Origin: Duncaniella freteri
GTDB lineage: Bacteria > Bacteroidota > Bacteroidia > Bacteroidales > Muribaculaceae
NCBI RefSeq assembly: GCF_004766125.1
Contig: NZ_SJSA01000002.1
Span: forward strand, 62,001-126,000
DNA length: 64,000 bases
Reading direction: 5' to 3'
In this document: in pieces, positions 1-64,000 of the stretch
Position numbering within the stretch: position 1 is the first letter of the stretch
Layout of the letters: each line of letters begins with the position of its first letter
Notes under the pieces: generated by a model
The model's database searches: none
What the model was told of the DNA's origin: nothing
Seen by the model: only the letters and a program-made list of their open reading frames with translations
Translations under genes and position numbers: made by a program

Positions 1-25
1 GGGCTGCCAGTTTTACAGGTTTCAT
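1..25 (-). CDS. Start of a gene cut by the window edge
   Basis: Reading leftwards from 25 there is an ATG followed by codons for MKPVKLAA, then the window ends. It lies 58 bp downstream of the stop of the next minus-strand gene and could be the last member of the same operon. Nothing can be said about function. Confidence 0.35.
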
Positions 26-82
26 GATGTTTGGTTTTTTTGATTAAATCGGACGTGTTGATTTATGGTTATGGATTAAGGT

Positions 83-1255
83 TTACTCGGATGTTTCATT
101 TTCTCCGTTCATGACAAATGTGGTCAATAGCGGATAATGGTCACTTGATGGGGTGTCACCCCTCTCGATATCCACAGCCTCCATGTCCCCACGGTAGAGC
201 ACATGGTCGATGCGGAAGTAGAAGCGGTTGCCGTGATATGTTATTGTCGGGCCGAACGCGTTTTCGGCGTATGCGTCATGCATGTCTCCGTCTCCAAGTA
301 TGGTCCGCAGGGCATAGCTCCCCTGGATGTCGTTGAAGTCGCCCGCCACTATGAAGTTCCCTCCTATGGAGTCGATCGTATGCCGGATGAATCTTGCCTG
401 GTCGGCACGTTTCTTGAATGCCACAGCAAGCTTGCTCACCAGTTGATGCTTCACATCGGAAAGCTCCTTGCGTATGGCTCGTTCACTCCCAGGAGCCTTG
501 TCAAAAAGACCTTGGTATAGCTCTTTGTCCGCCATGTTCAGACCGATGGATTCGAGATGCACATTGAACAGGTTTACCGTCTCACCCATTATTTCAAACC
601 TGAACAGTGCCATGCGTATTCCCATCGGGTCGGGCATGTCGAGACTTACGTACTGGAAGGGGTATTTCGACAGTATCGACAGCTCGTTGTTCACATTGAT
701 CATGCGGTAAGGGTAACGCTCTTTAAGCGTCCTTACCTGCTCTGAGGTGATATGCCACATGGGTGAATCCTGAACCGCCTCCACCTCTTGAAGGTTAACG
801 ATATCCGCGTCGGTATCGAGGATGTAGTCGATCGAAGCATTGGTGGTGATATCGGGCACATTCCCGCGGAAATCCCAGAAATGAAGCGCGTTCCATGTGA
901 GCATTGTGAATGATCGGGATTGCTCTTCAGGCGTGATGCTTCGGGTGCCTGGATGCAGTGGTGAGTACGATAGCAGTGACGGTGCTGATGCGATCCATGA
1001 CAGGGCGATGATTATTGCCATGCGCGGTTTCTGCACAAGTATGTCTAAGCCTGCTACCGCGATCCCGGCTATAAGGACTATCGGTAGCATCATGCTCATA
1101 AGTGCAGGTATCACTGTGTGGGCCGGATTGACAGTTCCTCCGTAAGCTGATATCAGTGTGATCACAGCCACTATGATATTCACCACCAGAAGCATGGTGA
1201 TGAGCGTAGCGCGTGCAGGACGGCTTATTAGGCGGTGAAATAGTGAATCGTGCAT
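83..1255 (-). CDS. Membrane-anchored endonuclease/exonuclease/phosphatase family protein
   Basis: This 390-residue protein has three hydrophobic segments (about residues 18-40, 48-70 and 78-95), then an endonuclease/exonuclease/phosphatase domain to the end. Family landmarks are visible in order: TWNALHF, NLQEVEA (metal-binding Glu), FNVHLES, AGDFND (catalytic Asp/Asn) and SSDHYP near the C-terminus. Family members hydrolyse phosphodiester or phosphomonoester bonds of nucleic acids, lipids or inositols. The substrate here cannot be read from sequence. The membrane anchor probably places the catalytic domain outside the cytoplasm, as in other Bacteroidales proteins of this layout. The gene follows two rhomboid genes on the same strand, 58 bp after the second, so co-transcription is likely. 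Confidence 0.85.
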   Translation of the reverse strand: MHDSLFHRLISRPARATLITMLLVVNIIVAVITLISAYGGTVNPAHTVIPALMSMMLPIVLIAGIAVAGLDILVQKPRMAIIIALSWIASAPSLLSYSPLHPGTRSITPEEQSRSFTMLTWNALHFWDFRGNVPDITTNASIDYILDTDADIVNLQEVEAVQDSPMWHITSEQVRTLKERYPYRMINVNNELSILSKYPFQYVSLDMPDPMGIRMALFRFEIMGETVNLFNVHLESIGLNMADKELYQGLFDKAPGSERAIRKELSDVKHQLVSKLAVAFKKRADQARFIRHTIDSIGGNFIVAGDFNDIQGSYALRTILGDGDMHDAYAENAFGPTITYHGNRFYFRIDHVLYRGDMEAVDIERGDTPSSDHYPLLTTFVMNGENETSE

Positions 1256-1313
1256 TCCGGTGGGTATGTGTGAGTGGCTGTCCGGTACGGGATGATAGGG
1301 AAGTTGTTTCTGT

Positions 1314-2243
1314 TTATTTTATTTTGCGGCTTACGTTGAACAGTCGGTCTCGTTCAGCCGGAGTGAGTGCCGAATAGCCCGATTTCTTGATTTTGTCAAG
1401 TATAGTATCGAGTTCCCGGCGTTCATCAGGAGTGAGCCCTGATGTCGTTGAAGATGTGGCTGATTTGGTTGACGTGGCTGATGCCTGGTTGCTGGGTCCG
1501 TTAGGATTGTTGTGGCTGCTGGGGCTGTTTGGCGGCGTTGTCTTTCGTTGTCTTGCAGTCCTGTCGACTATCCTGGCTGCCGGTGCGGTTATGTCGCTCC
1601 CTTTTTTCAGGCGCAGGGCGAAAAGCAAGCCGGTGAGAATTCCTCCGAGATGGGCTATCTCGCCGCCTGCATTGCTCCCTGTGACACCTATGAGCACCAG
1701 CACTATTGTGGCAAGAGCTATCCATTTTACGGATACAGCCCCTATGAACAGCATATGCATCTTGAAGTGTGGCATCAGTATTGCCACAGCTGTGACGATG
1801 GCTATCACAGCCGCTGACGAGCCTATGAGCGAGCCGTAGTGATTGCCATGGAAAAGTGGGAGTGTGTTATACCCTGCAAGGAAGAGCACAGCTCCTGCAA
1901 GTCCGCCATAGATGTACAGGACAAACAGCTGACGTGATGTGCACACCATACGGAACATGGTCCCGAACCAGTAGAGCCATAGCATATTGAATACGATGTG
2001 CAGCAGGTCATACTGGGCGAACATGTATGTGATAAGAGTCCAGGGACGGGTGAGTAGTGCCCCTATGGTGGATGGCAGCTCTATCTGTGACAGGATGCTG
2101 TTGATGAAATCGGGAGTACCCGAAAACACACATACTATCGCAGCTATGCGCAGAAGCACGAAAACGCCTATGTTGGTCCACACGATTCTCATGAGTGTGG
2201 ATGAGCGGGCAAAACCGGAGCGCATGTCATCAATAACCGCCAT
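1314..2243 (-). CDS. Rhomboid family intramembrane serine protease with C-terminal extension
   Basis: 309 residues. The first about 210 form a polytopic rhomboid core: HIVFNMLWLYWFG early, the nucleophile region LIGSSAAV (the GxSx position reads GSSA rather than the usual GASG) and the histidine helix IAHLGGILTG. Rhomboids cleave membrane-embedded substrates with a Ser-His dyad. After the core comes a Ser/Thr/Asn-rich linker and a short charged tail (TPDERRELDTILDKI, then LTPAERDRLF), like the tail domain seen on many Bacteroidota rhomboids (DUF6576-type, from memory). It overlaps the upstream rhomboid by 14 bp, which implies translational coupling. Confidence 0.85.
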   Translation of the reverse strand: MAVIDDMRSGFARSSTLMRIVWTNIGVFVLLRIAAIVCVFSGTPDFINSILSQIELPSTIGALLTRPWTLITYMFAQYDLLHIVFNMLWLYWFGTMFRMVCTSRQLFVLYIYGGLAGAVLFLAGYNTLPLFHGNHYGSLIGSSAAVIAIVTAVAILMPHFKMHMLFIGAVSVKWIALATIVLVLIGVTGSNAGGEIAHLGGILTGLLFALRLKKGSDITAPAARIVDRTARQRKTTPPNSPSSHNNPNGPSNQASATSTKSATSSTTSGLTPDERRELDTILDKIKKSGYSALTPAERDRLFNVSRKIK

Positions 2244-2994
2244 ATCCGCCCCCTCCGAAGGTGCCTTTTTTCTTCCAGTAATATATGATGATGAATCCGA
2301 ATATCATTCCTCCAAGATGGGCGAAATGAGCTATTCCATCGCTCTTTCCGGCAGCTTCGCTGAGTCCGATCAGCAGCTCTATGGCGATCATGCCTGTCAC
2401 CATCCATTTTGCTTTTATTGGCACCGGGACAAAGAACAGATAGATGGGAGCGTTGGGGTACATCATTCCGAAAGCAAGCAGTATGCCGTATATGGCTCCT
2501 GACGCCCCGATAGTGACGAATATGTTGAGCCATTGTGACACCTGTCCCTGCATCACTGGCGACTGGAGCATTTCGCGGGCTTCCGGAAAGTCGATGTGCA
2601 TGGCATTTGCGAGGATAGGGGTGAGAGTGCTCTCCCATGTGAGCATCCATGCGAGCTCCTGTATGATTCCGGCTCCGATTCCGCACGACATATAGTAGAA
2701 CAGGAATCTTGCGCTGCCGAAGGTGCGCTCAAGTGTCATTCCGAACATCCATAGGGTGAACATATTGAAGAATATGTGGGCGAAACTCCCTGTGGAGTGC
2801 ATGAACATGTATGTGACCAGCTGAACAGGATTGAAGTCGGCGGCTTTGAAATAATGCAGCCCTCCGAGCTCTTCAAGTCCTCCGCCTATGCGTCCCGGCA
2901 ACACGAACATTGCCAGCCATACTATGAGATTGATGATTATGAGGTTTTTGGTAACCGGGGGCATATCCCCGAATATTGAGCCTCGCGAGTTCAT
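2230..2994 (-). CDS. Rhomboid family intramembrane serine protease
   Basis: 254 residues, about six membrane segments, no extra domain. The catalytic Ser lies in GASGAIYGI (about residue 165) and the His in FAHLGGMIFGF (about residue 226), both canonical. The N-terminal PPVTKNLIIINLIVW start and HIFFNMFTLWMFG helix are typical of rhomboid_1. It is first in a probable operon with the second rhomboid and the phosphatase-like gene. A Bacteroidota -7 box (TATCTTTG on the minus strand, 3047-3054) lies about 55 bp upstream. Confidence 0.9.
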   Translation of the reverse strand: MNSRGSIFGDMPPVTKNLIIINLIVWLAMFVLPGRIGGGLEELGGLHYFKAADFNPVQLVTYMFMHSTGSFAHIFFNMFTLWMFGMTLERTFGSARFLFYYMSCGIGAGIIQELAWMLTWESTLTPILANAMHIDFPEAREMLQSPVMQGQVSQWLNIFVTIGASGAIYGILLAFGMMYPNAPIYLFFVPVPIKAKWMVTGMIAIELLIGLSEAAGKSDGIAHFAHLGGMIFGFIIIYYWKKKGTFGGGGYGGY

Positions 2995-3046
2995 AGATCC
3001 GATGTGAGTGTTAATGTTAAAAGTTGTATGTGATGACTTTTACGGA

Positions 3047-3054
3047 CAAAGATA
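3047..3054 (-). promoter_or_regulatory. -7 promoter box for the rhomboid operon
   Basis: The minus strand reads TATCTTTG, matching the Bacteroidota -7 consensus TAnnTTTG, about 53 bp upstream of the first rhomboid start. No good -33 TTTG is visible, so only the -7 half is supported. Confidence 0.45.
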
Positions 3055-3141
3055 CAAAAACCTTGTAAGATTGCACTCTTGATTAATACTTTTTAATAGC
3101 GAAATGTTCATGCGGAGCACATATTTTTTATTGTAAGGTGA

Positions 3142-3179
3142 TAAAAAAAGTGTCCTCGAAAATATTTCCGAGGACACTT
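3142..3179 (-). terminator. Intrinsic terminator after tRNA-fMet
   Basis: A perfect 11-bp stem (AAGTGTCCTCG with CGAGGACACTT, 10-nt loop) is followed on the minus strand by a run of T. It starts 5 bp past the tRNA CCA end, so it ends the tRNA transcript. Confidence 0.85.
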
Positions 3180-3184
3180 GATCT

Positions 3185-3259
<75 letters not shown>

Positions 3260-3273
3260 ATGTTTTGACAGTG

Positions 3274-3304
3274 CAAAGGTAGGAACTATATTTTAATTTG
3301 CAAA
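3274..3304 (-). promoter_or_regulatory. Promoter of tRNA-fMet
   Basis: The minus strand has TTTG (3301-3304), exactly 19 bp, then TACCTTTG (3274-3281), a textbook Bacteroidota sigma-ABfr promoter. The -7 box ends 14 bp before the mature tRNA 5' end. The same CACTGCAAAGGTA-type block precedes tRNA-Phe. Confidence 0.85.
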
Positions 3305-3410
3305 ATATTCAGGTTTTATTTTGTCTTAAAATTTGTTAATAGGTTGTCGCTGAGATAGAACAAAGCCGGATGCACACATGCATCCGGCTTTGAATAGTAT
3401 TGAGGATGAG

Positions 3411-6245
3411 TTACTTTGCTGGATCGAGAGTGAGGACACGGTAGTTGCCCTGAGCGTTGAGTGCCTTCATGAAGTTCATCACATCCTGAACGGTTATTGA
3501 GTTCATGGTCTCAATATTGTTGTTGAATGTGTCAACGCCGTTAGTCTGGTATCCGAGGATTGCACCGAGCCAAGCTCCGTTCTTTTCTTTTGACTCTGTG
3601 AAACTTTTCACCATATATTCTTTTATGGGGTTAAGTTCTTCAGGGGTTATATCCTTTTCCATGGCTTTGTACTGGCTCTTGATGAAGTCGAGAACCTCAT
3701 TTTTCATCTCAGGCTTCATGGGGAATGAGGACGAGAGGGTGATGGGGTTGAGACCCATGCGGGAGGCAGAACCGGATGCTCCGATGGAGTAGACTGCGCC
3801 CATCTCTTCACGGACTGTCTTAATGAGACGGTTGGTGAGGATCTGTCCTGCTATGGATGCGAGCTGGGCATTCTTGGTGGTGTACTCCATATCGCCGATT
3901 TCAGCTATGGCTGCAAATGTCTGGGGTGTGGTCATCTCTGTAGTGAAGCTGTCGATGGATGACCCGGGGATAATGAACAGCTCGGGGTTGTACTTGTCGA
4001 CTTTCTTGATTGCGGTCTTGGGATTGCCGGGGAGAGATGCTATATAGGTCTCGACAAGAGGCTTGAGTGCATTCAGGTCTACATTGCCTACAAAAACAAA
4101 TGTGTAGTCGGCTGCATTGGCTGTCAGATCCTTGGCTATCTTGAGAGCCTGTTCGCGAGAAGCAGCCTCTACGTCGGCAGGTGTCACTGACTTTATGTAG
4201 GGGGAGTTATACCATGTGCGGACCATTTTGTCGGAGAACACATGCTGAGGATTCTTTTCCTGGTTGGCAAGAGCCGCTGAGACTGCTTTCTGCATAGCGG
4301 CAAACTCGTTTGCATCAAGGTTGATGTCTGTGAATACCATGTACAGCAGTTCCATCATTGTGGGGAGATCCTTGGGGGTAGAGCCTCCGGAGATTGAGCG
4401 GCTGTATGAGCTGAACGATACACCTATGCTCGCAACCTTGCCTGAAAGATATTTGCTGAGGTCGCTTGAATTGTAGGAACCGAGACCCATATTGCCCATT
4501 ATATTGGAGAGCATGAGAAGTGTGGGTATGTATTCTTTTGAGTATCCGGCAGTGCCTCCGAAAGCCTGTGCCACCATGCTGATTTCATCTTCCTTGAATT
4601 TGGTAGGCTTGATGATGACTTTGGCTCCGTTTGAGAGTGTCCACTCTGTGGTGCCCCATACCTTGTCCTCCTTGGTGGATACAATTTTACCGGGCCTGGG
4701 TGCCACTGTGATGAGTGGCTCCATCTTGAAGTTGTCGACGAAAGGTGCGATCTCTTCTGCGTCAACCGCGGCAAGAGCTGAGGTGAGTTCTTCCTTTGTA
4801 GGGATTTTTGTGCCCTCCTTTTCGGGCGCGAGTACCATGATTGCACGATTGTCAGGCTTGATCATGGAGGCGAAAGTCTCGTTGATCAACGCAAGCGGTG
4901 TGATATTTGCCAGTTGCTGTATCAATGGCCATTCGATATCGAGACCGGGGATAGGAGAGCCATCGATAAAGTTGCGTACATATTCGTTGACGAAAGTTCC
5001 GTTTTCGCGCGTGGCACGGTTGTTGTATAAGCTTTCATATGATGATATGAGGCTGTTGCGGGCACGGTCGTATTCGCTTTGGGTGAACCCTCCTCTTGCA
5101 GCACGAAGCATCTCACGGTATACAGCCTGTAGAGGAACGACGATATCGTTGCCTTTGGCTACAGCTGTTCCTGAGAGAGCATCTTTGGTCTTTGTTACGA
5201 TGTAGTCGCCATAGCCTACGCTTGCTCCGCCGAAGGGGGCGTCGGGATGGGAAGAGATGTCGTTAAGACGGTTGTTGAGCATGCTGAGAGCCATACCTCT
5301 GACATAGTCGTTGATATAATATGTCATGGTGTTCTTCAGTTCTGCGGGGGTCGGATCGGCGAGGAACATGATCTGACCTACGAGCTGTTTCTGCTCAGGG
5401 TCTGATCCTATGCCGAAGAGGGTGCCTTTATGGTCGGGGACTGCCTCGTAGGTGCGGGGCTTGGCATTGGCTGGCATTTCGATGGATGTGAACATCTCTT
5501 TGATCTTGTTCTCGATACGATCTACATCTATGTCGCCTACAACAACTACGGCTTGCTGGTCAGGACGATACCATGTCTCATAATAGTCGCGGAGGGCCTG
5601 CGGGGGGAAGTTGTCAACGACTTCCATAGTTCCTATAGGCAGGCGGCGTCCGTATTTAGTAGTGGGGAGGAGTTCGGGAAGAATGCGCTCGAAAATACGC
5701 ATCTGTCCCTGCATGGAGCGACGCCATTCCTGATGGATCACGCCGCGCTCTTTGTCAATCTCCTTGGGGTCAAGTGTAAGGTCGTTAGCCCAGTCGTGGA
5801 GGATGAGGAGGCAGGAGTCCTGAACGCTTTCACGAGCGATGGGCACATTGGAGATGTTGTACACAGTCTCATCGATAGAGGTGTACGCATTGAGGTTCTG
5901 GCCGAATTTGACTCCGATTGATTCAAGCCAGTCACGAAGGAGGTTGTCGGGGAAATTGGTGGTGCCGTTGAAGCACATGTGTTCCAGGAAGTGTGCGAGT
6001 CCGCGCTGGTTCTCTTCTTCAAGAGCTGACCCGACTTTTTGAGCTATATAGAAGTCAGCCTGTCCTTTTGGGTACTCATTGTGACGGATGTAGTAGGTGA
6101 GCCCATTGGGGAGATGACCGATGCGCACATCCGGGTCTACTGGGAGTGGTTGGGTCATTGGGTTCTGTCCCTGAGCATATGCCACAGAGGGTAGCATGGC
6201 AAGAGCCATGAGAGCGAACAGAGCCGTTCTTAACAGATTTTTCAT
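3411..6245 (-). CDS. M16 family (insulinase-like) zinc metalloprotease, periplasmic
   Basis: 944 residues from the preferred start at 6245; an in-frame ATG at 6290 adds 15 residues in front of a good signal peptide (MKNLLRTALFALM..., ending AYAQG), so the internal Met is favoured. The inverted zinc motif HxxEH is present as HFLEH about residue 90, and a downstream Glu lies in ERGVIHQEW. Two M16 domain pairs fill the rest; only the N-terminal one carries zinc ligands, as in pitrilysin-type proteins. Such secreted M16 enzymes degrade peptides in the periplasm or at the surface. The gene stands alone, 150 bp downstream of tRNA-fMet's promoter and facing the same way. Confidence 0.92.
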   Translation of the reverse strand: MKNLLRTALFALMALAMLPSVAYAQGQNPMTQPLPVDPDVRIGHLPNGLTYYIRHNEYPKGQADFYIAQKVGSALEEENQRGLAHFLEHMCFNGTTNFPDNLLRDWLESIGVKFGQNLNAYTSIDETVYNISNVPIARESVQDSCLLILHDWANDLTLDPKEIDKERGVIHQEWRRSMQGQMRIFERILPELLPTTKYGRRLPIGTMEVVDNFPPQALRDYYETWYRPDQQAVVVVGDIDVDRIENKIKEMFTSIEMPANAKPRTYEAVPDHKGTLFGIGSDPEQKQLVGQIMFLADPTPAELKNTMTYYINDYVRGMALSMLNNRLNDISSHPDAPFGGASVGYGDYIVTKTKDALSGTAVAKGNDIVVPLQAVYREMLRAARGGFTQSEYDRARNSLISSYESLYNNRATRENGTFVNEYVRNFIDGSPIPGLDIEWPLIQQLANITPLALINETFASMIKPDNRAIMVLAPEKEGTKIPTKEELTSALAAVDAEEIAPFVDNFKMEPLITVAPRPGKIVSTKEDKVWGTTEWTLSNGAKVIIKPTKFKEDEISMVAQAFGGTAGYSKEYIPTLLMLSNIMGNMGLGSYNSSDLSKYLSGKVASIGVSFSSYSRSISGGSTPKDLPTMMELLYMVFTDINLDANEFAAMQKAVSAALANQEKNPQHVFSDKMVRTWYNSPYIKSVTPADVEAASREQALKIAKDLTANAADYTFVFVGNVDLNALKPLVETYIASLPGNPKTAIKKVDKYNPELFIIPGSSIDSFTTEMTTPQTFAAIAEIGDMEYTTKNAQLASIAGQILTNRLIKTVREEMGAVYSIGASGSASRMGLNPITLSSSFPMKPEMKNEVLDFIKSQYKAMEKDITPEELNPIKEYMVKSFTESKEKNGAWLGAILGYQTNGVDTFNNNIETMNSITVQDVMNFMKALNAQGNYRVLTLDPAK

Positions 6246-6523
6246 GAGTGATGAATATTTGGTTTTGTATAGATTAACAAAGTGTTTCACAGTTATTTTT
6301 ATAATTTAGACGTGAAGATACACGAAACGTTTCAGATAACCGTTCTAATTAAATAAATTTAACGTTTGAATGGGCGATTCTGGGATATCATGGATGATAT
6401 AATAATGGAGTTGGCTTTGTCAATGGCTGATGTGACCGGTATTGGCGAGGGGAATAAAAAGGTTTTGACCGGAATGAAAAAACATTGTGATGTGTAGATA
6501 ATTTTTAATCGTATTATGGTATT

Positions 6524-6626
6524 CAATGATTCGGTAAAATTTGAGGTTGTTCAGCCTTGGCTAAGCCGCTAACTGAGCCAACCGATGATTTATTTTCTTA
6601 ATTATTTTGAGATGCGGAGATTTTCC
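6524..6626 (-). mobile_element. Tail fragment of an IS4-type element, inverted
   Basis: These 103 bp are the reverse complement of the right end of the intact IS at 46364-47732 (its last 103 bp), starting with the terminal repeat CAATGATTCGGTAAAA. The fragment stops exactly where another copy of the same IS begins in opposite orientation at 6626. It is a remnant of an older copy into which the second copy inserted. Confidence 0.85.
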
Positions 6627-7723
6627 AATGATTCGGTAAAAATTACCGAAGTAGTTGAAACTTAAGTTAATATGTCGAATTATCAAATACAAATGAATCG
6701 CCAAAGCGTTCATTATAAAAATCTTAGCGTATGAACGTATTGGCGATTCTCAAAGACTTCACCTTTCGGTGTAAGTCGGTATTTGAAAATACTACAACCA
6801 AGATGAGCAAAAGGTTCCTCAACTGGCTGATTTTAACAATACGCACTGTAGCGTTGATTCCGGGCAAAGTCAATTTTACCCGGCTGTCGCGCTATGGCGG
6901 TCGTACAGCCAAGACCTTTGCTTCCAATTTCAAAACATCCGTAGACTGGATGAAAGTCAACATAGGTATGGCGCAGGATTGTTTTGGGCCGGCCGATGAC
7001 ATGGCAGTGGCAATCGATCCGTCGTTCATTTCAAAAGCAGGCAGACTGACGTATGGCATAGGCCGTTTCTGGTCAGGGGTGGCACAACGTGTGAAACGCG
7101 GTCTGGAGATAATGGCAATTGGGGCAATAAGTCTGAGTAAACATACATACGTGATGCTCGGTGCTGTCCAGTCACCGGACTTCAGGACTCTTGAATCTGA
7201 GAAACAAATGTCAATGCTTGACTGGTATGTGGCACTTGTCAGGTCAAAGGCGGCAGAGCTGCTCTCACTGACGGATATTCTGGTTGCCGATGCCTTTTTC
7301 TCCAAATATGAGTTTGTAAATGAAGTGATTGGCATGGGATTTCGATTTGTCGGGAGATTACGTGCCAACTCATATCTGAGGTATCTGGCCATACCGGATT
7401 CCTCCGCCCCGCGAAGACGCGGCAGAAAGAAAAAGTATGGAGAGAAAGTGGATTTCTCCAACCTTGACATGTCCGTGTTCACTTCATTCATATATGAGGA
7501 TTCCAAAGGAAACAAAACCCGATGTCACACGGCGGTCGTACATTCGAGGGCATTGAAACGCGACATCCGTATCGTGGTCTGTCCGTTTGAAAACGCAGAG
7601 CCTCTTCTTTACTTCTCTACCGACACCTATATGAGGCCTGAAAAGATCATCGGTTTCTACCGCACCCGCTTTCAGATTGAGTTCGGTATACGCGATTCCA
7701 AGCAGTTTACCGGACTTCAGTCA
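6626..7723 (+). mobile_element. Truncated IS4-type element (left 1098 bp)
   Basis: From the terminal repeat at 6626 to 7723 the sequence matches 46364-47461 of the intact copy base for base in length, with scattered substitutions. The last 271 bp, including the right terminal repeat, are missing. The copy cannot transpose by itself but could still be mobilised or serve as a recombination target with the intact copy 40 kb away. Confidence 0.9.
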
Positions 7724-7726
7724 TAA
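6731..7726 (+). pseudogene. C-terminally truncated IS4-family transposase
   Basis: 331 codons of a protein that is 408 residues in the intact copy at 46469. The catalytic Asp motifs (VAIDPSF, ILVADAFFSK) and the YREK signature (YRTRFQIEFGIRDSK) survive. The reading frame ends two codons after the homology breaks at 7723, and the last 78 residues are gone. Amino-acid changes relative to the intact copy include Y for C, F for V and Y for D substitutions. Probably non-functional. Confidence 0.85.
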
Positions 7727-7830
7727 ACGGCGGAACTTCATTATCCCTCAATCTACAAACCGACAACCCGATTGAATGGTTCACTCGCCGTGCTTTATTA
7801 AAAAATGTAAAAAGATTTATTTTCCGTTCA

Positions 7831-9182
7831 CACTAGTGTCTCTTAAAAAGTGTTAATCAAATTCGAGGTCAAGAGTTGGATGGCAATTTGCTATTTGTGC
7901 TGGCACCGGTTCTGGAGTCAACAAGTCCTTGATATGCTCCTTGACAAGCAGGGAGCTGCCGAGGATTCTCATGACTTCGTAGATGTTTCTTTCAAGTTTC
8001 ATTTTATGTTCGATTATTGCGACAACGCAGTAAGTGCATATAGCCGCATAAATTTGTATTCTGACGGATGTCTCGGAATTACCCCAGAATGTGGTGACTC
8101 TAAGGTGCTGTTTGATCCATTTGAAGAAAAGCTCCACCTGCCATCGGTTCTTGTAAAGGAACACAATCTGTTCGGCAGACAGGAAGAAATTATTTGTGTA
8201 AAAAACAAAACTTCTCTTCAGGTCAGGGATATACGCTACAATACGTCTAATCCGGGAAGGGTAATTGGATGCATTGCGTCTACCGGTAAACCTTACGGTA
8301 TAATCTTGAAGAATGTTTCCATTCTCGGGCATGTCCAGACCATCCTCGACAATGAACTTCGGCTTAGCCTTCTCTCTTATGACAAAGAAGGCTCCAAGTT
8401 CCTCAATCTTATGAAGCCTATCCAAGTCCCAGTATCCACGGTCGAAGATATAACCGGCCAACGGTTCATAATCAATGATATCCATCGCATTTACATCATG
8501 AACCGAGGCATTGGTGATGTTTATCATAACTGGAATCTGCGTCACTATATCAAGTTGGGTATGCAGTTTAATGCCGGACTTGGTGCTTCTGAACTTTGCC
8601 CAGTCATAAACACTCATGCAAAGGTCAATCGTGGAGGAATCGAACGCATAGAACTTGCCGCCGATACAAAATTCCCGGTCTATACGGGCTTCCTGAGCCA
8701 GCACAATCATATGGTTGGCGAACTCCTCGAACACATGCCAATCACGATTGGTATTGCATCTGGAGAGAATATTACGGTCTACCGCTTCTTTGCCAAATCC
8801 GAGATGAAAGGATTTCTTGCGATGTGCTGTAGTGATATCCGAGAGTTCACGGAGACTTCGACATCCGAGCAGTTGACCGAATATAAGGACAAGCAACTGT
8901 CCCCAATAAGACAACTGCCATCCGAGGGTTCTGTCCTCAACCTTATTTTTGGTACGATGCTCCATGATTCTTTCAAATTTGCGTTTTGGCAAAAAGTCAA
9001 CAATCTGGCTGAAAATGTATCGTCCTGCATTCATGAAAAATTGGGGAACCGAGTTTTAAGGCTCCAACCCCAATGTAATCATTTGAAAAGTGCGACAAGG
9101 TTTGCAGGCCTGAAAATCGCGTAACCAACATGAATACAGAGTTTAACAATTTCGCATTAACAGATTTTAAAAGACGCCAGTG
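7831..9182 (-). mobile_element. Intact IS4-family element, 1352 bp, with 9-bp target duplication
   Basis: Terminal inverted repeats CACTAGTGTCTCTTAAAA (left) and, read inward from the right end, CACTGGCGTCTTTTAAAA match at 15 of 18 positions. Identical 9-bp direct repeats TTCCGTTCA flank the element at 7822-7830 and 9183-9191. One transposase gene fills it. Long target duplications of this size are usual for IS4-family members. Confidence 0.93.
7853..9034 (-). CDS. IS4-family DDE transposase
   Basis: 393 residues with the features of an IS4-type DDE transposase: an N-terminal DUF4372-like region (FSQIVDFLPKR), the first Asp in FDSSTIDL, the second in FDRGYWDLDRL, and the YREK signature in YKNRWQVELFFKWIK. 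It appears intact. It is distinct from the other IS4-type transposase in this window (6731 and 46469), with which it shares only these general motifs. It moves the surrounding 1352-bp IS. Confidence 0.93.
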   Translation of the reverse strand: MNAGRYIFSQIVDFLPKRKFERIMEHRTKNKVEDRTLGWQLSYWGQLLVLIFGQLLGCRSLRELSDITTAHRKKSFHLGFGKEAVDRNILSRCNTNRDWHVFEEFANHMIVLAQEARIDREFCIGGKFYAFDSSTIDLCMSVYDWAKFRSTKSGIKLHTQLDIVTQIPVMINITNASVHDVNAMDIIDYEPLAGYIFDRGYWDLDRLHKIEELGAFFVIREKAKPKFIVEDGLDMPENGNILQDYTVRFTGRRNASNYPSRIRRIVAYIPDLKRSFVFYTNNFFLSAEQIVFLYKNRWQVELFFKWIKQHLRVTTFWGNSETSVRIQIYAAICTYCVVAIIEHKMKLERNIYEVMRILGSSLLVKEHIKDLLTPEPVPAQIANCHPTLDLEFD

Positions 9183-9280
9183 TTCCGTTCATTCAGTTGC
9201 GTCAAGGCTGGTTCAGCACCGTCCAAACGCCTCTCTCATAGGTAACTTTATAGGGAACTCGGCAAAATTAGAGTGAAAGT

Positions 9281-9321
9281 AAAATCGCCAAATAGTTGAA
9301 TGTCAACTACTTGGCGATTTT
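9281..9321 (-). terminator. Hairpin beside the left att site of element A
   Basis: A 19-bp stem with one mismatch (AAAATCGCCAA-A-TAGTTGA against TCAACTA-C-TTGGCGATTTT) ends 5 bp before the att core. On the minus strand it is followed by TTTTA. Before insertion of the elements this would have been the terminator of tRNA-Phe. Confidence 0.7.
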
Positions 9322-9326
9322 GAAGG

Positions 9327-9338
9327 TGGTGCCACCAG
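9327..9338. other. att core, outer left end of element A
   Basis: TGGTGCCACCAG is identical to the 3' end of tRNA-Phe (36335-36346) and to the junction at 23458-23469. It marks the left chromosomal junction of the tandem array. An integrase gene starts about 240 bp inside it. Confidence 0.85.
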
Positions 9339-9348
9339 AACCTGAGTT

Positions 9349-9560
9349 TGTGAATTGTGGCGAATGTAGGTGAATATTGAGTTGATGCAAAATGCTGAAT
9401 AATAACGTAATATGAATTTTGGCTGAATTTTGAGCTTTCACGGAAATTCAAAAAACGTGGTGACCTGCGTGGTGACCCGACTTGACAAAACGTGGTTTGA
9501 GTTGTTATATTTGCAGAACCAAAACGATTGATAGTGAACGACTGTGAATCGTGGCGAATG
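9349..9560. repeat. Candidate arm-type integrase sites, left end of element A
   Basis: Two repeat types occur here. TGTGAATYGTGGCGAATG occurs at 9349-9366 and 9543-9560 (17 of 18 identical). CGTGGTGACC occurs at 9456-9465 and 9468-9477. CGTGGTGAC copies recur at the right end of element A (23145-23400) but not at element B's ends, as expected for arm sites recognised by one specific tyrosine recombinase. Confidence 0.6.
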
Positions 9561-9581
9561 AATTTAGCAACACAAAATAAG

Positions 9582-11045
9582 ATGGCAACAACACCCTCTC
9601 CGAAAAAATTGACCCCGTTTCATGTCCGCAACAAGGATTTGAAAAAGGAAACAGCGACACTGTTTATCCGTGTACATACCCGCAAGATTGACGTGCTTGT
9701 TTCGACGCTCCTGCAAGTGGAGGTAAGCGAGTGGCTCAAAGCAACCGCTTCGCCCCGTGCGTGGCTGGCACATCAGAAAAAGAATTATCAACTTCACGCC
9801 AAACTGACGCAGATTGAAGGCATTGTGAAAGCGCACCTCGCCAAACTAAATTTCGACCGCGAGGCTCTTGACATGGATGTGCGCTACATTTCCGAGCCGG
9901 AGAAAGTCGAGGCTGAACGAAAGGCGAAAGAGGAAGCGGCAGAAGCAGAGCGAAAGGCTTTGGCAAAGAAAGAGGCGGCAAGAGAAAAAGCCCGTAAGAA
10001 AGCCGAGGAGAAGAAACGCATTGAGGATGAGAAGAACCGTCTTATCTGGTCATTCCTCGTTCAGTTTGTCGAAGACATCAAGAGCGGCGCACGGAAGATT
10101 GGCAGCAAGGACTATTCAGCTGGATCCTGCAAGACTTGGAAAAGCTATATAGGCGTTTATGAAGGCTTCGACCCCTTGCATCAGTTCGGTTGGGCTGACA
10201 TTAACCGCGCCTTTGTAAGTCGCTATATCAACTATCTCAGGCGGCACGGCTATATGCCCAAGGTAGTCAACAAGCACATGACAAATCTGAAAGCACTTAT
10301 CAACGCCGCGTTCATTGACGGTGTTCATGACAATCAACGCGCCGCTTCGCTCATAGTCAAGAATAAGATTGAAGACCGCGATAAGGCAGTCGAGATTTAT
10401 CTCACCGAGGAAGAGTTACAAGCACTCTATGAAATGCCGTTGACCGGGAAGAAAGAGCATGTGCGCGATGTTTTTCTCATCGGTTGCTATACTTGTCAGC
10501 GAGTGAGCGATTATAACAATCTCAACAAAGACCATTTTGAAACGACGCGGAAAGGCACACGCATCATTAGGTTGGTACAGCAGAAAACTAAGACCGAGGT
10601 GACAATCCCGGTGATGAACGAGAACCTTATTGCCATCTGTGAGAAATATGGTTACAATATTCCGAAAGCCAACGAGCAGGTGCTGAATCGTTACATAAAG
10701 GACATACTTGAAGATTTGTCTGAACGTGTATCGACACTGAAAGAGAAAGTGCCGACCAATCTGACTATGAAGCAGAAGGACGCATTGAAAAAAGAAGGCA
10801 AGGAGCCGGAGACCGACCTGAACGGCAACGTACTACTACCGCGCTTCAAATGTGTGACGAGCCACACCGCCCGACGCACCGGAATCACCAACATGTATCT
10901 CAGCCACAAATACGACATCGTGCAGATGATGCACGTCAGCGGCCACAAAACCCAAAAGACCTTCATGGACTACATCAAACTCTCCTCCGAGGAGATAGCC
11001 GACGAAATCGCCGCCCGAACCAAGAAAGATAGTGAGATGTGGTGA
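9582..11045 (+). CDS. Tyrosine recombinase (integrase) of element A
   Basis: 487 residues from the preferred ATG at 9582; an in-frame ATG at 9528 adds 18 residues overlapping an arm-type repeat. The order is an N-terminal arm-binding-like region, a long charged helical stretch rich in Glu, Lys, Arg and Ala (about residues 105-160), a SAM-like core-binding domain, then the catalytic domain. The catalytic Arg lies in TCQRVSDYN, the HxxR in HTARR, the second His in HVSGH, and the nucleophile Tyr in FMDYIKLS. It would cut and rejoin the att core in tRNA-Phe. It is clearly related to the element B integrase (23670) along its whole length, consistent with both elements using the same site. Confidence 0.95.
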   Translation: MATTPSPKKLTPFHVRNKDLKKETATLFIRVHTRKIDVLVSTLLQVEVSEWLKATASPRAWLAHQKKNYQLHAKLTQIEGIVKAHLAKLNFDREALDMDVRYISEPEKVEAERKAKEEAAEAERKALAKKEAAREKARKKAEEKKRIEDEKNRLIWSFLVQFVEDIKSGARKIGSKDYSAGSCKTWKSYIGVYEGFDPLHQFGWADINRAFVSRYINYLRRHGYMPKVVNKHMTNLKALINAAFIDGVHDNQRAASLIVKNKIEDRDKAVEIYLTEEELQALYEMPLTGKKEHVRDVFLIGCYTCQRVSDYNNLNKDHFETTRKGTRIIRLVQQKTKTEVTIPVMNENLIAICEKYGYNIPKANEQVLNRYIKDILEDLSERVSTLKEKVPTNLTMKQKDALKKEGKEPETDLNGNVLLPRFKCVTSHTARRTGITNMYLSHKYDIVQMMHVSGHKTQKTFMDYIKLSSEEIADEIAARTKKDSEMW

Positions 11046-11062
11046 TCATATAAAAACTCTTA

Positions 11063-11914
11063 TCAATTTAATGGAACTACGAAACTTTGCGTCATAGGCG
11101 TAAAGATCAATTTAACAGTGAATGGAGTGTATCGAATCACTCCATTCATCTTTATGTTTTTATTGTTTGGTGGGATAATCTCAAATTTCACGTCACAAGT
11201 GGCAAAAATCCTTTTTGCAATATCCAGTCCAAGGCCTTTACCTTTTATTTCATCACATTTACGAGCCTCAGAACCTCGATATCCTCTTTGATATATCTGC
11301 TGAATTTCTGAATCTTCAATTATTGGCCCCCAATTGGTAATGGTAAGTTCAAGAGTTGAGTTAGCTTCTTTAAAATCTATCACAATTGGTTCTTCAGGAT
11401 GGGAATATTTCCATGCATTTTCTATAATGATAAAGAGTCCTACTGATATAATTCTTTTTGTTTTGAATCGAGAATAAGAATTTCCAGTAAGTTTAAAAAT
11501 TCGTGCTTGATCTGACCATCCTCCATTTATACTTTTATATAATTTCTCAACTTCTTTATAGATTGATACGCCTTGAGATGCCATAGATTCATATGACTGC
11601 GGGCTAATAAGATATTCGTACAATTCCATACGACATGTACCCAACTCCTCTAATGCCTTTATACTCAAAGCTGTATTATGGATTGTCTCATAATCCTTGT
11701 ATTCCAACGCTTTAAGTAATACATTAAGTGAACTGTCCATTCGTTCATTAAAAGCCTTAAGCTCATGAATGAGATCACGAGTAACTTCTCGGTCTTGTTT
11801 CAGAAGATTTTCTACATCAGGTTTGTCTTCTTTGCTTTTTTCCACAATAGAACTTTTAGCCTGTCCCTGATGTCTAAGTAGTTTTCTGAAACTTTGATTT
11901 ATTTTTCTTCCCAT
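11063..11914 (-). CDS. Soluble histidine-kinase-like protein (GHKL ATPase)
   Basis: 283 residues with no membrane segment. An H-box-like sequence, RDLIHELKAF, lies near residue 50 in a helical region, and the ATP-binding domain follows: N-box IIENAWKYS, then GKGLGLDIAKR. These are hallmarks of HATPase_c domains of sensor kinases. No recognisable sensor domain is present, and the N-terminal about 45 residues are basic and polar. It is the last gene of a three-gene minus-strand operon (ATPase, receiver, kinase) with 11 bp to the receiver gene, so phosphotransfer between the two products is the natural inference. The stop lies 17 bp from the convergent integrase stop. Confidence 0.75.
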   Translation of the reverse strand: MGRKINQSFRKLLRHQGQAKSSIVEKSKEDKPDVENLLKQDREVTRDLIHELKAFNERMDSSLNVLLKALEYKDYETIHNTALSIKALEELGTCRMELYEYLISPQSYESMASQGVSIYKEVEKLYKSINGGWSDQARIFKLTGNSYSRFKTKRIISVGLFIIIENAWKYSHPEEPIVIDFKEANSTLELTITNWGPIIEDSEIQQIYQRGYRGSEARKCDEIKGKGLGLDIAKRIFATCDVKFEIIPPNNKNIKMNGVIRYTPFTVKLIFTPMTQSFVVPLN

Positions 11915-11925
11915 ATTGTAGAGAT

Positions 11926-12591
11926 TTATGCACCTAAAACACCAAGTGCTGTAGTAGCCAATTTAAAGAACTCAGTTACTAAATTAATTGCTTCGGACGA
12001 TAAATCCCAGTCTTGACGACTCCATTCAATATTGGCCCCATTTCCTTTTAATAGTGCTCTGACGTATGTATTTTCAATATTACGTAGAATCTTCCGAGAA
12101 ATATTTTGCTCCTCCAAATATGATTCTATCTTGAGCCATATGGATTTAGGATCATAAATCTCATTTATAGTTTCTGATAAGACTTCTTCCCATTCAGATG
12201 AATCATCGTTCTTTTTCATTTGTTTTATACCTCGTAAAAGAGGGGTATGACTAAAGTCTATTGCAGAACGAGAGTATATAATACATCCCTTCTGGGGATA
12301 ATTTTTATGAATCTGATTCAGAACAAAGGCACCCTCTGCAGCAGAACTAAAAGATGAAGCGACCCCTCTATTATCACTTACAATAATATGGAAGGGTTCC
12401 GCATCCGTGATATTATCCCATTTATTCTTTACAGTAAGATTAAATCCGATAGCTCGAAGAGGAGCCTCGTTATAAAAAGGCTCATCGTCCACAATAAGGA
12501 TGCGGGTAGTATGTCTTAATTGACTTACATTGACCGGATGCGTTGGAAGATCATCCAGTGTATATTTTTTGAATGGAATTAAGAATCTCAT
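11926..12591 (-). CDS. Receiver-domain protein without a known output domain
   Basis: 221 residues. Residues about 30-130 look like a response-regulator receiver: acidic pocket in ILIVDDEPF, candidate phospho-Asp in IIVSDNRGV, and the conserved Ser/Thr position in IIYSRS. The last about 90 residues show no DNA-binding motif and end in a mildly hydrophobic helix (ATTALGVLGA). The gene sits 3 bp after the ATPase gene and 11 bp before the kinase gene. Either it acts by protein contact, perhaps on the ATPase/nuclease, or its C-terminal domain is an unrecognised effector. Confidence 0.65.
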   Translation of the reverse strand: MRFLIPFKKYTLDDLPTHPVNVSQLRHTTRILIVDDEPFYNEAPLRAIGFNLTVKNKWDNITDAEPFHIIVSDNRGVASSFSSAAEGAFVLNQIHKNYPQKGCIIYSRSAIDFSHTPLLRGIKQMKKNDDSSEWEEVLSETINEIYDPKSIWLKIESYLEEQNISRKILRNIENTYVRALLKGNGANIEWSRQDWDLSSEAINLVTEFFKLATTALGVLGA

Positions 12592-12594
12592 GTC

Positions 12595-14022
12595 TTATTT
12601 TGTGAAGATATTATTAATTGTAATTATATTTTGAGCAATCCCGGAATGAGCATTTTGTCTCAGTCCATAAGGTGTCACAAGCGTGATATGTACCGCCTTT
12701 TTTGTTTGGGTGGCTTCGATGAAGTTGCCTCGGCGGCGACGTAGTTTCATTTCCTCATCTTCTGAAACGACATATTCCTGAGCCGAGAATTTCATCTCGC
12801 AAAGATTTATGACACCATCATTGCGGTCAATCAACAAGTCTATCTGAGTCTTGTCAATTCCTTTTTCTTCATCGGCCTCGGTTCTCCAACTATAGACATT
12901 CGATAGTACGCCGGATATTCCAAGGGCTTCTTTGATTTGCCTGATGTGTTGAAGGCACACTCGTTCAAAGGCAATGCCGCTCCATGCGCGATGCAAGGCC
13001 GATCCAATGTTATTGGTCCAGAAATGAGCATCGTTGTTCTTGTTACTTTTCAAATACTGGAAATAGAAAATGGTGAAGTTGTCAATCAGCTGATAGAGCG
13101 CATCTTTAGATTGCTTACCCATGCAATTATACTTACGGATAAATCCACACCATTCAAGCTCGTTTAGATACCTCGATAAATCACCACCTGTAGGGATTCC
13201 GCTCTGATTAACAATCTCGTCACGGTTTAGTCCGCTTCGCTTGGTCGCTAAAGCGGATACCACTTGCATATATGGCTCTGGATTATTGAACAATGAAGCG
13301 TAAAGTTGTTCATATTCGTGGGATAGCCCTTCTACCTCTTGATTAAAAAACAGGGCATCAATATTTTGAGCCATACTTAGTTCTCGTTTGATAAGGCTCC
13401 AATAAAAAGGAATACCACCCATAATCATGTAGTTCTCCACCAACTGATAGCGGCTAAGTCCTAATTTATTCTTTTCCGAATATTCCTCACATTCTGAAAG
13501 TGTAAATGGATGGAGTAGTATCTTATTCGTTAGTCGATTGTGAAGCCCACCATGATTATTTATGAGTTTATTAACAATCCATGAGGTTGCAGAACCGCAG
13601 GCTATCAAAAGAATATCTTTCCTTGCAGAAGCCCAACTATTCCAGAAATGTTCCAACCCGGATATGAAATTTGAACGGGGAGTATCCATCCACGGTAACT
13701 CATCAAAAAAAACAATCTTCTTCCCCTCCGGGAGAGTGCCCAGCCATTCTTCCAACGCAAAGAATGCCTCATACCAACTTTTGAACTGAGTATATTTCCT
13801 CCCTGACGCATTTTGAAGTGATGCTCGGAAACTCAGCAACTGATCCTTCATTTTTCCTCGTGCAAGTCCGGTATGCTGGAATGTAAACGAGTAGTTGAAC
13901 GTCTCTCTTATAAGGAATGTTTTTCCTACACGCCTACGACCATACACTGCCACGAACTTTGAATATTCAGAGTTCGCGGCATCTAACAGTTCCTTTTGTT
14001 CTGGTTTCCTTCCTATTATCAT
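12595..14022 (-). CDS. AAA-type ATPase with C-terminal PD-(D/E)xK-like domain (ATPase_2/DUF234 type)
   Basis: 475 residues. The start has the archaeal-type ATPase layout IIGRKPEQKEL, then Walker A (GRRRVGKTFL, about residue 30) and Walker B (KIVFFDELPW, about residue 105). A winged-helix-like middle follows (SGLNRDEIVNQSG). The C-terminus holds DLLIDRNDGVINLCEMKF, the Asp...Glu-x-Lys pattern of PD-(D/E)xK nucleases, as in DUF234 proteins. The family is widespread and poorly characterised. Here it leads an operon with a receiver and a kinase inside a mobile element, which suggests a regulated, possibly defensive, nucleoprotein function. That last step is inference. Confidence 0.75.
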   Translation of the reverse strand: MIIGRKPEQKELLDAANSEYSKFVAVYGRRRVGKTFLIRETFNYSFTFQHTGLARGKMKDQLLSFRASLQNASGRKYTQFKSWYEAFFALEEWLGTLPEGKKIVFFDELPWMDTPRSNFISGLEHFWNSWASARKDILLIACGSATSWIVNKLINNHGGLHNRLTNKILLHPFTLSECEEYSEKNKLGLSRYQLVENYMIMGGIPFYWSLIKRELSMAQNIDALFFNQEVEGLSHEYEQLYASLFNNPEPYMQVVSALATKRSGLNRDEIVNQSGIPTGGDLSRYLNELEWCGFIRKYNCMGKQSKDALYQLIDNFTIFYFQYLKSNKNNDAHFWTNNIGSALHRAWSGIAFERVCLQHIRQIKEALGISGVLSNVYSWRTEADEEKGIDKTQIDLLIDRNDGVINLCEMKFSAQEYVVSEDEEMKLRRRRGNFIEATQTKKAVHITLVTPYGLRQNAHSGIAQNIITINNIFTK

Positions 14023-14046
14023 CGCTTGAGAATCTATTTTTCACTG

Positions 14047-14128
14047 CAAAGTTAATAATTATTTTTGAGAAAACATCGTTATAATCCTCCAAATCTATGA
14101 TTTTTGACCTACTTTTGGAGGATTATAA
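14047..14128 (-). promoter_or_regulatory. Promoter and 15-bp inverted repeat upstream of the ATPase operon
   Basis: On the minus strand a -7 box TAACTTTG (14047-14054) lies 24 bp before the ATPase start. Just upstream is a perfect inverted repeat, TTATAATCCTCCAAA (14079-14093) with TTTGGAGGATTATAA (14114-14128), separated by 20 bp. The repeat overlaps the expected -33 region, so an operator bound by a dimeric regulator is the simplest reading. A hairpin terminator for transcription arriving from the right is the alternative. Confidence 0.55.
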
Positions 14129-15428
14129 GCATATTATGACGACATCGAACTCGTAAAGACGGCATTAAAGCGAAAAAATATCATCGGTGTCTGAACCTTT
14201 TTCAACCTACCTTCGTTAGAATTGTACTGATGGTCTTTCATTGACCGCGACAAGGAGTTTTGACGAATGTGCCCCAGCACTTCGTGACAGCGTCATGCCG
14301 AGTTGCGACAAGAGACAAGACTACATCGAAAACGTGATGGCATTTTCATGTGACCATAGCGGAGCATCAACACACAGCCTATCTCATGGGCAAATCACAC
14401 ACATAGCTCTGCCGTGACGGTCGCCAGGCATGATTTTGTCCGTCAAAGTCCATTCGTGGGCGAAAAGACATATATCCCCTTGCAAGGGGAACGATTATCA
14501 ACGCACAGCCAAAGAAGCGTGCCGCCATCTGCGCATGGGAAGAATGCGGAGGCATTGAGGCGAATGGTATAGCCATTGTTATGCACCTATGTTTCCTGCC
14601 CGGATGGCCTATAACTGCATTTTCTTGTAATACACGCAAGATGATGTAGTTACAGGGCTATTTTTGCCCCAAAAAGCACCTTTGGAGCTGTGATGATTTG
14701 GAAACGCGAAAATTATTTCGTATCTTTATGTAACACAAGATGGCAGAGCCACCGTCCGACACATTCAACTTTTATATATCGGATTGGAATGATGCTCCTG
14801 ACTGTGCTACGCTTTTTTGTGTTCATACCTACACCTAATCCCGGATGAAGTCGTCCGGAACACTATGAAGATGAGAGCCTTAAAAGGACGGCAGACGCGA
14901 ACCGCTAACAACACGCACTGAGGAAGCGATGACCCAACGGTTTGCAAACAAATGGAATGGCTGCTGTTAAATGGCTCAGAGAAAGACGGTTTTCCAATTA
15001 TAAGGGAAGATTGCACCCGATTGTCAACACGCTGGATTTTGTGGATATAGTGGCAGCGTTAATTTGAAATATCGGAAGCGTCTGACTGACAGATTGGGAA
15101 AAAGATCTTAGAAAGCGCGACCCGCGCGAAATTTACCAAATTAAAATGATGGCATTCGCCTTATGATGGCGTTTGCACCCGACGTATGTTCGCTCAAACA
15201 TAGCGGATAGCCCCCTTGTTGTCTTCATTCTGAAGGCGGCATGGGATAGGGAGAACTGCGTCCGTTTCTGACCGAAGATTTGTCGGAAACACACTGTTTG
15301 TTGGCTTCAACGAAAAGAGCCGACAGCACCCACTATGTCCTTTTCGGACCGTTGTCACCGCCCATTGCGCCGGGGCTGTGCCAACGTATAAAGTCGGCGG
15401 TATTCTCATAAATTCAAATCCCCCCAAT
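14129..15428. other. 1.3-kb stretch with no convincing gene
   Basis: All frames are broken into short pieces and the longest open frames have no family features. A plausible promoter, TTTG-N20-TATCTTTA, lies on the plus strand near 14696-14727. A 32-codon frame from the ATG near 14950 (MEWLLLNGSEKDGF...) looks faintly protein-like. The segment may be decayed coding DNA, a long leader for the HTH gene, or the site of an untranslated regulatory RNA. I cannot choose between these. Confidence 0.4.
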
Positions 15429-15749
15429 ATGAATTTATATAACCTTCTCCAAGCCTCTCTCTCCGACCCCAACTCTCCCAACATTCTCCTTACCGTCAGC
15501 CTCAGTGATCTCCATCAGCTTGTGGTTGACACCATCGACGCCACCCGCGACCGTCTTCTGCCCCTATTCATGAAGGCGGATGAAGACCGACTTCTTACCA
15601 AAGCCGAAGTTTGTGCCAAACTCGGTATCAAGCCGACATCGGTATGGAACCTTGTGCAAAAGGGTAAACTCACCGCAATCAAGGTTGGCCGCAGCAGCCG
15701 CTACAAACTGAGCGAGGTGACCGCGATTCTTGATGCTAAAAACGATTGA
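15429..15749 (+). CDS. Helix-turn-helix protein, excisionase-like
   Basis: 106 residues from the ATG at 15429; an upstream in-frame ATG at 15378 is less likely because its 17 extra codons look non-coding. The C-terminal half is an HTH_17/MerR-like domain: LLTKAEVCAKLGI, then SVWNLVQKGKLTAIKVGR and RYKLSEVTAIL. Small proteins of this type act as excisionases or activators in Bacteroidales mobile elements. It lies 4 bp upstream of the primase-helicase gene. The same pair order (HTH then ATPase) recurs in element B at 31649-33399. Confidence 0.8.
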   Translation: MNLYNLLQASLSDPNSPNILLTVSLSDLHQLVVDTIDATRDRLLPLFMKADEDRLLTKAEVCAKLGIKPTSVWNLVQKGKLTAIKVGRSSRYKLSEVTAILDAKND

Positions 15750-15753
15750 GCCA

Positions 15754-16980
15754 ATGAAAGAAAATGACACTCACACCACCGCCGAACTGCCCGAAGACCG
15801 CTTTGAGCGCATCGGCACGACCTACTACAAGCTCGTCCGACAGCCCAATGCCGCCGGACAGCTTGTGGAACGCAGCATACCGTGGACTATCGAGGCTATC
15901 CGTCAGGACTATGGCAAGGACTTCCTCGCCAACATTCCGAAGTATGATGGATTCTGCTGTGTCCCTGCCCATATTGACTATCAGCCCGTAATCGGCAATT
16001 TCAAGAACAAGTATTCGCCGCTGACACATCTGCCGGAAGAAGGCGTGTGGCCTCACATCGAGGCACTCGTGCGCCATATATTCGGCGACCAATACGAACT
16101 CGGTCTTGACTACCTGCAAATCCTCTACACCATGCCGTTGCAGAAACTACCGATACTCCTGCTGGTATCCGAGGAACGCAACACAGGTAAATCCACATTC
16201 CTCAATTTCCTCAAACTTGTATTTGAGGCAAATCTCACGTTCAACACCAACGAGAATTTCCGCAGTCAGTTCAACGATGATTGGAACGGCAAGCTGATAA
16301 TCGTGGTTGACGAGGTGCTGCTCAACAAGCGCGAGGATTCGGAGCGTCTGAAGAATCTCAGCACCACCTACAACTACAAGATGGAAGCCAAAGGACGCGA
16401 CCGCGAGGAGGTGAGTTTCTTCGCCAAGTTCGTGCTATGCTCCAACAACGAGTATCTGCCCGTAGTCATAGACCCAGGTGAAACCCGTTATTGGGTGAGG
16501 AAGATACCGCAGTTGGCATCTGACGACACCTGTTTCTTGGAGAAGATCCGCGATGAAATCCCGGCATTTCTCCATGCCATGAGCAACCGTCAGCTGTCCA
16601 CAACCGAGGAAAGTCGGATGTGGTTTGACCCTAAGCTGATTGACACCGAGGCGTTGCAGAAGATAATACGCGCCAACCGCAACCGTGTCGAGGTAGAACT
16701 CGCGGAACTGCTTACCGATATAATGGACAGCCGGAAGATTGATGCCGTTGACTTCTGCCTCAACGACATTCTCAACCTTTTCGACTATCAGCGGGTAAAG
16801 GCCGACCGCTCGGCACTGAGAAAAGTGGTGCAGGATTGTTGGAAGTTGCGACCAGCCCAGAACTCGCTATGCTACACCACCTATCAGATGGGAGTGTTCC
16901 TCAACGAACCAGCATACGTCGAGAGCAAGAAGGTCGGACGCTTCTATACCGTAACACGGCAGATGTTAGAGAACCTTTAA
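15754..16980 (+). CDS. Primase-helicase-type ATPase (DUF5906-like)
   Basis: 408 residues from the ATG at 15754, 4 bp after the HTH gene stop. The central part carries Walker A (ERNTGKSTFLNF, about residue 140) and Walker B (KLIIVVDEVL, about residue 180), followed by KFVLCSNNEY and ETRYWVRKIP, as in superfamily 3-like helicases of phage and plasmid primases (DUF5906 group). It probably helps replicate the excised circular or single-stranded form of element A. No primase active site is visible in the N-terminal 120 residues, so it may work with host primase. Confidence 0.75.
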   Translation: MKENDTHTTAELPEDRFERIGTTYYKLVRQPNAAGQLVERSIPWTIEAIRQDYGKDFLANIPKYDGFCCVPAHIDYQPVIGNFKNKYSPLTHLPEEGVWPHIEALVRHIFGDQYELGLDYLQILYTMPLQKLPILLLVSEERNTGKSTFLNFLKLVFEANLTFNTNENFRSQFNDDWNGKLIIVVDEVLLNKREDSERLKNLSTTYNYKMEAKGRDREEVSFFAKFVLCSNNEYLPVVIDPGETRYWVRKIPQLASDDTCFLEKIRDEIPAFLHAMSNRQLSTTEESRMWFDPKLIDTEALQKIIRANRNRVEVELAELLTDIMDSRKIDAVDFCLNDILNLFDYQRVKADRSALRKVVQDCWKLRPAQNSLCYTTYQMGVFLNEPAYVESKKVGRFYTVTRQMLENL

Positions 16981-17304
16981 TTTTTTCTTGTTGGATTTGA
17001 TAGATTGATGATTTGATGAATGAAGCGACAATAGAGTAGTAATCAGCGACTTTTCTTTTCATCGCCCTTTCATCAGATATTCAACAAAAAGAAAAGGCAA
17101 CAAAAGAATAACGCAACGAGAGAAAAACATCTTCTCTCATCGCCCGATACGTTTCTTTTCGTTGCTAAAACTTATGATGAAACACCGATGAAAGAATAAA
17201 TATCTACAAATCAGAGCTATATTCTCATCTTTCATCAATCCATCAAATTCAACACTCACCCCGGTTGCTGCAATTTTCTCAGTGACCATAAACCCAATAA
17301 ATGT
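16981..17304. other. AT-rich intergenic region with ATC-rich repeats
   Basis: No gene seen. At the left a TTTGATAGATTGATG-type run and, near 17231-17252, a TTTCATCAATCCATCAAATT-type run form an imperfect long-range inverted repeat. The motif CAATCTATCAAA (minus strand here, near 16996-17007) recurs in the equivalent pre-mob region of element B near 33921-33932. Confidence 0.4.
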
Positions 17305-18159
17305 ATGGCAAGAACAATCACACCCAAAATAGATGCCCGACTTTTTACGGCTCAAATGAACGCCAAAGAAAAGGCAAGATGTAATATCCGTCAATATATC
17401 CCGATTGGAGCTGTAAAAGGCAACTTTTGGGATGATGCACCAGCTCCCGGAATGTACTACGACACCGACATCAATATGTGGTGTCCGGAATCGTTCAAAT
17501 TGGAGAAAATGGAAATTATCGAGGAGGACACACAGCGTATCATAGACACGACTCCTGATGAAGAAAGGGAAGGATACTCTGTCAACGGCAAGAAACTTGT
17601 CCCCTACGTGTCTGTAGTCACTGAACGGATGAATGCCAGAAAAAATATTGACGAAAATCCGGCGAGAGAGGTACAGCAGGTACACTGCGACACTGGTACA
17701 CCTATTGCATCAAACCATGTGTCGATAAAGGAAGAGAAAGCCACGGCCATTCCCAAGTCCGCCCGTACAACATCAAGGTCGAGAATTGTTGATATTGCCC
17801 CTCCTGTTGAACCCATATCCATTCCGGAGCCGATTGTTCCCATTGAAGTGTCAAAGCCGACAGTTGAGCCACAGCCCGAAGCCGTGGAACAATCGAAGAA
17901 GACGCGACGAAGCGCACGGATGGACGAGGCAGACTTCGACATCTTGGCGAGCCAGTTCATCTACCCGACAGACCTCGCAGAGAAAAAGCCACTGTTTTTC
18001 CCGACGGACATACGTGAGTCACTAAAATTGGTTGCCCGACTCATACCCGGCGGCAAGGTGTCCCCCTCGCATATCGCAATCCATATCATCAGGGCATGGC
18101 TCGATGAGAACCGCGATTTGCTCAACCGTATGCTGTCAAGTCAGAAATTAAGCATCTAA
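17305..18159 (+). CDS. Mobile-element protein with DUF3408-like C-terminus
   Basis: 284 residues. The N-terminal about 110 residues are unrecognised; a low-complexity Pro/Glu/Val-rich linker follows, with many PEPI/PIEV-type steps (about residues 160-200). The last about 90 residues (RSARMDEADFD..., FPTDIRESLKLVARLI, SPSHIAIHIIRAWLDEN) resemble the DUF3408 domain found beside Bacteroides mobilization and conjugation genes. A DNA-binding accessory role in mobilization is likely but not shown. It sits just upstream of the oriT-like region and mob genes. Confidence 0.55.
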   Translation: MARTITPKIDARLFTAQMNAKEKARCNIRQYIPIGAVKGNFWDDAPAPGMYYDTDINMWCPESFKLEKMEIIEEDTQRIIDTTPDEEREGYSVNGKKLVPYVSVVTERMNARKNIDENPAREVQQVHCDTGTPIASNHVSIKEEKATAIPKSARTTSRSRIVDIAPPVEPISIPEPIVPIEVSKPTVEPQPEAVEQSKKTRRSARMDEADFDILASQFIYPTDLAEKKPLFFPTDIRESLKLVARLIPGGKVSPSHIAIHIIRAWLDENRDLLNRMLSSQKLSI

Positions 18160-18204
18160 ATGAGAAGTCAGCAGTCCAAGCGGTACTGCACCCCAGAATG
18201 TAAA

Positions 18205-18333
18205 TGGAGGGGGTTAGCGAGGTTAGTTTTCGGTGATACCGAAAACGGTCGCGTAAACGCTCCGACCTCGCACCCCACCATTGCACCCGGTGCAACGGTA
18301 CACCAGTGTACCAACCGCGATTTACCCCCTCCA
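18205..18333 (+). other. Candidate oriT of element A (nested hairpins)
   Basis: Between the DUF3408-like gene and mobC lies a compact array of inverted repeats. An outer pair is TGGAGGGGGT (18205-18214) with ACCCCCTCCA (18324-18333). Inside it are GTTTTCGGT-gat-ACCGAAAAC (18226-18246), TTGCACC-c-GGTGCAA (18281-18295) and GGTACAC-ca-GTGTACC (18297-18312). Location directly upstream of mobC and relaxase, and this density of perfect hairpins, fit an origin of transfer. The nick site cannot be named. Confidence 0.6.
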
Positions 18334-18362
18334 ATTATCCACCCTTTAATCCTATACGTCCT

Positions 18363-18746
18363 ATGAAGCCCAAGACAACCGCCAAGTCAAATCTGAAGAA
18401 CGGCAACCGCAACGGTCGCCCGGCTCTTCCCGAAAATGAGAAGCAGTCGATAATCAGACCCACCAAATTCAACCAGGAGCAGGATGCCGTGCTGATGGAG
18501 AACTTTCATAGCAGCGGACTCTCCTGCGTAAGCGAATATATCCGGGCCGTGTCACTCAATCCCAAGATTGTTCCACGGCTGACCGAGGAAGAACTGCGGA
18601 TAGCCCGTACTCTATCCGGCTTCAGCAACAACTTCAACCAGTTCGTGAGGCTCTGCCATATCCACGGACTCGAAGCGATGGCAGCAGAGGCTGAGTTTTA
18701 CCTCGGCAAGTTCCGATGCCTCTTTGGAAAATTCAATAACGATTAA
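18363..18746 (+). CDS. MobC-like mobilization accessory protein
   Basis: 127 residues from the ATG at 18363; an upstream in-frame ATG at 18306 would read through the oriT-like hairpins and is unlikely. A basic N-terminus rich in Lys, Asn and Arg is followed by a ribbon-helix-helix-like segment (SCVSEYIRAVSL) and the RTLSGFSNNFNQFVRLCH helix typical of MobC/BmgB proteins, which help open oriT for the relaxase. The end overlaps the first in-frame ATG of the relaxase reading frame, but the relaxase more likely starts 13 bp downstream of the mobC stop. Confidence 0.75.
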   Translation: MKPKTTAKSNLKNGNRNGRPALPENEKQSIIRPTKFNQEQDAVLMENFHSSGLSCVSEYIRAVSLNPKIVPRLTEEELRIARTLSGFSNNFNQFVRLCHIHGLEAMAAEAEFYLGKFRCLFGKFNND

Positions 18747-18759
18747 GCCCTTAATTTTT

Positions 18760-20202
18760 ATGATTGCATACATCATTAACGGCAAGAGTTTCGGCAACTG
18801 CGTTGACTATGTGACGCGCCGGACACTTGAAGAGAAACTGAGCGCGGAAGCCGCTCAGAAGCAGAGAGCCGATGAGAAAAAGTATGAGTCCAACAACGGT
18901 GAAGGCATAGTTTACCACCTTTCCAAAGACTGGGAACTGATAGGCGCATCTTCCGATATTCGGCTCTATGAAGGCCGCAAGGCTATCGCTGATGACATAG
19001 CACGCCCTACGAGGACAAGGAAGCCTATTAAAGATCCGGTGGGTCATATCTCACTCGACTTCCACCCGAAGGACGCACCCAAAATGACCAACGAAAGAAT
19101 GGCCGACATTGCTTGCGATTATATGAAGCGAATGGGTTTGGACAACACTCCCTATATCATCGTCCGGCACTTCGACAAGGCTCATCCGCATTGCCACCTT
19201 GTGTTCAGCCGCGTTGATTACGACGGCAAGATTCTCACGCAGACCACCAACTTCAAAAAGAACGAGCGCGTCTGCAAAGCCCTCAACCTCAAACACCGGC
19301 TCATGCAAGGCAGAAGCAAACTTGATACCGATGTCAGCAAACTGCGCGGAAAGGAGAAGGTAAGATACAAACTGACCCATGATCTTGCCCGACTGTTTGT
19401 CTCGCCCGATGTAAAAGATTGGAATTCTTTTCTCATTGTCCTTTTGCGGAACGGCATTACTACAAAAGAGAAAGTCGGTAAAAGCGGTAGGACGAATCTT
19501 TATTACTGCGTGGGCAAGCAGTCGTTTTGGTCTATGAAACTTGACCCATTTCTCACTCGGGAGAATCTTGAAAGAGTTTTTAGGGAGAGAATTGAACGGC
19601 GACTCAAGGAGTCTGAATCCGTTATTAAGCGAGCAGAACGCCATGCGGTCGAAGAACCAAAGCTCGAGAAAAAAGCAACTTCGCAGCCGAGAGTATCTGC
19701 CCAATCGCAGAGCCCCATTCAATCGCACAAGCCGATTGTCATACCACCATTGCCTTTTGAATTCTTGTGGAATGTACCTAAGAGTGATGAGGCGGCATAC
19801 CGTAGAGGCGAGACGGTTTACACATTTGCACGCAAACCGGCTGATAGGTATAAGGCATACTACTGGATATGGTATGACTTCAAGACCGGAAAGCCACAAT
19901 GCAGCTTCGACCCGCCCAAGAGCCGAGACATCCCTCCTGTATTCCTGCAACAAGTGGTATCATCCGGCAAGACATCTTCTCATCAGTCTGAATCATCTGA
20001 CTTCCGAATGTCGCATGTATCACTGAGCAATGCTCCCAATGATGAAGTTTGCATCGCCCATGGCGAACCAGTCTCGGGTGATTTCAAGCAATTCCTTGAA
20101 AACCACCCCGACATGGACTTCTACGATGCCAAGCGTAAGTTCAAGGAAGAGCAAAAAGCCAAGCAAAAATCCCGTCAAGGTACAAAGCTCAGCCCGTCAT
20201 AA
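18760..20202 (+). CDS. Relaxase (MobA/VirD2-like) of element A
   Basis: 480 residues from the ATG at 18760 (MIAYIINGKSFGN...). The N-terminal half is a relaxase domain: the start KSFGNCVDYVTRR, a conserved HISLDFHPKD strand, and the three-histidine metal motif in HFDKAHPHCHLVF about residue 145. The family nicks oriT and stays bound to the 5' end through a Tyr. The C-terminal third is charged and Pro/Ser-rich and ends with a DFYDAKRKFKEEQ helix. With MobC and the oriT candidate it forms a complete mobilization cassette. No coupling protein or secretion genes are present, so transfer would depend on another conjugative element. Confidence 0.9.
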   Translation: MIAYIINGKSFGNCVDYVTRRTLEEKLSAEAAQKQRADEKKYESNNGEGIVYHLSKDWELIGASSDIRLYEGRKAIADDIARPTRTRKPIKDPVGHISLDFHPKDAPKMTNERMADIACDYMKRMGLDNTPYIIVRHFDKAHPHCHLVFSRVDYDGKILTQTTNFKKNERVCKALNLKHRLMQGRSKLDTDVSKLRGKEKVRYKLTHDLARLFVSPDVKDWNSFLIVLLRNGITTKEKVGKSGRTNLYYCVGKQSFWSMKLDPFLTRENLERVFRERIERRLKESESVIKRAERHAVEEPKLEKKATSQPRVSAQSQSPIQSHKPIVIPPLPFEFLWNVPKSDEAAYRRGETVYTFARKPADRYKAYYWIWYDFKTGKPQCSFDPPKSRDIPPVFLQQVVSSGKTSSHQSESSDFRMSHVSLSNAPNDEVCIAHGEPVSGDFKQFLENHPDMDFYDAKRKFKEEQKAKQKSRQGTKLSPS

Positions 20203-20220
20203 TCGCCTTTGCAACAGACT

Positions 20221-20258
20221 GAGCCGGCCCCCGACTTCACGCCGGGAGCCGACTCTTT
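20221..20258 (+). terminator. Candidate terminator after the relaxase gene
   Basis: A GC-rich imperfect hairpin (GAGCCGGCCCCC against GGGAGCCGACTC, 10 of 12 paired) is followed by TTTT, 18 bp after the relaxase stop. Confidence 0.6.
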
Positions 20259-20342
20259 TGATATGAAAACGCACCACATTGCAATTCAGCAGGCTTATTA
20301 AACAACTCATCCACAAACATAACCGCTTCATCGGAATTATCT

Positions 20343-20370
20343 TGATACATGGTCGTGCAAATGCTATTTT
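20343..20370 (+). promoter_or_regulatory. Candidate promoter of the cargo operon in element A
   Basis: A -7 box TATTTTTG ends about 15 bp before the ATG at 20385, with a weak -33 CTTG about 20 bp upstream of it. The short leader suggests transcription starts very near the start codon. Confidence 0.4.
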
Positions 20371-20384
20371 TGCACTAAAAACAT

Positions 20385-21281
20385 ATGAGACAAATTATTT
20401 TATTGATTATATTTTTTCAAACGCTGCTAATATCAGCTCAAGGTTACATCACATTTGACAACTTCTCTACGAGCCGGTTACGTAATGATGCCGGAGAATA
20501 TTTCGGTTCGGGAAGTATGCAGATGATTTCGGGAGGATACAATATTCCTCTTTATACTAAAACAAACGAGCGAAATCAATTGACCGCCCTGTCAATCAGT
20601 ACGTATGCCACATATGCTGATTTGTCAAACACGGGAGAAGCGTCCTCTTTCAATCCGGATAAAATCATCAATACCGGCCTTAGCCTTTCTTATATTCATC
20701 CCATCTCTAAGAAATGGAGCATACTGGTAGCTGGAGGAGCCGGAATTTATGCTCCTGCGGATGAAATCAAAATGAACTCTGTTTTGGGAAACGGAGGGGT
20801 AATTTTCATTTTCCGTCTAAACAACAATCTAAGTCTTGGTATTGGAGGTGGCGTTTCCAATTCATACGGTGTACCCATGGCGATGCCTATGATATATCTA
20901 AGTTGGCAGCGCAATGGAAAATTTATGTTTAGCATAGATATGTCTAATACCATCAAAATTTCCACCTCAACCATTCTATGGGATAAACTCAAACTCGAAT
21001 TAGCTCCGATGGAAGTAGATGGACTGATGGCTGTCAGACATACCGACGACGGAGATCAGATTTACTCTATGGTTATGTTACAGTCCTATTTTTCTCCATC
21101 ATTCCTATTCAGCAAGAAATTCAGCTTATTTGCTAAAATCGGAGGGAATTGGATACGAGGTATAAGTGCAAAAGAGCGGAGTCTGAAATCATTCTTTGAT
21201 GGTTTCAGGAGCAATAATAATGAAGCCCCCTATTTTAATGTTTCCCTTAGATTGTCAGCAGGCATCAGATTCAGTTTCTAA
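20385..21281 (+). CDS. Outer-membrane beta-barrel-like protein (DUF6268-like)
   Basis: 298 residues with an N-terminal signal peptide (hydrophobic to about residue 18, cleavage after ISAQ). The body alternates short polar and aromatic strands (SGGYNIPLYTK, NNLSLGIGGGVS, FSIDMSNTIKI) and ends with the phenylalanine-terminated strand SAGIRFSF, a typical Bam recognition end. It resembles the DUF6268 family of Bacteroidota. It lies 47 bp upstream of a LytTR regulator and a kinase on the same strand, so it may be their target or part of the sensing chain. Confidence 0.65.
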   Translation: MRQIILLIIFFQTLLISAQGYITFDNFSTSRLRNDAGEYFGSGSMQMISGGYNIPLYTKTNERNQLTALSISTYATYADLSNTGEASSFNPDKIINTGLSLSYIHPISKKWSILVAGGAGIYAPADEIKMNSVLGNGGVIFIFRLNNNLSLGIGGGVSNSYGVPMAMPMIYLSWQRNGKFMFSIDMSNTIKISTSTILWDKLKLELAPMEVDGLMAVRHTDDGDQIYSMVMLQSYFSPSFLFSKKFSLFAKIGGNWIRGISAKERSLKSFFDGFRSNNNEAPYFNVSLRLSAGIRFSF

Positions 21282-21328
21282 AAAAAAATTAGTAAATTTG
21301 AATTATAAAACCAAAATAACAACCCCCA

Positions 21329-22084
21329 ATGATAAAATATCTGATAATAGAGGATGAGCCATTAGCCTTTGAGGAACTAAAAAGGATGGTTGAGAAATTG
21401 CGCCCGGAATTTCAGATGTCGGGATGGTCGCAAAGTGTGGCTCAAAGTATATCCTTGCTGAAATCTCAGTCATTCGACTTAATATTTGCAGACATCTCAT
21501 TGGCTGACGGTTTGTGCTTTGATATTTTCAACGAAATACCCGTGAATGTCCCTGTAATATTCACCACAGCCTACGATGAATACGCTATAAAGGCTTTCAA
21601 AGTCAATGGAATTGATTATCTTCTGAAGCCAATTGAGCAGGAAGAACTGGAGCATGCTATACTGCGATTTGAGCGTAATAATGTTAAAACAGCTGCAGCG
21701 GAAGTCCTTTCAGCAATGGATATTCAATACAGCAATTGTCCAAGAACACGTTTCATGGTAAAAACTGGAGACTCTTTTTTTCATGTCGAAGCCTTCGATA
21801 TTGCATTCTTTTACAGCGAAGATAAATACACTTATCTCCACCTGTTTTCAAGTAAAAGATTTGTCATGGATTATTCTCTTGACACCATAGAAGGAATGCT
21901 TGACAGAAAACTATTCTATCGCATCTCTCGCGGATGCATTGTAAATATCCGTGCTATTGAGAAGTGCTGCCGATACTTTGGCGGAAGATTAAAACTACAT
22001 TGCACACCACAGTTGCCCATAGAGAATCTAGTAAGCCGAGGTAGAGTTAAGACATTTTTGGAGTGGTTCGATGGTATAATATAA
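21329..22084 (+). CDS. LytTR-family response regulator
   Basis: 251 residues. The N-terminal receiver shows the acidic pair in LIIEDEPLAF, the phosphoacceptor Asp in LIFADISL, the Thr in VIFTTAYD and the Lys in YLLKPIEQ. A C-terminal LytTR DNA-binding domain spans about residues 145-250 (FFYSEDKYTYLHL, FYRISRGCIVNIRAI, VSRGRVKTFLEWF). It is paired with the LytS-type kinase 4 bp downstream. Together they form a standard two-component pair carried as cargo on element A. Confidence 0.92.
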   Translation: MIKYLIIEDEPLAFEELKRMVEKLRPEFQMSGWSQSVAQSISLLKSQSFDLIFADISLADGLCFDIFNEIPVNVPVIFTTAYDEYAIKAFKVNGIDYLLKPIEQEELEHAILRFERNNVKTAAAEVLSAMDIQYSNCPRTRFMVKTGDSFFHVEAFDIAFFYSEDKYTYLHLFSSKRFVMDYSLDTIEGMLDRKLFYRISRGCIVNIRAIEKCCRYFGGRLKLHCTPQLPIENLVSRGRVKTFLEWFDGII

Positions 22085-22088
22085 GAAA

Positions 22089-23045
22089 ATGGATACACAA
22101 ACAAGATACGTATTCCTATTTATATTCGTGATTTCCATATCATTCATACCGTTTATAGGAATATATAGCATCATGACTGGCAGGCCCGAGAATCTCTGGT
22201 GGACTATACTTGTCAACATTCCCGCGTGTCTGCTGTTAGGTATTTGTGATTTTCTTTTAGTCAAGAAAACGCAACAGATGGTAAAACGCAATGTTATCCG
22301 AGTAATCACAGATCTAATGGTTACAACAATAATAACTATAGTGATTATATGCGGCCTAAATCTCATGCTGATGGATGCAACATCACAAGTTCTCTTAAAA
22401 TCCGCAGTGCCGGCTATACCATGGAACTGGATAGTAACTCTGATTATCGAACTTTTTTTCTACAATGAGCGACAGCAGAAAATAGAGCGAGAAAAATCAC
22501 ATTATCAGTTTATCGCACTCCGTAATCAGATAAATCCACACTTCCTTTTCAATTGCCTCAACGTACTTTCGTCTCTTGCGTATTCAGATGCTGAAAAAGC
22601 CAATACTTTTGCCAAAAGGCTCGCTTCCGTATATCGCTATATTTTGTCCACTAATGAAAGTCAAATTGTTGACATTGAAGATGAAATTGCTTATGTCAAC
22701 AAGTATATTTACCTTGAACAGGTTAGATTTGGCGACTACCTATCAGTAATAATTGAAGATGTCAGAACGACAAAAAAAGGACATATAATCCCCGTAAGTG
22801 TACAGCAACTTGTGGAAAACGCAATCAAACATAACATCTGCTCAAAAGAGTTTCCATTAAAAATAGAGGTATTGATCGATGATATTGATATTAAGGTAGT
22901 CAACAATGTGCAATTACGCAAAACATCATATGGTACGGGCGTAGGCCTGGATAATATAAGACGACAATATGCTCTGCATAATCACCATATTACGGTAAGT
23001 GTATCCGATACTACATTCACAGTTTCCCTGCCCATAATCCATTAA
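22089..23045 (+). CDS. LytS/YehU-type sensor histidine kinase
   Basis: 318 residues. Four hydrophobic segments fill the first about 120 residues (near 8-28, 36-58, 73-95 and 103-120), then the His_kinase domain (PF06580 type): H-box ALRNQINPHFLFN, N-box QLVENAIKHN and G-box GTGVGLDNIRRQY. It has no separate sensor domain, so the membrane part is the likely input. It should phosphorylate the LytTR regulator encoded just upstream. It is the last gene of element A before the right-end att. Confidence 0.92.
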   Translation: MDTQTRYVFLFIFVISISFIPFIGIYSIMTGRPENLWWTILVNIPACLLLGICDFLLVKKTQQMVKRNVIRVITDLMVTTIITIVIICGLNLMLMDATSQVLLKSAVPAIPWNWIVTLIIELFFYNERQQKIEREKSHYQFIALRNQINPHFLFNCLNVLSSLAYSDAEKANTFAKRLASVYRYILSTNESQIVDIEDEIAYVNKYIYLEQVRFGDYLSVIIEDVRTTKKGHIIPVSVQQLVENAIKHNICSKEFPLKIEVLIDDIDIKVVNNVQLRKTSYGTGVGLDNIRRQYALHNHHITVSVSDTTFTVSLPIIH

Positions 23046-23457
23046 GATATATCTATCGCACTTTTGGACAGTAGTGAATGGAGGCTGCGATTGATTTTAT
23101 CTTATTGGGGTCGGAACAAGATTTGGCAAATTTAGAGCCTTTATCGTGGTGACCCGGCTGATTTTCGGTTGAGGTCACCACATTTTTATCGTGCGATTAT
23201 AGTTAAACTCTGTTAAAGTTTGGGGTTGCGAGGCTGTGACGTGGGGTTGAATGATGGTGAACGACTACGAATTATACACTAATTTGCATTGATAATCAAT
23301 GTCTTACATATCTACTGAAATAGATATACACACGCCACGACACACATAACCAACAATATTTCAGCAATTTACGATGGGCGTGGTGACTTTTGTGGTGACT
23401 CGGAGGGGGATGGGTGAAAGAAAGACCGCTAACTCATTGAGAATTAGCGGTCTTCTG
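23046..23457. other. Right end of element A: arm-type repeats, no gene
   Basis: No coding frame of note. CGTGGTGACC at 23145-23154, its inverse GGTCACCAC at 23173-23181, CGTGGTGACT at 23379-23388 and TGTGGTGACT at 23391-23400 match the repeats at the left end of element A (9456-9477). They are the candidate right-arm binding sites of integrase A. Confidence 0.6.
23422..23454 (-). terminator. Hairpin beside the A/B junction att site
   Basis: Perfect 11-bp stem AAGACCGCTAA with TTAGCGGTCTT, loop CTCATTGAGAA, 3 bp from the att core. The minus strand continues TTTC, as in a terminator. It would terminate tRNA-Phe if element A alone occupied the site. Confidence 0.65.
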
Positions 23458-23469
23458 TGGTGCCACCAG
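23458..23469. other. att core at the junction of elements A and B
   Basis: TGGTGCCACCAG, identical to 9327-9338 and to the tRNA-Phe 3' end at 36335-36346. It is the boundary between the two tandem elements. Confidence 0.85.
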
Positions 23470-23587
23470 TAATATAAATGTTAAATTATTATCAATCGGA
23501 TTAAATTTAATTATATACTAATATACTGATATTGAGCCGAATTAAATAATTTTCAATTTAGGCGGATAGCGGCTGTTTTAGAAATTA

Positions 23588-23628
23588 TAGTGACTATTGT
23601 AGTGACTATTCAGGAGAAGTCACTAACT
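23588..23628. repeat. Candidate arm-type sites, left end of element B
   Basis: TAGTGACTATTG and TAGTGACTATT lie in direct tandem at 23588-23610, with an inverted AGTCACTAA at 23618-23626. The same TAGTGACTA unit recurs five times at the right end of element B (36103-36283) but not in element A. Confidence 0.6.
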
Positions 23629-23669
23629 TTGCAATGTCCGATTCATAAGGGAATCGAACCTTGGATTCT

Positions 23670-25106
23670 ATGGCAAAATCTCTTTCCCGGTTCTTCATCC
23701 GCAAGCAGGACGAGAAGAACGAAATCGCAACTCTTTTCTTTAGGGTGCAGAACAAGAAACACAAAGTCGATACGCTCTTTTCCTCTCAGATACGTGTGAA
23801 TGTTGCGGAGTGGAAAGAGGCTTTGTCGTGTCCTGAAAAATGGATGCGACATCAAAGGGCGAACTTCAATCTACACGACTCACTCAATAGGATTGAACTG
23901 GTAGTGAAGTCGGAAGTCGAGGGCATGTCTTTCGATAAGTCACATGTTGAGGCCGAAATCCTCTCTATCGCCAATCCGAAGAAAGCAGAAGCCATAATGA
24001 AAGCTAAGCGTGAAGAGGAGGAACGGCAACGCGAGGAAGAACGCATAAAGGAAGAGCAGGAGCGTCTGATAAAGGAGGGCATCGATGCTGAACGCGCCAA
24101 AATATGGAACTTCATAGACCGATTTTGCAATGAAATCAAGAGCGGTGCCAGGCTTAATGGTCATGATAGATATGCGCCCGGCACTGTGAAGGCATGGAAT
24201 AGCTTTAGGAAGCTGTATGACTTGTTTGACAGAAAGCATCGCTACACATGGCATGATGTAGACCGTGCATTCGTCACCAAATTCCTGAATTTTATGGAGA
24301 AGAAAGATTATATGGTGACTGCGCAGAATAAATACCTGGTCGATCTACGAGCAATCATCAGCTATGCCTATGCCGACGGAATACACAACAATGACCGCGC
24401 CCTGCAATATTTCGCAAAAAAGAAAATTGAAGAGAAAGACAAGGCTATTGAAATATACCTTACCGAAGCAGAGCTTCAGGCATTGTATGAAATGCCACTG
24501 TCAGGCAAGCAGGAAGAGGTGCGCGATATATTTCTTGTCGGGTGCTACACCTGTCAGCGCGTGAGCGATTACAACGACATTGACAAGGATTGTTTCACCA
24601 CTACTGCCAAAGGAACACCGGTAATACGCCTCATTCAGAAGAAAACCCGCAACGAGGTAAAGATTCCTATAATGAATCCCAACCTAAAGGCTATATGCGA
24701 AAAATACAACTACAATCTCCCTTATGTTGTTGACGTGATACTCAACCGCTACATAAAGGAGATTCTGAAGGAGTTGTCCGATAAAGTGCCCGACTTAGCC
24801 AAGATGGTAGTAACCAAACTTACTCAAAAGCAGAAGAAACTGGTGGAGGACGGCAAGCTCGTTGTCGAGCACAACGAAAAGGGAGAGGTGATAATGCCTC
24901 GCTACAAGTGCGTGACAACCCACACAGCCCGCCGTAGCGGAATCACCAACATGTACCTAACCCACAAATACTCCATCGTACAGATGATGCACGTCAGCGG
25001 CCACAAGACACAAAAGACCTTTATGGACTATATCAAACTCTCCTCGGACGAAATCGCCGACGAGATAGACGCTATCGCTAATGGCGCAAAATCCGAAGTA
25101 TTTTGA
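23670..25106 (+). CDS. Tyrosine recombinase (integrase) of element B
   Basis: 478 residues from the ATG at 23670, chosen because MAKSLSRFF aligns with integrase starts; an ATG at 23661 is also in frame. The layout matches the element A integrase: N-terminal arm-binding region, charged helical stretch (KREEEERQREEERIKEEQE region), core-binding domain and catalytic domain with Arg in TCQRVSDYN, HxxR in HTARR, His in HVSGH and Tyr in FMDYIKLS. The two integrases are close over the catalytic half (shared EIYLTE, ELQALYEMPL and GCYTCQRVSDYN). It lies about 200 bp inside the junction att. Confidence 0.95.
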   Translation: MAKSLSRFFIRKQDEKNEIATLFFRVQNKKHKVDTLFSSQIRVNVAEWKEALSCPEKWMRHQRANFNLHDSLNRIELVVKSEVEGMSFDKSHVEAEILSIANPKKAEAIMKAKREEEERQREEERIKEEQERLIKEGIDAERAKIWNFIDRFCNEIKSGARLNGHDRYAPGTVKAWNSFRKLYDLFDRKHRYTWHDVDRAFVTKFLNFMEKKDYMVTAQNKYLVDLRAIISYAYADGIHNNDRALQYFAKKKIEEKDKAIEIYLTEAELQALYEMPLSGKQEEVRDIFLVGCYTCQRVSDYNDIDKDCFTTTAKGTPVIRLIQKKTRNEVKIPIMNPNLKAICEKYNYNLPYVVDVILNRYIKEILKELSDKVPDLAKMVVTKLTQKQKKLVEDGKLVVEHNEKGEVIMPRYKCVTTHTARRSGITNMYLTHKYSIVQMMHVSGHKTQKTFMDYIKLSSDEIADEIDAIANGAKSEVF

Positions 25107-25159
25107 CTATTATTACTCGGAAACAGCTACAAATCAAAATATAAATTGTAATTTTGAAT

Positions 25160-26134
25160 ATGGAAACAAATAATTCACAGCTCGTAATCTATCAGGCGCC
25201 GGACGGAAATATGTCGATTGATGTGACAGTTCAGAATGATACCGTATGGCTGAGTCAAGGGCAGATGGCCGAACTCTTTGACAAAGATCAGTCAGTTATT
25301 GCCCGCCACATCTCTAATGTTTTCAAGGAAGGCGAGCTGGAGAAAGAGAGTAATATGCAAATTTTGCATAATACTCTGTCGAAGTACAAACCGACTCAGG
25401 TTTACAGCCTTGATGTTATTATCTCTGTTGGCTATCGCGTTAAATCCAAACGTGGTACTCAATTCCGCATCTGGGCAAATAAGATATTGAAGCAGTATCT
25501 TCTTCAAGGCTATGTCATAAACGAGCGGATAGCTGCACAGAAATATGACGAGCTTAGTCAGTTGATAAAAGTGCTCGGCCGCACAATCCAAAATCAGGAA
25601 AGGCTTACGGAGGACAGCCGTTCATTGCTCGATGTTGTTGTCGATTACACATACGCCCTCGACACTCTTGACCGCTACGACTATCAGGAACTGAAGATCG
25701 AGGACACCACCGGTAAAGAGTCGTTTCATGCCACTTACGAAAACGCCATGGAAGTCATCCGCGAGTTACATGAGAAATTCGGTGGCAGCACATTGTTCGG
25801 CAACGAAAAGGACGATTCCTTCAAAAGCTCCATCGGTCAGATTTACCAGACCTTCGGTGGCGTTGACCTATATCCCTCAGTCGAGGAAAAAGCAGCCATG
25901 CTCCTGTATCTAGTTACAAAGAATCACTCGTTCAGCGACGGTAACAAACGCATTGCCGCCACACTGTTCCTGTGGTTCCTCAACGGTAACGGCATTCTCT
26001 ACAATGAGGATGGCACCAAACGCATTGCCGACAACACCCTCGTCGCCATTACCCTTATGATAGCAGAAAGCCGCACTGAGGAAAAGGACACAATGGTAAA
26101 AGTCATCGTCAACCTAATCAACAAGAACAACTGA
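25160..26134 (+). CDS. RhuM-type protein fused to a Doc/Fic domain
   Basis: 324 residues from the ATG at 25160 (an ATG two codons upstream is equally possible). Residues about 1-130 match virulence RhuM proteins: VWLSQGQMAELFDKDQSVIARHI is HTH-like, followed by YSLDVIISVGYRVKSKRGTQFR. Residues about 190-300 form a Doc-like Fic domain with HSFSDGNKRIAA, the Doc variant (HxFx[D/N][A/G]NKR) rather than the AMPylating HPFxxGNGR. Doc enzymes phosphorylate targets such as EF-Tu, so a toxin or host-modifying role is possible. No separate antitoxin is adjacent; the N-terminal HTH-like part could be the controlling domain. Confidence 0.85.
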   Translation: METNNSQLVIYQAPDGNMSIDVTVQNDTVWLSQGQMAELFDKDQSVIARHISNVFKEGELEKESNMQILHNTLSKYKPTQVYSLDVIISVGYRVKSKRGTQFRIWANKILKQYLLQGYVINERIAAQKYDELSQLIKVLGRTIQNQERLTEDSRSLLDVVVDYTYALDTLDRYDYQELKIEDTTGKESFHATYENAMEVIRELHEKFGGSTLFGNEKDDSFKSSIGQIYQTFGGVDLYPSVEEKAAMLLYLVTKNHSFSDGNKRIAATLFLWFLNGNGILYNEDGTKRIADNTLVAITLMIAESRTEEKDTMVKVIVNLINKNN

Positions 26135-26253
26135 GGATAAGACGAAACAACACCCAAAATATGCACGGCTTAACGACTTCATGCCGAGGATTGACCTGTC
26201 GGTGCTGAATGATTATTTAACGGCTAATCTCTGCGCTGATTTTCATACTCGTT

Positions 26254-26303
26254 TGGGACATTTATCACATACGATGTCGATTATTCTTTGTAAATTTGCG
26301 ATA
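26254..26303 (+). repeat. Repeated promoter-operator block, copy 1
   Basis: From TGGGACATTTATCACAT to the ATG at 26303 this block matches 27352-27401 with few changes. It contains GACAT-N12-ATGTC (26257-26278) and a -7 box TAAATTTG (26291-26298) within 5 bp of the start codon. Confidence 0.65.
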
Positions 26304-26968
26304 TGGTTTCATTGATAATGTCAATATTAGCTGTTGCTATAATTCTTTCTTTCGGGCTTATGGTCAAAAGTCCGAAATATGGTGTATGGGTATATAAGGG
26401 AGCGATTTTCATTATTATGCTAATCGTATTATTCGTAGCCCTCTTTTTTTATCTGGGAGGTAATGCAGATATTTCCGCGCTCAACATCAATCTCCATCCG
26501 TGGAGGAATTATCTGCTCTATCGTGTCGTTGCTGCCGTAGTTTGCGTTGCAGTAATTTTCGCAATATCCCAGTTGTCTCTGTTGTTTGTGAAATATCATA
26601 ATAAAAAGCAGATAGTGAAATATGAGGGAGTTATCTATGCCGCGATGTTGATAATCGGAATTGTCTGCCTTTCAAAATGTAGTGGAGTAGGAAAATTGGA
26701 CGATGATAAATTGCAGGCAGGCAATGATGTGGTAAGGCTTATATATAAATACAATAAATCCCACAAAAGGCCGTGTCAGTCCCTGTCAGAGTTGGGTTTG
26801 AAGCCTGTTGGCGATAATTATTACGAATATAAAGGTATGTGGTTTCTATTGGATGCCAACGATAAGGCTTTTGATTTGCGATTTCGTAGTCCACAAGGTA
26901 GTGACATGAATTACGATTTTACATATTCAAGCGATGTTCATGAGTGGGATGGAACCATAATTTGGTAG
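26303..26968 (+). CDS. Membrane protein of unknown function
   Basis: 221 residues with four hydrophobic segments (about 3-22, 31-52, 69-95 and 107-124) and a soluble C-terminal domain of about 95 residues containing DNYYEYKGMWFLLDAND. No family is recognised. It is the first gene of the small-gene cassette of element B and is preceded by the repeated promoter-operator block. Confidence 0.6.
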   Translation: MVSLIMSILAVAIILSFGLMVKSPKYGVWVYKGAIFIIMLIVLFVALFFYLGGNADISALNINLHPWRNYLLYRVVAAVVCVAVIFAISQLSLLFVKYHNKKQIVKYEGVIYAAMLIIGIVCLSKCSGVGKLDDDKLQAGNDVVRLIYKYNKSHKRPCQSLSELGLKPVGDNYYEYKGMWFLLDANDKAFDLRFRSPQGSDMNYDFTYSSDVHEWDGTIIW

Positions 26969-26989
26969 TTCAATTTACACTTCATTGCT

Positions 26990-27187
26990 ATGTCGAAATT
27001 TGAAATAGTACTGATACTTGGTCTCACATTGGTTGCCATTAGCGGACTTGTAAGCGCAAAACTAAAGCATAATAACCGCCGGATGTGGTGGTTGCCAATT
27101 GCAATTTGCGGAAGCCTGTTAGTACTCTTAATAGCTTTATATGTTTGGTTAATTATTGATTTTATGAATGCTCCTCTTTGCGTGTAA
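26990..27187 (+). CDS. Small two-helix membrane protein
   Basis: 65 residues, two hydrophobic helices (about 4-24 and 36-58) joined by a basic turn KLKHNNRRMW. It is 21 bp after the previous membrane-protein gene and probably co-transcribed. Function unknown. Its frame runs on, after its stop, into the HTH remnant at 27188-27304. Confidence 0.5.
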   Translation: MSKFEIVLILGLTLVAISGLVSAKLKHNNRRMWWLPIAICGSLLVLLIALYVWLIIDFMNAPLCV

Positions 27188-27304
27188 CCGGACGTTACGC
27201 ACAATCTTCCCATACAGGAGATTGCATCATATTTAGGCGTTTCCCGCCGTCAGTTGCACCGCATCCGCGAGGCTGAAAGTGCAGCCGACACCCCCGAAAT
27301 CTAA
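27188..27304 (+). pseudogene. Remnant of a Crp/Fnr-type regulator (C-terminal HTH)
   Basis: A start-less frame of 38 codons contains LPIQEIASYLGVSRRQLHRIRE, split here for reference as LPIQEIASYLG and VSRRQLHRIRE, the DNA-recognition helix-turn-helix at the end of Crp/Fnr regulators. It ends with a normal stop at 27302. The rest of the gene is missing, so this is a recombination scar next to the second copy of the promoter block. Confidence 0.6.
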
Positions 27305-27351
27305 AAAGATTATAAGATAATCGCCTTTTATGCCTGATTTTTATGGCTGTA

Positions 27352-27401
27352 TGGGACATTTGTCACATCCAATGTCAATTATTCTTTGTAACTTTGCGTA
27401 T
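27352..27401 (+). repeat. Repeated promoter-operator block, copy 2
   Basis: Second copy of the block at 26254-26303: TGGGACATTTGTCACAT, GACAT-N12-ATGTC and the -7 box TAACTTTG (27389-27396) just before the ATG at 27400. The near-identity of two upstream regions in front of unrelated genes points to duplication or exchange at this boundary. Confidence 0.65.
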
Positions 27402-27873
27402 GGCAGCACTCTATAGGATATTGATTCTGTGTGTTGGCTTTGCTCTTTCCTGTAACCTATGGGCGCAAAGCCGCGAATTCGGGTGTCGTAATGTTGATGG
27501 AGTCTGGCAAGAAAAAACAGATATAGTTAATTCAGCATTTTTGGCAAGATACACCATAAATGCAGATTCAATCTGGTATTCAGTGAATGAATACGACGGA
27601 TTAAATCCCATAAGGTCTTTTGGTGGAACATATACGATAAACCGAGATTCAATTAGTATACGGATACAGTATATAAAACGGGTTTCATATACCGCTATCT
27701 GCCGGGATCAGTTTTTGCCGGCAAGCAACCAATGGTCAATACTTGACGAGGGCACATTAGTAACAGACACTTTGCCTGCTCCACAGCTGTTTGTTTTGCC
27801 AATAAAGATAGAGCCCAAGACTCTTGTTATTGATGATGTTCCTTTTTATTTAATAACTGACGAACAACAATAA
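27400..27873 (+). CDS. Small secreted protein, unknown function
   Basis: 157 residues from the ATG at 27400 (MAALYRILIL...), which begins a clear signal peptide ending in LWAQS; the longer in-frame start at 27343 lies in the promoter block. The mature part has short beta-like stretches (DSIWYSVNEYDG, GGTYTINRDSISI) and no recognised family. The first about 24 residues are almost identical, in DNA and protein, to those of the gene at 45407-46330, but the mature proteins are unrelated. It lies 6 bp upstream of a lipoprotein gene. Confidence 0.6.
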   Translation: MAALYRILILCVGFALSCNLWAQSREFGCRNVDGVWQEKTDIVNSAFLARYTINADSIWYSVNEYDGLNPIRSFGGTYTINRDSISIRIQYIKRVSYTAICRDQFLPASNQWSILDEGTLVTDTLPAPQLFVLPIKIEPKTLVIDDVPFYLITDEQQ

Positions 27874-27879
27874 CCGGCT

Positions 27880-28749
27880 ATGGAAAATCTAATTCGTGTA
27901 ACTTTTCTTGCATCCATTCTGTCTGTCGTGGTCGTTGGATGTGGCGGAGGTCGTAAATCCGAAAGTGTCGCGCCACGGCAAACGGCAGAGGACACCGTAA
28001 TTGCAACCGTCCCTCAGATTGTCAGAGGCAAGGTTGTAGAAGATACCGTTATAGGCCACTGGACAATAAAAGCATTAAAAGACTCCAATGATGTAATCGT
28101 TGGAAGACATGACTGGGCTGTAAGAGATTCATCCGTATTTCTTACCCTGTCGTATGACAGAAATATCGTGTACTCCGACAAGGAAATTCGCACGAAAGAT
28201 TTGGTCGGCAACGAGGGTGAATATATGATGCAGTGGGGTGGCGAAGTATTTTGGGACTCTGACTCTGCTGTTTACTTGTCGTTTGGTTGCGTTCTTCCCG
28301 ACACGGACGATGGCTGGAATATGCTATATCAGATTCTACCCGACGGTACATCAAATATCATTGTCATTGATGTATATATGGGCGTTGATGGCTTTTATGT
28401 AGTGGCTGACTTCATGGCTCTGTATCTGAACGAAAGAGCAGTAGGCGCGTCACCGGCAGACTTGAAAAGACTGTATGGACAGTATTGCACCAAAGAGCTT
28501 GCCGAAGAACTATCTGCGGCGACTTTCCCGATTGTTTCGGATGACACCGATTTTCGGCACGCTTATAAGACAATTCATATAGAACCTAAAGACGGCTTTA
28601 CAGGACTTCCGCTGGAAAAGTATTCATTCGAGGTAAAGTTCAAACCTAACCCTAACGATGATAACGTGACCGACATCCTGTATATGGAAGTAGACGGCTC
28701 CACAAATAAGATTATAAAGATTGACAGCGGTGAAAGGAAAGTGATATGA
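27880..28749 (+). CDS. Lipoprotein, unknown family, paralogue of 41219-42088
   Basis: 289 residues with a lipoprotein signal (VVVVGCGGG, Cys at about residue 21). The mature protein holds IGHWTIKALKDSNDVIVGRH, given here as IGHWTIKAL, and EVFWDSDSAVYLSFGC, and ends with a predicted strand pair. A full-length paralogue with the same length and most residues conserved lies on the minus strand at 41219-42088. The stop overlaps the next start by ATGA, as it does in the paralogue, although the downstream genes differ. Confidence 0.65.
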   Translation: MENLIRVTFLASILSVVVVGCGGGRKSESVAPRQTAEDTVIATVPQIVRGKVVEDTVIGHWTIKALKDSNDVIVGRHDWAVRDSSVFLTLSYDRNIVYSDKEIRTKDLVGNEGEYMMQWGGEVFWDSDSAVYLSFGCVLPDTDDGWNMLYQILPDGTSNIIVIDVYMGVDGFYVVADFMALYLNERAVGASPADLKRLYGQYCTKELAEELSAATFPIVSDDTDFRHAYKTIHIEPKDGFTGLPLEKYSFEVKFKPNPNDDNVTDILYMEVDGSTNKIIKIDSGERKVI

Positions 28750-29399
28750 CAAACAAAGAATTATTTTTAACCATAGTTGAGCGGCTAAAGACAGAGCCTT
28801 TTCTCAAAGGCTTTAAGTTCCGTAAACGTGATTCCTCTTTCATCAAACAAGAAGGTGGTTTGCGACGGCATATCGAATTAGACCATTGGAGTAAGGAGGG
28901 AGTGCTTATCATCTATCCTATCTATATGGTTCGTTTTGATGTTCTATTGAAATGGTTTGAGCCGTATAATGTAAAATCACCGCAAGACCAACAGGATAAT
29001 CCTTCTGTCGGATTTACTGGAAATATGCTTGGCAGACAGGATAAGTTTACGATTTCAGAAGCCAATCTGGAGTGTGAATACTCAAAGCTCTGTGGCACAC
29101 TTGCCGACTGTTCCGGCATAGTATTTCAATCATACACGTCATTGCATGATATGTTTGAACACGAGATTATACCCAGATTGGAGGGTAAGCGAGCATTACC
29201 CGATGTCGGTGCAGACTGGGCGTTCAAGTATCTTACACTAACACGTATTGAATCGCCTGAAGATTATCCGGCAGTCAAAGAATTGGTCTTGGCGCAAGTC
29301 CACAAAATGGCTGAACGGCATGAGCCAAATATAATGGACTATTTCCCTCGACTGTACGAAATAATCAGCGTTATGGAGCAGACTTTTCCAACAAAATAA
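28746..29399 (+). CDS. Cytosolic protein of unknown function
   Basis: 217 residues, no signal or membrane segment. The start overlaps the lipoprotein stop by ATGA, so they are translationally coupled. Features include FRKRDSSFIKQ near residue 25 and a C-terminal helical part (AVKELVLAQVHKMAERH). The shape (a DUF4304-like opening, KGFKFRKR...) fits small proteins often found with immunity genes, but I cannot assign a family. Confidence 0.5.
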   Translation: MTNKELFLTIVERLKTEPFLKGFKFRKRDSSFIKQEGGLRRHIELDHWSKEGVLIIYPIYMVRFDVLLKWFEPYNVKSPQDQQDNPSVGFTGNMLGRQDKFTISEANLECEYSKLCGTLADCSGIVFQSYTSLHDMFEHEIIPRLEGKRALPDVGADWAFKYLTLTRIESPEDYPAVKELVLAQVHKMAERHEPNIMDYFPRLYEIISVMEQTFPTK

Positions 29400-29410
29400 T
29401 TGCAGACGTC

Positions 29411-29662
29411 ATGGAAATAGATGTGCCGAAATATGATAGAAACATTGGGTTGCAACTCTGTTGGCATCCGGGGTTTTCGATAAAGGTTTCAAGCGATAAT
29501 AGCGAAGTAACTATATCCGCTAATCGGGAAGGATTGTTATCAATGGCAAGTCATCTCCTCAATTTAGCGCAGGCAGATGTGCTTCCCGGCACACATATAC
29601 ATTTGGATGAATACAATTCATTGGAAGACGGTTCACAAAGTATGATCATTGAGAAAGTATGA
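29411..29662 (+). CDS. Imm32-like immunity protein
   Basis: 83 residues. The order of motifs, ANREGLLSMASHLLNLAQ followed by GTHIHLDEYNSL and a terminal SMIIEK strand, matches my memory of Imm32-family immunity proteins that neutralise polymorphic toxins. It lies 12 bp after the previous gene in the same direction. No matching toxin is encoded nearby, as expected if it protects against effectors of other strains. Confidence 0.45.
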   Translation: MEIDVPKYDRNIGLQLCWHPGFSIKVSSDNSEVTISANREGLLSMASHLLNLAQADVLPGTHIHLDEYNSLEDGSQSMIIEKV

Positions 29663-29703
29663 AGCGCCCCATATAAAAGCCTTTTTTATTTTATAGTACT
29701 TCA

Positions 29704-30357
29704 ATGAAATTCTATAAGCTATCACACGATTTAGAAACAGGCAAGAAATATCCACAGGTGGAATGCCTAAGGTCTTTCGCTGCGTCTCAAATAAGTCCGT
29801 GGAATAATTTACCATGTAATCCTGATTTGAGGTTCAAATTAAGGAGAGGTGCAGTAATATCTGACTTTCTCTCAACAACAGCCGGACCGGGTTGTGATAT
29901 GCTTATATCTCCTGAATTATATGAAAGCATCAGGCATTTCAATGTCATGCCACATCAGATTTTTTCGGTGACAGTAGAAACCAATAAAGATGTTAGGGAA
30001 TATTTGTGGGTGCATTTATATGGGCCGTCATTTGTCGATTCGATAGATTATGATAAATCATCTTTTGTTCGGACAGAATGGACTATCCCGCAAGAGCCTA
30101 TATCATTGGAATCATTCAGTCAATATCAGCAATTAAAATTAAAGGATAAGACCGGGGCTTTTGGTGTAACATTTGATTCACTTGCGCTACGCGATAAAAA
30201 CACGATTTTGGATCTGTTTTTCCCATTTCCATTCGACAGTACAATCTTTATTTCTGAAAGGTTGACAGATGAACTAATAAGGTCTAATTATACCGGTTTG
30301 TCAATAGAACCGACTAATATAATCACTTGCACATTGAATAATGAAACTGACCGATAA
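29704..30357 (+). CDS. Imm11/Imm43-like protein (possible immunity protein)
   Basis: 217 residues, soluble. The pattern SDFLSTTAGPGCDMLISPELYESIRHF followed by VTVETNKDVREYLWVHLYG and a late FISERLTDELI resembles Imm11/DUF1629-type immunity proteins, where a core is split by a short insert; quoted pieces are CDMLISPELYESI and IFISERLTDEL. Assignment is from pattern only. It overlaps the next small membrane gene by 17 bp. Confidence 0.4.
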   Translation: MKFYKLSHDLETGKKYPQVECLRSFAASQISPWNNLPCNPDLRFKLRRGAVISDFLSTTAGPGCDMLISPELYESIRHFNVMPHQIFSVTVETNKDVREYLWVHLYGPSFVDSIDYDKSSFVRTEWTIPQEPISLESFSQYQQLKLKDKTGAFGVTFDSLALRDKNTILDLFFPFPFDSTIFISERLTDELIRSNYTGLSIEPTNIITCTLNNETDR

Positions 30358-30544
30358 ACAATTTTGGATAGCATGGCTTGTGCTTCTCATCTTGGCGATT
30401 GTGAGTTGTATGGCAGGAGGCTGGAGCGAGGATACAGCGTTGCTTGGTGCGGCTTATACGCTGTCGCTGTTATCGTTCAAAGTACTATTATCTTTTTTTG
30501 ACCTTTGCGCGTTATTACTTTATGAATTAGAAATTTCACTATGA
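30341..30544 (+). CDS. Small membrane protein, MKLTDK-type start
   Basis: 67 residues, mostly two hydrophobic helices. The opening MKLTDKQFWIAW matches MNLNDKRFWIAW of the IS-split gene starting at 45407, and its first six residues match the pentapeptide-repeat gene at 41222. The start lies inside the preceding gene and the stop overlaps the next start by ATGA. It may be a shortened paralogue of the split gene. Confidence 0.45.
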   Translation: MKLTDKQFWIAWLVLLILAIVSCMAGGWSEDTALLGAAYTLSLLSFKVLLSFFDLCALLLYELEISL

Positions 30545-31488
30545 AAAATCAGCAAGATAACTTAGGCAGTCAGGATGGAAAGATTGATTTGAAGATGTGG
30601 ATGGAGGAGCATCCGCAGGAATATGGCGAGTTTGCTGCGGCGATGGGCGAAGCGGACTCGCTGGAGGTGTTTTTGTTGGGTGCAGCAGCATTTCTTTCGT
30701 CGCCGGAGTTTCAGAAGCTATTGGAGAATATGATTGACCTTGACAATCTGGACTTGGATGAGCTTTTGAAGATTCTTCAAGAGTCGGATTTTGCTGAGAA
30801 GATATTTGGCGAACAGGCAGAAGGGAGCGAATGGGCTAAATACCGGTTGCCCTTTGCCGCATGGCTCAAATATGGACGCTCTTCTGAAATGATGATAGAT
30901 AATATTGAGGAAGCGGCAGAGTCGATTGACAACAAACAGTACCAGTGGCAGCTTGCAAAGTTCATGAAGACATTTCTTGCGAGGGAGGTAGAGGATAAAC
31001 GACGCTCGCGCAAGGATTTGAAGGAGTATCTTGATTATCGCATGAGTGTAGATAACGGCAATTTGGCTGATTGGGCGTTGGAGGGTATTGATGAGTCTAA
31101 ACCGACTGCTAAAATTACAGAAAACGCAGAATTATCTCATGACCTTCTTTCCCTTTTGGCATCTCACGGCAGTGAGATTGTTAAGCGCATTGGCAAATGG
31201 ATAGAAACACATATCCGTGGCGTTGACATAGCGCACTTATATGTCGCACTTGTCGAGTCTGGCGAGCTGGATCCGTCAACACCTGTCAAACGATTTGTCG
31301 AGATATTATCCGCCACATTCCCTGAATGCAAAATCGTCGGCGAGCGTCAGGTGCAGAAGAGCGTAAACACGCTACAAGATTTATCTCCCAATCGTAAGCG
31401 ATTTATCAAAGACGAGCCAGAACATCGCTTCGCTATTGACTCTATAAAGACCGATGTTTTACGAATTGACCCAGATGGAGTAGACTGA
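30541..31488 (+). CDS. Element B protein of unknown function, acidic helical
   Basis: 315 residues, strongly acidic and helical in the first half (runs of Glu, Asp and Leu such as DLDNLDLDELLKILQES), basic later (EDKRRSRKDLKEYL). No known motif, no signal peptide. It is the last gene before the HTH/DUF3987 block and is coupled to the small membrane gene by an ATGA overlap. It resembles conserved helper proteins seen on Bacteroidales mobilizable elements, but I cannot name a family. Confidence 0.5.
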   Translation: MKNQQDNLGSQDGKIDLKMWMEEHPQEYGEFAAAMGEADSLEVFLLGAAAFLSSPEFQKLLENMIDLDNLDLDELLKILQESDFAEKIFGEQAEGSEWAKYRLPFAAWLKYGRSSEMMIDNIEEAAESIDNKQYQWQLAKFMKTFLAREVEDKRRSRKDLKEYLDYRMSVDNGNLADWALEGIDESKPTAKITENAELSHDLLSLLASHGSEIVKRIGKWIETHIRGVDIAHLYVALVESGELDPSTPVKRFVEILSATFPECKIVGERQVQKSVNTLQDLSPNRKRFIKDEPEHRFAIDSIKTDVLRIDPDGVD

Positions 31489-31523
31489 AATAGCCTCTTT
31501 TCGATTCGTTTGATTCGTTTTAT

Positions 31524-31584
31524 AGTTCGCGAACTTAACGAACCATCAATTCTTTTTAATCCAAGAAATTACGCTATACTTTTG
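31524..31584 (+). promoter_or_regulatory. Palindrome and promoter upstream of the HTH gene of element B
   Basis: A perfect 12-bp palindrome AGTTCGCGAACT (31524-31535) is followed by a -7 box TACTTTTG (31577-31584), about 65 bp before the HTH gene start. The region also has TTCGTTTGATTCGTTT repeats just upstream. A plausible operator for an element-encoded regulator. Confidence 0.4.
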
Positions 31585-31648
31585 CGTCATCGTTCCATTT
31601 CGGAGCGGTGGCGTTTCTGTCTTATGCCGCCGGTAGAAGCGTCGAACA

Positions 31649-31984
31649 ATGTCGGCAATCAAAACAAAAATGCAAGATTTATTAGATATGCTCAATGAGG
31701 GTCGGGCCCATGTCAAGGTAGAGATGAACGCCGAAGACCTCAAAGCATTTTCGGAGGACTTGATCCGCCGCGCAAAAGATGAACTCGGCTCGATGGTCGA
31801 GGCAGCCAAGAAAGAACGTATGCTCACCAAAGCCGAGGTAAAGGAACTCTTTGGCGTATGCGATGCCACACTCTGGCACTGGGCAAATAAAGGTATCCTC
31901 AAACCTGTCAAGACCGGCAACAAGATTATGTACCCGGAATATGAGGTACGCAAAGCCCTCGGACAACGTAACATCAATATCTGA
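31649..31984 (+). CDS. Helix-turn-helix protein, excisionase-like
   Basis: 111 residues. The C-terminal half has the HTH_17 pattern MLTKAEVKELFGV, then TLWHWANKGILKPVKTGN and MYPEYEVRKAL, as in the element A protein at 15429. The N-terminal half is helical. It precedes the DUF3987 gene by 5 bp. Expected role: control of excision or of the replication gene. Confidence 0.8.
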   Translation: MSAIKTKMQDLLDMLNEGRAHVKVEMNAEDLKAFSEDLIRRAKDELGSMVEAAKKERMLTKAEVKELFGVCDATLWHWANKGILKPVKTGNKIMYPEYEVRKALGQRNINI

Positions 31985-31989
31985 GCATC

Positions 31990-33399
31990 ATGAAAGCGAA
32001 TGGCTATTACAACCATCCACGCTTTCCGATGGAAGCCGGATGCGGATTGATTGAGGAGGATAGCATTGCCTTTACTAGCGATTCCGGTAAAACTGCCGTA
32101 ATTTCTTTCCCTCTGGAGATATTTCCGAAAGCAATCCGCGACATAATAGAGGCTCTTGAGGAGTATGAGAACTATAATGTCGATTTCACTTCGGCTTCAT
32201 TCCTTACAGTATTCGCGGCTGCTATGGGCAACACTTGGTCAGTCCGCTTCATGACAGGATGGGTAAGCCGACCGATAATCTACATGGTGCTTGTCGGCTC
32301 GCCGAGCTGCGGCAAGACTCCGCCATTGCAACAGGCGGTCGCACCGCTTCTTAAACTCGACGGAGAGTATGACATGATCTACTGCAAGGAGATGGAAACC
32401 TACCGCCGATGGGAACGCATGTCGGCAAAGCAGCGTGAGAGACATTCTCTTCCTGAAGAAATGAAGATGCCTAAGCGAAAATGCCTTGTAGTGGTTGATT
32501 CCACCGTAGAGGCTCTTATCGGAGCTTTGCGCGACAATCCGCGCGGAGTGCTGATTTACAAGGATGAGATAGACAGCCTTCTTTCCAATTTCAACCGCTA
32601 CAACGGTTCGGACGAGGGCTACTTTCTCAGTCTGTTCAGCGGTACGCCTTTCAAGTACAGCCGAAAGTCAAACAACGAGCATATCTTCCTCGCCAATCCC
32701 TATTGTTCTATTATTGGCACTACACAGCCCGGTCGTCTGGGCGAACAGTTCGGCGGCAAGCGAATGATGAACGGCTTTTCATCTCGATTCCTGAAAGTCT
32801 ATCCCGAAATTGACAAGATGCCGTCGTGGAACGACACCGCCATGCCTGACAGAGTTCTTGAAGAATGGGAGCGAATTATCCGAAAGGTGGTAGCCGCTAC
32901 TCCTTCAACAGACCAAGAGGGAAAAGCAACCTCAATAGAGCTACTGTTTTCCCAAGAGTCGAAGCTCCGCATAATTCAGTGGAAAGACGAGGTCAATAAC
33001 AAGGTCTATGCTGAAACGGATTCGGATGCTGTCAGGGCGTTGTGCGGCAAACTGGAAACTTATCTCGTCCGCTTCTGCCTGGTCATACAGATTATGCACT
33101 GTATCTGTGGAGAATCGGGCATGGATAAAATTGAACCGGGAACTGCCGAACTCGCCATCAGGCTCACCGAATATTTCAGAAACATGGAGAGCCGGATTGC
33201 ACCGGAGATTGAAACCGGTATCCTTGACAACCGGTTCACCGAGTTACTCGGAAACCTCAGGGATTCGTTCACCACAGCCGAGGCAGTCAGGGAAGCCCTG
33301 CAACTCGGAATCTCGGAATCCTCGGTCAAAAGATTCCTGAGAGACGGAGGCCGAGGATTCGTGAAGAAAAAGTCACACGGTTGCTATCGCAAAATATGA
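31990..33399 (+). CDS. DUF3987 family primase/helicase-like ATPase
   Basis: 469 residues with the DUF3987 (YfjI-type) pattern: Walker A-like VGSPSCGKTPPLQ (about residue 100), a Walker B-like strand KRKCLVVVDST and LIYKDEIDSLL, and YCSIIGTTQPGRL. The C-terminal about 60 residues (FTTAEAVREALQLGISESSVKRFLRD) look like a winged helix; quoted pieces are TAEAVREALQLGI and SVKRFLRD. Proteins of this group accompany mobilization genes of Bacteroidales elements and may support replication after excision. Confidence 0.8.
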   Translation: MKANGYYNHPRFPMEAGCGLIEEDSIAFTSDSGKTAVISFPLEIFPKAIRDIIEALEEYENYNVDFTSASFLTVFAAAMGNTWSVRFMTGWVSRPIIYMVLVGSPSCGKTPPLQQAVAPLLKLDGEYDMIYCKEMETYRRWERMSAKQRERHSLPEEMKMPKRKCLVVVDSTVEALIGALRDNPRGVLIYKDEIDSLLSNFNRYNGSDEGYFLSLFSGTPFKYSRKSNNEHIFLANPYCSIIGTTQPGRLGEQFGGKRMMNGFSSRFLKVYPEIDKMPSWNDTAMPDRVLEEWERIIRKVVAATPSTDQEGKATSIELLFSQESKLRIIQWKDEVNNKVYAETDSDAVRALCGKLETYLVRFCLVIQIMHCICGESGMDKIEPGTAELAIRLTEYFRNMESRIAPEIETGILDNRFTELLGNLRDSFTTAEAVREALQLGISESSVKRFLRDGGRGFVKKKSHGCYRKI

Positions 33400-33431
33400 C
33401 GCTTGAGCTGACACTATGAACTTTTGACATT

Positions 33432-33602
33432 ATGACATTTTCGACCGAGGTCGAACTGACTGAGATACCCCGGTTGCTCACGCCTGATTTGGAGTATAAA
33501 CCTTGCTTTGCAAGATATGCCGATTGTGTCCACAACGGCAATCCCGCCTCCCCCGAGGTGAGGGTCAATCCCGCTCGAAACTCGCAGTCTTTTGTCTTAT
33601 GA
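33432..33602 (+). CDS. Possible 56-residue protein
   Basis: An ATG at 33432 opens a 57-codon frame ending at 33602 with codon use (GAG, GTC, ACC, CCC) much like real genes of element B and unlike the AT-rich DNA around it. The product starts MTFSTEVELTEIP and ends NSQSFVL, with two Cys. No family is recognised. It follows DUF3987 by 32 bp. A conserved small protein of the element is plausible. Confidence 0.4.
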   Translation: MTFSTEVELTEIPRLLTPDLEYKPCFARYADCVHNGNPASPEVRVNPARNSQSFVL

Positions 33603-33959
33603 TACATTGTCCGTGAACGATGATAAACTGAAAAATGGATGATGATAAACTAAAAATATTCGGTTGATAGATTATTCAATATCGCATTTATCATGAACCG
33701 TGATACTTCGGTTTATCGGTCATCGGTACATTGGATAATCGGTACATTTGATAATGTGATAATGAGTCATCGGACAATAAGTTATCGGGTAATGGAGCAT
33801 TGGATAATCAGACAATCGAGTCACTAAGATATTATATCATCAAGGTATCAGTTCATCAAATCATCAAGCAATCATTATACCAAGTCATATAGTCTTCATT
33901 GTATCAGATATTCAATCAACCAATCTATCAAACCATAATATCTTAAAAAGTTAATCTCT
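33603..33959. repeat. AT-rich repeat region upstream of mobC in element B (oriT/iteron candidate)
   Basis: No gene. The DNA is built from short imperfect repeats: CATTGGATAATCRG near 33733 and 33799, GTACATTKGATAAT variants between them, then ATCATCAA/TTCATCAAATCATCAAG and CAATCTATCAAACC towards 33932. The position, immediately before mobC and relaxase, is that of oriT in this type of element. It has no strong GC-rich hairpins like those of element A. Confidence 0.5.
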
Positions 33960-34340
33960 ATGCCCGATAAAAAATCCATTACTATAAAAATACGTGTCGA
34001 TTCGCAGACCCACACAAAAATGCAGTCAGGAGCCGACAGATATACCGACGGTAATCTCAGCGCGTTTGTCCGATGCGCTACTCTCAAATACAACGAGGAG
34101 CCAGTCACTGACCGCGACAATCCCCGTATGATTGCTTTGATCAAGTCCGCTATCAAGCTCATCGAAAGAACCGGCACCAACACCAATCAGGTCGCCAAGC
34201 ACATCAACGAGCAGCAGAAAATGAATCCTTACTCGTTGCGGGCGGCAGATCTTCTTCCCTTCGGTCAGTTTTGTGAGGGTACAGATAAAATCCGACAGAT
34301 GCTGACATACCTCTATAACATGATAATATCAGGAAAATGA
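33960..34340 (+). CDS. MobC-like mobilization accessory protein of element B
   Basis: 126 residues. A basic N-terminal strand (KKSITIKIRVDSQTH) and ribbon-helix-helix-like part (GNLSAFVRCATL) lead to the MobC helix IKLIERTGTNTNQVAKHINEQ, quoted as LIERTGTNTNQVAKHIN. The stop overlaps the relaxase start by ATGA. It should bind the origin of transfer and assist nicking. Confidence 0.8.
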   Translation: MPDKKSITIKIRVDSQTHTKMQSGADRYTDGNLSAFVRCATLKYNEEPVTDRDNPRMIALIKSAIKLIERTGTNTNQVAKHINEQQKMNPYSLRAADLLPFGQFCEGTDKIRQMLTYLYNMIISGK

Positions 34341-36094
34341 TAGTCAAGAAACTCAACGATGTGTCCGGCGGCGGTTTCCCCGGCGCTCGATATAACGAGA
34401 AAAAGATTGCTGATGGCGTGGCAACCCTTATGGCGATGGAGAACGTCAGCGAAGCGTTGCGCCACAATGTAGAGACGCTGCACCGCTTCGGCCTTGATGC
34501 CTCGGCTGAAGTCGAGAGGTATATGAAAGAAAACTCTAAGACCTACGGCAATACAAAGACAACACGTTTCCAGTTCCACGTGTCGGCCTCCGTGAAAGGA
34601 CGCGCCATGTCGCCGGAAGAACTTACCGACTTTGCGCGTGAGCTAATGGTGGGTATGGGATATGCCCGTCAGCCGTATTTTGTTTACGCCCACCATGATA
34701 CCGGCAATAATCATGTGCATATTCTCTCGACGAGAATAAAGCCTAACGGTTATGCCATTTCTGACCATCAGGACAGGCGCAGGCTTAACGAGTGCGCAAA
34801 CCGCATACTTTCTCCTGACATCAAGAAAGATATTGACCGAATTCTCGGCTACGACTACGAAACGGAGGGGCAGTTTGCCAATATTGTAAAGACTCACGGT
34901 TACAAGATAGAGAAATCGCTCGACGGATACCGTCTGTTCAAGTGTGGCGGCAATGCCGGAAATATCGCCATCGGCGACATTCTCAATCGAATCACCAAAA
35001 ACAGCCCGAAGCGCAAAGACCGCGCTACGCAGCTTCGCGCTATAATCCGGAAATACAAGGGCGAGATAGCCGAGGGAAAATGTCAAAATGTCGATAATGT
35101 CAAAGTGTCAAAAGGTAAGAAGCGAAAGCCAGTAAAAGCAAAACTGAATACCGACATCCGCAAAATACTTGACAACCACGGCAAACCGTTGAGCAAGGAG
35201 AACTGCCAGCGCATACAGACTCTTATCGATGTTCTCAAGACAAAGTTTGGTATAGACATCAGTTTTCAGAAGGACAAGGACGGCAGGGTGAGAGGCTACA
35301 GTATAATCGACCATGCCGAAAAGATTGCCTTCGACGGCAGCAAGGTGATGAAACTGTCGGAGCTTATTGATTTCGCCATCAAACCACAAAGGAAACCATC
35401 GCCGCTTGACGTGTACCGCGACCTGTTCACTGTCGAGGTGGGCAAAGACAGCAGAGGGAACTATATGCTCATCAATGTCAAAGACGGCTCGACGTACCGC
35501 AAACCAATCTCACCGAGGCAGTACGCATGGTATAACGGCGTGAAAGACGACGAGCGCGAAGATGTAGGCCTGACAATAGCGGCCACGATGTTCTCCGAGG
35601 AGATACTGACCGAATATCTCATACGCTATCCTATACACAACCATCAAGAGAGGATAAAGGGCATGGCAGTTGTCAAACATAGAAACGGCAACTATTGCCT
35701 CCGCGCTGCCTTGACTGACGGCTATATACCTTTGATCGAATTAACTTCGGAGGAGGAAGCCAAGTTCCGCTCTCTACATGCCGATGAACAAGCAAGACAA
35801 GACTTCCTGATGTCAATAGCCATGCTGCATCTTACTCGAAGGGATGCCGAGGCGGTTAAAGACAGGATAAAACAGAATACCCAATCCAAAGCCGGAGTCC
35901 GTATTTTCCCTTCCCGTCCACAGGACTACTCCCCGGAAATCTCGCAAGTGTTCACATTCAATCTTGCCAACGCACTATCTTCCCTCAATGTCAGTTCCGG
36001 CTCATCCGGCTACAAGCGCGAGCACGAAGTCGGCAACCGTTCCCGCTACGATGACATCGACGACCGTCAGTCCGGCACCCGACTTACAATGTAA
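34337..36094 (+). CDS. Relaxase (MobA/VirD2-like) of element B
   Basis: 585 residues. An N-terminal start KKLNDVSGGGFPGARYNEKKI, a conserved FQFHVSASVKG strand and the metal motif YAHHDTGNNHVHIL (about residue 120) define the relaxase domain. The long C-terminal part is charged and ends with an Asp/Arg/Ser-rich tail. It is only distantly similar to the element A relaxase, so the two elements have different mobilization modules despite sharing integrase type and site. The gene ends about 240 bp before the tRNA-Phe att. Confidence 0.9.
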   Translation: MIVKKLNDVSGGGFPGARYNEKKIADGVATLMAMENVSEALRHNVETLHRFGLDASAEVERYMKENSKTYGNTKTTRFQFHVSASVKGRAMSPEELTDFARELMVGMGYARQPYFVYAHHDTGNNHVHILSTRIKPNGYAISDHQDRRRLNECANRILSPDIKKDIDRILGYDYETEGQFANIVKTHGYKIEKSLDGYRLFKCGGNAGNIAIGDILNRITKNSPKRKDRATQLRAIIRKYKGEIAEGKCQNVDNVKVSKGKKRKPVKAKLNTDIRKILDNHGKPLSKENCQRIQTLIDVLKTKFGIDISFQKDKDGRVRGYSIIDHAEKIAFDGSKVMKLSELIDFAIKPQRKPSPLDVYRDLFTVEVGKDSRGNYMLINVKDGSTYRKPISPRQYAWYNGVKDDEREDVGLTIAATMFSEEILTEYLIRYPIHNHQERIKGMAVVKHRNGNYCLRAALTDGYIPLIELTSEEEAKFRSLHADEQARQDFLMSIAMLHLTRRDAEAVKDRIKQNTQSKAGVRIFPSRPQDYSPEISQVFTFNLANALSSLNVSSGSSGYKREHEVGNRSRYDDIDDRQSGTRLTM

Positions 36095-36102
36095 GAATGA
36101 AG

Positions 36103-36283
36103 TAGTGACTATCTCAGCGCACCACGCCGATAGTCACTATTATTTTGCAGAGAATTTAATGTAGAATTTAATTGGGTTTAGAATTAAACGCTACTTTTTA
36201 ATACAGTTTAATCAAGCCGATTTATCGTGGTTTATAGCGATTTAGATAGTGACTATTATAGTGACTACGCCCTGTAGTGACTA
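36103..36283. repeat. Candidate arm-type sites, right end of element B
   Basis: Five copies of an AGTGACTA unit: GTAGTGACTAT at 36102, inverted TAGTCACTAT at 36131, ATAGTGACTAT at 36246, ATAGTGACTAC at 36258, and GTAGTGACTAA near 36274. The same unit sits beside the integrase at the left end (23588-23628). They are likely binding sites of integrase B. Confidence 0.6.
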
Positions 36284-36289
36284 AAAGAA

Positions 36290-36320
36290 AAATCGCCAAC
36301 TCTGTGAGAATTAGCGATTT
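36290..36320 (-). terminator. Terminator of tRNA-Phe supplied by element B
   Basis: AAATCGCCAA pairs with TTAGCGATTT (9 of 10). On the minus strand the hairpin is followed by TTTTTCTTTT and begins 15 bp past the tRNA discriminator base, so it should end the tRNA-Phe transcript. It lies on the element side of the att core. Confidence 0.75.
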
Positions 36321-36334
36321 AATCTTTGCTTGGG

Positions 36335-36346
36335 TGGTGCCACCAG
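36335..36346. other. att core within tRNA-Phe, right end of element B
   Basis: TGGTGCCACCAG is the discriminator, acceptor-stem 3' strand and adjacent bases of tRNA-Phe, repeated at 23458 and 9327. This is the original chromosomal attachment site. Confidence 0.85.
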
Positions 36347-36407
36347 GAATCGAACCGGGGACACAAGGATTTTCAGTCCTTTGCTCTACCAACTGAGCTA
36401 TGGCACC
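36335..36407 (-). tRNA. tRNA-Phe (GAA)
   Basis: A full cloverleaf reads on the minus strand: acceptor GGTGCCA with TGGCACC, anticodon loop CTGAAAA (GAA) and T-loop GGTTCGATTCC. CCA is not encoded here (the bases after the discriminator read CCC), unlike the tRNA-fMet gene. The 3' 12 bp are the att core, and the gene remains complete because the insertion duplicates this segment. Confidence 0.95.
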
Positions 36408-36429
36408 TTGTTTTTTTCTTTTTGCACTG

Positions 36430-36461
36430 CAAAGGTAGGGCGTTTTTTTGGATTGTGCAAA
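36430..36461 (-). promoter_or_regulatory. Promoter of tRNA-Phe
   Basis: The minus strand has TTTG (36458-36461), a 20-bp spacer and TACCTTTG (36430-36437), 22 bp before the mature tRNA. It has the same layout as the tRNA-fMet promoter. Confidence 0.8.
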
Positions 36462-36759
36462 TTTTTTGATGATTATTTTTGATAAATTTTGTGTAATTAT
36501 TCTCGTACTACCATTAATATATTGATATACAGGTATATTTGTTCTTAGCCGTTTTCGACTATATTTTCGGCTGAATTGGTATTGCAGTGTTTTGCCTACA
36601 ACTGATTCGCATTATATCACATTCAAGAAATCTTGATCCTGTCTGTAATATTGGGTTATAATCCGCAATGAAAAATGGAGTTGTTTTCATTATCTCCGCC
36701 ATACATATAAAGACTTCTGAAGATCTTGTTGTTTCAAAACCATTTTAGACACATACTGA
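36462..36759. other. Intergenic region upstream of tRNA-Phe
   Basis: AT-rich DNA between the tRNA-Phe promoter and the next minus-strand gene end. I see no gene, repeat or hairpin that I can support. Confidence 0.5.
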
Positions 36760-37329
36760 TTATGGCTCAAATTTCATATTATATAGCTTTGCATACTCTC
36801 TGATTTTATCTTTATTGGCGAAATATGAATCGTCCAACGGCAGAATTGCTACATCATATTCACTTTTCCCCTCTCCATTGTCATAATCACCATATATAAT
36901 GATCGCTCCGATAGAATCCAAGGGTACAATTGATTTAGGCGACACAAACTTATATCGTCGCTTCTCTGTTTCCAGTAAGCCGTTCTTTTCATATAAGATA
37001 GCGGAGTCAAAGCCGATTATCGATGCAGGCTTCTTCATTATATATCTGTCGGTCTCACAATATACAGAGTCGAAAGTCAGGCATGCAACTAACACTCCAA
37101 TCACAGAGAATAATCCCCAACAAAAAGCGTATAGTTTAGTAATTACATTAAGGATGTATGCGTGAAAATGCATGAAATAGAGAGAAATGCCAGATAAAGC
37201 AACACCCTCAAATAGGATATAGCCCAATCGCCAACGTAACTGTAATCCATTCATCGTGATATAGACAATCAGCAACAAACCTATTACATGGAAAACTGTC
37301 AATAATATTTTCTGCCAAGATCTCATCAT
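36760..37329 (-). CDS. Membrane protein of unknown function
   Basis: 189 residues. Four hydrophobic segments fill the first about 100 residues (near 8-26, 34-52, 58-72 and 76-96). The soluble C-terminal part, probably outside the cytoplasm, contains SIGAIIIYGDYDNGEGKSEYD (quoted as AIIIYGDYDN) and ends KLYNMKFEP. The layout (membrane helices plus small C-terminal domain) is like 26303-26968 but the sequences do not match. It is divergent from the sigma-barrel gene across a 166-bp gap. Confidence 0.5.
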   Translation of the reverse strand: MMRSWQKILLTVFHVIGLLLIVYITMNGLQLRWRLGYILFEGVALSGISLYFMHFHAYILNVITKLYAFCWGLFSVIGVLVACLTFDSVYCETDRYIMKKPASIIGFDSAILYEKNGLLETEKRRYKFVSPKSIVPLDSIGAIIIYGDYDNGEGKSEYDVAILPLDDSYFANKDKIREYAKLYNMKFEP

Positions 37330-37381
37330 CGAACAATATCGTAGTCAAATAAATTTTTGACTGTCAATATATATATATAAC

Positions 37382-37439
37382 GCTGATAAATGTACCTTAA
37401 GTATGCTGATAACAAAAATATGTCAATATCGCTTATCAG
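37382..37439. promoter_or_regulatory. GCTGATAA repeats upstream of the sigma-barrel gene
   Basis: GCTGATAA occurs at 37382-37389 and 37405-37412, and TTATCAG inverted at 37433-37439, in the divergent gap before the sigma-barrel gene. It could be a regulator or autoregulatory sigma target. Support is the repetition only. Confidence 0.25.
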
Positions 37440-37495
37440 ACCATTGAGTATGTGTCGGCAGAAATTTTTATATTTATTGATGCAATATTTAAGGC

Positions 37496-39070
37496 ATGGA
37501 TATATCTATATATAATATATTGCATAAAATGGATATAGAGGCTATTGTAAAGGATTGCCAGAATGGCAACAGGGACGCATTTGGAACCCTTTATCAGATT
37601 TTCTCACTTCCAATGATGGGGGTGATAGGCTATTATGTCCATAATAAAGACATTGCACAGGATATTCTTCATGATGGGTTTATTGTTGCATTCACTTCGA
37701 TTGTGACACTTAAAGACGCAACCAAAATAGAATCATGGCTAACAACCATAATGAAGAATTTATCTCTCCAATATCTCAGAAAAGAATCAGAACATGCCTC
37801 CATCCAAATATCAGATACGGACATACCGGAGCGATTATCTGAACAAAATTATGAAACGGATTTATCATGGCCGCAGCTTGAATCTATAATACAAAGATTG
37901 CCCGATGGATATAGAACGGTATTCAGGCTGAATGTTCTACAAGGATTGTCCCATAAAGAGATTGCCGAATTGCTCGGCATATCTCATTTGACATCCGCCT
38001 CACAATTGTATCATGCGAAAGTGATGCTCCGTAAGATGATTTCCCAGTACAGGGCGGAGATGGGTGTTACTTCTATACTGATCCTCACAACACTTGTCAT
38101 ATATAATTCGTTGTTCCGACGCAACATTCAAGAAGATGCCATATCATCTGCCGGCAACACATTGCTGGGGCATACTTCTGTCACTGAATCTATAAAGAGC
38201 GATTCTAATGCGATTATGAACGACAACAGGATTGTTGCTTCCACGGTTTCATCCTTGCATAATCATACGCATAATAAACTTGTTGAAGAAAAAGACACAA
38301 TCGAGTTGAAGGTGGATACAAATGTTGTTGATTTTGGTAACAACACACCATCCGACTCCACTGCCAAGACAATTGTAATTCCGGATAATGACCGTCTTAT
38401 AGCTAAAATCAGGCAAAGCCAGTTGATCCAGCCGGCTGACAATGATGGTTGGACATTCTCATTGGCATATTCAGGAACTACCGGACAGAATAACCGGTCA
38501 AAAAACAAAGTCCCTGACATCTCATCTGATGTTACTGATCAAGATATCGAGGAGAATCGGAAAGTAAAGCACTATGTCCCGGTTAGTGTCGGTATCTCTG
38601 TAGGCCGACGGCTTTCTCCTAAATGGAGTATTGAAAGCGGTTTAAGATACACATATCTTAGGACAGATATATTTACGGAGAATAAATATCACCATTCTGA
38701 ATCAACCAATAAAATCCATTATTTAGGTGTCCCTTTGAAATTCAACTACAATATATTCCAGGCTAATAGACTGTCGATCTATGGTCAATCAGGCATTGTT
38801 CTGGATATCCCTGTCAACGGAAAGTCATACACCAGTCATTACAACTACAATGCTGACTCACCCATCTTTGACACCTCCCGCCTCTCGGTGCCTCTGCAAT
38901 GGTCAGTAGAAGGAGGAATAGGTATCGAGTGCCAGTTCACACCGTCAATAAGCATATACGCAGAGCCCTCTATAAATTATTATTTCAGAACAGAGCCAGA
39001 GATAAACACCATACGACAAGACAAGCCGTTTGAGTTCACACTCCCGATCGGTATCAGAATGACGTGGTAA
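37496..39070 (+). CDS. ECF sigma factor fused through a membrane helix to an outer-membrane beta-barrel
   Basis: 524 residues in one open frame. Residues about 12-180 are an ECF sigma factor: region 2 (DIAQDILHDGFIVAF, then IESWLTTIMKNLSLQYLRK) and region 4 (LPDGYRTVFRLNVLQGLSHKEIAELLGIS, quoted as GLSHKEIAELLGIS). A single hydrophobic helix (SILILTTLVIYNSLF, about 196-210) follows directly. A polar Asn/Asp/Ser-rich linker of about 110 residues comes next. Residues about 320-524 are a beta-barrel domain (VSVGISVGRRLSPKWSIESG, LGVPLKFNYN, IYAEPSINYYF) ending in the strand IGIRMTW with a terminal aromatic. Bacteroidota usually encode the sigma factor and a dual-membrane-spanning anti-sigma barrel as two genes; here they are one chain. 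A later ATG at 37529 is a possible start. Confidence 0.8.
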   Translation: MDISIYNILHKMDIEAIVKDCQNGNRDAFGTLYQIFSLPMMGVIGYYVHNKDIAQDILHDGFIVAFTSIVTLKDATKIESWLTTIMKNLSLQYLRKESEHASIQISDTDIPERLSEQNYETDLSWPQLESIIQRLPDGYRTVFRLNVLQGLSHKEIAELLGISHLTSASQLYHAKVMLRKMISQYRAEMGVTSILILTTLVIYNSLFRRNIQEDAISSAGNTLLGHTSVTESIKSDSNAIMNDNRIVASTVSSLHNHTHNKLVEEKDTIELKVDTNVVDFGNNTPSDSTAKTIVIPDNDRLIAKIRQSQLIQPADNDGWTFSLAYSGTTGQNNRSKNKVPDISSDVTDQDIEENRKVKHYVPVSVGISVGRRLSPKWSIESGLRYTYLRTDIFTENKYHHSESTNKIHYLGVPLKFNYNIFQANRLSIYGQSGIVLDIPVNGKSYTSHYNYNADSPIFDTSRLSVPLQWSVEGGIGIECQFTPSISIYAEPSINYYFRTEPEINTIRQDKPFEFTLPIGIRMTW

Positions 39071-39181
39071 AACAAATCTGATAATCAGAGAGGCTCTATA
39101 TTAAGTCATAACAATTCTGTTTCCTCTTCGTGCAATATCGGGTAAGTTTATTCATCTATAAGATGACTAAACTCCAATATA

Positions 39182-40006
39182 ATGCAGAAGAGACATATCG
39201 ACAGACTTCAATATTTCCGGGAACTTGCGCAGACGAGTGAACGGTACTTCATGCCCTATATCAAGGATTTCCTGGATATGGCGGGCCCCATATCCATACT
39301 TGAGGTCGGATGTGGCGATGGCGGAAATCTGCTTCATTTCGCAAAAAGAGGCTATGAGGTTGTCGGAGTTGACATCTCTGCAAACAGGATAAATGACGCA
39401 AAATCATTCTTTGAACAAGAGAATGCAAATGCAAAATTCATTTGTTCCGATATATTAAAACTCAACGGATACAAAAGCTATTTTGATTTGGTTATTTGCC
39501 ATGATGTTATTGAACATATAGGCAATAAACAGGAGATGCTTTCAAGGATAGAATGCTTCTTAAAGCCCAAAGGGCTTCTGTTTATTGGATTTCCAGCATG
39601 GCAAATGCCTTTCGGCGGTCATCAGCAGATTTGCCACAGCAAGCTTCTTTCGATCACACCCTTCTTTCATATGCTCCCTCAGTGTCTCTACAAATATATA
39701 TTGTCATTGGGAGGGGAAAACGTAGAATGCATCAATGAGCTTCTTTCAATAAAGAGCACAAAAATTACAATAGAACTTTTTGAAAAAATAGTTGCTCAGA
39801 CATCATTTGATATAGTAGATCGAAGGCTTTATTTTGTAAATCCCCATTATGAAGTAAAGTTTGGCCTTAAACCTCGACGCCTGCTAAAACCACTCTCCGA
39901 AATGCCATATATACGTAATTTCTTCTCAACAAGCTGTTTTTACATACTTAAAAAATCATCTGCAATGGATTCTGCATCATCGCACACTGGCAGATCTGTG
40001 CAATAA
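39182..40006 (+). CDS. Class I SAM-dependent methyltransferase
   Basis: 274 residues. Motif I is ILEVGCGDGGNLL (about residue 40), followed by VVGVDISANRI, FICSDILKL and the DLVICHDVIEHI segment of motif IV. The C-terminal third is family-specific and may bind the substrate. The fold is of the ubiquinone/polyketide or glycan-modifying Methyltransf_11/23 type; the acceptor is unknown. It follows the sigma-barrel gene by 111 bp on the same strand. Confidence 0.8.
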   Translation: MQKRHIDRLQYFRELAQTSERYFMPYIKDFLDMAGPISILEVGCGDGGNLLHFAKRGYEVVGVDISANRINDAKSFFEQENANAKFICSDILKLNGYKSYFDLVICHDVIEHIGNKQEMLSRIECFLKPKGLLFIGFPAWQMPFGGHQQICHSKLLSITPFFHMLPQCLYKYILSLGGENVECINELLSIKSTKITIELFEKIVAQTSFDIVDRRLYFVNPHYEVKFGLKPRRLLKPLSEMPYIRNFFSTSCFYILKKSSAMDSASSHTGRSVQ

Positions 40007-40036
40007 ACCACAACAAATATTAAAATCGTTTCTTAG

Positions 40037-40357
40037 TCAGCTTCGTGGCCGTTTATCAAGTAGTTTTCGGATTGAGTTTATGATGTCCTTCCATGACGCG
40101 CCATCAAGGTCAAAAGACAGGATGTGGTTATAATCCCAGTCGAGTCCTGGTCAGTAGTGGCTTTCAGTGTCGATATTTGAAATTGTAGATGATGTGAATT
40201 CCGGATTTGCCGACAGTGCGTTGTATTTGCGATTTTGGAAATACAGGCCGGCAATAAGAAACGGCACGAGAATCAGTAGCATAATACCAAAAGGCATACG
40301 TGTCTCACCTCGCCGCCCTAAGAAGAACCTATGTATTTTGCTGTCAGATTTCATCAT
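40037..40357 (-). pseudogene. Small membrane-protein gene with an in-frame stop
   Basis: The frame starts at 40357 (MMKSDSKIHRFF...), crosses one hydrophobic helix (MPFGIMLLILVPFLIAGLYF), and meets TGA at 40151-40153 after 68 residues. The same frame then runs 37 more sense codons without interruption (GLDWDYNHILSFDLDGASW, then KDIINSIRKLLDKRPRS) to a stop at 40037. The protein-like extension suggests that the TGA is a nonsense mutation in a 106-residue gene. The start overlaps the pentapeptide gene by 14 bp. Confidence 0.6.
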
Positions 40358-41222
40358 GCTTTTCTTCTATAACGAATCCGAAAAGGATGTTTGTTGTGCT
40401 ATGGTATCTGCTGATATAATCACGAGCAATCTTATAACTTCGGTTGACATACTCGGATATAGTTTCCGCACTATTCCGTTCACAATACCAACTGTCATAT
40501 GTCAGTTTAATCTTCCCATTTTTCACCTTGTACACATCACCGCCAAGAATGGCCTCATTTGAGTGATAATATTCTTCTACTATTCTTAATGCCTCATTTT
40601 TTGAATAGGCAAATCCATCTATGCCAATGGATTCAAGGGAATATTTATCATTTAGTCTATTTGAAAGATCTGATTGTTGTAATCGGGTTGTAGACAAGTC
40701 AATTCCTCCTCGAAAATCGACATCAATAATGTTAGCCTCTGAAAAATCGACATTGTTCAGACGCCCTTTATTAGAAATCCAATAAGACAGTCTGTCATTA
40801 TAATAGTAACTATTATATTTAGGACCACAAAATACACATCCTCGCACATTTCCTATGAATTTACACTCTGAAAACGAAGATGTAATAAATGCTGTATTGA
40901 AGTCACAATCAATGAAAGTGCAGCTGATGAAGTCTGCAATTCCCAAACTCCTTAATTTAATACGTTCAAAGGTACAACCTTTATATATAGATTTTCGCAA
41001 CAAAATCAAAGTCCTTCCACCCATAGAAAAGTGTTGCAGCTTACCGCGTTTGAAAACACAATCAGTAAACCGACAGCCTCTTGCAAGGACATCGGAAAAG
41101 TCACAACTCAGGAATTGGCATCGTTCAAATATCTTTTTAGTCCACCAAACGGCAATGCCACCATTGCAGAATGAGGTGTTCTTAAAAATCTGATTTCTAT
41201 ATCGTTTATCGGTCAGTTTCAT
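40344..41222 (-). CDS. Pentapeptide-repeat-like protein
   Basis: 292 residues. After the opening MKLTDKRYRNQ come repeated five-residue steps with Phe/Leu at the centre and Cys/Ser/Asp neighbours: FERCQFLSCDFSDVL, CRFTDCVFKRG, CTFIDCDFNTAF, SFSECKFIG and NNVDFSEANIIDVDF. Such right-handed helices are protein-protein or DNA-mimic scaffolds; no enzyme is implied. The start overlaps the preceding lipoprotein stop by ATGA. The same lipoprotein paralogue in element B is followed instead by an unrelated gene. Confidence 0.7.
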   Translation of the reverse strand: MKLTDKRYRNQIFKNTSFCNGGIAVWWTKKIFERCQFLSCDFSDVLARGCRFTDCVFKRGKLQHFSMGGRTLILLRKSIYKGCTFERIKLRSLGIADFISCTFIDCDFNTAFITSSFSECKFIGNVRGCVFCGPKYNSYYYNDRLSYWISNKGRLNNVDFSEANIIDVDFRGGIDLSTTRLQQSDLSNRLNDKYSLESIGIDGFAYSKNEALRIVEEYYHSNEAILGGDVYKVKNGKIKLTYDSWYCERNSAETISEYVNRSYKIARDYISRYHSTTNILFGFVIEEKHDEI

Positions 41223-42088
41223 ATCACTTTTCTTTCACCGCTATCTATTTTTATAATCTTGTTTGTCGTCCCGTCAACTTCCATATACAGGATGTCTGTC
41301 ACGTTATCATCGTTGTGGTAAGGCTTGAATTTAACCTCGAATGAATACTTTTCCAACGGAAGTCCTGTAAAACCGTCTTGAGGTTCTATTTGAATTGTTT
41401 TATAGGCGTGCCGAAAGTCGGCATCATCCGGAACAATCGGGAGTAGTGCGGCGTATAACTCTTCTGCAAGCTCTTTGGAGCAATACTGTTCATACAGTCT
41501 TTTCAAGTCTGATGATGATGTGCCGGCCGCTCTTTCGTTCAGATATAGAGCCATAAAGTCGGCAATATATGAATTCCCATCAACACCCATCTCATACTCA
41601 AGAACTATAATATTTGATGTGCCATCATTAAGAATCTGATACAACATGTTCCAACCGTCGTCCGTGTCGGGAAGGAAGCAGCCAAATGATAAGTAGATGG
41701 CCGAATCCGATACCCAAAAAACTTCACCTCCCCACTGCATGATATATTCACCTTCGGTGCCGACCACATCTTTCGTCCGTATTTCCTTGTCGGAGTACAC
41801 TATATTTCGGTCATAGGATATGGTCAGAAAGACGGAGGAATCTTTCACTTCCCAGTCATGTCGCCCAACTACAATATCATTGGAATCTTTAGTCGCTTTG
41901 ATAGTCCAGTGCCCGATAACGGTATCTTCGATTATCCGGCCTCTGATAACATCAGCGATATTTTCAGTTACAGAATCTTCTATAGTTTGCAGCTGTGTGA
42001 TGTCACCGGATCTATTTCCTCCGTTGCATGCAATAATTAAAGAAGATGCAATAATCGTTAGGAACGTAATACCAATCAAATTTTTCAT
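41219..42088 (-). CDS. Lipoprotein, paralogue of 27880-28749
   Basis: 289 residues, lipobox SLIIACNGG. From about residue 45 to the end it follows the element B lipoprotein closely (IGHWTIKATKDSND, YDRNIVYSDKEIRTKD, GCFLPDTDDGWNMLYQIL), with the most divergence in the signal peptide. Function unknown. It is coupled downstream by ATGA and lies 4 bp after the 42093 gene. The duplication between a mobile element and the adjacent island is notable. Confidence 0.65.
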   Translation of the reverse strand: MKNLIGITFLTIIASSLIIACNGGNRSGDITQLQTIEDSVTENIADVIRGRIIEDTVIGHWTIKATKDSNDIVVGRHDWEVKDSSVFLTISYDRNIVYSDKEIRTKDVVGTEGEYIMQWGGEVFWVSDSAIYLSFGCFLPDTDDGWNMLYQILNDGTSNIIVLEYEMGVDGNSYIADFMALYLNERAAGTSSSDLKRLYEQYCSKELAEELYAALLPIVPDDADFRHAYKTIQIEPQDGFTGLPLEKYSFEVKFKPYHNDDNVTDILYMEVDGTTNKIIKIDSGERKVI

Positions 42089-42092
42089 AACA

Positions 42093-43166
42093 TCAATCTT
42101 TTGACAACCATAATTCCGTCATTCTCTTATAGTATGCCCGCATTGCCGGATTGTCGAGTTTGGCGATAGCTGCATCAATGTTTTTGCGGGATTGTGGGGT
42201 ATATGTGTAGTAGAATCCAAGAGGCATCGTCAGGGACAGAGATTTATAGTCACGATTTTCGTAAATATATCTCAAAACCTTTTCCGGCTGTGGCATGAAT
42301 ACGTAATTAAAAAAGTTGAATACGAATGATTCTGCCGTAGCTGCATCAACACTATTTCCCAGACTATCCCATTGTTCAAGCACGGTTTCATCAGAACAAG
42401 GATAGCGGGTAAGTGTCTGTATCTTTCTAACCTGATCCCATTCCTCTTTGCTGTCTGAGCCGCTCCATAGTCTGAATACGCCTTCCTCATACGTTTCAGC
42501 CTCAGGCGAAGTTATTACTATTTTGCCGTTCCTCTCTATGTTACAACACATTGAAACCGTTTCTGAGTATGTGGTTGTGTCCTCGTCGTTATTGATGTTA
42601 TGTTCTATTTCTTTGTATTCATAGTTGTATGTAAATTCATGGTCTGTGATAAAATATATCAAAGTATGCTCGGCACATATTAACTCTGTTGAGTCTGACG
42701 GATTATCTAATAAATCCGACTTATCCCAACAGTTTCCTGCATACATTGCGTCAATAAAAGTTCCATCGAAATTGTATGTCGCAATATACACATCTTCAAT
42801 ATCGCTGAACAGATATTTATATTGGCATAATACTACATTATCATTTATTTGCCTGACTGATACAAGATATACCGATGCGGTATCGGACAGGTTAAAGTCT
42901 GACGTGATTACACCTTTGAGCAACCCCCCTTGCTCTTTTGTGGTAAGGAGATAATCATTGTCAGATGGAGCCGGCAAAGAATCATCTTTCGCAATTAGTG
43001 ATTCTTCTTCAATGCCGAGTTTCCTTAGGAATTCAAATGATTTGCTATCGTATATCTCTGTAATAGAATCATGCTTATTGTCATTTGATGCCGATGTCGT
43101 GCCTTTGCCCTTGCACGATATACACAAAGTCGATAATGCTATTATGATCAAAAGTAATTTTTTCAT
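42093..43166 (-). CDS. Lipoprotein of unknown function
   Basis: 357 residues, lipobox LCISCKGK. The mature part begins with a Ser/Asn/Asp-rich linker, then globular sequence with acidic stretches (HNINNDEDTTTYSE). The C-terminal part (FFNYVFMPQPEKVLRYIYEN) is helical. No family recognised. It overlaps the next upstream membrane gene by 4 bp (ATGA). Confidence 0.6.
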   Translation of the reverse strand: MKKLLLIIIALSTLCISCKGKGTTSASNDNKHDSITEIYDSKSFEFLRKLGIEEESLIAKDDSLPAPSDNDYLLTTKEQGGLLKGVITSDFNLSDTASVYLVSVRQINDNVVLCQYKYLFSDIEDVYIATYNFDGTFIDAMYAGNCWDKSDLLDNPSDSTELICAEHTLIYFITDHEFTYNYEYKEIEHNINNDEDTTTYSETVSMCCNIERNGKIVITSPEAETYEEGVFRLWSGSDSKEEWDQVRKIQTLTRYPCSDETVLEQWDSLGNSVDAATAESFVFNFFNYVFMPQPEKVLRYIYENRDYKSLSLTMPLGFYYTYTPQSRKNIDAAIAKLDNPAMRAYYKRMTELWLSKD

Positions 43167-43384
43167 TCCTTGCCTCCTTCCAATATAAACCCATTATTTA
43201 CAGCCCACATAAACATAAATACTCCACATAGACTGACTATACTTCCAATAATGAATACAACAGCACTTATTTTATCAGATTTGGAAATCTCGATAGACAG
43301 AATTTGATTTAGTCGATTGTCTTTAAGGTGTTTTAGATAAAACATTCCTCCTATTAAACAACATATAAGGATATTGTAAAGCAT
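43163..43384 (-). CDS. Small membrane protein
   Basis: 73 residues, hydrophobic helices at about 2-16 and 40-65 flanking a basic segment (KHLKDNRLNQ). It overlaps both neighbours by one or four bases and is part of the tight minus-strand run. Function unknown. Confidence 0.5.
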   Translation of the reverse strand: MLYNILICCLIGGMFYLKHLKDNRLNQILSIEISKSDKISAVVFIIGSIVSLCGVFMFMWAVNNGFILEGGKE

Positions 43385-43581
43385 CAGTTTTTGAAGTCTA
43401 ATATTAAGTGCTTACCAATTATGTTTCCCCAATAGAATGAAACGCCTATTGAGATGGCAGTTAAGTATATGTAAATTGTAAACAATATCATGCCCATAGA
43501 CATAGCCACAGGCATATCTCCATTTCCTATACGTTCTTGGAAACGGCAACAGCAGACAAATATTTTCTTTAAGAACTTCAT
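43384..43581 (-). CDS. Small membrane protein
   Basis: 65 residues with one strong hydrophobic region (about 25-52) after a basic N-terminus with CCCRFQER. It is coupled to its neighbours by one- and four-base overlaps. Function unknown. Confidence 0.5.
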   Translation of the reverse strand: MKFLKKIFVCCCRFQERIGNGDMPVAMSMGMILFTIYIYLTAISIGVSFYWGNIIGKHLILDFKN

Positions 43582-44159
43582 TGCCTACATCCTTTCAATT
43601 TCATCAATTCAAGTTTTGGCACAAGATCTACAGACTCAATCTTAGCTATGTTTTTAGCAACGGGGATAATGGTCAGTTCCACATTATAGCCATTTCGCAA
43701 ATCATCAATATTGGAATAATCCTTTAGATTGAAAGCACGCTCAAAAGATTTACCATTGTATTTGAAATATATCTCGTCAATTCGGGCTGTTGAATATCCG
43801 CTTAATGGTGTTTCAATCACAATTTTATCTTTTCGGTCCGCAATAATATTTAGAATAACAAAACCTATCAATGACAATGTGAGGCTCGTTAAAGTAATGC
43901 CGCTTATACATCGACTTAACTTCGATTTTTTAGTACCAAGGAAACTGCTTATTGTCAAAAAGCATACAATCCATGTAGCCCAATCATAAATCTGGAGAGT
44001 AATGAGAAAACCTCTCGACAGCCATATCTCTATTCCAAACAATCCAATAATCGCCCAAAAGCAATAATTAATTTTTCGAGTGCGAACAGCCTTATATATC
44101 CCCATGCAAACGGCATAAAGGATAACAGCGATAATTATGTATCTTAAAGCATCTTCCAT
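43578..44159 (-). CDS. Membrane protein of unknown function
   Basis: 193 residues from the ATG at 44159; a TTG-started version at 44207 would overlap the end of the split upstream gene and is less likely. Four hydrophobic segments occupy the first about 110 residues, and a soluble domain follows (IDEIYFKYNGKSFERAF). It lies 10 bp after the true stop of the IS-split gene. Confidence 0.55.
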   Translation of the reverse strand: MEDALRYIIIAVILYAVCMGIYKAVRTRKINYCFWAIIGLFGIEIWLSRGFLITLQIYDWATWIVCFLTISSFLGTKKSKLSRCISGITLTSLTLSLIGFVILNIIADRKDKIVIETPLSGYSTARIDEIYFKYNGKSFERAFNLKDYSNIDDLRNGYNVELTIIPVAKNIAKIESVDLVPKLELMKLKGCRQ

Positions 44160-44306
44160 GGTAATATCGTCATTGATTATGTTCGGTAATTCCTGCGAGT
44201 TTTTCAAGCCCCCAATATAGTAATAGCAGTATTAGCTGTGCAGTTGGAAGAACAACCGCGAAAGCAAACCAGCCCCAGCCATCAGTATCCTCATGCGTCA
44301 ATCTAA

Positions 44307-45175
44307 GAAACTGTTTAAATTTGATTCAATAAAATTTTTATGGCAGCCAAATCAATCATTTCTTCAGCGACCTCGGTTGATTCTTCATAATTGCGTGAAA
44401 GGCGACGGAACCAGTCAAGCCATGAGAAAGTTCTCTCGACCACCCATCTGAGAGGTTTCGGTATGAATCCCTTAGTCCCGTTTGGAGTATTGGAAACCTC
44501 AAGGCTGATTGCAAAATCTTTTTCAATATCTTTAGCAATCTCCCCTCGGTAACCCCGGTCAACAAGAACCTTTTCAAGCCGTTCCCACTCTCTGTCTGCT
44601 GCATTACACAATGGGTGAGCCTGATGGGAATCATGAACCGATGCACTGCATACTGTCCGGGCAAGAATAAAGCCATTGCGGTCAACCACTATGTTACGTT
44701 TGATGCCCTTGACTTTCTTGTTTGCGTCAAATCCATTGTCACTCTTACGGTTGCCCCATTTAACGCTTTGTGCGTCCAATGCTCCTACAGAGGGACTTTC
44801 TGATTGATTTCGTTTCTTCCTCACCTTTCGTACAAGTTTGTTGAGCAAATGTTCGATTCTACCTTCTTTGGACCACTTTCGGAAGTAATAGTACACCAGT
44901 TGCCACTTGGGATAATCGTGCGGAAGCATCCTCCACTGACATCCTGTGACCAGTAGGTATAATACCGCTTCGAATAGGCTCCGTAGTGAATTTTTACGTT
45001 TGCGACAATCATTTTCGAAGAATACTTTGTTTATATAAGACCATTGACCCTCGGTCAAAAGTGTCTGATAGAGATTGATTCTATGCATGTGAACAATGTT
45101 TTTCTCCTTCAACACTTTGGCTGAGGGTTTGTTATGCCCTATAACATTTTTTCAATTCTAATTTTAAACAGTTTC
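44307..45175 (-). mobile_element. IS5-family element, 869 bp, TAA target duplication
   Basis: Terminal repeats begin GAAACTGTTTAAA at both ends (with ATT/TTA variation further in), and TAA flanks the element at 44304-44306 and 45176-45178. One transposase ORF fills it. The short target duplication, size and transposase type agree with IS5-family members. Confidence 0.88.
44315..45115 (-). CDS. IS5-family transposase
   Basis: 266 residues. An N-terminal DUF4096-like part (SLFEAVLYLLVTGCQWRMLPHDYP) is followed by the DDE core: first Asp in GALDAQSVKWG, second in VLVDRGYRGE, and Glu in RWVVERTFSWL. All three catalytic positions are present and the frame is intact, so the element is potentially active. 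A second in-frame ATG at 45088 (MHRINLYQ) is also possible as start. Confidence 0.92.
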   Translation of the reverse strand: MLKEKNIVHMHRINLYQTLLTEGQWSYINKVFFENDCRKRKNSLRSLFEAVLYLLVTGCQWRMLPHDYPKWQLVYYYFRKWSKEGRIEHLLNKLVRKVRKKRNQSESPSVGALDAQSVKWGNRKSDNGFDANKKVKGIKRNIVVDRNGFILARTVCSASVHDSHQAHPLCNAADREWERLEKVLVDRGYRGEIAKDIEKDFAISLEVSNTPNGTKGFIPKPLRWVVERTFSWLDWFRRLSRNYEESTEVAEEMIDLAAIKILLNQI

Positions 45176-45406
45176 TAAGATAAATCGAATAAACCGTATA
45201 TAAACTGATGATTATCAAATTTACCAATGCGGCATTTGGATTAGTCGTTTTGAATAATGCCACAGCTATCATTAACGGCTGGGTTATAGCAAATACATAT
45301 ATCATGCCAAGCGATTGACACCTGACAACGAAATCTATGCAGGATGCCAACAGCAGTAGTTCGGCTATAGCCCACGCTATCCAAAATCGTTTATCGTTCA
45401 GATTCA

Positions 45407-46330
45407 TCACCACCACGGATCTTTATAGGTGGCACGGCTATCGCCACTTTCGGGTTCTACAACATCAAGGTCTTTACCCTCCATGAATCTATCCCATTCG
45501 GGTGAGGCATATTTTGAATTCACGCGAATTTCTCCGGCACCTATATCGAAATCAAAGCGGAATGGCAGACGGTTATCTCCCCACATACAGCGTTTTACTA
45601 TCGCCGGGGTCTTATAACTCTGCCATGTACCGACATAGGAGCGATTCATATAGCCGTCGCCGTCCTGATCTGTGTTGTCTACCTTAATAACTTCTGGAGC
45701 ATCATCCGTGACATATCCGTATGCGCCTAATATACCGCGAAATACTCCGCTTCCTTTCTGCACAGAATCTTCCCTAAGAGAATAATCAGCGATAATTTTA
45801 TAGTAGTCAGGAGAATCGGTGTCGCGCTCAAAAACATGGTAGATTTTCTTGATTTTGACTTCTCCCGAAAAATCGCAGATATTCTTCTTCACCTTTGTTC
45901 GCCCCCTTACGGAGTATGTCACGGAATCAGTTTTTAACGCATCAGTATAGAAATAGACCTCTATCCGCTTGAAATCATTGCCAAGTACCCCATTGACAGG
46001 AGCATCATAAGTGTGACTACCCCAATAACTATATGTTTTTAGGAAGGTAGGCTCCAAACGAAGTTTCCCCTCAATGAATAGCCGAGTACAGTCCTCAAAC
46101 AACTGTCCATCAATAGGCGTTAGATAAGTTTCATACAAGTCACTGTAATCCACTCGGTCAAGGTCAAGCGCATTATTGTCTATCCAATAGTACACTGCTC
46201 CAAGAGCATCGCGCTCAATTTTAAGCGGACTTATGTCTGTTTGCATAGGATTCCGATGACTTTGCGCCCAAAGGTTGCAGGAGAGAGCAAAGCCAACACA
46301 CAGAATCAATATCTTATAGAGTGTTGCCAT
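45407..46330 (-). CDS. Secreted protein of unknown function with shared signal-peptide module
   Basis: 307 residues from the ATG at 46330 (MATLYKILIL...), which opens a signal peptide ending LWAQS. Its first 23 residues and about 90 bp of DNA are nearly identical to the gene at 27400, after which the proteins diverge completely (HRNPMQTDISP here). The mature part is beta-rich (VYFYTDALKTDSVTYSV) with an acidic repeat-like stretch DNTDQDGDGYMN. An IS was inserted 33 bp upstream of the start, leaving only the -7 box TATCTTTG. Confidence 0.6.
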   Translation of the reverse strand: MATLYKILILCVGFALSCNLWAQSHRNPMQTDISPLKIERDALGAVYYWIDNNALDLDRVDYSDLYETYLTPIDGQLFEDCTRLFIEGKLRLEPTFLKTYSYWGSHTYDAPVNGVLGNDFKRIEVYFYTDALKTDSVTYSVRGRTKVKKNICDFSGEVKIKKIYHVFERDTDSPDYYKIIADYSLREDSVQKGSGVFRGILGAYGYVTDDAPEVIKVDNTDQDGDGYMNRSYVGTWQSYKTPAIVKRCMWGDNRLPFRFDFDIGAGEIRVNSKYASPEWDRFMEGKDLDVVEPESGDSRATYKDPWW

Positions 46331-46363
46331 ACGCAAAGATACAATAAATCCATGTAACTTTAT

Positions 46364-47732
46364 CAATGATTCGGTAAAAATTACCGAAGTAGTTGAAACT
46401 TAAGTTAATATATCGAATTGTCAAATACAAATGAATCGCCAAAGCGTTCATTATAAAAATCTTAGCGTATGAACGTATTGGCGATTCTCAAAGACTTCAC
46501 CTTTCGGTGTAAGTCGGTATTTGAAAATACTACAACCAAGATGAGCAAAAGGTTCCTCAACTGGCTGATTTTAACAATACGCACTGTAGCGTTGATTCCG
46601 GGCAAAGTCAATTTTACCCGGCTGTCGCGCTATGGCGGTCGTACAGCCAAGACCTTTGCTTCCAATTTCAAGACATCCGTAGACTGGATGAAAGTCAACA
46701 TAGGTATGGCGCAGGATTGTTTTGGGCCGGCCGATGACATGGCAGTGGCAATCGATCCGTCGTTCATCTCAAAAGCAGGCAGACTGACGTATGGCATAGG
46801 CCGTTTCTGGTCAGGGGTGGCACAACGTGTCAAACGCGGTCTGGAGATAATGGCGATCGGGGCAATAAGTCTGAGTAAACATACATGCGTGATGCTCGGT
46901 GCTGTCCAGTCACCGAACTTCAGGACTCTTGAATCTGAGAAACAAATGTCAATGCTTGACTGGTATGTGGCACTTGTAAGGTCAAAGGCGACAGAGCTGC
47001 TCTCACTGACGGATATTCTGGTTGCCGATGCCTTTTTCTCTAAATATGAGTTTGTAAATGAAGTGATTGGCATGGGATTTCGATTTGTCGGAAGATTACG
47101 TGCCAACTCATATCTGAGGTATCTGGCCATACCGGATTCCTCCGCCCCGCGAAGACGCGGCAGAAAGAAAAAGTATGGAGAGAAAGTGGATTTCTCCAAC
47201 CTTGACATGTCCGTGTTCACTTCATTCATATATGAGGATTCCAAAGGAAACAAAACCCGATGTCACACGGCGGTCGTACATTCGAGGGCATTGAAACGCG
47301 ACATCCGTATCGTGGTCTGTCCGGTTGAAAACGCAGAGACTCTTCTTTACTTCTCTACCGACACCGACATGAGGCCTGAAAAGATCATCGGTTTCTACCG
47401 CACCCGCTTTCAGATTGAGTTCGGTATACGCGATGCCAAGCAGTTTACCGGACTTCAGTCACAGCAGACCCGCGACAGGGAGCGGCTTGACTTTGCGTTC
47501 AATCTTTCCTTCACAGCCCTCAATGTCTGCAAAGAGGTCATAAGGAAGGATTATCCGGATCTTTCGGTAGCGCAGTTCAAACGGCTTATGTTTGAATCTT
47601 ATCTCGCCTCAACAATTATTTCGACTTGCGGAAAATCTCCGCATCTCAAAATAATTAAGAAGATAAATCATCGGTTGGCTCAGTTAGCGGCTTAGCCAAG
47701 GCTGAACAACCTCAAATTTTACCGAATCATTG
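46364..47732 (+). mobile_element. Intact IS4-type element, 1369 bp, TTTAT target duplication
   Basis: The ends carry perfect 16-bp inverted repeats CAATGATTCGGTAAAA (46364-46379 and, inverted, 47717-47732). Identical 5-bp direct repeats TTTAT flank it (46359-46363 and 47733-47737). It encodes one complete transposase. It is the full version of the truncated copy at 6626-7723. Confidence 0.93.
46469..47695 (+). CDS. IS4-family DDE transposase (full length)
   Basis: 408 residues. First Asp in VAIDPSF (about residue 95), second in ILVADAFFSK (about residue 185), and the YREK signature in FYRTRFQIEFGIRDAK (about residue 315). The C-terminus missing from the copy at 6731 is present here (QTRDRERLDFAFNLSF to HRLAQLAA). 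Likely active. Confidence 0.93.
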   Translation: MNVLAILKDFTFRCKSVFENTTTKMSKRFLNWLILTIRTVALIPGKVNFTRLSRYGGRTAKTFASNFKTSVDWMKVNIGMAQDCFGPADDMAVAIDPSFISKAGRLTYGIGRFWSGVAQRVKRGLEIMAIGAISLSKHTCVMLGAVQSPNFRTLESEKQMSMLDWYVALVRSKATELLSLTDILVADAFFSKYEFVNEVIGMGFRFVGRLRANSYLRYLAIPDSSAPRRRGRKKKYGEKVDFSNLDMSVFTSFIYEDSKGNKTRCHTAVVHSRALKRDIRIVVCPVENAETLLYFSTDTDMRPEKIIGFYRTRFQIEFGIRDAKQFTGLQSQQTRDRERLDFAFNLSFTALNVCKEVIRKDYPDLSVAQFKRLMFESYLASTIISTCGKSPHLKIIKKINHRLAQLAA

Positions 47733-47799
47733 TTTATGATAATCGGGCAATAAAATGGGTGGGGTGGGGGAGTTTGGGATTATTGGGTGGTATATAAAT

Positions 47800-47842
47800 A
47801 TCACGCAATGCCCTGTGGATGGTTCAGGAGGCATTGCGTGAT
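47800..47842 (-). terminator. Terminator after der
   Basis: ATCACGCAATGCC (47800-47812) pairs perfectly with GGCATTGCGTGAT (47830-47842) 30 bp past the der stop. The minus strand continues ATTTATATA. Confidence 0.7.
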
Positions 47843-47871
47843 AGATAAGGTGATATGTTGTGGCGGATATT

Positions 47872-49191
47872 TTATTTTTCGCGCATGAATATGTTGATCG
47901 GGGTTCCGTGGAAATCCCAGTTTTCGCGTATTTTGTTCTCCAGGTATCTCCGATATGGTTCTTTGACCCATTGCGGGAGGTTACAGAAGAATATGAATGT
48001 GGGGATCGGCGAGCCTTTGAGCATGGTCACGTATTTGATGCGTACAAATTTGCCTTTGTTGGCTGGCGGGGGATATGCCGAGATTACTTCGAGCATCACA
48101 GTGTTGAGCTGTGATGTGGGGATGATGCGCTGACGGTTCTTGCATACGTCAAGAGCTGTCTCAAGGACTTTGAATATGCGTTGTTTTGTCAGTGCGGATG
48201 CGAAGATTATCGGGAAGTCGATGAATGGCGCGAAGCGTGCGCGTATGGCTTCTTCGTAGTGCTTTATTGCTTCCTTGCTCTTGTCCTCTACGAGATCCCA
48301 TTTGTTGACCACTACAACGAAACCTTTTTTGTTACGTTGTATGAGTGAGAATATCGAGACGTCCTGTGCTTCGATGCCGCGTGTGGCATCGATCATGAGC
48401 AGGCATACATCGGAGGCTTCGATAGCCCTGATGGAGCGGATCACGGAGTAGTATTCGATGTCCTCGTTGACTTTGTTTTTCTTGCGTATGCCGGCGGTGT
48501 CGACGAGGTAGAAATCGAATCCGAATTTGTTGTATCTTGTGTATATGGAGTCACGTGTGGTTCCGGCTATGTCGGTGACTATGTGACGCTCTTGTTCCAT
48601 AAATGAGTTGACAAGCGATGACTTTCCGGCGTTGGGCCTGCCGACGATGCATATCTTGGGGATGTCGTCGAGTATGTCGGATTCGTCATTGTCTTTTTCG
48701 GGCATTTTGGCTACGACTTCATCCAGCAGGTCGCCGGTGCCGTATCCGCTGACGGCAGATACTCCGTAGGGGTCTCCGAGTCCGAGCGAGTAGAATTCAG
48801 CTATGTTGTAGAGTGATTCTCCGGCGTCTACTTTGTTGGCTACAAGAATGACCGGTTTGGATGACCGTCGCAGTATTTCTGCCACCTGGTCGTCAAGATC
48901 GGTGACACCGTTGGTGGCGTCGACAACGAAAAGGATTTCATCGGCCTGTTCGATGGCTACCTGTACCTGTTTGTTGATTTCGCTTTCAAACACGTCTTCG
49001 CTTCCGATTACCCAGCCTCCGGTGTCGACGATGGAGAATTCTTTGCCTACCCATTCCACTTTTCCGTACTGACGGTCACGCGTGGTGCCAGCTTCATCGT
49101 TGGTGATGGCTGTGCGGGTCTGTGTGAGGCGGTTAAAAAGGGTTGATTTGCCGACATTGGGCCGACCTACTATAGCGATTAACTGTGACAT
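47872..49191 (-). CDS. der: GTPase Der (EngA), ribosome assembly
   Basis: 439 residues with two G domains in tandem: G1 GRPNVGKST at about residue 8 and DTGGW, then G1 GRPNAGKSS at about residue 182, DTAGI, and NKWDLV. A KH-like C-terminal domain follows ([16 protein letters not shown], then [21 protein letters not shown] in pieces). Der is needed for maturation of the large ribosomal subunit. Full length and core; it begins the intact chromosome to the right of the island. Confidence 0.97.
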
Positions 49192-49266
49192 ATTTCGGGT
49201 TGATGATTATTGCGGTTTAGCGAAAAAACAAGTGATAACGCGTGAGGGTTCAATGCGTTTCGAGTG

Positions 49267-49274
49267 CAAAGGTA
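49267..49274 (-). promoter_or_regulatory. -7 promoter box upstream of der
   Basis: The minus strand reads TACCTTTG, 75 bp before the der start, matching TAnnTTTG. No matching -33 is seen. Confidence 0.45.
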
Positions 49275-49298
49275 CAAAATTTCCGTGAATAATTAAGA

Positions 49299-49344
49299 CC
49301 ATAGGTCAAAGAGCTGATATGAATTATCGTTCTTTGACCTATGG
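49299..49344 (-). terminator. Hairpin between the GLPGLI gene and der
   Basis: CCATAGGTCAAAGA (49299-49312) pairs with TCTTTGACCTATGG (49331-49344), a perfect 14-bp stem 22 bp after the GLPGLI gene stop. It probably ends the upstream operon, although the T-run is weak. Confidence 0.6.
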
Positions 49345-49365
49345 CCCTGTAATTTTTTAGTGTGA

Positions 49366-50277
49366 TTATTCTTTCTCGATGGGGTTATCTATGATACAAG
49401 CATCAATTCCGGTGGATGGACGGTATTTCAAGGGGTATGAGCCTTTATGCTTGTCGTAGATCCCTGAGTTTTGCAGGTAGTTGCTTTGGTCGCATGTCGC
49501 GAAGATGTGAAGTATTTTCGGGAAACGTTCTACCGGGATATCGGAGAACTTGTCGGGATATTTTATGAACAGGGTGTCTCCTTCCACATGGTTGACAATT
49601 CCGTTGAACATCCATCTTACCTCGTTGTCCTTGTCGGCGACTTCGAGCACTACTCCTGGGAGTCCGTTGAAATCGCGGGGTGCTCCTACGTGTGGCAGAT
49701 CGTTGGTGAACCATGCGGACCAGTCGCGTCCGCCTTTCGAGATTGTGGCTTTCCTGCATTTGTATTCTCCGATGGTCTTTTCCTCATCGGTGATATTCCA
49801 TTTGTTGTCGCAGGTGAAATCCTTGAGCTTGAATTCCTCTGAGATGATGCGATAGGTGTTGACTTTGCGTCCTGTTGCCGGATAGTAGAAGTAGTAGTCG
49901 GGGGTGAGATGATAGGCAAGCCCGAGGTCGCCTCCCTGACCGTTAGGATTGGCGAGACGCCAGCGAGTCTCACCTATGCCTTCATAGCTCTGGTAGAGGG
50001 TTACTTTGGGGGTGATGAGTACTATGCGGTCCTCTTCGAATGTGAGATTTTTTTCCTTGTTGAACAGGTATTTCAGGCGGTATCTTATGCCGTATTCGGC
50101 TGTGTCGGCATTTGCGTAGTAGGCGTTTGCCTCCTCTTTCATTTTTGCCTGCATCTCTTTTGCCGCAGCTTCGCGGTCACCTTCGCCACGACGGTTATGT
50201 CCGGGGTTCTGAGCTGATGCCGAGAGTCCGAGTGATAGCAGCAGTATAGTGGAAATTATTGTTTTTTTCATAATCAT
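49366..50277 (-). CDS. GLPGLI family secreted protein
   Basis: 303 residues with a signal peptide (LLLSLGLSASAQ). The family motif reads FNGLPGVVLEVADKDNEVRWMF, quoted as NGLPGVVLE, near residue 215, preceded by TIGEYKCRKATISKGG. GLPGLI proteins are Bacteroidota-specific exported proteins of unknown function. It is last in the thioredoxin/protease/GLPGLI operon, 3 bp after the protease gene. A start two codons later (MKKTII) is possible. Confidence 0.88.
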   Translation of the reverse strand: MIMKKTIISTILLLSLGLSASAQNPGHNRRGEGDREAAAKEMQAKMKEEANAYYANADTAEYGIRYRLKYLFNKEKNLTFEEDRIVLITPKVTLYQSYEGIGETRWRLANPNGQGGDLGLAYHLTPDYYFYYPATGRKVNTYRIISEEFKLKDFTCDNKWNITDEEKTIGEYKCRKATISKGGRDWSAWFTNDLPHVGAPRDFNGLPGVVLEVADKDNEVRWMFNGIVNHVEGDTLFIKYPDKFSDIPVERFPKILHIFATCDQSNYLQNSGIYDKHKGSYPLKYRPSTGIDACIIDNPIEKE

Positions 50278-50280
50278 GGT

Positions 50281-51210
50281 TTAATCGGAAAAACGTTCGC
50301 GGATGAGGAATGCAGGTACAGTCTGCTTGTATGACATCTGGAAATTGCGGAATTGCTGAGGGTTGGCATACAGTGACAGGGTGGAGCTGACGAGGGCTAC
50401 GAGATTGCCGTGTTCGTCAAAGATCGGACCGCCGCTTGCCCCGACACCGTAGTCGGAGGTGACTTCCATGATGTATTTGGTGTGTCCGCTGCGCTTGTCG
50501 GTAGTGCGTGTGCAGTTGCTCACCATGCCGTCGGTGAAATGGAAGTATGCTCCGCTTGGATTGGAGAGGCAATATACCTTGGTGCCCTGCTTGGCTGCAG
50601 TGTTGAGTGGGGCAGGGGTGAGCTTTTTGTCCCGGGTGTCGACCTTGATCAAGGCAAGATCGTTGAGAGGGTCGATGGCTATGACCGATAGCATGGGATA
50701 TGCGTAGCCGTCACAATCCATTACGAACCTGGAGCGGTCACCCTGTTTTTTGTAGTCGAAGGCTCCGCATATCACTATGTCGCTTATCACATGGAAATTG
50801 GTGGCGCATATGCCGTCGGGAGTGAGAGCTACAGCTGAGGCGTTGGAATATGCCGAGTCTTTGCCGAGATATCCTACGTGCTCCATTTTGCCGAACACGA
50901 GTGTGCTTTTGCGGCACAGGTCGTAGAGATCTTCTGTGGAGAGTTTCTTTTTACGTAAGGATGCAAGAGTCTTAACACTGGCTATTTTGCCATTATTTAT
51001 GTCGTCGAGCACATGGTTCATCATCGAGTCGGTGGTCCTTTCGGGATGCTCGTTGATATAGCCGCGCAGCTGGGCTGTGACATTTTCTATTTTTGAGGGG
51101 TAGTCGGTGTAATATTCAGGTGCCGTCCCCGATGCTAATGCCGATGCGCACATCATCACGCCGATGCAAGACGGAATAATGATACGTGGCAGAGATGTTG
51201 TTATTTTCAT
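50281..51210 (-). CDS. Secreted trypsin-like serine protease
   Basis: 309 residues with an N-terminal signal (to about residue 27). The triad is visible: His in TNFHVISD, Asp in PLNDLALIKVD, and Ser in GVGASGGPIFDEHG. There is no PDZ domain, so it is not a DegP paralogue but a short trypsin_2 protease. The start overlaps the thioredoxin gene stop by ATGA. Confidence 0.88.
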   Translation of the reverse strand: MKITTSLPRIIIPSCIGVMMCASALASGTAPEYYTDYPSKIENVTAQLRGYINEHPERTTDSMMNHVLDDINNGKIASVKTLASLRKKKLSTEDLYDLCRKSTLVFGKMEHVGYLGKDSAYSNASAVALTPDGICATNFHVISDIVICGAFDYKKQGDRSRFVMDCDGYAYPMLSVIAIDPLNDLALIKVDTRDKKLTPAPLNTAAKQGTKVYCLSNPSGAYFHFTDGMVSNCTRTTDKRSGHTKYIMEVTSDYGVGASGGPIFDEHGNLVALVSSTLSLYANPQQFRNFQMSYKQTVPAFLIRERFSD

Positions 51211-51920
51211 TTATGAAATCTGTGATATTGGGTTATGCGGTCGTTTATGGCTTTGATATTGTTTTTCTTGAATTCCTCCTCATGTTCTATCATGTAGCGC
51301 GTACGCTCATTGTCGAAGCCCATGGTGAATGTAGTGAACACAAACGTGTTCGCAGGGTCGAGTTTCTGGGAGTCTGTGAGTGAATGGTAGTATTCGTCTA
51401 TGATTTTGTTGATATTGCGGTATTCGCCTTTGTCGACAAGCTGCATGGCGTAAGCTTCAACGAGCTGAGGTGTGCGTTCGCCGCTTTCAAAACGTTCCTT
51501 TATGCGTTCGGGTGTCATTCCGTAGTCGATCGCATGTCGTACTTTTTCCAGGAATTCCTCTGCCGGCATAGCGCATGACAGCCTTGCTATTTCATGCCCG
51601 GCGGTATCGGTGACTATGTATGTGGGATAGCTTTTGACCTTGTAACGTGCTGCCAGTTCACTGCCCCCTTTCTCTGCATCGAGCTTGAGGGGTATGAATG
51701 TGGCGTTCATATAGTCGCCAACACTTTTTTGAGGGAATACTTGGTCAGTCATTCTTTTGCATGGACCGCACCATGATGTGTAGAAATCCATAAACACGAG
51801 CTTGCCTTCCCGGCTTGCAGCTTTGCGGGCTTCGTCGAAGCTTATGTCGCGGAAGTCAGTCTGGCATACGGCTCCAATGATTGTGAATGAGAAAAGGATG
51901 GAGGCTAATAAACGTCGCAT
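51207..51920 (-). CDS. Thioredoxin-fold protein, periplasmic
   Basis: 237 residues from the ATG at 51920 (MRRLLASIL...), preferred over 51992 because it starts a signal peptide ending VCQTDF. The active site is FYTSWCGPCKRM (about residue 48), with cis-Pro in KSYPTYIVTD. A helical C-terminal part of about 110 residues follows. It is a paralogue of the gene at 52057. A role in periplasmic disulphide exchange is expected. Confidence 0.88.
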   Translation of the reverse strand: MRRLLASILFSFTIIGAVCQTDFRDISFDEARKAASREGKLVFMDFYTSWCGPCKRMTDQVFPQKSVGDYMNATFIPLKLDAEKGGSELAARYKVKSYPTYIVTDTAGHEIARLSCAMPAEEFLEKVRHAIDYGMTPERIKERFESGERTPQLVEAYAMQLVDKGEYRNINKIIDEYYHSLTDSQKLDPANTFVFTTFTMGFDNERTRYMIEHEEEFKKNNIKAINDRITQYHRFHK

Positions 51921-52056
51921 ATAATAATTTGTTCTGATGTCTCTGGGTTGAGACAGGAGAACAGGGGGACGATGTTTTTGTTGCCTGACCATATACGTTT
52001 TGTGTTTATGGGCAGATGCTTCATGTCCTCCTGTTCCCTATGTCATTATGAATTAT

Positions 52057-53133
52057 TTATTTCTCGATGGAGCCAAGTGTGCGACCTGCCATCTGGATGC
52101 ATACCGGGCTCATTTTTGCGATACGGTTACGTATGAATTTGCAGATGTTGGCTGCTGTGGTCGGGTTCTCGATGTCAAAAAGACGAGGGAGATTCATCAC
52201 CAGGAGCTCTTTATAGTTCTGCGAGAAATTGTCATACTTGTTTTCACAGTATGCGAGGAATTCGGTGTCGTTCATTTTGCCTCTCTGTTCGATGAACTCG
52301 AATGCAGGGGTGAACTTGCCATCATTATTGAAGCCGAGGTCGTTCATCTCTTTCTTCAGTTTATTGTAAGCGTTCTCGTCATAGAGCCCTTGTTGACGCT
52401 TGTAGCCTGAGAAGTAAGAGCCAAGCTCGGTTTTGTATATATCCGCTAAGCGTTCGCCGACAGATGATGCAGAAGCTTTGCTGAAGTCTTTGATGTGATC
52501 AACCATGAAGCGTGTGCGTTCGCTGTCGAAATCGAATGTGTATCTTGTGAAGATGAAGATGTTTTCATCCTTTATGCGGTCAGCGTCGGAGAGTGAGTTG
52601 TAATAGTCGTCGATGACTTTGAAACCGCCTTTTTCGTCGCGTTTCTCAAAGTGTTGCATGGCATATGTGTTTACGAGCTCAGGAGTTCGATCGCCAGCTT
52701 CGTAGCGGGCTTTGAGGCGTTCGGGCTTCTGTTCGGGGTCAAGGCTTGCATTCACCTTGTTTATGAACACATCGCCTTCCATGGCACCTGTGAAACGAGC
52801 TTCTTCCTTACCCTGTGCATTGAGGATAATATAAGTGGGGTAGGCCTTTACGGCATATTTTTTTGCAAGTTCCAGACCCTCTTTCTCGGCATCCATCTTT
52901 AGAGGAATGAACTTTGCGTTCATGAAGTCACCGACGTTCTTTTGGGGGAACACCTTGTTGGACATCATTTTGCATGGACCGCACCAGGTGGTGTAGAAGT
53001 CGATGAAGATGAGCTTGTTCTCTTGCTTGGCAGCAGTGAGTGCCTCGTCAAAAGAGATGTGACGGAAGTCGGTCTGCGCAGATGCAGACAATACGGCTGC
53101 TCCCATGAGCATAGATGCTAAAAATTTTTTCAT
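52057..53133 (-). CDS. Thioredoxin-fold protein, periplasmic, paralogue
   Basis: 358 residues. Signal peptide (MGAAVLSASAQ), then TDFRHISFDEAL and the active site FYTTWCGPCKMM, with cis-Pro in KAYPTYIILN. It matches the 51207 protein through about residue 250 and then extends about 110 residues with a helical domain ending IQMAGRTLGSIEK. A strong promoter precedes it, so it can be transcribed alone. Confidence 0.88.
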   Translation of the reverse strand: MKKFLASMLMGAAVLSASAQTDFRHISFDEALTAAKQENKLIFIDFYTTWCGPCKMMSNKVFPQKNVGDFMNAKFIPLKMDAEKEGLELAKKYAVKAYPTYIILNAQGKEEARFTGAMEGDVFINKVNASLDPEQKPERLKARYEAGDRTPELVNTYAMQHFEKRDEKGGFKVIDDYYNSLSDADRIKDENIFIFTRYTFDFDSERTRFMVDHIKDFSKASASSVGERLADIYKTELGSYFSGYKRQQGLYDENAYNKLKKEMNDLGFNNDGKFTPAFEFIEQRGKMNDTEFLAYCENKYDNFSQNYKELLVMNLPRLFDIENPTTAANICKFIRNRIAKMSPVCIQMAGRTLGSIEK

Positions 53134-53193
53134 ACTTGATATTGGTAGTAAATGATATGTGATGATCGGGTATTATTTGTCATTAAGGCGACT

Positions 53194-53224
53194 CAAAATT
53201 AGCAATTATTCATTGAACTGCAAA
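53194..53224 (-). promoter_or_regulatory. Promoter of the thioredoxin-fold gene at 52057
   Basis: TTTG (53221-53224), 19 bp, TAATTTTG (53194-53201) on the minus strand: the Bacteroidota consensus with ideal spacing, 61 bp before the start codon. Confidence 0.75.
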
Positions 53225-53294
53225 TAATAAGTCCGAAAAATATTGTCTTATAAATATAAGACTTAAATAATTTCTGAAAGTTTAGCCTTTAACA

Positions 53295-53345
53295 GAAAAA
53301 ACTGCCCGGGAAACAGATTATTAATCGGATGTTTTCCCAGGCAGT
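53295..53345 (-). terminator. Terminator of the SusC/SusD operon
   Basis: ACTGCCCGGGAAA pairs with TTTCCCAGGCAGT (12 of 13). On the minus strand the hairpin is followed by TTTTTTCTGTT. It lies about 60 bp past the last operon gene. Confidence 0.85.
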
Positions 53346-53408
53346 GGATTCATTGTCATGTATGAAAGGAGTGTTGTTTTGCTCTTTTCATTCTTTTAAT
53401 ATGGAGGA

Positions 53409-55010
53409 TTAGTAAATCTGACCAGATTTCCATAGTACGGACTTGATCTCTAGGTCTATTTCCCAATCTTGGTTGGTCAGGTGATTGAATGTCGGACCGG
53501 ATGTATTATCAATGGTCTGCATTTTATAGAGGTGACCTTTTTCTCCATCGAATGTAGCTACCCAGTAGTGATTATAGTTACGAGTGCTGGATACTTCTGG
53601 TGCAAGATATGTGATTTTACTGTCAAATTGCTTGCTGGCAAGTTTCTCACTTACGTAATCATAGGCATATAATGTGTTCCCAACTGAGTAATATATCAAT
53701 GAAGATGCTCCTGAAGCGAAAAAAATATGCTCTCGCTGCATGAAGTTTGTCATCTTGGATAGATCAAGGACCTTGAAAAATGGATCTGTTATTTTAGGCT
53801 GAGTTGCCATACCCATACCAGGGCATCCCAATACGAAACGGTACAGATAGTATTTGTCATCATTATCTTTCATGATGGCATTGCAACGAGCATTTGACGG
53901 ATAGTAGTCATTCTCTCCATATACAATTGTACGACCGTTGGGCTGATTCATCATATATATGCCTGTTTGCATTAATATTGCCGTGTTTTGGATTTGAACG
54001 GAATGTGTAAAGCTCAAAGCGGTTCCTTGGATATATGAGAAACAATCATAATCACGGTCATATATAACTATTGGAGACAGTGAGCCGCTATAGTCATTTA
54101 TAATATGACTAAGTCTCTTACGTGTGTTGTAGAAAATATATGGATAGAATTTGAAATATGTTTTTGAAGTTATTCCATATCTGTTTAATGCCTGGTTCAT
54201 CTTTTCTGTGCCTTTGTGGGCAAAAGCAAGATCCTCAGTGAGGTATACACGTGGAGCGGTGCTTAGTGGCATTAATGTGTGAACTCCTTGGCGCATAGCT
54301 ACATCCATCAGTTTCATCGGCACTTTGTGTGGTTCCAGGCACTCAATCAGTCCCATGTCATTGAATTCATCACCTAAGGTTTCAAATTGAGATGTGAATA
54401 CCGGATTGTAGGTTGCATCCTCAGTCTGTAGATATAGGCGATTCATACGAGAACTGCCTGTAAGTATCAGATTTTTTGGATTTCTTAATTTGCGTTCAGA
54501 ATTATCAAACACATCTTTTGCATAAATCGTGTCGTTACGACCATTGACCATGGAAAGCATATCAAGACCGACCAGATTGTCGGTGTGAGGCCGACTGCCT
54601 AATATAAGGAATCCACGAGTGAACGGAGAGGAAAGACTTACTGTGGTGGAATAATTCTTTTCATAACCTGTTTCTTTATCCTTTACAGAAAGATAGAATG
54701 TGTGGTTTCCTGGAGCTGCATTTGCTTTCCATACCAGGTCCTTTTCGTGACTTATTGTGTCATGGACATGAGATCCTCGGCAACGATACCAAGTGTATTC
54801 ATAGTTGGAAAGGTCATCGCCATTTACAGAGCCAGTGATTTCGGGCCTTATTTCAATTATATCGCTATATGCCATGCCTGGGTATGATTCTTCAATGCCA
54901 TCAATGATTATCTCATTGACAGGCCTATAGCTATAATTACCTTCATCCTCTACACAAGCAGGCAAAATGCAGCCTATAGTACAGAGCAATATATATAGTT
55001 TGGTTTTCAT
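53409..55010 (-). CDS. PKD-like family surface lipoprotein
   Basis: 533 residues. Lipobox ILPACVED, then a PKD-like N-terminal domain (YEYTWYRCRG, APGNHTFYLSVKDKETGY), followed by a propeller-like C-terminal part with repeated short strands. Proteins like this are the last genes of certain SusC/SusD loci, where they act as surface-exposed substrate-binding lipoproteins. It is the fourth gene of this operon, 28 bp after the DUF4843 gene. Confidence 0.82.
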   Translation of the reverse strand: MKTKLYILLCTIGCILPACVEDEGNYSYRPVNEIIIDGIEESYPGMAYSDIIEIRPEITGSVNGDDLSNYEYTWYRCRGSHVHDTISHEKDLVWKANAAPGNHTFYLSVKDKETGYEKNYSTTVSLSSPFTRGFLILGSRPHTDNLVGLDMLSMVNGRNDTIYAKDVFDNSERKLRNPKNLILTGSSRMNRLYLQTEDATYNPVFTSQFETLGDEFNDMGLIECLEPHKVPMKLMDVAMRQGVHTLMPLSTAPRVYLTEDLAFAHKGTEKMNQALNRYGITSKTYFKFYPYIFYNTRKRLSHIINDYSGSLSPIVIYDRDYDCFSYIQGTALSFTHSVQIQNTAILMQTGIYMMNQPNGRTIVYGENDYYPSNARCNAIMKDNDDKYYLYRFVLGCPGMGMATQPKITDPFFKVLDLSKMTNFMQREHIFFASGASSLIYYSVGNTLYAYDYVSEKLASKQFDSKITYLAPEVSSTRNYNHYWVATFDGEKGHLYKMQTIDNTSGPTFNHLTNQDWEIDLEIKSVLWKSGQIY

Positions 55011-55038
55011 TACTTAGAGTATGATTTAATGATGACTA

Positions 55039-55950
55039 TTAGTTTCCTTCCATGTTTTCGGGACGCGCATCCTCGCCCCAAGGCAGATTTTGGTCCGGTA
55101 CCCACATCATAGTGCCATCCGGATCCAGGACCCAATGTTCACGACCCTTTTTGTATTGCTCTAAAAGATATTCTGCAAGCAAGGCTTGTGGCATCTTATA
55201 ACGAGTAGCCGGTGGCCACATATTTTCTTTATCATTCCATGTGGCGATTGTCCATCCGAGTCTTTCATTGGTGAAATCCAAAAGTAGGCGGAATTTATTT
55301 TCAGACCATATTCCCATAAAATTATTAACCCAGCCTGGAGGCATTGTAAGGAAATTATTTATGAATATATTGTGAATCGATGGATCTAAATTAAGATTGT
55401 TGTATTCATTTAAAATGGTGTTGGTGCTCGGAATAATAGGCATTCTTCCGTATCCTTCATTATCAAATGGAAGGACAAAATGCTCTCCTGGAATAATCCG
55501 TACTTGGAGTTGCAGATTCTCATTATCCATTCGTTCTGTTTTGTGGAACAGTATTCTGATGAGGGCGTTCGAACCGCCTGCCGGAATGACTGCATCTGCG
55601 ACAGGATCAACCAACTCAAATTCCGTGCCATTGATGGCTGTAGTGCTGTCGTTTACAACCTCAATCCCAAAAGGACGGTCATAGTCTTTGATAAATCCAG
55701 AGATTTGGACATTGAGCAACAGGAGAGAGTCTTCCTCAAGCATTCCTCCGAATCCTATCTTGGAATATGCCTGATGGCTGTTCTTTGAAGCATTTGACGG
55801 ATTGATATGATTTTCAAAATGAGCGACTCCCCATTGTTGAGCAAAGAACAGCGCATCGTCACCGCTGTATATGTCGATATCCTCTTTGGTGCAGCTTGCC
55901 CACAAGATGGATATGGACAAAATACATGTAAGATATATAAGCTTATTCAT
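55039..55950 (-). CDS. DUF4843 lipoprotein
   Basis: 303 residues, lipobox LWASCTKED. The pattern DRPFGIEVVNDSTTAINGTEFEL, quoted as GIEVVNDSTTAINGTEF, and NLQLQVRIIPGEHF are typical of DUF4843, a SusC/SusD-linked lipoprotein family. It lies third in the operon. Confidence 0.85.
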   Translation of the reverse strand: MNKLIYLTCILSISILWASCTKEDIDIYSGDDALFFAQQWGVAHFENHINPSNASKNSHQAYSKIGFGGMLEEDSLLLLNVQISGFIKDYDRPFGIEVVNDSTTAINGTEFELVDPVADAVIPAGGSNALIRILFHKTERMDNENLQLQVRIIPGEHFVLPFDNEGYGRMPIIPSTNTILNEYNNLNLDPSIHNIFINNFLTMPPGWVNNFMGIWSENKFRLLLDFTNERLGWTIATWNDKENMWPPATRYKMPQALLAEYLLEQYKKGREHWVLDPDGTMMWVPDQNLPWGEDARPENMEGN

Positions 55951-55973
55951 ATAATTATAGTATAAAATATTAG

Positions 55974-57488
55974 TTATTTTTCAGTATGAATGCGTTTGTC
56001 GATTTCCGATTCAGGAATTGGCCATACGTAGTTAGATTGCAGCATATTAAAATCATAGGATCCAGTACGACTTATGATGAGCGACTCTTGTCTACGCTTA
56101 TAGAAGAAATACAATTGTCCTTCACCTACCATTTCTCGTGCGAACTCATATACAAGACTGATGTCAAAATTATCGTTGCTGTCAAGATCCGGACTGTTTC
56201 GGTGGCTACGTATGGCATTAAGCAGTTCGTATGCTTCATTGCGATCAGTTGTGGCTTCAGCAGCAATCATATATATTTCGCTCATACGGATCATTGGTAT
56301 CATGTAACGATATGTGGATTCTGTGGCTCCATTCTTGAAATCGGCATATTTGTTGAATACAAGAGTGGTTACAGGATCTTCGTCATCGCCACCTCCTTGG
56401 AGAGGATCAGCCATTTCCCATTGGTTACGTCGATAATCATTCGGATAGTCATACAAGATGGATACTTTGGAGTCATCTTTGGTCTCGCCATAGAATGTGA
56501 GACGATTGGGCATTGATAGAGCCTGAGCGAATGTATTAGTGTGATATGATGAGCGTTTGCTATTGTACATTGCAAACATTACTTCCGGAGAGAAAATCAG
56601 ATCGGGCTTTCCATCGGCAACAACTTGCTCAGAAGTTACCCATGGGAATACTTCGAGGGTTTCGGTGTTTGCCTTATCGATAATCTCATTTTTAGCGGTT
56701 TTGTAAGCGTTTGTCTTGTCGCCCATCCAAAGGTAAGCTCTGGCAAGAAGTCCTTGCACAGCATAATAGTTAAGGCGTAACTGGCGAAATGACATATCAT
56801 AACTTGCCACGCCGTTGTCCTCTGTCTGGGTATCCTTGATACCTTCTGTGATGATGGGGTCATGATCTTTCAGCAGGTTTGCTGCTTCGGTGAGGTCACC
56901 GATGATTTTCTCCATTACAACCTTATTGGAAAGGAATGGTTTGATTTCTCGGCTTGTATCATCCTGATAAGGTATAGATTCGGCATTTGGATCTGCCGAG
57001 TAATTGACCCCATGACGACGAAGGATATCGAAGTGCAGCATTGCTCTCATCGCCAAAGCCTCACCACGCAAGATATTGAACTGATTCTGAGTCAACGGAG
57101 TATCTTCTATTGAACTAAGGTGATTGAGAATGGTGTTTGTGTACGCTATGAGTGTATATCCCTTGTTCCAAAGAAATGAGTTTTTTGACTCGATATCACT
57201 GTCTTTAAAATCGAATGACTGATATAGACGGAATTTATGATTGTTATCGTCGGTGACATAATAATACTGTGCCATTACGTCAAGGATATCCATGAGTTGA
57301 CCATCAGTATAGTAATCATTGAGGCTGAGATAGACACCATTCATGGCCGAGACATATCCTGAATAGTTTCCGAATAGTACAGGCTCCATGATTTTGTCCT
57401 GCATCTCCACCTCAAGCCAATCAGAGCAGGAGGCTAATGAGATGGGTAACATTATTGAGGCTATAGCCTTTATAAATATATTTTTCAT
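55974..57488 (-). CDS. SusD/RagB family nutrient-binding lipoprotein
   Basis: 504 residues, lipobox SLASCSDWLEV. SusD signatures include the TPR-like helices (RGEALAMRAMLHFDILRRHG, quoted as AMRAMLHFDILR) and the C-terminal RMSEIYMIAAEATTDRNEAYELLNAIR region. It caps the SusC channel at the outer membrane and delivers substrate. The substrate cannot be inferred. It lies 30 bp after susC. Confidence 0.92.
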   Translation of the reverse strand: MKNIFIKAIASIMLPISLASCSDWLEVEMQDKIMEPVLFGNYSGYVSAMNGVYLSLNDYYTDGQLMDILDVMAQYYYVTDDNNHKFRLYQSFDFKDSDIESKNSFLWNKGYTLIAYTNTILNHLSSIEDTPLTQNQFNILRGEALAMRAMLHFDILRRHGVNYSADPNAESIPYQDDTSREIKPFLSNKVVMEKIIGDLTEAANLLKDHDPIITEGIKDTQTEDNGVASYDMSFRQLRLNYYAVQGLLARAYLWMGDKTNAYKTAKNEIIDKANTETLEVFPWVTSEQVVADGKPDLIFSPEVMFAMYNSKRSSYHTNTFAQALSMPNRLTFYGETKDDSKVSILYDYPNDYRRNQWEMADPLQGGGDDEDPVTTLVFNKYADFKNGATESTYRYMIPMIRMSEIYMIAAEATTDRNEAYELLNAIRSHRNSPDLDSNDNFDISLVYEFAREMVGEGQLYFFYKRRQESLIISRTGSYDFNMLQSNYVWPIPESEIDKRIHTEK

Positions 57489-57518
57489 AAAGAATGTCGT
57501 TTGTTGTATTTAGGTGCG

Positions 57519-60500
57519 TTAGAAACTCAGGCCGAATGACATGGTGCATGAACGCTGGAATGGGTAGCTAAGACCGCGTTCCTCTTTTATATTAGAGATT
57601 CTGAAAATATCGTTCATGTAGAAGCGGATGTCTATAGATGAGGCTCCGATAGTGTTCAGGAATTTAGCATTCGACGTGCGGTAACCAACATTGATGGAAC
57701 CACAGCTGAATGTGTTTTCAGTCTTGATGAATCGTGTAGTTATGTGAGAGGTGGTTGTGTCATCGATGCGTTTGTACTTAGCTATGTCGCCAGGCTTTTT
57801 CCATCGGTCGGTAAGAGCGCGGATGTCCTGATTCTTTTTGCGTGCTTCTCCGGAAATGTTTTCCACTTTACTCATTAGAGTATTGAGAGATACATCTCCT
57901 CCCATTTTAAATGAGAATGATGCTCCGAATGAGAAACCTTTGTATAGGAACGATGTGGAGAAGTTGCCTTGGAAATCGGGATTGGAATCTCCTACGAGCA
58001 CTTCGTCATCGGAATTCCATTCATAAGTTGGAGTTCCGTTTTTCTTTAGGAGTAGTTCGTTACCAGTGGCAGGGTCTATGCCAAGAGAGCGTACCGCATA
58101 AAGTCCTGAGGTGCTTGCTCCGTCATACATGCGCAAGAGTGATGAGCTTACGCGTCCCTGTTCATTGTATTGTTCAAGAAGATTGCCGATACCGTAGTAT
58201 TTGGTGGTGTAATGGTTCACATTTCCACTGATATACCAGTTGAAATCATATTTCTTCAGGATGTAATATGTTGCAGTAACACTGATGGAGCGGTTGTCGG
58301 TGCCTCCGACATTCATTGGTGCAGATGTCACGCCGGTGGAGCCTGGCAGGTCGATTCGTACAAGCTGCGGATCGGTCTTGCGGATCTGATAGTCGGCATT
58401 GAATGACAAACGGTTATTGAACATGGTGGCTGTTATACCAACATTATATGTATTTGTCTTTTGCCACTTCAGACCGTTGTTGCCCCACTGTTGGATAATA
58501 TTGGCTATTCCAAACGGATTGTCGTAAATGGTGTAGAAATCATATATTGAGGCAGCGAGCTTGGCATCATAGTTCTGGTTGCCTGGATTACCGTATGATG
58601 CTCTGAGCTTAAGGAAATTTATTGTTTCAGAACTCTTGAACCATTTTTCATTATGAATGTTCCAGCCTACACCTACCGACCATGTTGTGGTGAATGGATC
58701 ATCAATGCCGAACTGAGAAGCTCCACTCATGGTCCAGTTGAAATCAAGTAGATATCTCATGTCGTATGAGTAGTTGCCATTGGCATAGTAACTGACGTTA
58801 CGAGTTTTGGAGTCAGTTGATGTAGGTTTGGTGCCTTCAGGGTAACCACTGGAGAAGTTTGGGTTCCAGAATGTGTCGCTGGTGTAACCTGACGCAGCAA
58901 AAGAGTAGGAACGATTATTTTTTTCGGAGAATTGCATGCCGCCTACAGCGTTTATGGTGTGTGCACCGATTGCAGTTCCATAAGTAGCGTTGATTCGTCC
59001 GCTGTAACTGTTGTTGGTAGTGTTGCTGTTGGAGTAGCTGCCTCGTTTTTTGTCTTCTAATTTAGTCTGGCTTGTCTCATTAGGAGATGTGTATGACTCG
59101 TTTGTTGACTTTTGAAGTTGATATTGCAGATTACCTCTGATTCGTAATTGACGTGAGGCGCGCCATTCAAATTGGAAGTTGTCAGTAATGGTTGTTATAT
59201 CACCCTTCTTGAAACTGTTTTGTTGCATGTCCCATACCGGATTCCATATATAAGTGGTGTTTTCATGGAATACATATTTGGGAGGAGTACCTGTTGCTTC
59301 ATCATATTTGACGTAAAACGGATTCATTTCCGAGAATCTGCTGAATGGTACGGTCTCGTTATTGGAGCTAACATTGTTGATGATGGTCTGGTTGGTGAAA
59401 TTAAAGTTGTCCACACGATAGGTGAGGTTTACATTGCCGTTGATGACATCACGTTTAGATCCTTTCATCACACCTTCATTTTTGTTGTATGACAGACCTG
59501 CGCCATAACGGAACGACTGGTCGCCACCTTGAATATATAGGTTATGAGTATGTGATACTGCATTTTGCAGAGGCTCGTTCATCCAGTATGTGTCATGGCC
59601 CATGTCAACAAGTCTACGACGGTTGAAATAGCTGTTGCGCTGTGATTCTCCGATTGGGAGACCATTACTGTCAAGAGCTCCGTATTCTCCGGAAAGAAGC
59701 TCAAACTGAAGTTTCTGTTCAGAGTTCATCAGGTTATAGTCGCTGAGGTCGGCCCATGCTACCTGTAGTGATCCGTTGTAGCTCAATTGCAGACGTCCTG
59801 CTTCGGGTTTTTTAGTCTCGACAACAATCACACCGTTAGCAGCCTTGGAGCCGTATATGGCTGTTGCTGAGGCATCCTTGAGGATAGAGATGCTCTCGAT
59901 GCGGTCCATATTGAGGTCGTTGATTGCCTGTAGTGAGCTTTCAAATCCGTCAAGGATGAACAGTGGCTGGTTGGGGTCTGTCTCATATTCCTGAGCAAGA
60001 GCCTGAGGGTTCATTTCGCCGTTGATGGTGAGAGAGGGGAGTGTGTTGGGGTCCGATCCCATCAATGTGTTCTCAGGCATGATGATAGAAGGATCGAGTG
60101 CCGACAATCCTTTTAGGATATTGTTGGCACTGATCATTTTGAGATCATCCTTGTTGAATGTGGAGACTGATCCTGTGAAGCTTTCGATATTACGAGTGTA
60201 TATACCGTTGGCAACTGCTGTGCCGAGGACTGTGGCATCAGTCTCAAGCTGAACGGTCATTCGTTTTCCTGCGTTGGCTCTGACTTCCTGGGTCTTCATG
60301 CCCACATAGGAGAATTTGAGTACGCATTTGGACTTTTCGTAGCGTAGCGAGAACTCACCCTCTATATTGGTAGCAGCTCCTAAGCCTTTTTGTCCTACTA
60401 CGGTAACAGATACACCCGGTAGAGGTTCGCCCTCATCGTCAATCACGACGCCGCGGTACACACTGATTTTCGTGTTTTCAGTCCCTGTTCCTGTAATAGT

Positions 60501-60585
60501 CTGAGCTTCAGCAGGTTTTACCCCCCCCCAATATCAGACACATAACAGCTAAGGGTGCTGCAAATCGCATTCCGATTTTACTCAT
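57519..60585 (-). CDS. SusC/RagA TonB-dependent outer-membrane transporter, frameshifted in a poly-G run
   Basis: The long frame (57519-60461) encodes about 980 residues: a carboxypeptidase-regulatory-like domain (YRGVVIDDEGEPLPGVSV), plug (ISILKDASATAIYGSKAANG, quoted as LKDASATAIYGSKA) and barrel ending RSCTMSFGLSF. Its only in-frame start is a GTG with no signal peptide. The true start is ATG 60585 (MSKIGMRFAAPLAVM), in another frame; a run of nine G (60521-60529) shifts it to an early stop. With eight G the frames join as ...LILGGVKPAEAQTITG..., a normal signal peptide. Either sequencing error or slipped-strand phase variation. Confidence 0.88.
60521..60529 (-). repeat. Poly-G tract (9) in the susC signal-peptide region
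   Basis: Nine consecutive C on the plus strand (G on the coding strand), codons about 19-22 of susC. Eight, or eleven, or five would keep the reading frame. The tract is the longest G/C homopolymer I noticed in the window. Confidence 0.85.
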
Positions 60586-60926
60586 GCTTGTGATTTTTTT
60601 GGATTGATTTATAATGTGATAAATTAAATTGGTTAAATACAGTTCTGTTAAGTAGTGTATTCTATTGCTGTATGACACTGTAGTTTTTTGTGTACAAAAT
60701 TTATGTTTTCGCAAATTAATGGATAAAAAATGTAAAAAACAAGAAAATGATGCAAAATTTTCCGGTGTGATGTTTTTTTAGAATAAAAATCTGTTAAAAC
60801 ACCACTTTGAGGAAAGAATAAATGCTGTTTCAAAAGAAAAGTGTTAGTATTACACTTATTCATGGGTTCTCTTTTGGTGCCAATATCATAAATAATGCTT
60901 ACATTTGCATTAAAATTGACATTTAT
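60586..60926. other. Divergent regulatory region between susC and maf
   Basis: No gene. AT-rich. A -7 box TACATTTG (60900-60907) lies 20 bp before the maf start, with TTTG 23 bp upstream of it (60873-60876), slightly wide spacing. No clear susC promoter was identified. Confidence 0.4.
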
Positions 60927-61517
60927 ATGAATAGTCCACTTAATAATCTGACAGCATATAGAGTAGTGCTGGGGAGCGGTTCACCACGCCGGCGAGAGCT
61001 GCTCGGGCTCCTTGACATAGATTTTACTGTCGATACATCCCATCCTGTTGATGAAATAGTCCCTGACGGAATGTCTCCTGAAATGGTCCCGGAATATCTG
61101 TCGCAACTCAAGGCCGATGCATTCACCCTTTTGCCCGGAGATGACAGACTCGTTATAACAGCCGATACGGTGGTGATACTCGACGGTGAGGTTCTTGGCA
61201 AGCCTCATGGCGAGGAAGATGCTATGGGTATGCTCCGGAAACTTTCCGGAAATATACAGACGGTAGTAACCGGTGTGACTGTACGCACCGCAGAGCGGAG
61301 CATGTCGCTTAGCGCGACTTCCACAGTGGAGTTCGCCACGCTTGCCGATGAGGAGATAGGGTATTACATAAACCGTTACCGTCCGTTTGACAAGGCCGGA
61401 GCCTATGGTATACAGGAGTGGATAGGAGCGGCTGCAATAAAGGGTATATCAGGGAGCTTCTATAATGTCATGGGTTTGCCGGTCCATCGGCTGTATGAGG
61501 CATTAAAGCTTTTTTGA
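60927..61517 (+). CDS. maf: Maf family nucleoside-triphosphate pyrophosphatase
   Basis: 196 residues from the ATG at 60927; a longer frame from 60822 would cross the promoter. Signatures: VVLGSGSPRRRELLG at the N-terminus, the catalytic ITADTVVILDGEVLGKP, quoted as ADTVVILDGEVLGKP, and DKAGAYGIQEW. Maf enzymes hydrolyse dTTP, UTP or modified nucleotides and limit septum or mutagenic precursors. Full length and intact. Confidence 0.93.
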   Translation: MNSPLNNLTAYRVVLGSGSPRRRELLGLLDIDFTVDTSHPVDEIVPDGMSPEMVPEYLSQLKADAFTLLPGDDRLVITADTVVILDGEVLGKPHGEEDAMGMLRKLSGNIQTVVTGVTVRTAERSMSLSATSTVEFATLADEEIGYYINRYRPFDKAGAYGIQEWIGAAAIKGISGSFYNVMGLPVHRLYEALKLF

Positions 61518-61586
61518 CAAATTTTTATTGAAGCTTTAACTTTTTTGGCACGGTTTTTGTTATCTTTCAAAGATATATTTGAATAA

Positions 61587-64000
61587 ATGGAAACAGTATA
61601 TACAACAAAATTCAAGGAGATAGTAAATTCCACTCCTGCTCTGGCAGCTCGTCATAACAGCCGCTATGTGATGCCAGAACATCTTTTGCTGGCTCTCATA
61701 TCCGATCCTGCATCCGATGCCTCCAAGCTTGTGGAGCGGGCTTCGCGCGGCAGCACCTCAAAGCAACTGCACGAGAACCTGGATAATGAGCTCTTCAATG
61801 CGGCAGCCGAGAGCGGTTACTCAGGCACAGTGTCGCTGTCGGATGTATCGGTGAGCGACCTCACCGGGCGCATCATAAAGCTCAGTGTGCTTGAGGCGCG
61901 TATGCTCAAGAGCAATGTGGTGGATACGATCCATCTGATTCTCGCTATATTTCACAACTCCGATGCTCAGAACTCCTCATTTATGGAGCCGTTCCGTCGC
62001 GCAGGGGTTACTTATGAATCCCTTTACCGGCTTCTCGCAGCGGATTCCGACAAGCCCATGAGCCTTCAGCGTGACGGTGATGACGACGATGAGGAGGATG
62101 AAGATGAGGCCACTCCGTCGGCAGGGGCCCCATCCGGTCGGCAGGGTGCATCTGCGTCACGGCAGTCGCATGGCGGTGGCAGCCGAGGAAATTCCGATAC
62201 ACCGATGCTCGATAAATATGGCTATGACATGACACAGGCAGCCGAGGAGAACCGTCTGGACCCTGTGGTCGGCAGAGATGTGGAGATAGAGCGTCTTGCA
62301 CAGATCCTCAGCCGCCGCAAGAAGAACAACCCTGTGCTCATCGGTGAGCCCGGTGTCGGAAAATCTGCCATTGTCGAAGGGCTTGCGTTGCGAATAGTGA
62401 AACGCAAGGTGTCGCGTATACTTTTCGACAAACGCGTTGTGTCGCTTGATATGGCATCGCTCGTAGCCGGGACGAAGTATCGCGGACAGTTCGAGGAGCG
62501 TGTCAAGGGGATTCTTGATGAGCTTGCAAAGAATAAGGACATAATTTTGTTCATTGATGAGCTGCACACCATTGTCGGAGCAGGGAATGCTGCCGGCTCG
62601 ATGGATGCAGCCAATCTTCTGAAGCCTGCGCTTGCCCGAGGGGAGATCCAGTGTATCGGAGCTACAACACTCGATGAGTATCGCAAGAATATAGAGAACG
62701 ACGGTGCTCTCGAACGCCGTTTCCAGAAAGTGATGGTGGAACCCACAACACCAGAGGAGACACGCGTGATTCTTGATAACATACGCGAGAAGTATGAGGC
62801 GCATCATAATGTGATATACACATCTGAGGCTCTTGACGCCTGTGTGTCACTCACCGAACGTTATATCAGTGACCGTAATTTCCCTGACAAGGCTATTGAT
62901 GCCATGGACGAGGCAGGAAGCCGTGTGCATGTCACCAATATCGCAGTGCCTGCTGCTATCGAGGAGCTTGAGAAGGAGATCAATGAGGCGGCAGCTGAGA
63001 AGCTGAGAGCCGCACAGGCCCAGAATTTCGAGAAAGCGGCGTCCTACCGCGACCGGGAGCAGCAGCTCAAAGCTCAGCTTGATTCCGCTAATGCCGAGTG
63101 GCAGGAGAAGCTTGCATCGATGCGCGAGACTGTCGACGAGGAGAAGGTGGCTGAGGTTGTGGCTATGATGACAGGGGTGCCTGTGCAACGCATAGCTCAG
63201 GCGGAGGGGAAGCGTCTTAAGGTGATGGCTCCCACGCTGAAAGGTCAGATAATAGGTCAGGACAATGCCATCGAGAAGATCGTAAAGGCGATACAGCGCA
63301 ACCGTATCGGTCTTAAGGACCCGTCGAAGCCTATCGGTACATTCCTTTTCCTAGGTCCGACAGGTGTCGGCAAGACCCATCTTGCAAAGAAGCTGGCAGA
63401 GTACATGTTTGACACATCCGATTCTCTCATACGTATAGATATGAGCGAGTATATGGAGAAGTTTACTGTGTCGCGTCTTGTGGGTGCGCCTCCGGGATAT
63501 GTAGGCTATGAGGAGGGTGGACAGCTTACCGAGAAAGTGCGCCGTCATCCATACTCGATAGTGCTTCTGGACGAGATTGAGAAAGCGCATCCCGATGTGT
63601 TCAACCTTCTGCTCCAGGTGATGGATGAGGGGCGGTTGACCGATTCGCTTGGGCGTCGTATCGACTTCAAGAACACCATAATTATAATGACATCCAACAT
63701 TGGTTCGCGTCAGCTTAAGGATTTCGGCGGAGGGATAGGTTTCAATGCTCGTTCGGCTGAGGACAAGGATGTGAGCCAGGGTGTGATACGCAAGGCTCTG
63801 AACAAGGCTTTTGCTCCGGAGTTCCTTAACCGTATCGATGATATCGTGATGTTCGAGTCACTGAGCCGTGATGCGATCTTCAAGATTATAGATATCGAGC
63901 TTGCCGGATTCTACAAGCGGGTTGCCCAGCTCGGTTACATTCTCACCCTCACTGACGAGGCGCGTGATTTTGTGGCTGACAAGGGTTATGATTCCCAGTT
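61587..64000 (+). CDS. clpC: ClpC-type AAA+ ATPase, partial (runs off the window)
   Basis: The frame opens at ATG 61587 ([13 protein letters not shown]) and has no stop before 64000, about 805 residues. An N-domain (about 1-150) is followed by an acidic linker ([14 protein letters not shown]), AAA-1 ([22 protein letters not shown] Walker B), a UVR-like middle ([15 protein letters not shown], which marks ClpC rather than ClpA), and AAA-2 ([23 protein letters not shown]). It unfolds substrates for ClpP. A TATATTTG box lies 14 bp before the start. Confidence 0.92.

Follow-up and report, generated by a model that had tools for sequence, protein, structure and literature searches.

An ECF sigma factor joined in one open reading frame to an inner-membrane helix and a predicted outer-membrane barrel: a fusion family of Bacteroidales with a promoter-like motif pair

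The window, that is the whole stretch of 64,000 nucleotides of Duncaniella freteri DNA, was analysed around one long gene. A single open reading frame at this locus joins an ECF sigma factor, an inner-membrane helix, a disordered tether and an OmpA-like barrel. The features are given below, with residues numbered from the ATG at 37496.

37481..37509, + strand: P1, a promoter-like motif predicted to be autoregulatory, with a TGCAAT-type -35 and a TATCTAT -10, at the position and spacing of the P1 of relatives
37529..39070, + strand: fused sigma-TM-barrel gene from its probable start (513 aa; the mechanical ORF runs from 37496)
37616..37789, + strand: sigma region 2 (residues 41-98)
37874..38026, + strand: sigma region 4 (residues 127-177)
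38066..38116, + strand: predicted inner-membrane helix (about residues 191-207)
38129..38440, + strand: predicted disordered periplasmic tether (residues 212-315, pLDDT under 50)
38450..39064, + strand: predicted OmpA-like outer-membrane beta-barrel (residues 319-523)
39131..39159, + strand: P2, a second promoter-like motif with the TGCAAT variant and spacing of P1, 60 nt past the stop codon and 22 nt before the next start
39182..40006, + strand: cargo gene following P2, a SAM-dependent methyltransferase (274 aa)

The profile matches and the structure model agreed on the order of sigma regions 2 and 4, one helix, a polar linker and a barrel, as an earlier note had read it from the letters alone; the barrel, for which that note had proposed structure prediction, was modelled at the C-terminal part. 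Regions 2 and 4 are of ECF type, with no region 3 match reported, and the fold check of the sigma part supported an ECF sigma factor, covering mainly region 2. In the model a single helix spans residues 164-214, the last sigma4 helix and the membrane span being continuous, with a block pLDDT of 79-85 up to residue 200; AlphaFold may over-extend this helix. The last sigma4 helix of ECF factors is the -35 recognition helix. Among the fusions the 12 residues before the helix hold on average 3.8 lysines or arginines and the 12 after it 2.2, an excess in line with a cytoplasmic N-terminus; the membrane topology of the fused protein is a predicted one. The aromatic final barrel residue noticed earlier was found again across the family, the C-terminal residue being tryptophan in 50 of 59 fusions. 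The ATG at 37496 lies inside P1, between its -35 and -10 elements, and many homologues have their start where the window has the ATG at 37529; for these two reasons the true start is probably the latter, giving a protein of 513 aa.

The homologue search with the window protein gave 560 homologues among 8000 scored candidates, and two further searches with distant members gave 444 and 2030. Both the sigma and the barrel profiles were matched by 120, 120 and 116 of the best 120 homologues per search. Genome surveys covered 198 genomes of the window's own family, 295 of the order, and sets of 101, 14, 123 and 99 genomes, and the best loci were fetched. The search for the same fusion in other Bacteroidales, suggested in the earlier note, verified 59 fused ORFs with the window copy counted, all differing in their last 150 residues. 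They were distributed as follows:

f1 (the window's family): 29 in 28 genomes
f5: 9 in 6 genomes
f59: 16 in 15 genomes
f105: 1
named records: 4 (three Muribaculaceae, one Bacteroidales)

These counts are minimum numbers from the part of the matches that was fetched, and some rows are near-copies; one row (L123) is cut short in the barrel. Named relatives among the matches listed were Parabacteroides goldsteinii, Parabacteroides sp., Bacteroides sp. and Phocaeicola sp. The family profile was matched somewhere in 279 of the 295 genomes of the order, often by the sigma part alone. The fused architecture is real and widespread. Single open frames of 591-610 aa in G301, G453, G305 and G486 were resolved by ORF calling into split pairs and were excluded from the fused count. 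Some fused copies have the sigma and barrel parts in separate ORFs (L053/L162 in G255, L165 in G541 and L153 in G593), and beside the broken copy of G255 the adjoining ORF resembles a transposase by eye.

As a comparison set, 54 split sigma/Dma-like pairs were retained. One of them lies in the window's own genome at C1:1023894-1025725 (L015), where a sigma factor of 223 aa and a partner of 431 aa overlap by 4 nt. In all 54 split partners the membrane helix begins at residue 44-80, with an N-terminal segment before it. In all 59 fusions the helix start lies between -4 and +6 residues from the end of the sigma profile, the stretch searched for it running from 5 residues ahead of that end up to 20 before the barrel. 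The N-terminal segments of half of the split set were built into an anti-sigma profile, which matched 27/27 held-out split Dma proteins and 0/59 fusions, window copy included. The lack of matches and the lack of room before the helix together argue for a fusion without an anti-sigma domain. A domain hidden within the fusion was considered and rejected with the same held-out-validated profile. Judged by profile and helix position, the fusion is not a sum of sigma, anti-sigma and barrel; it has the sigma factor where the split partners have their anti-sigma domain. A separate ECF21 sigma gene was sought beside the window fusion, and the flanks were found to hold the methyltransferase and a hydrophobic ORF without a Pfam match.

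The median identity to the window protein among 119 homologues was 0.57 for the sigma part, 0.51 for the barrel and 0.19 for the tether, and the standard deviation of tether length was 2.6 aa (n=119). Near-constant length without constant sequence is what would be expected of a spacer crossing the periplasm. A cut site was sought in the tether, and no invariant column was seen among 24 relatives.

The origin of the fusion was analysed with a quick tree of 113 sigma domains, in which the 59 fused rows all fell on one side of a branch with an SH-aLRT support of 100. In the barrel tree one change also suffices, with a branch support of 42. Both trees were built without an outgroup or other ECF groups, and they do not give the direction of change. 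One fusion event for the whole family is the simplest reading of these trees. Many separate fusions are contradicted by the sigma tree; the barrel tree alone, with its support of 42, would be insufficient to reject them.

The regions upstream of the fused genes carry the element TGCAGTCTTTT followed by CATCTAT or a relative of it. The element was matched at 9 or more of 11 positions in 44/59 fusions as against 42/1180 shuffles, the other 15 fusions having no good match, and TGCARTNT was present within 90 nt upstream in 43/59. The upstream regions of 12/54 split das genes also reach 9 or 10 of 11, so the element is not unique to the fusions. Downstream sites were scored with a profile trained on the P1 motifs alone, the cut being the 99% shuffle score; 36/59 downstream regions exceeded it, all 36 sites starting 2-70 nt past the stop codon, and 23/59 fusions gave no scored site. 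The controls gave 2/52 downstream of split dma genes and 3/59 in coding windows. After thinning for relatedness, P1 was retained in 35/48 and P2 in 29/48 loci. By regular expression, 36/59 loci had a match both upstream and downstream. Related TGCAGTATTTTT elements were seen upstream of split das genes, for example L060, L109-L111 and L055, and possibly represent the ancestral form of the promoter of the fused family.

The two motifs of a locus resemble one another at recognition positions. In 29 representatives the same-locus agreement of P1 and P2 at 14 variable -35/-10 positions was 0.687 compared with 0.565 on shuffling, a value reached in 0/5000 shuffles, and shared descent may contribute to it. 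The spacer agreement of the same representatives was 0.338 compared with 0.323, reached in 1445/5000 shuffles. This absence of covariation in the spacer argues for one sigma factor reading both P1 and P2. A strict form of the motif was sought in 18 chosen genomes and gave 20 matches in 12 of them, of which 17 lay within about 300 nt of a fused gene; the reversed control pattern gave 1 match in the same genomes. Of the remaining matches, G551:C19 and G002:C48 are away from any fused gene found and G497:C34 precedes a short sigma-like ORF. No strict match was found in 6 of the 18 genomes, among them G144, which holds the window's nearest relative. Going by these motifs, the relatives in the family appear to switch on mainly themselves and the adjoining gene.

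The motifs of the window itself are weaker than those of the family. The window P1 matches TGCAGTCTTTT at 8/11 positions, a level reached by 281/1180 shuffles, and scored 9.2 (6th within the 64 kb) when the window was excluded from the profile. An apparent first place for P1 (12.5 against 12.4) was discarded, as that profile had been trained on P1 itself. The window P2 scored 5.0, under the threshold of 7.9, and 3.9 (rank 29 within the 64 kb) with the window excluded. P2 was first spotted visually. As the pattern TGCARTNT-N15-ATCTAT was composed from P1 and P2 themselves, their exact match to it is not independent. Within the genome of 3.55 Mb the pattern occurs exactly three times, two of the occurrences being P1 and P2, a result that speaks for the rarity of the sequence and not for a successful prediction. 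The third (C2:671317) lies inside an ORF and was taken as a chance match and not as a promoter. The TGCAAT variant occurs in 2/43 family P1 motifs, and the P1 of the nearest relative (L022 of G144) carries it. The window P1 and P2 are best described as weakly scoring variants, the case for which rests on their place, exact spacing and shared variant, and we infer that the sigma domain makes use of them. The autoregulated promoter guessed at in the earlier note is supported for the family by the motif upstream of the fused genes, and is less firm for the window copy.

The cargo was taken as the longest ORF starting within 450 nt downstream, a definition under which some are probably shadow ORFs, and its family was checked on one member per cluster. 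A downstream ORF was present in 55/59 loci. The clusters were:

methyltransferases: 10 of the 55 loci, window included
radical SAM/SPASM enzymes: 7
CotH-domain proteins with lipoprotein-like starts: 7
small lipoprotein-like proteins: 4
pairs or singles: for example an acyltransferase and a serpin

Eight of the other nine members of the methyltransferase cluster share 48-54% identity with the window protein, those from f59 and f105 among them, and one shares 24%. The serpin-domain ORF, with a lipoprotein-like start, is the cargo of one fused locus (L050:200-1420). In two Muribaculaceae records (L011 and L012) the fusion is followed in order by a radical SAM enzyme, an oxidoreductase-like protein (by eye), a CotH protein and a small lipoprotein-like protein. 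A protease was sought among six other neighbour clusters, each present in at least 3 of 23 loci, and none was recognised, two of the six being profile-scanned. The unit to which the window's fused gene belongs may include the methyltransferase gene that follows it. The earlier note mentioned neither this nor the lack of an anti-sigma domain nor the probable displacement of the start codon.

The architecture is not new. In excerpts of PMC13088901, Dma3 (BT_2778) of Bacteroides thetaiotaomicron is described as a Dma-family protein with its own N-terminal sigma domain, and this corrects the earlier note, in which the fusion was presented as unlike the known Dma proteins. The window protein is like Dma3 in having an N-terminal sigma domain in the same polypeptide, a likeness of description and not of compared sequences; the named BT_2778 sequence was not among the matches listed from three homologue searches (best 120 each). 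When the Dma definition given in those excerpts was applied to the window protein, the single helix, the long disordered tether and the C-terminal barrel were found, and the anti-sigma domain and the adjoining separate sigma gene were absent. By description the window protein is accordingly a Dma3-type fusion; lacking an anti-sigma domain, it is not classed as a Dma anti-sigma factor. The literature searched gave no description of the promoter pair or of the cargo, and none of the single origin or of the loss of the anti-sigma domain; the 2024 founding PNAS paper (doi 10.1073/pnas.2321910121) lies outside this scope, and its account of Dma3 is known through PMC13088901.

The pairs Dma1/Das1 and Dma2/Das2, with ECF21 sigma factors, and the barrel-bearing pair of P. 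vulgatus share with the fusion a helix, a long tether, a C-terminal barrel and a related sigma factor. They differ in being two genes; in the 54 split Dma relatives examined the helix is preceded by 43 to 79 residues that include an anti-sigma segment, which no fusion has. ECF41 and ECF42 are sigma factors with C-terminal extensions and share with the fusion a regulation built into the sigma polypeptide. None of these extended sigma factors is known to carry an outer-membrane barrel. ToxR/CadC-type regulators resemble the fusion in joining a DNA-binding domain to an inner-membrane helix, but they are not sigma factors and have no outer-membrane anchor.

Functional background comes from these split systems. 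According to the excerpts of PMC13088901, a sigma factor becomes free and dma3 is induced in the absence of Dma1 or Dma2, and the bt_2778-2779 locus is listed as upregulated in two B. thetaiotaomicron mutants, which speaks for the model preferred below. The induction of dma3 suggests that other sigma factors may use the promoters of fused genes. The same source reports that dma1 or dma2 mutants remained hypervesiculating after dma3 was deleted, which counts against that model. The P. vulgatus pair M0N98_03760-61 reacts to an antimicrobial protein that damages the envelope, with a 33-fold rise of the sigma gene, and the active sigma factor leads to longer O-antigen (excerpts of PMC9308784). BT2778 also stands as a sigma-70 family factor in an iron-response table in the part of PMC10434189 consulted. 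By analogy, the fused protein should sense trouble in the outer membrane or in barrel assembly and alter the envelope through its cargo.

On the whole we consider it rather probable that the fusion is a one-protein switch spanning the envelope, in which a tethered sigma factor is freed on outer-membrane disturbance and induces itself and one neighbour gene. The ECF sigma domain would lie in the cytoplasm with its last sigma4 helix running on into the inner-membrane helix, and the disordered tether of near-constant length would span the periplasm to the OmpA-like barrel in the outer membrane. While tethered, the sigma domain would be unable to engage RNA polymerase productively; with the anti-sigma domain gone, the inhibition would come from the tethering itself or from some further partner. 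The inducing signal, by analogy with the split relatives, would be a disturbance of the outer membrane or of barrel assembly, upon which the protein would be cut or released, proteolysis being the likeliest step. The freed sigma factor would read P1, the promoter of its own gene, giving positive feedback, and P2, which shares the -35/-10 elements of P1 and would drive the next gene. In the window the methyltransferase would then modify an envelope component. At the level of sequence, the architecture, the loss of the anti-sigma domain and the conservation of tether length are apparent, as are the motif pair and recurring cargo for the family.

A bolder form of the idea is offered tentatively, as one we would sooner doubt than believe. 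It holds that a sigma factor whose recognition helix begins its membrane anchor, with a tether of fixed length, acts only on the two flanking promoters, possibly in cis from the membrane, and that the promoter pair and the fused gene together make up a portable cassette for sensing the envelope, whose cargo can be exchanged (methyltransferase, radical-SAM enzyme, CotH lipoprotein, acyltransferase, serpin).

The main rival to the release model is that the sigma factor is active while membrane-bound, recruiting RNA polymerase in cis only to the promoters flanking its own gene, as ToxR/CadC-type membrane-bound activators provide precedent for action from the membrane. The near-confinement of the strict motif to the own locus (17/20 matches) would fit a regulator that does not diffuse, and neither a cut site nor a protease partner was recognised. 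A small regulon is, however, possible without tethering, and the strict pattern would miss weaker sites elsewhere; and since the sigma4 helix is modelled as continuous with the membrane helix, DNA and RNA polymerase would be packed tightly against the bilayer. We regard this rival as unlikely. Less likely still is that free sigma factors from the split Das/Dma pairs are what mainly drives P1 and P2, the fused sigma factor being a minor or self-limiting user. Upregulation of dma3 in B. thetaiotaomicron without dma1 or dma2 (excerpts of PMC13088901) and the 12/54 split das genes with an upstream element at 9 or 10 of 11 speak for it, but P1 and P2 covary within a locus at recognition positions and not in the spacer, TGCAAT is shared by the window P1 and P2 and the P1 of the nearest relative against 2/43 P1 motifs overall, and the region upstream of the split das gene in the same genome scores 7/11, which is the shuffle level. 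That the sigma domain is inactive, a mere cytoplasmic anchor or decoy for the barrel protein, is very hard to credit, as conservation is higher in the sigma part (median identity 0.57) than in the tether (0.19) and the promoter-like motifs covary within loci. A frameshift or misassembly merging a sigma gene with a barrel gene, for which the split pair overlapping by 4 nt in the same genome might speak, is refuted by the family, with 59 fused ORFs and 120/120 best-listed homologues matching both domains, and by that pair being a separate locus with its own anti-sigma segment; the absence of a frameshift sign claimed in the earlier note is upheld on the same grounds.

The fusion bears on the way in which signals pass from the outer membrane to RNA polymerase in Bacteroidota. 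In the fused form this pathway consists of a single protein with a predicted pair of promoters and, in many cases, a single cargo gene, and its release, tether length and barrel sensing can be tested separately by reporter. The cassette with swappable cargo, if true, would be a natural sensor module in gut commensals.

The surroundings of the locus were also inspected. At 40344-45115, downstream on the opposite strand, lie a pentapeptide/Imm40-domain protein and an IS4/5-type transposase, together with further ORFs without a Pfam family above the cut-off. Just upstream, at 31990-36094, are a DUF3987 protein, a NikA-like mobilisation protein (under the Pfam cut-off) and a MobA/VirD2-type relaxase. 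The fused locus may lie on or beside a mobilisable element.
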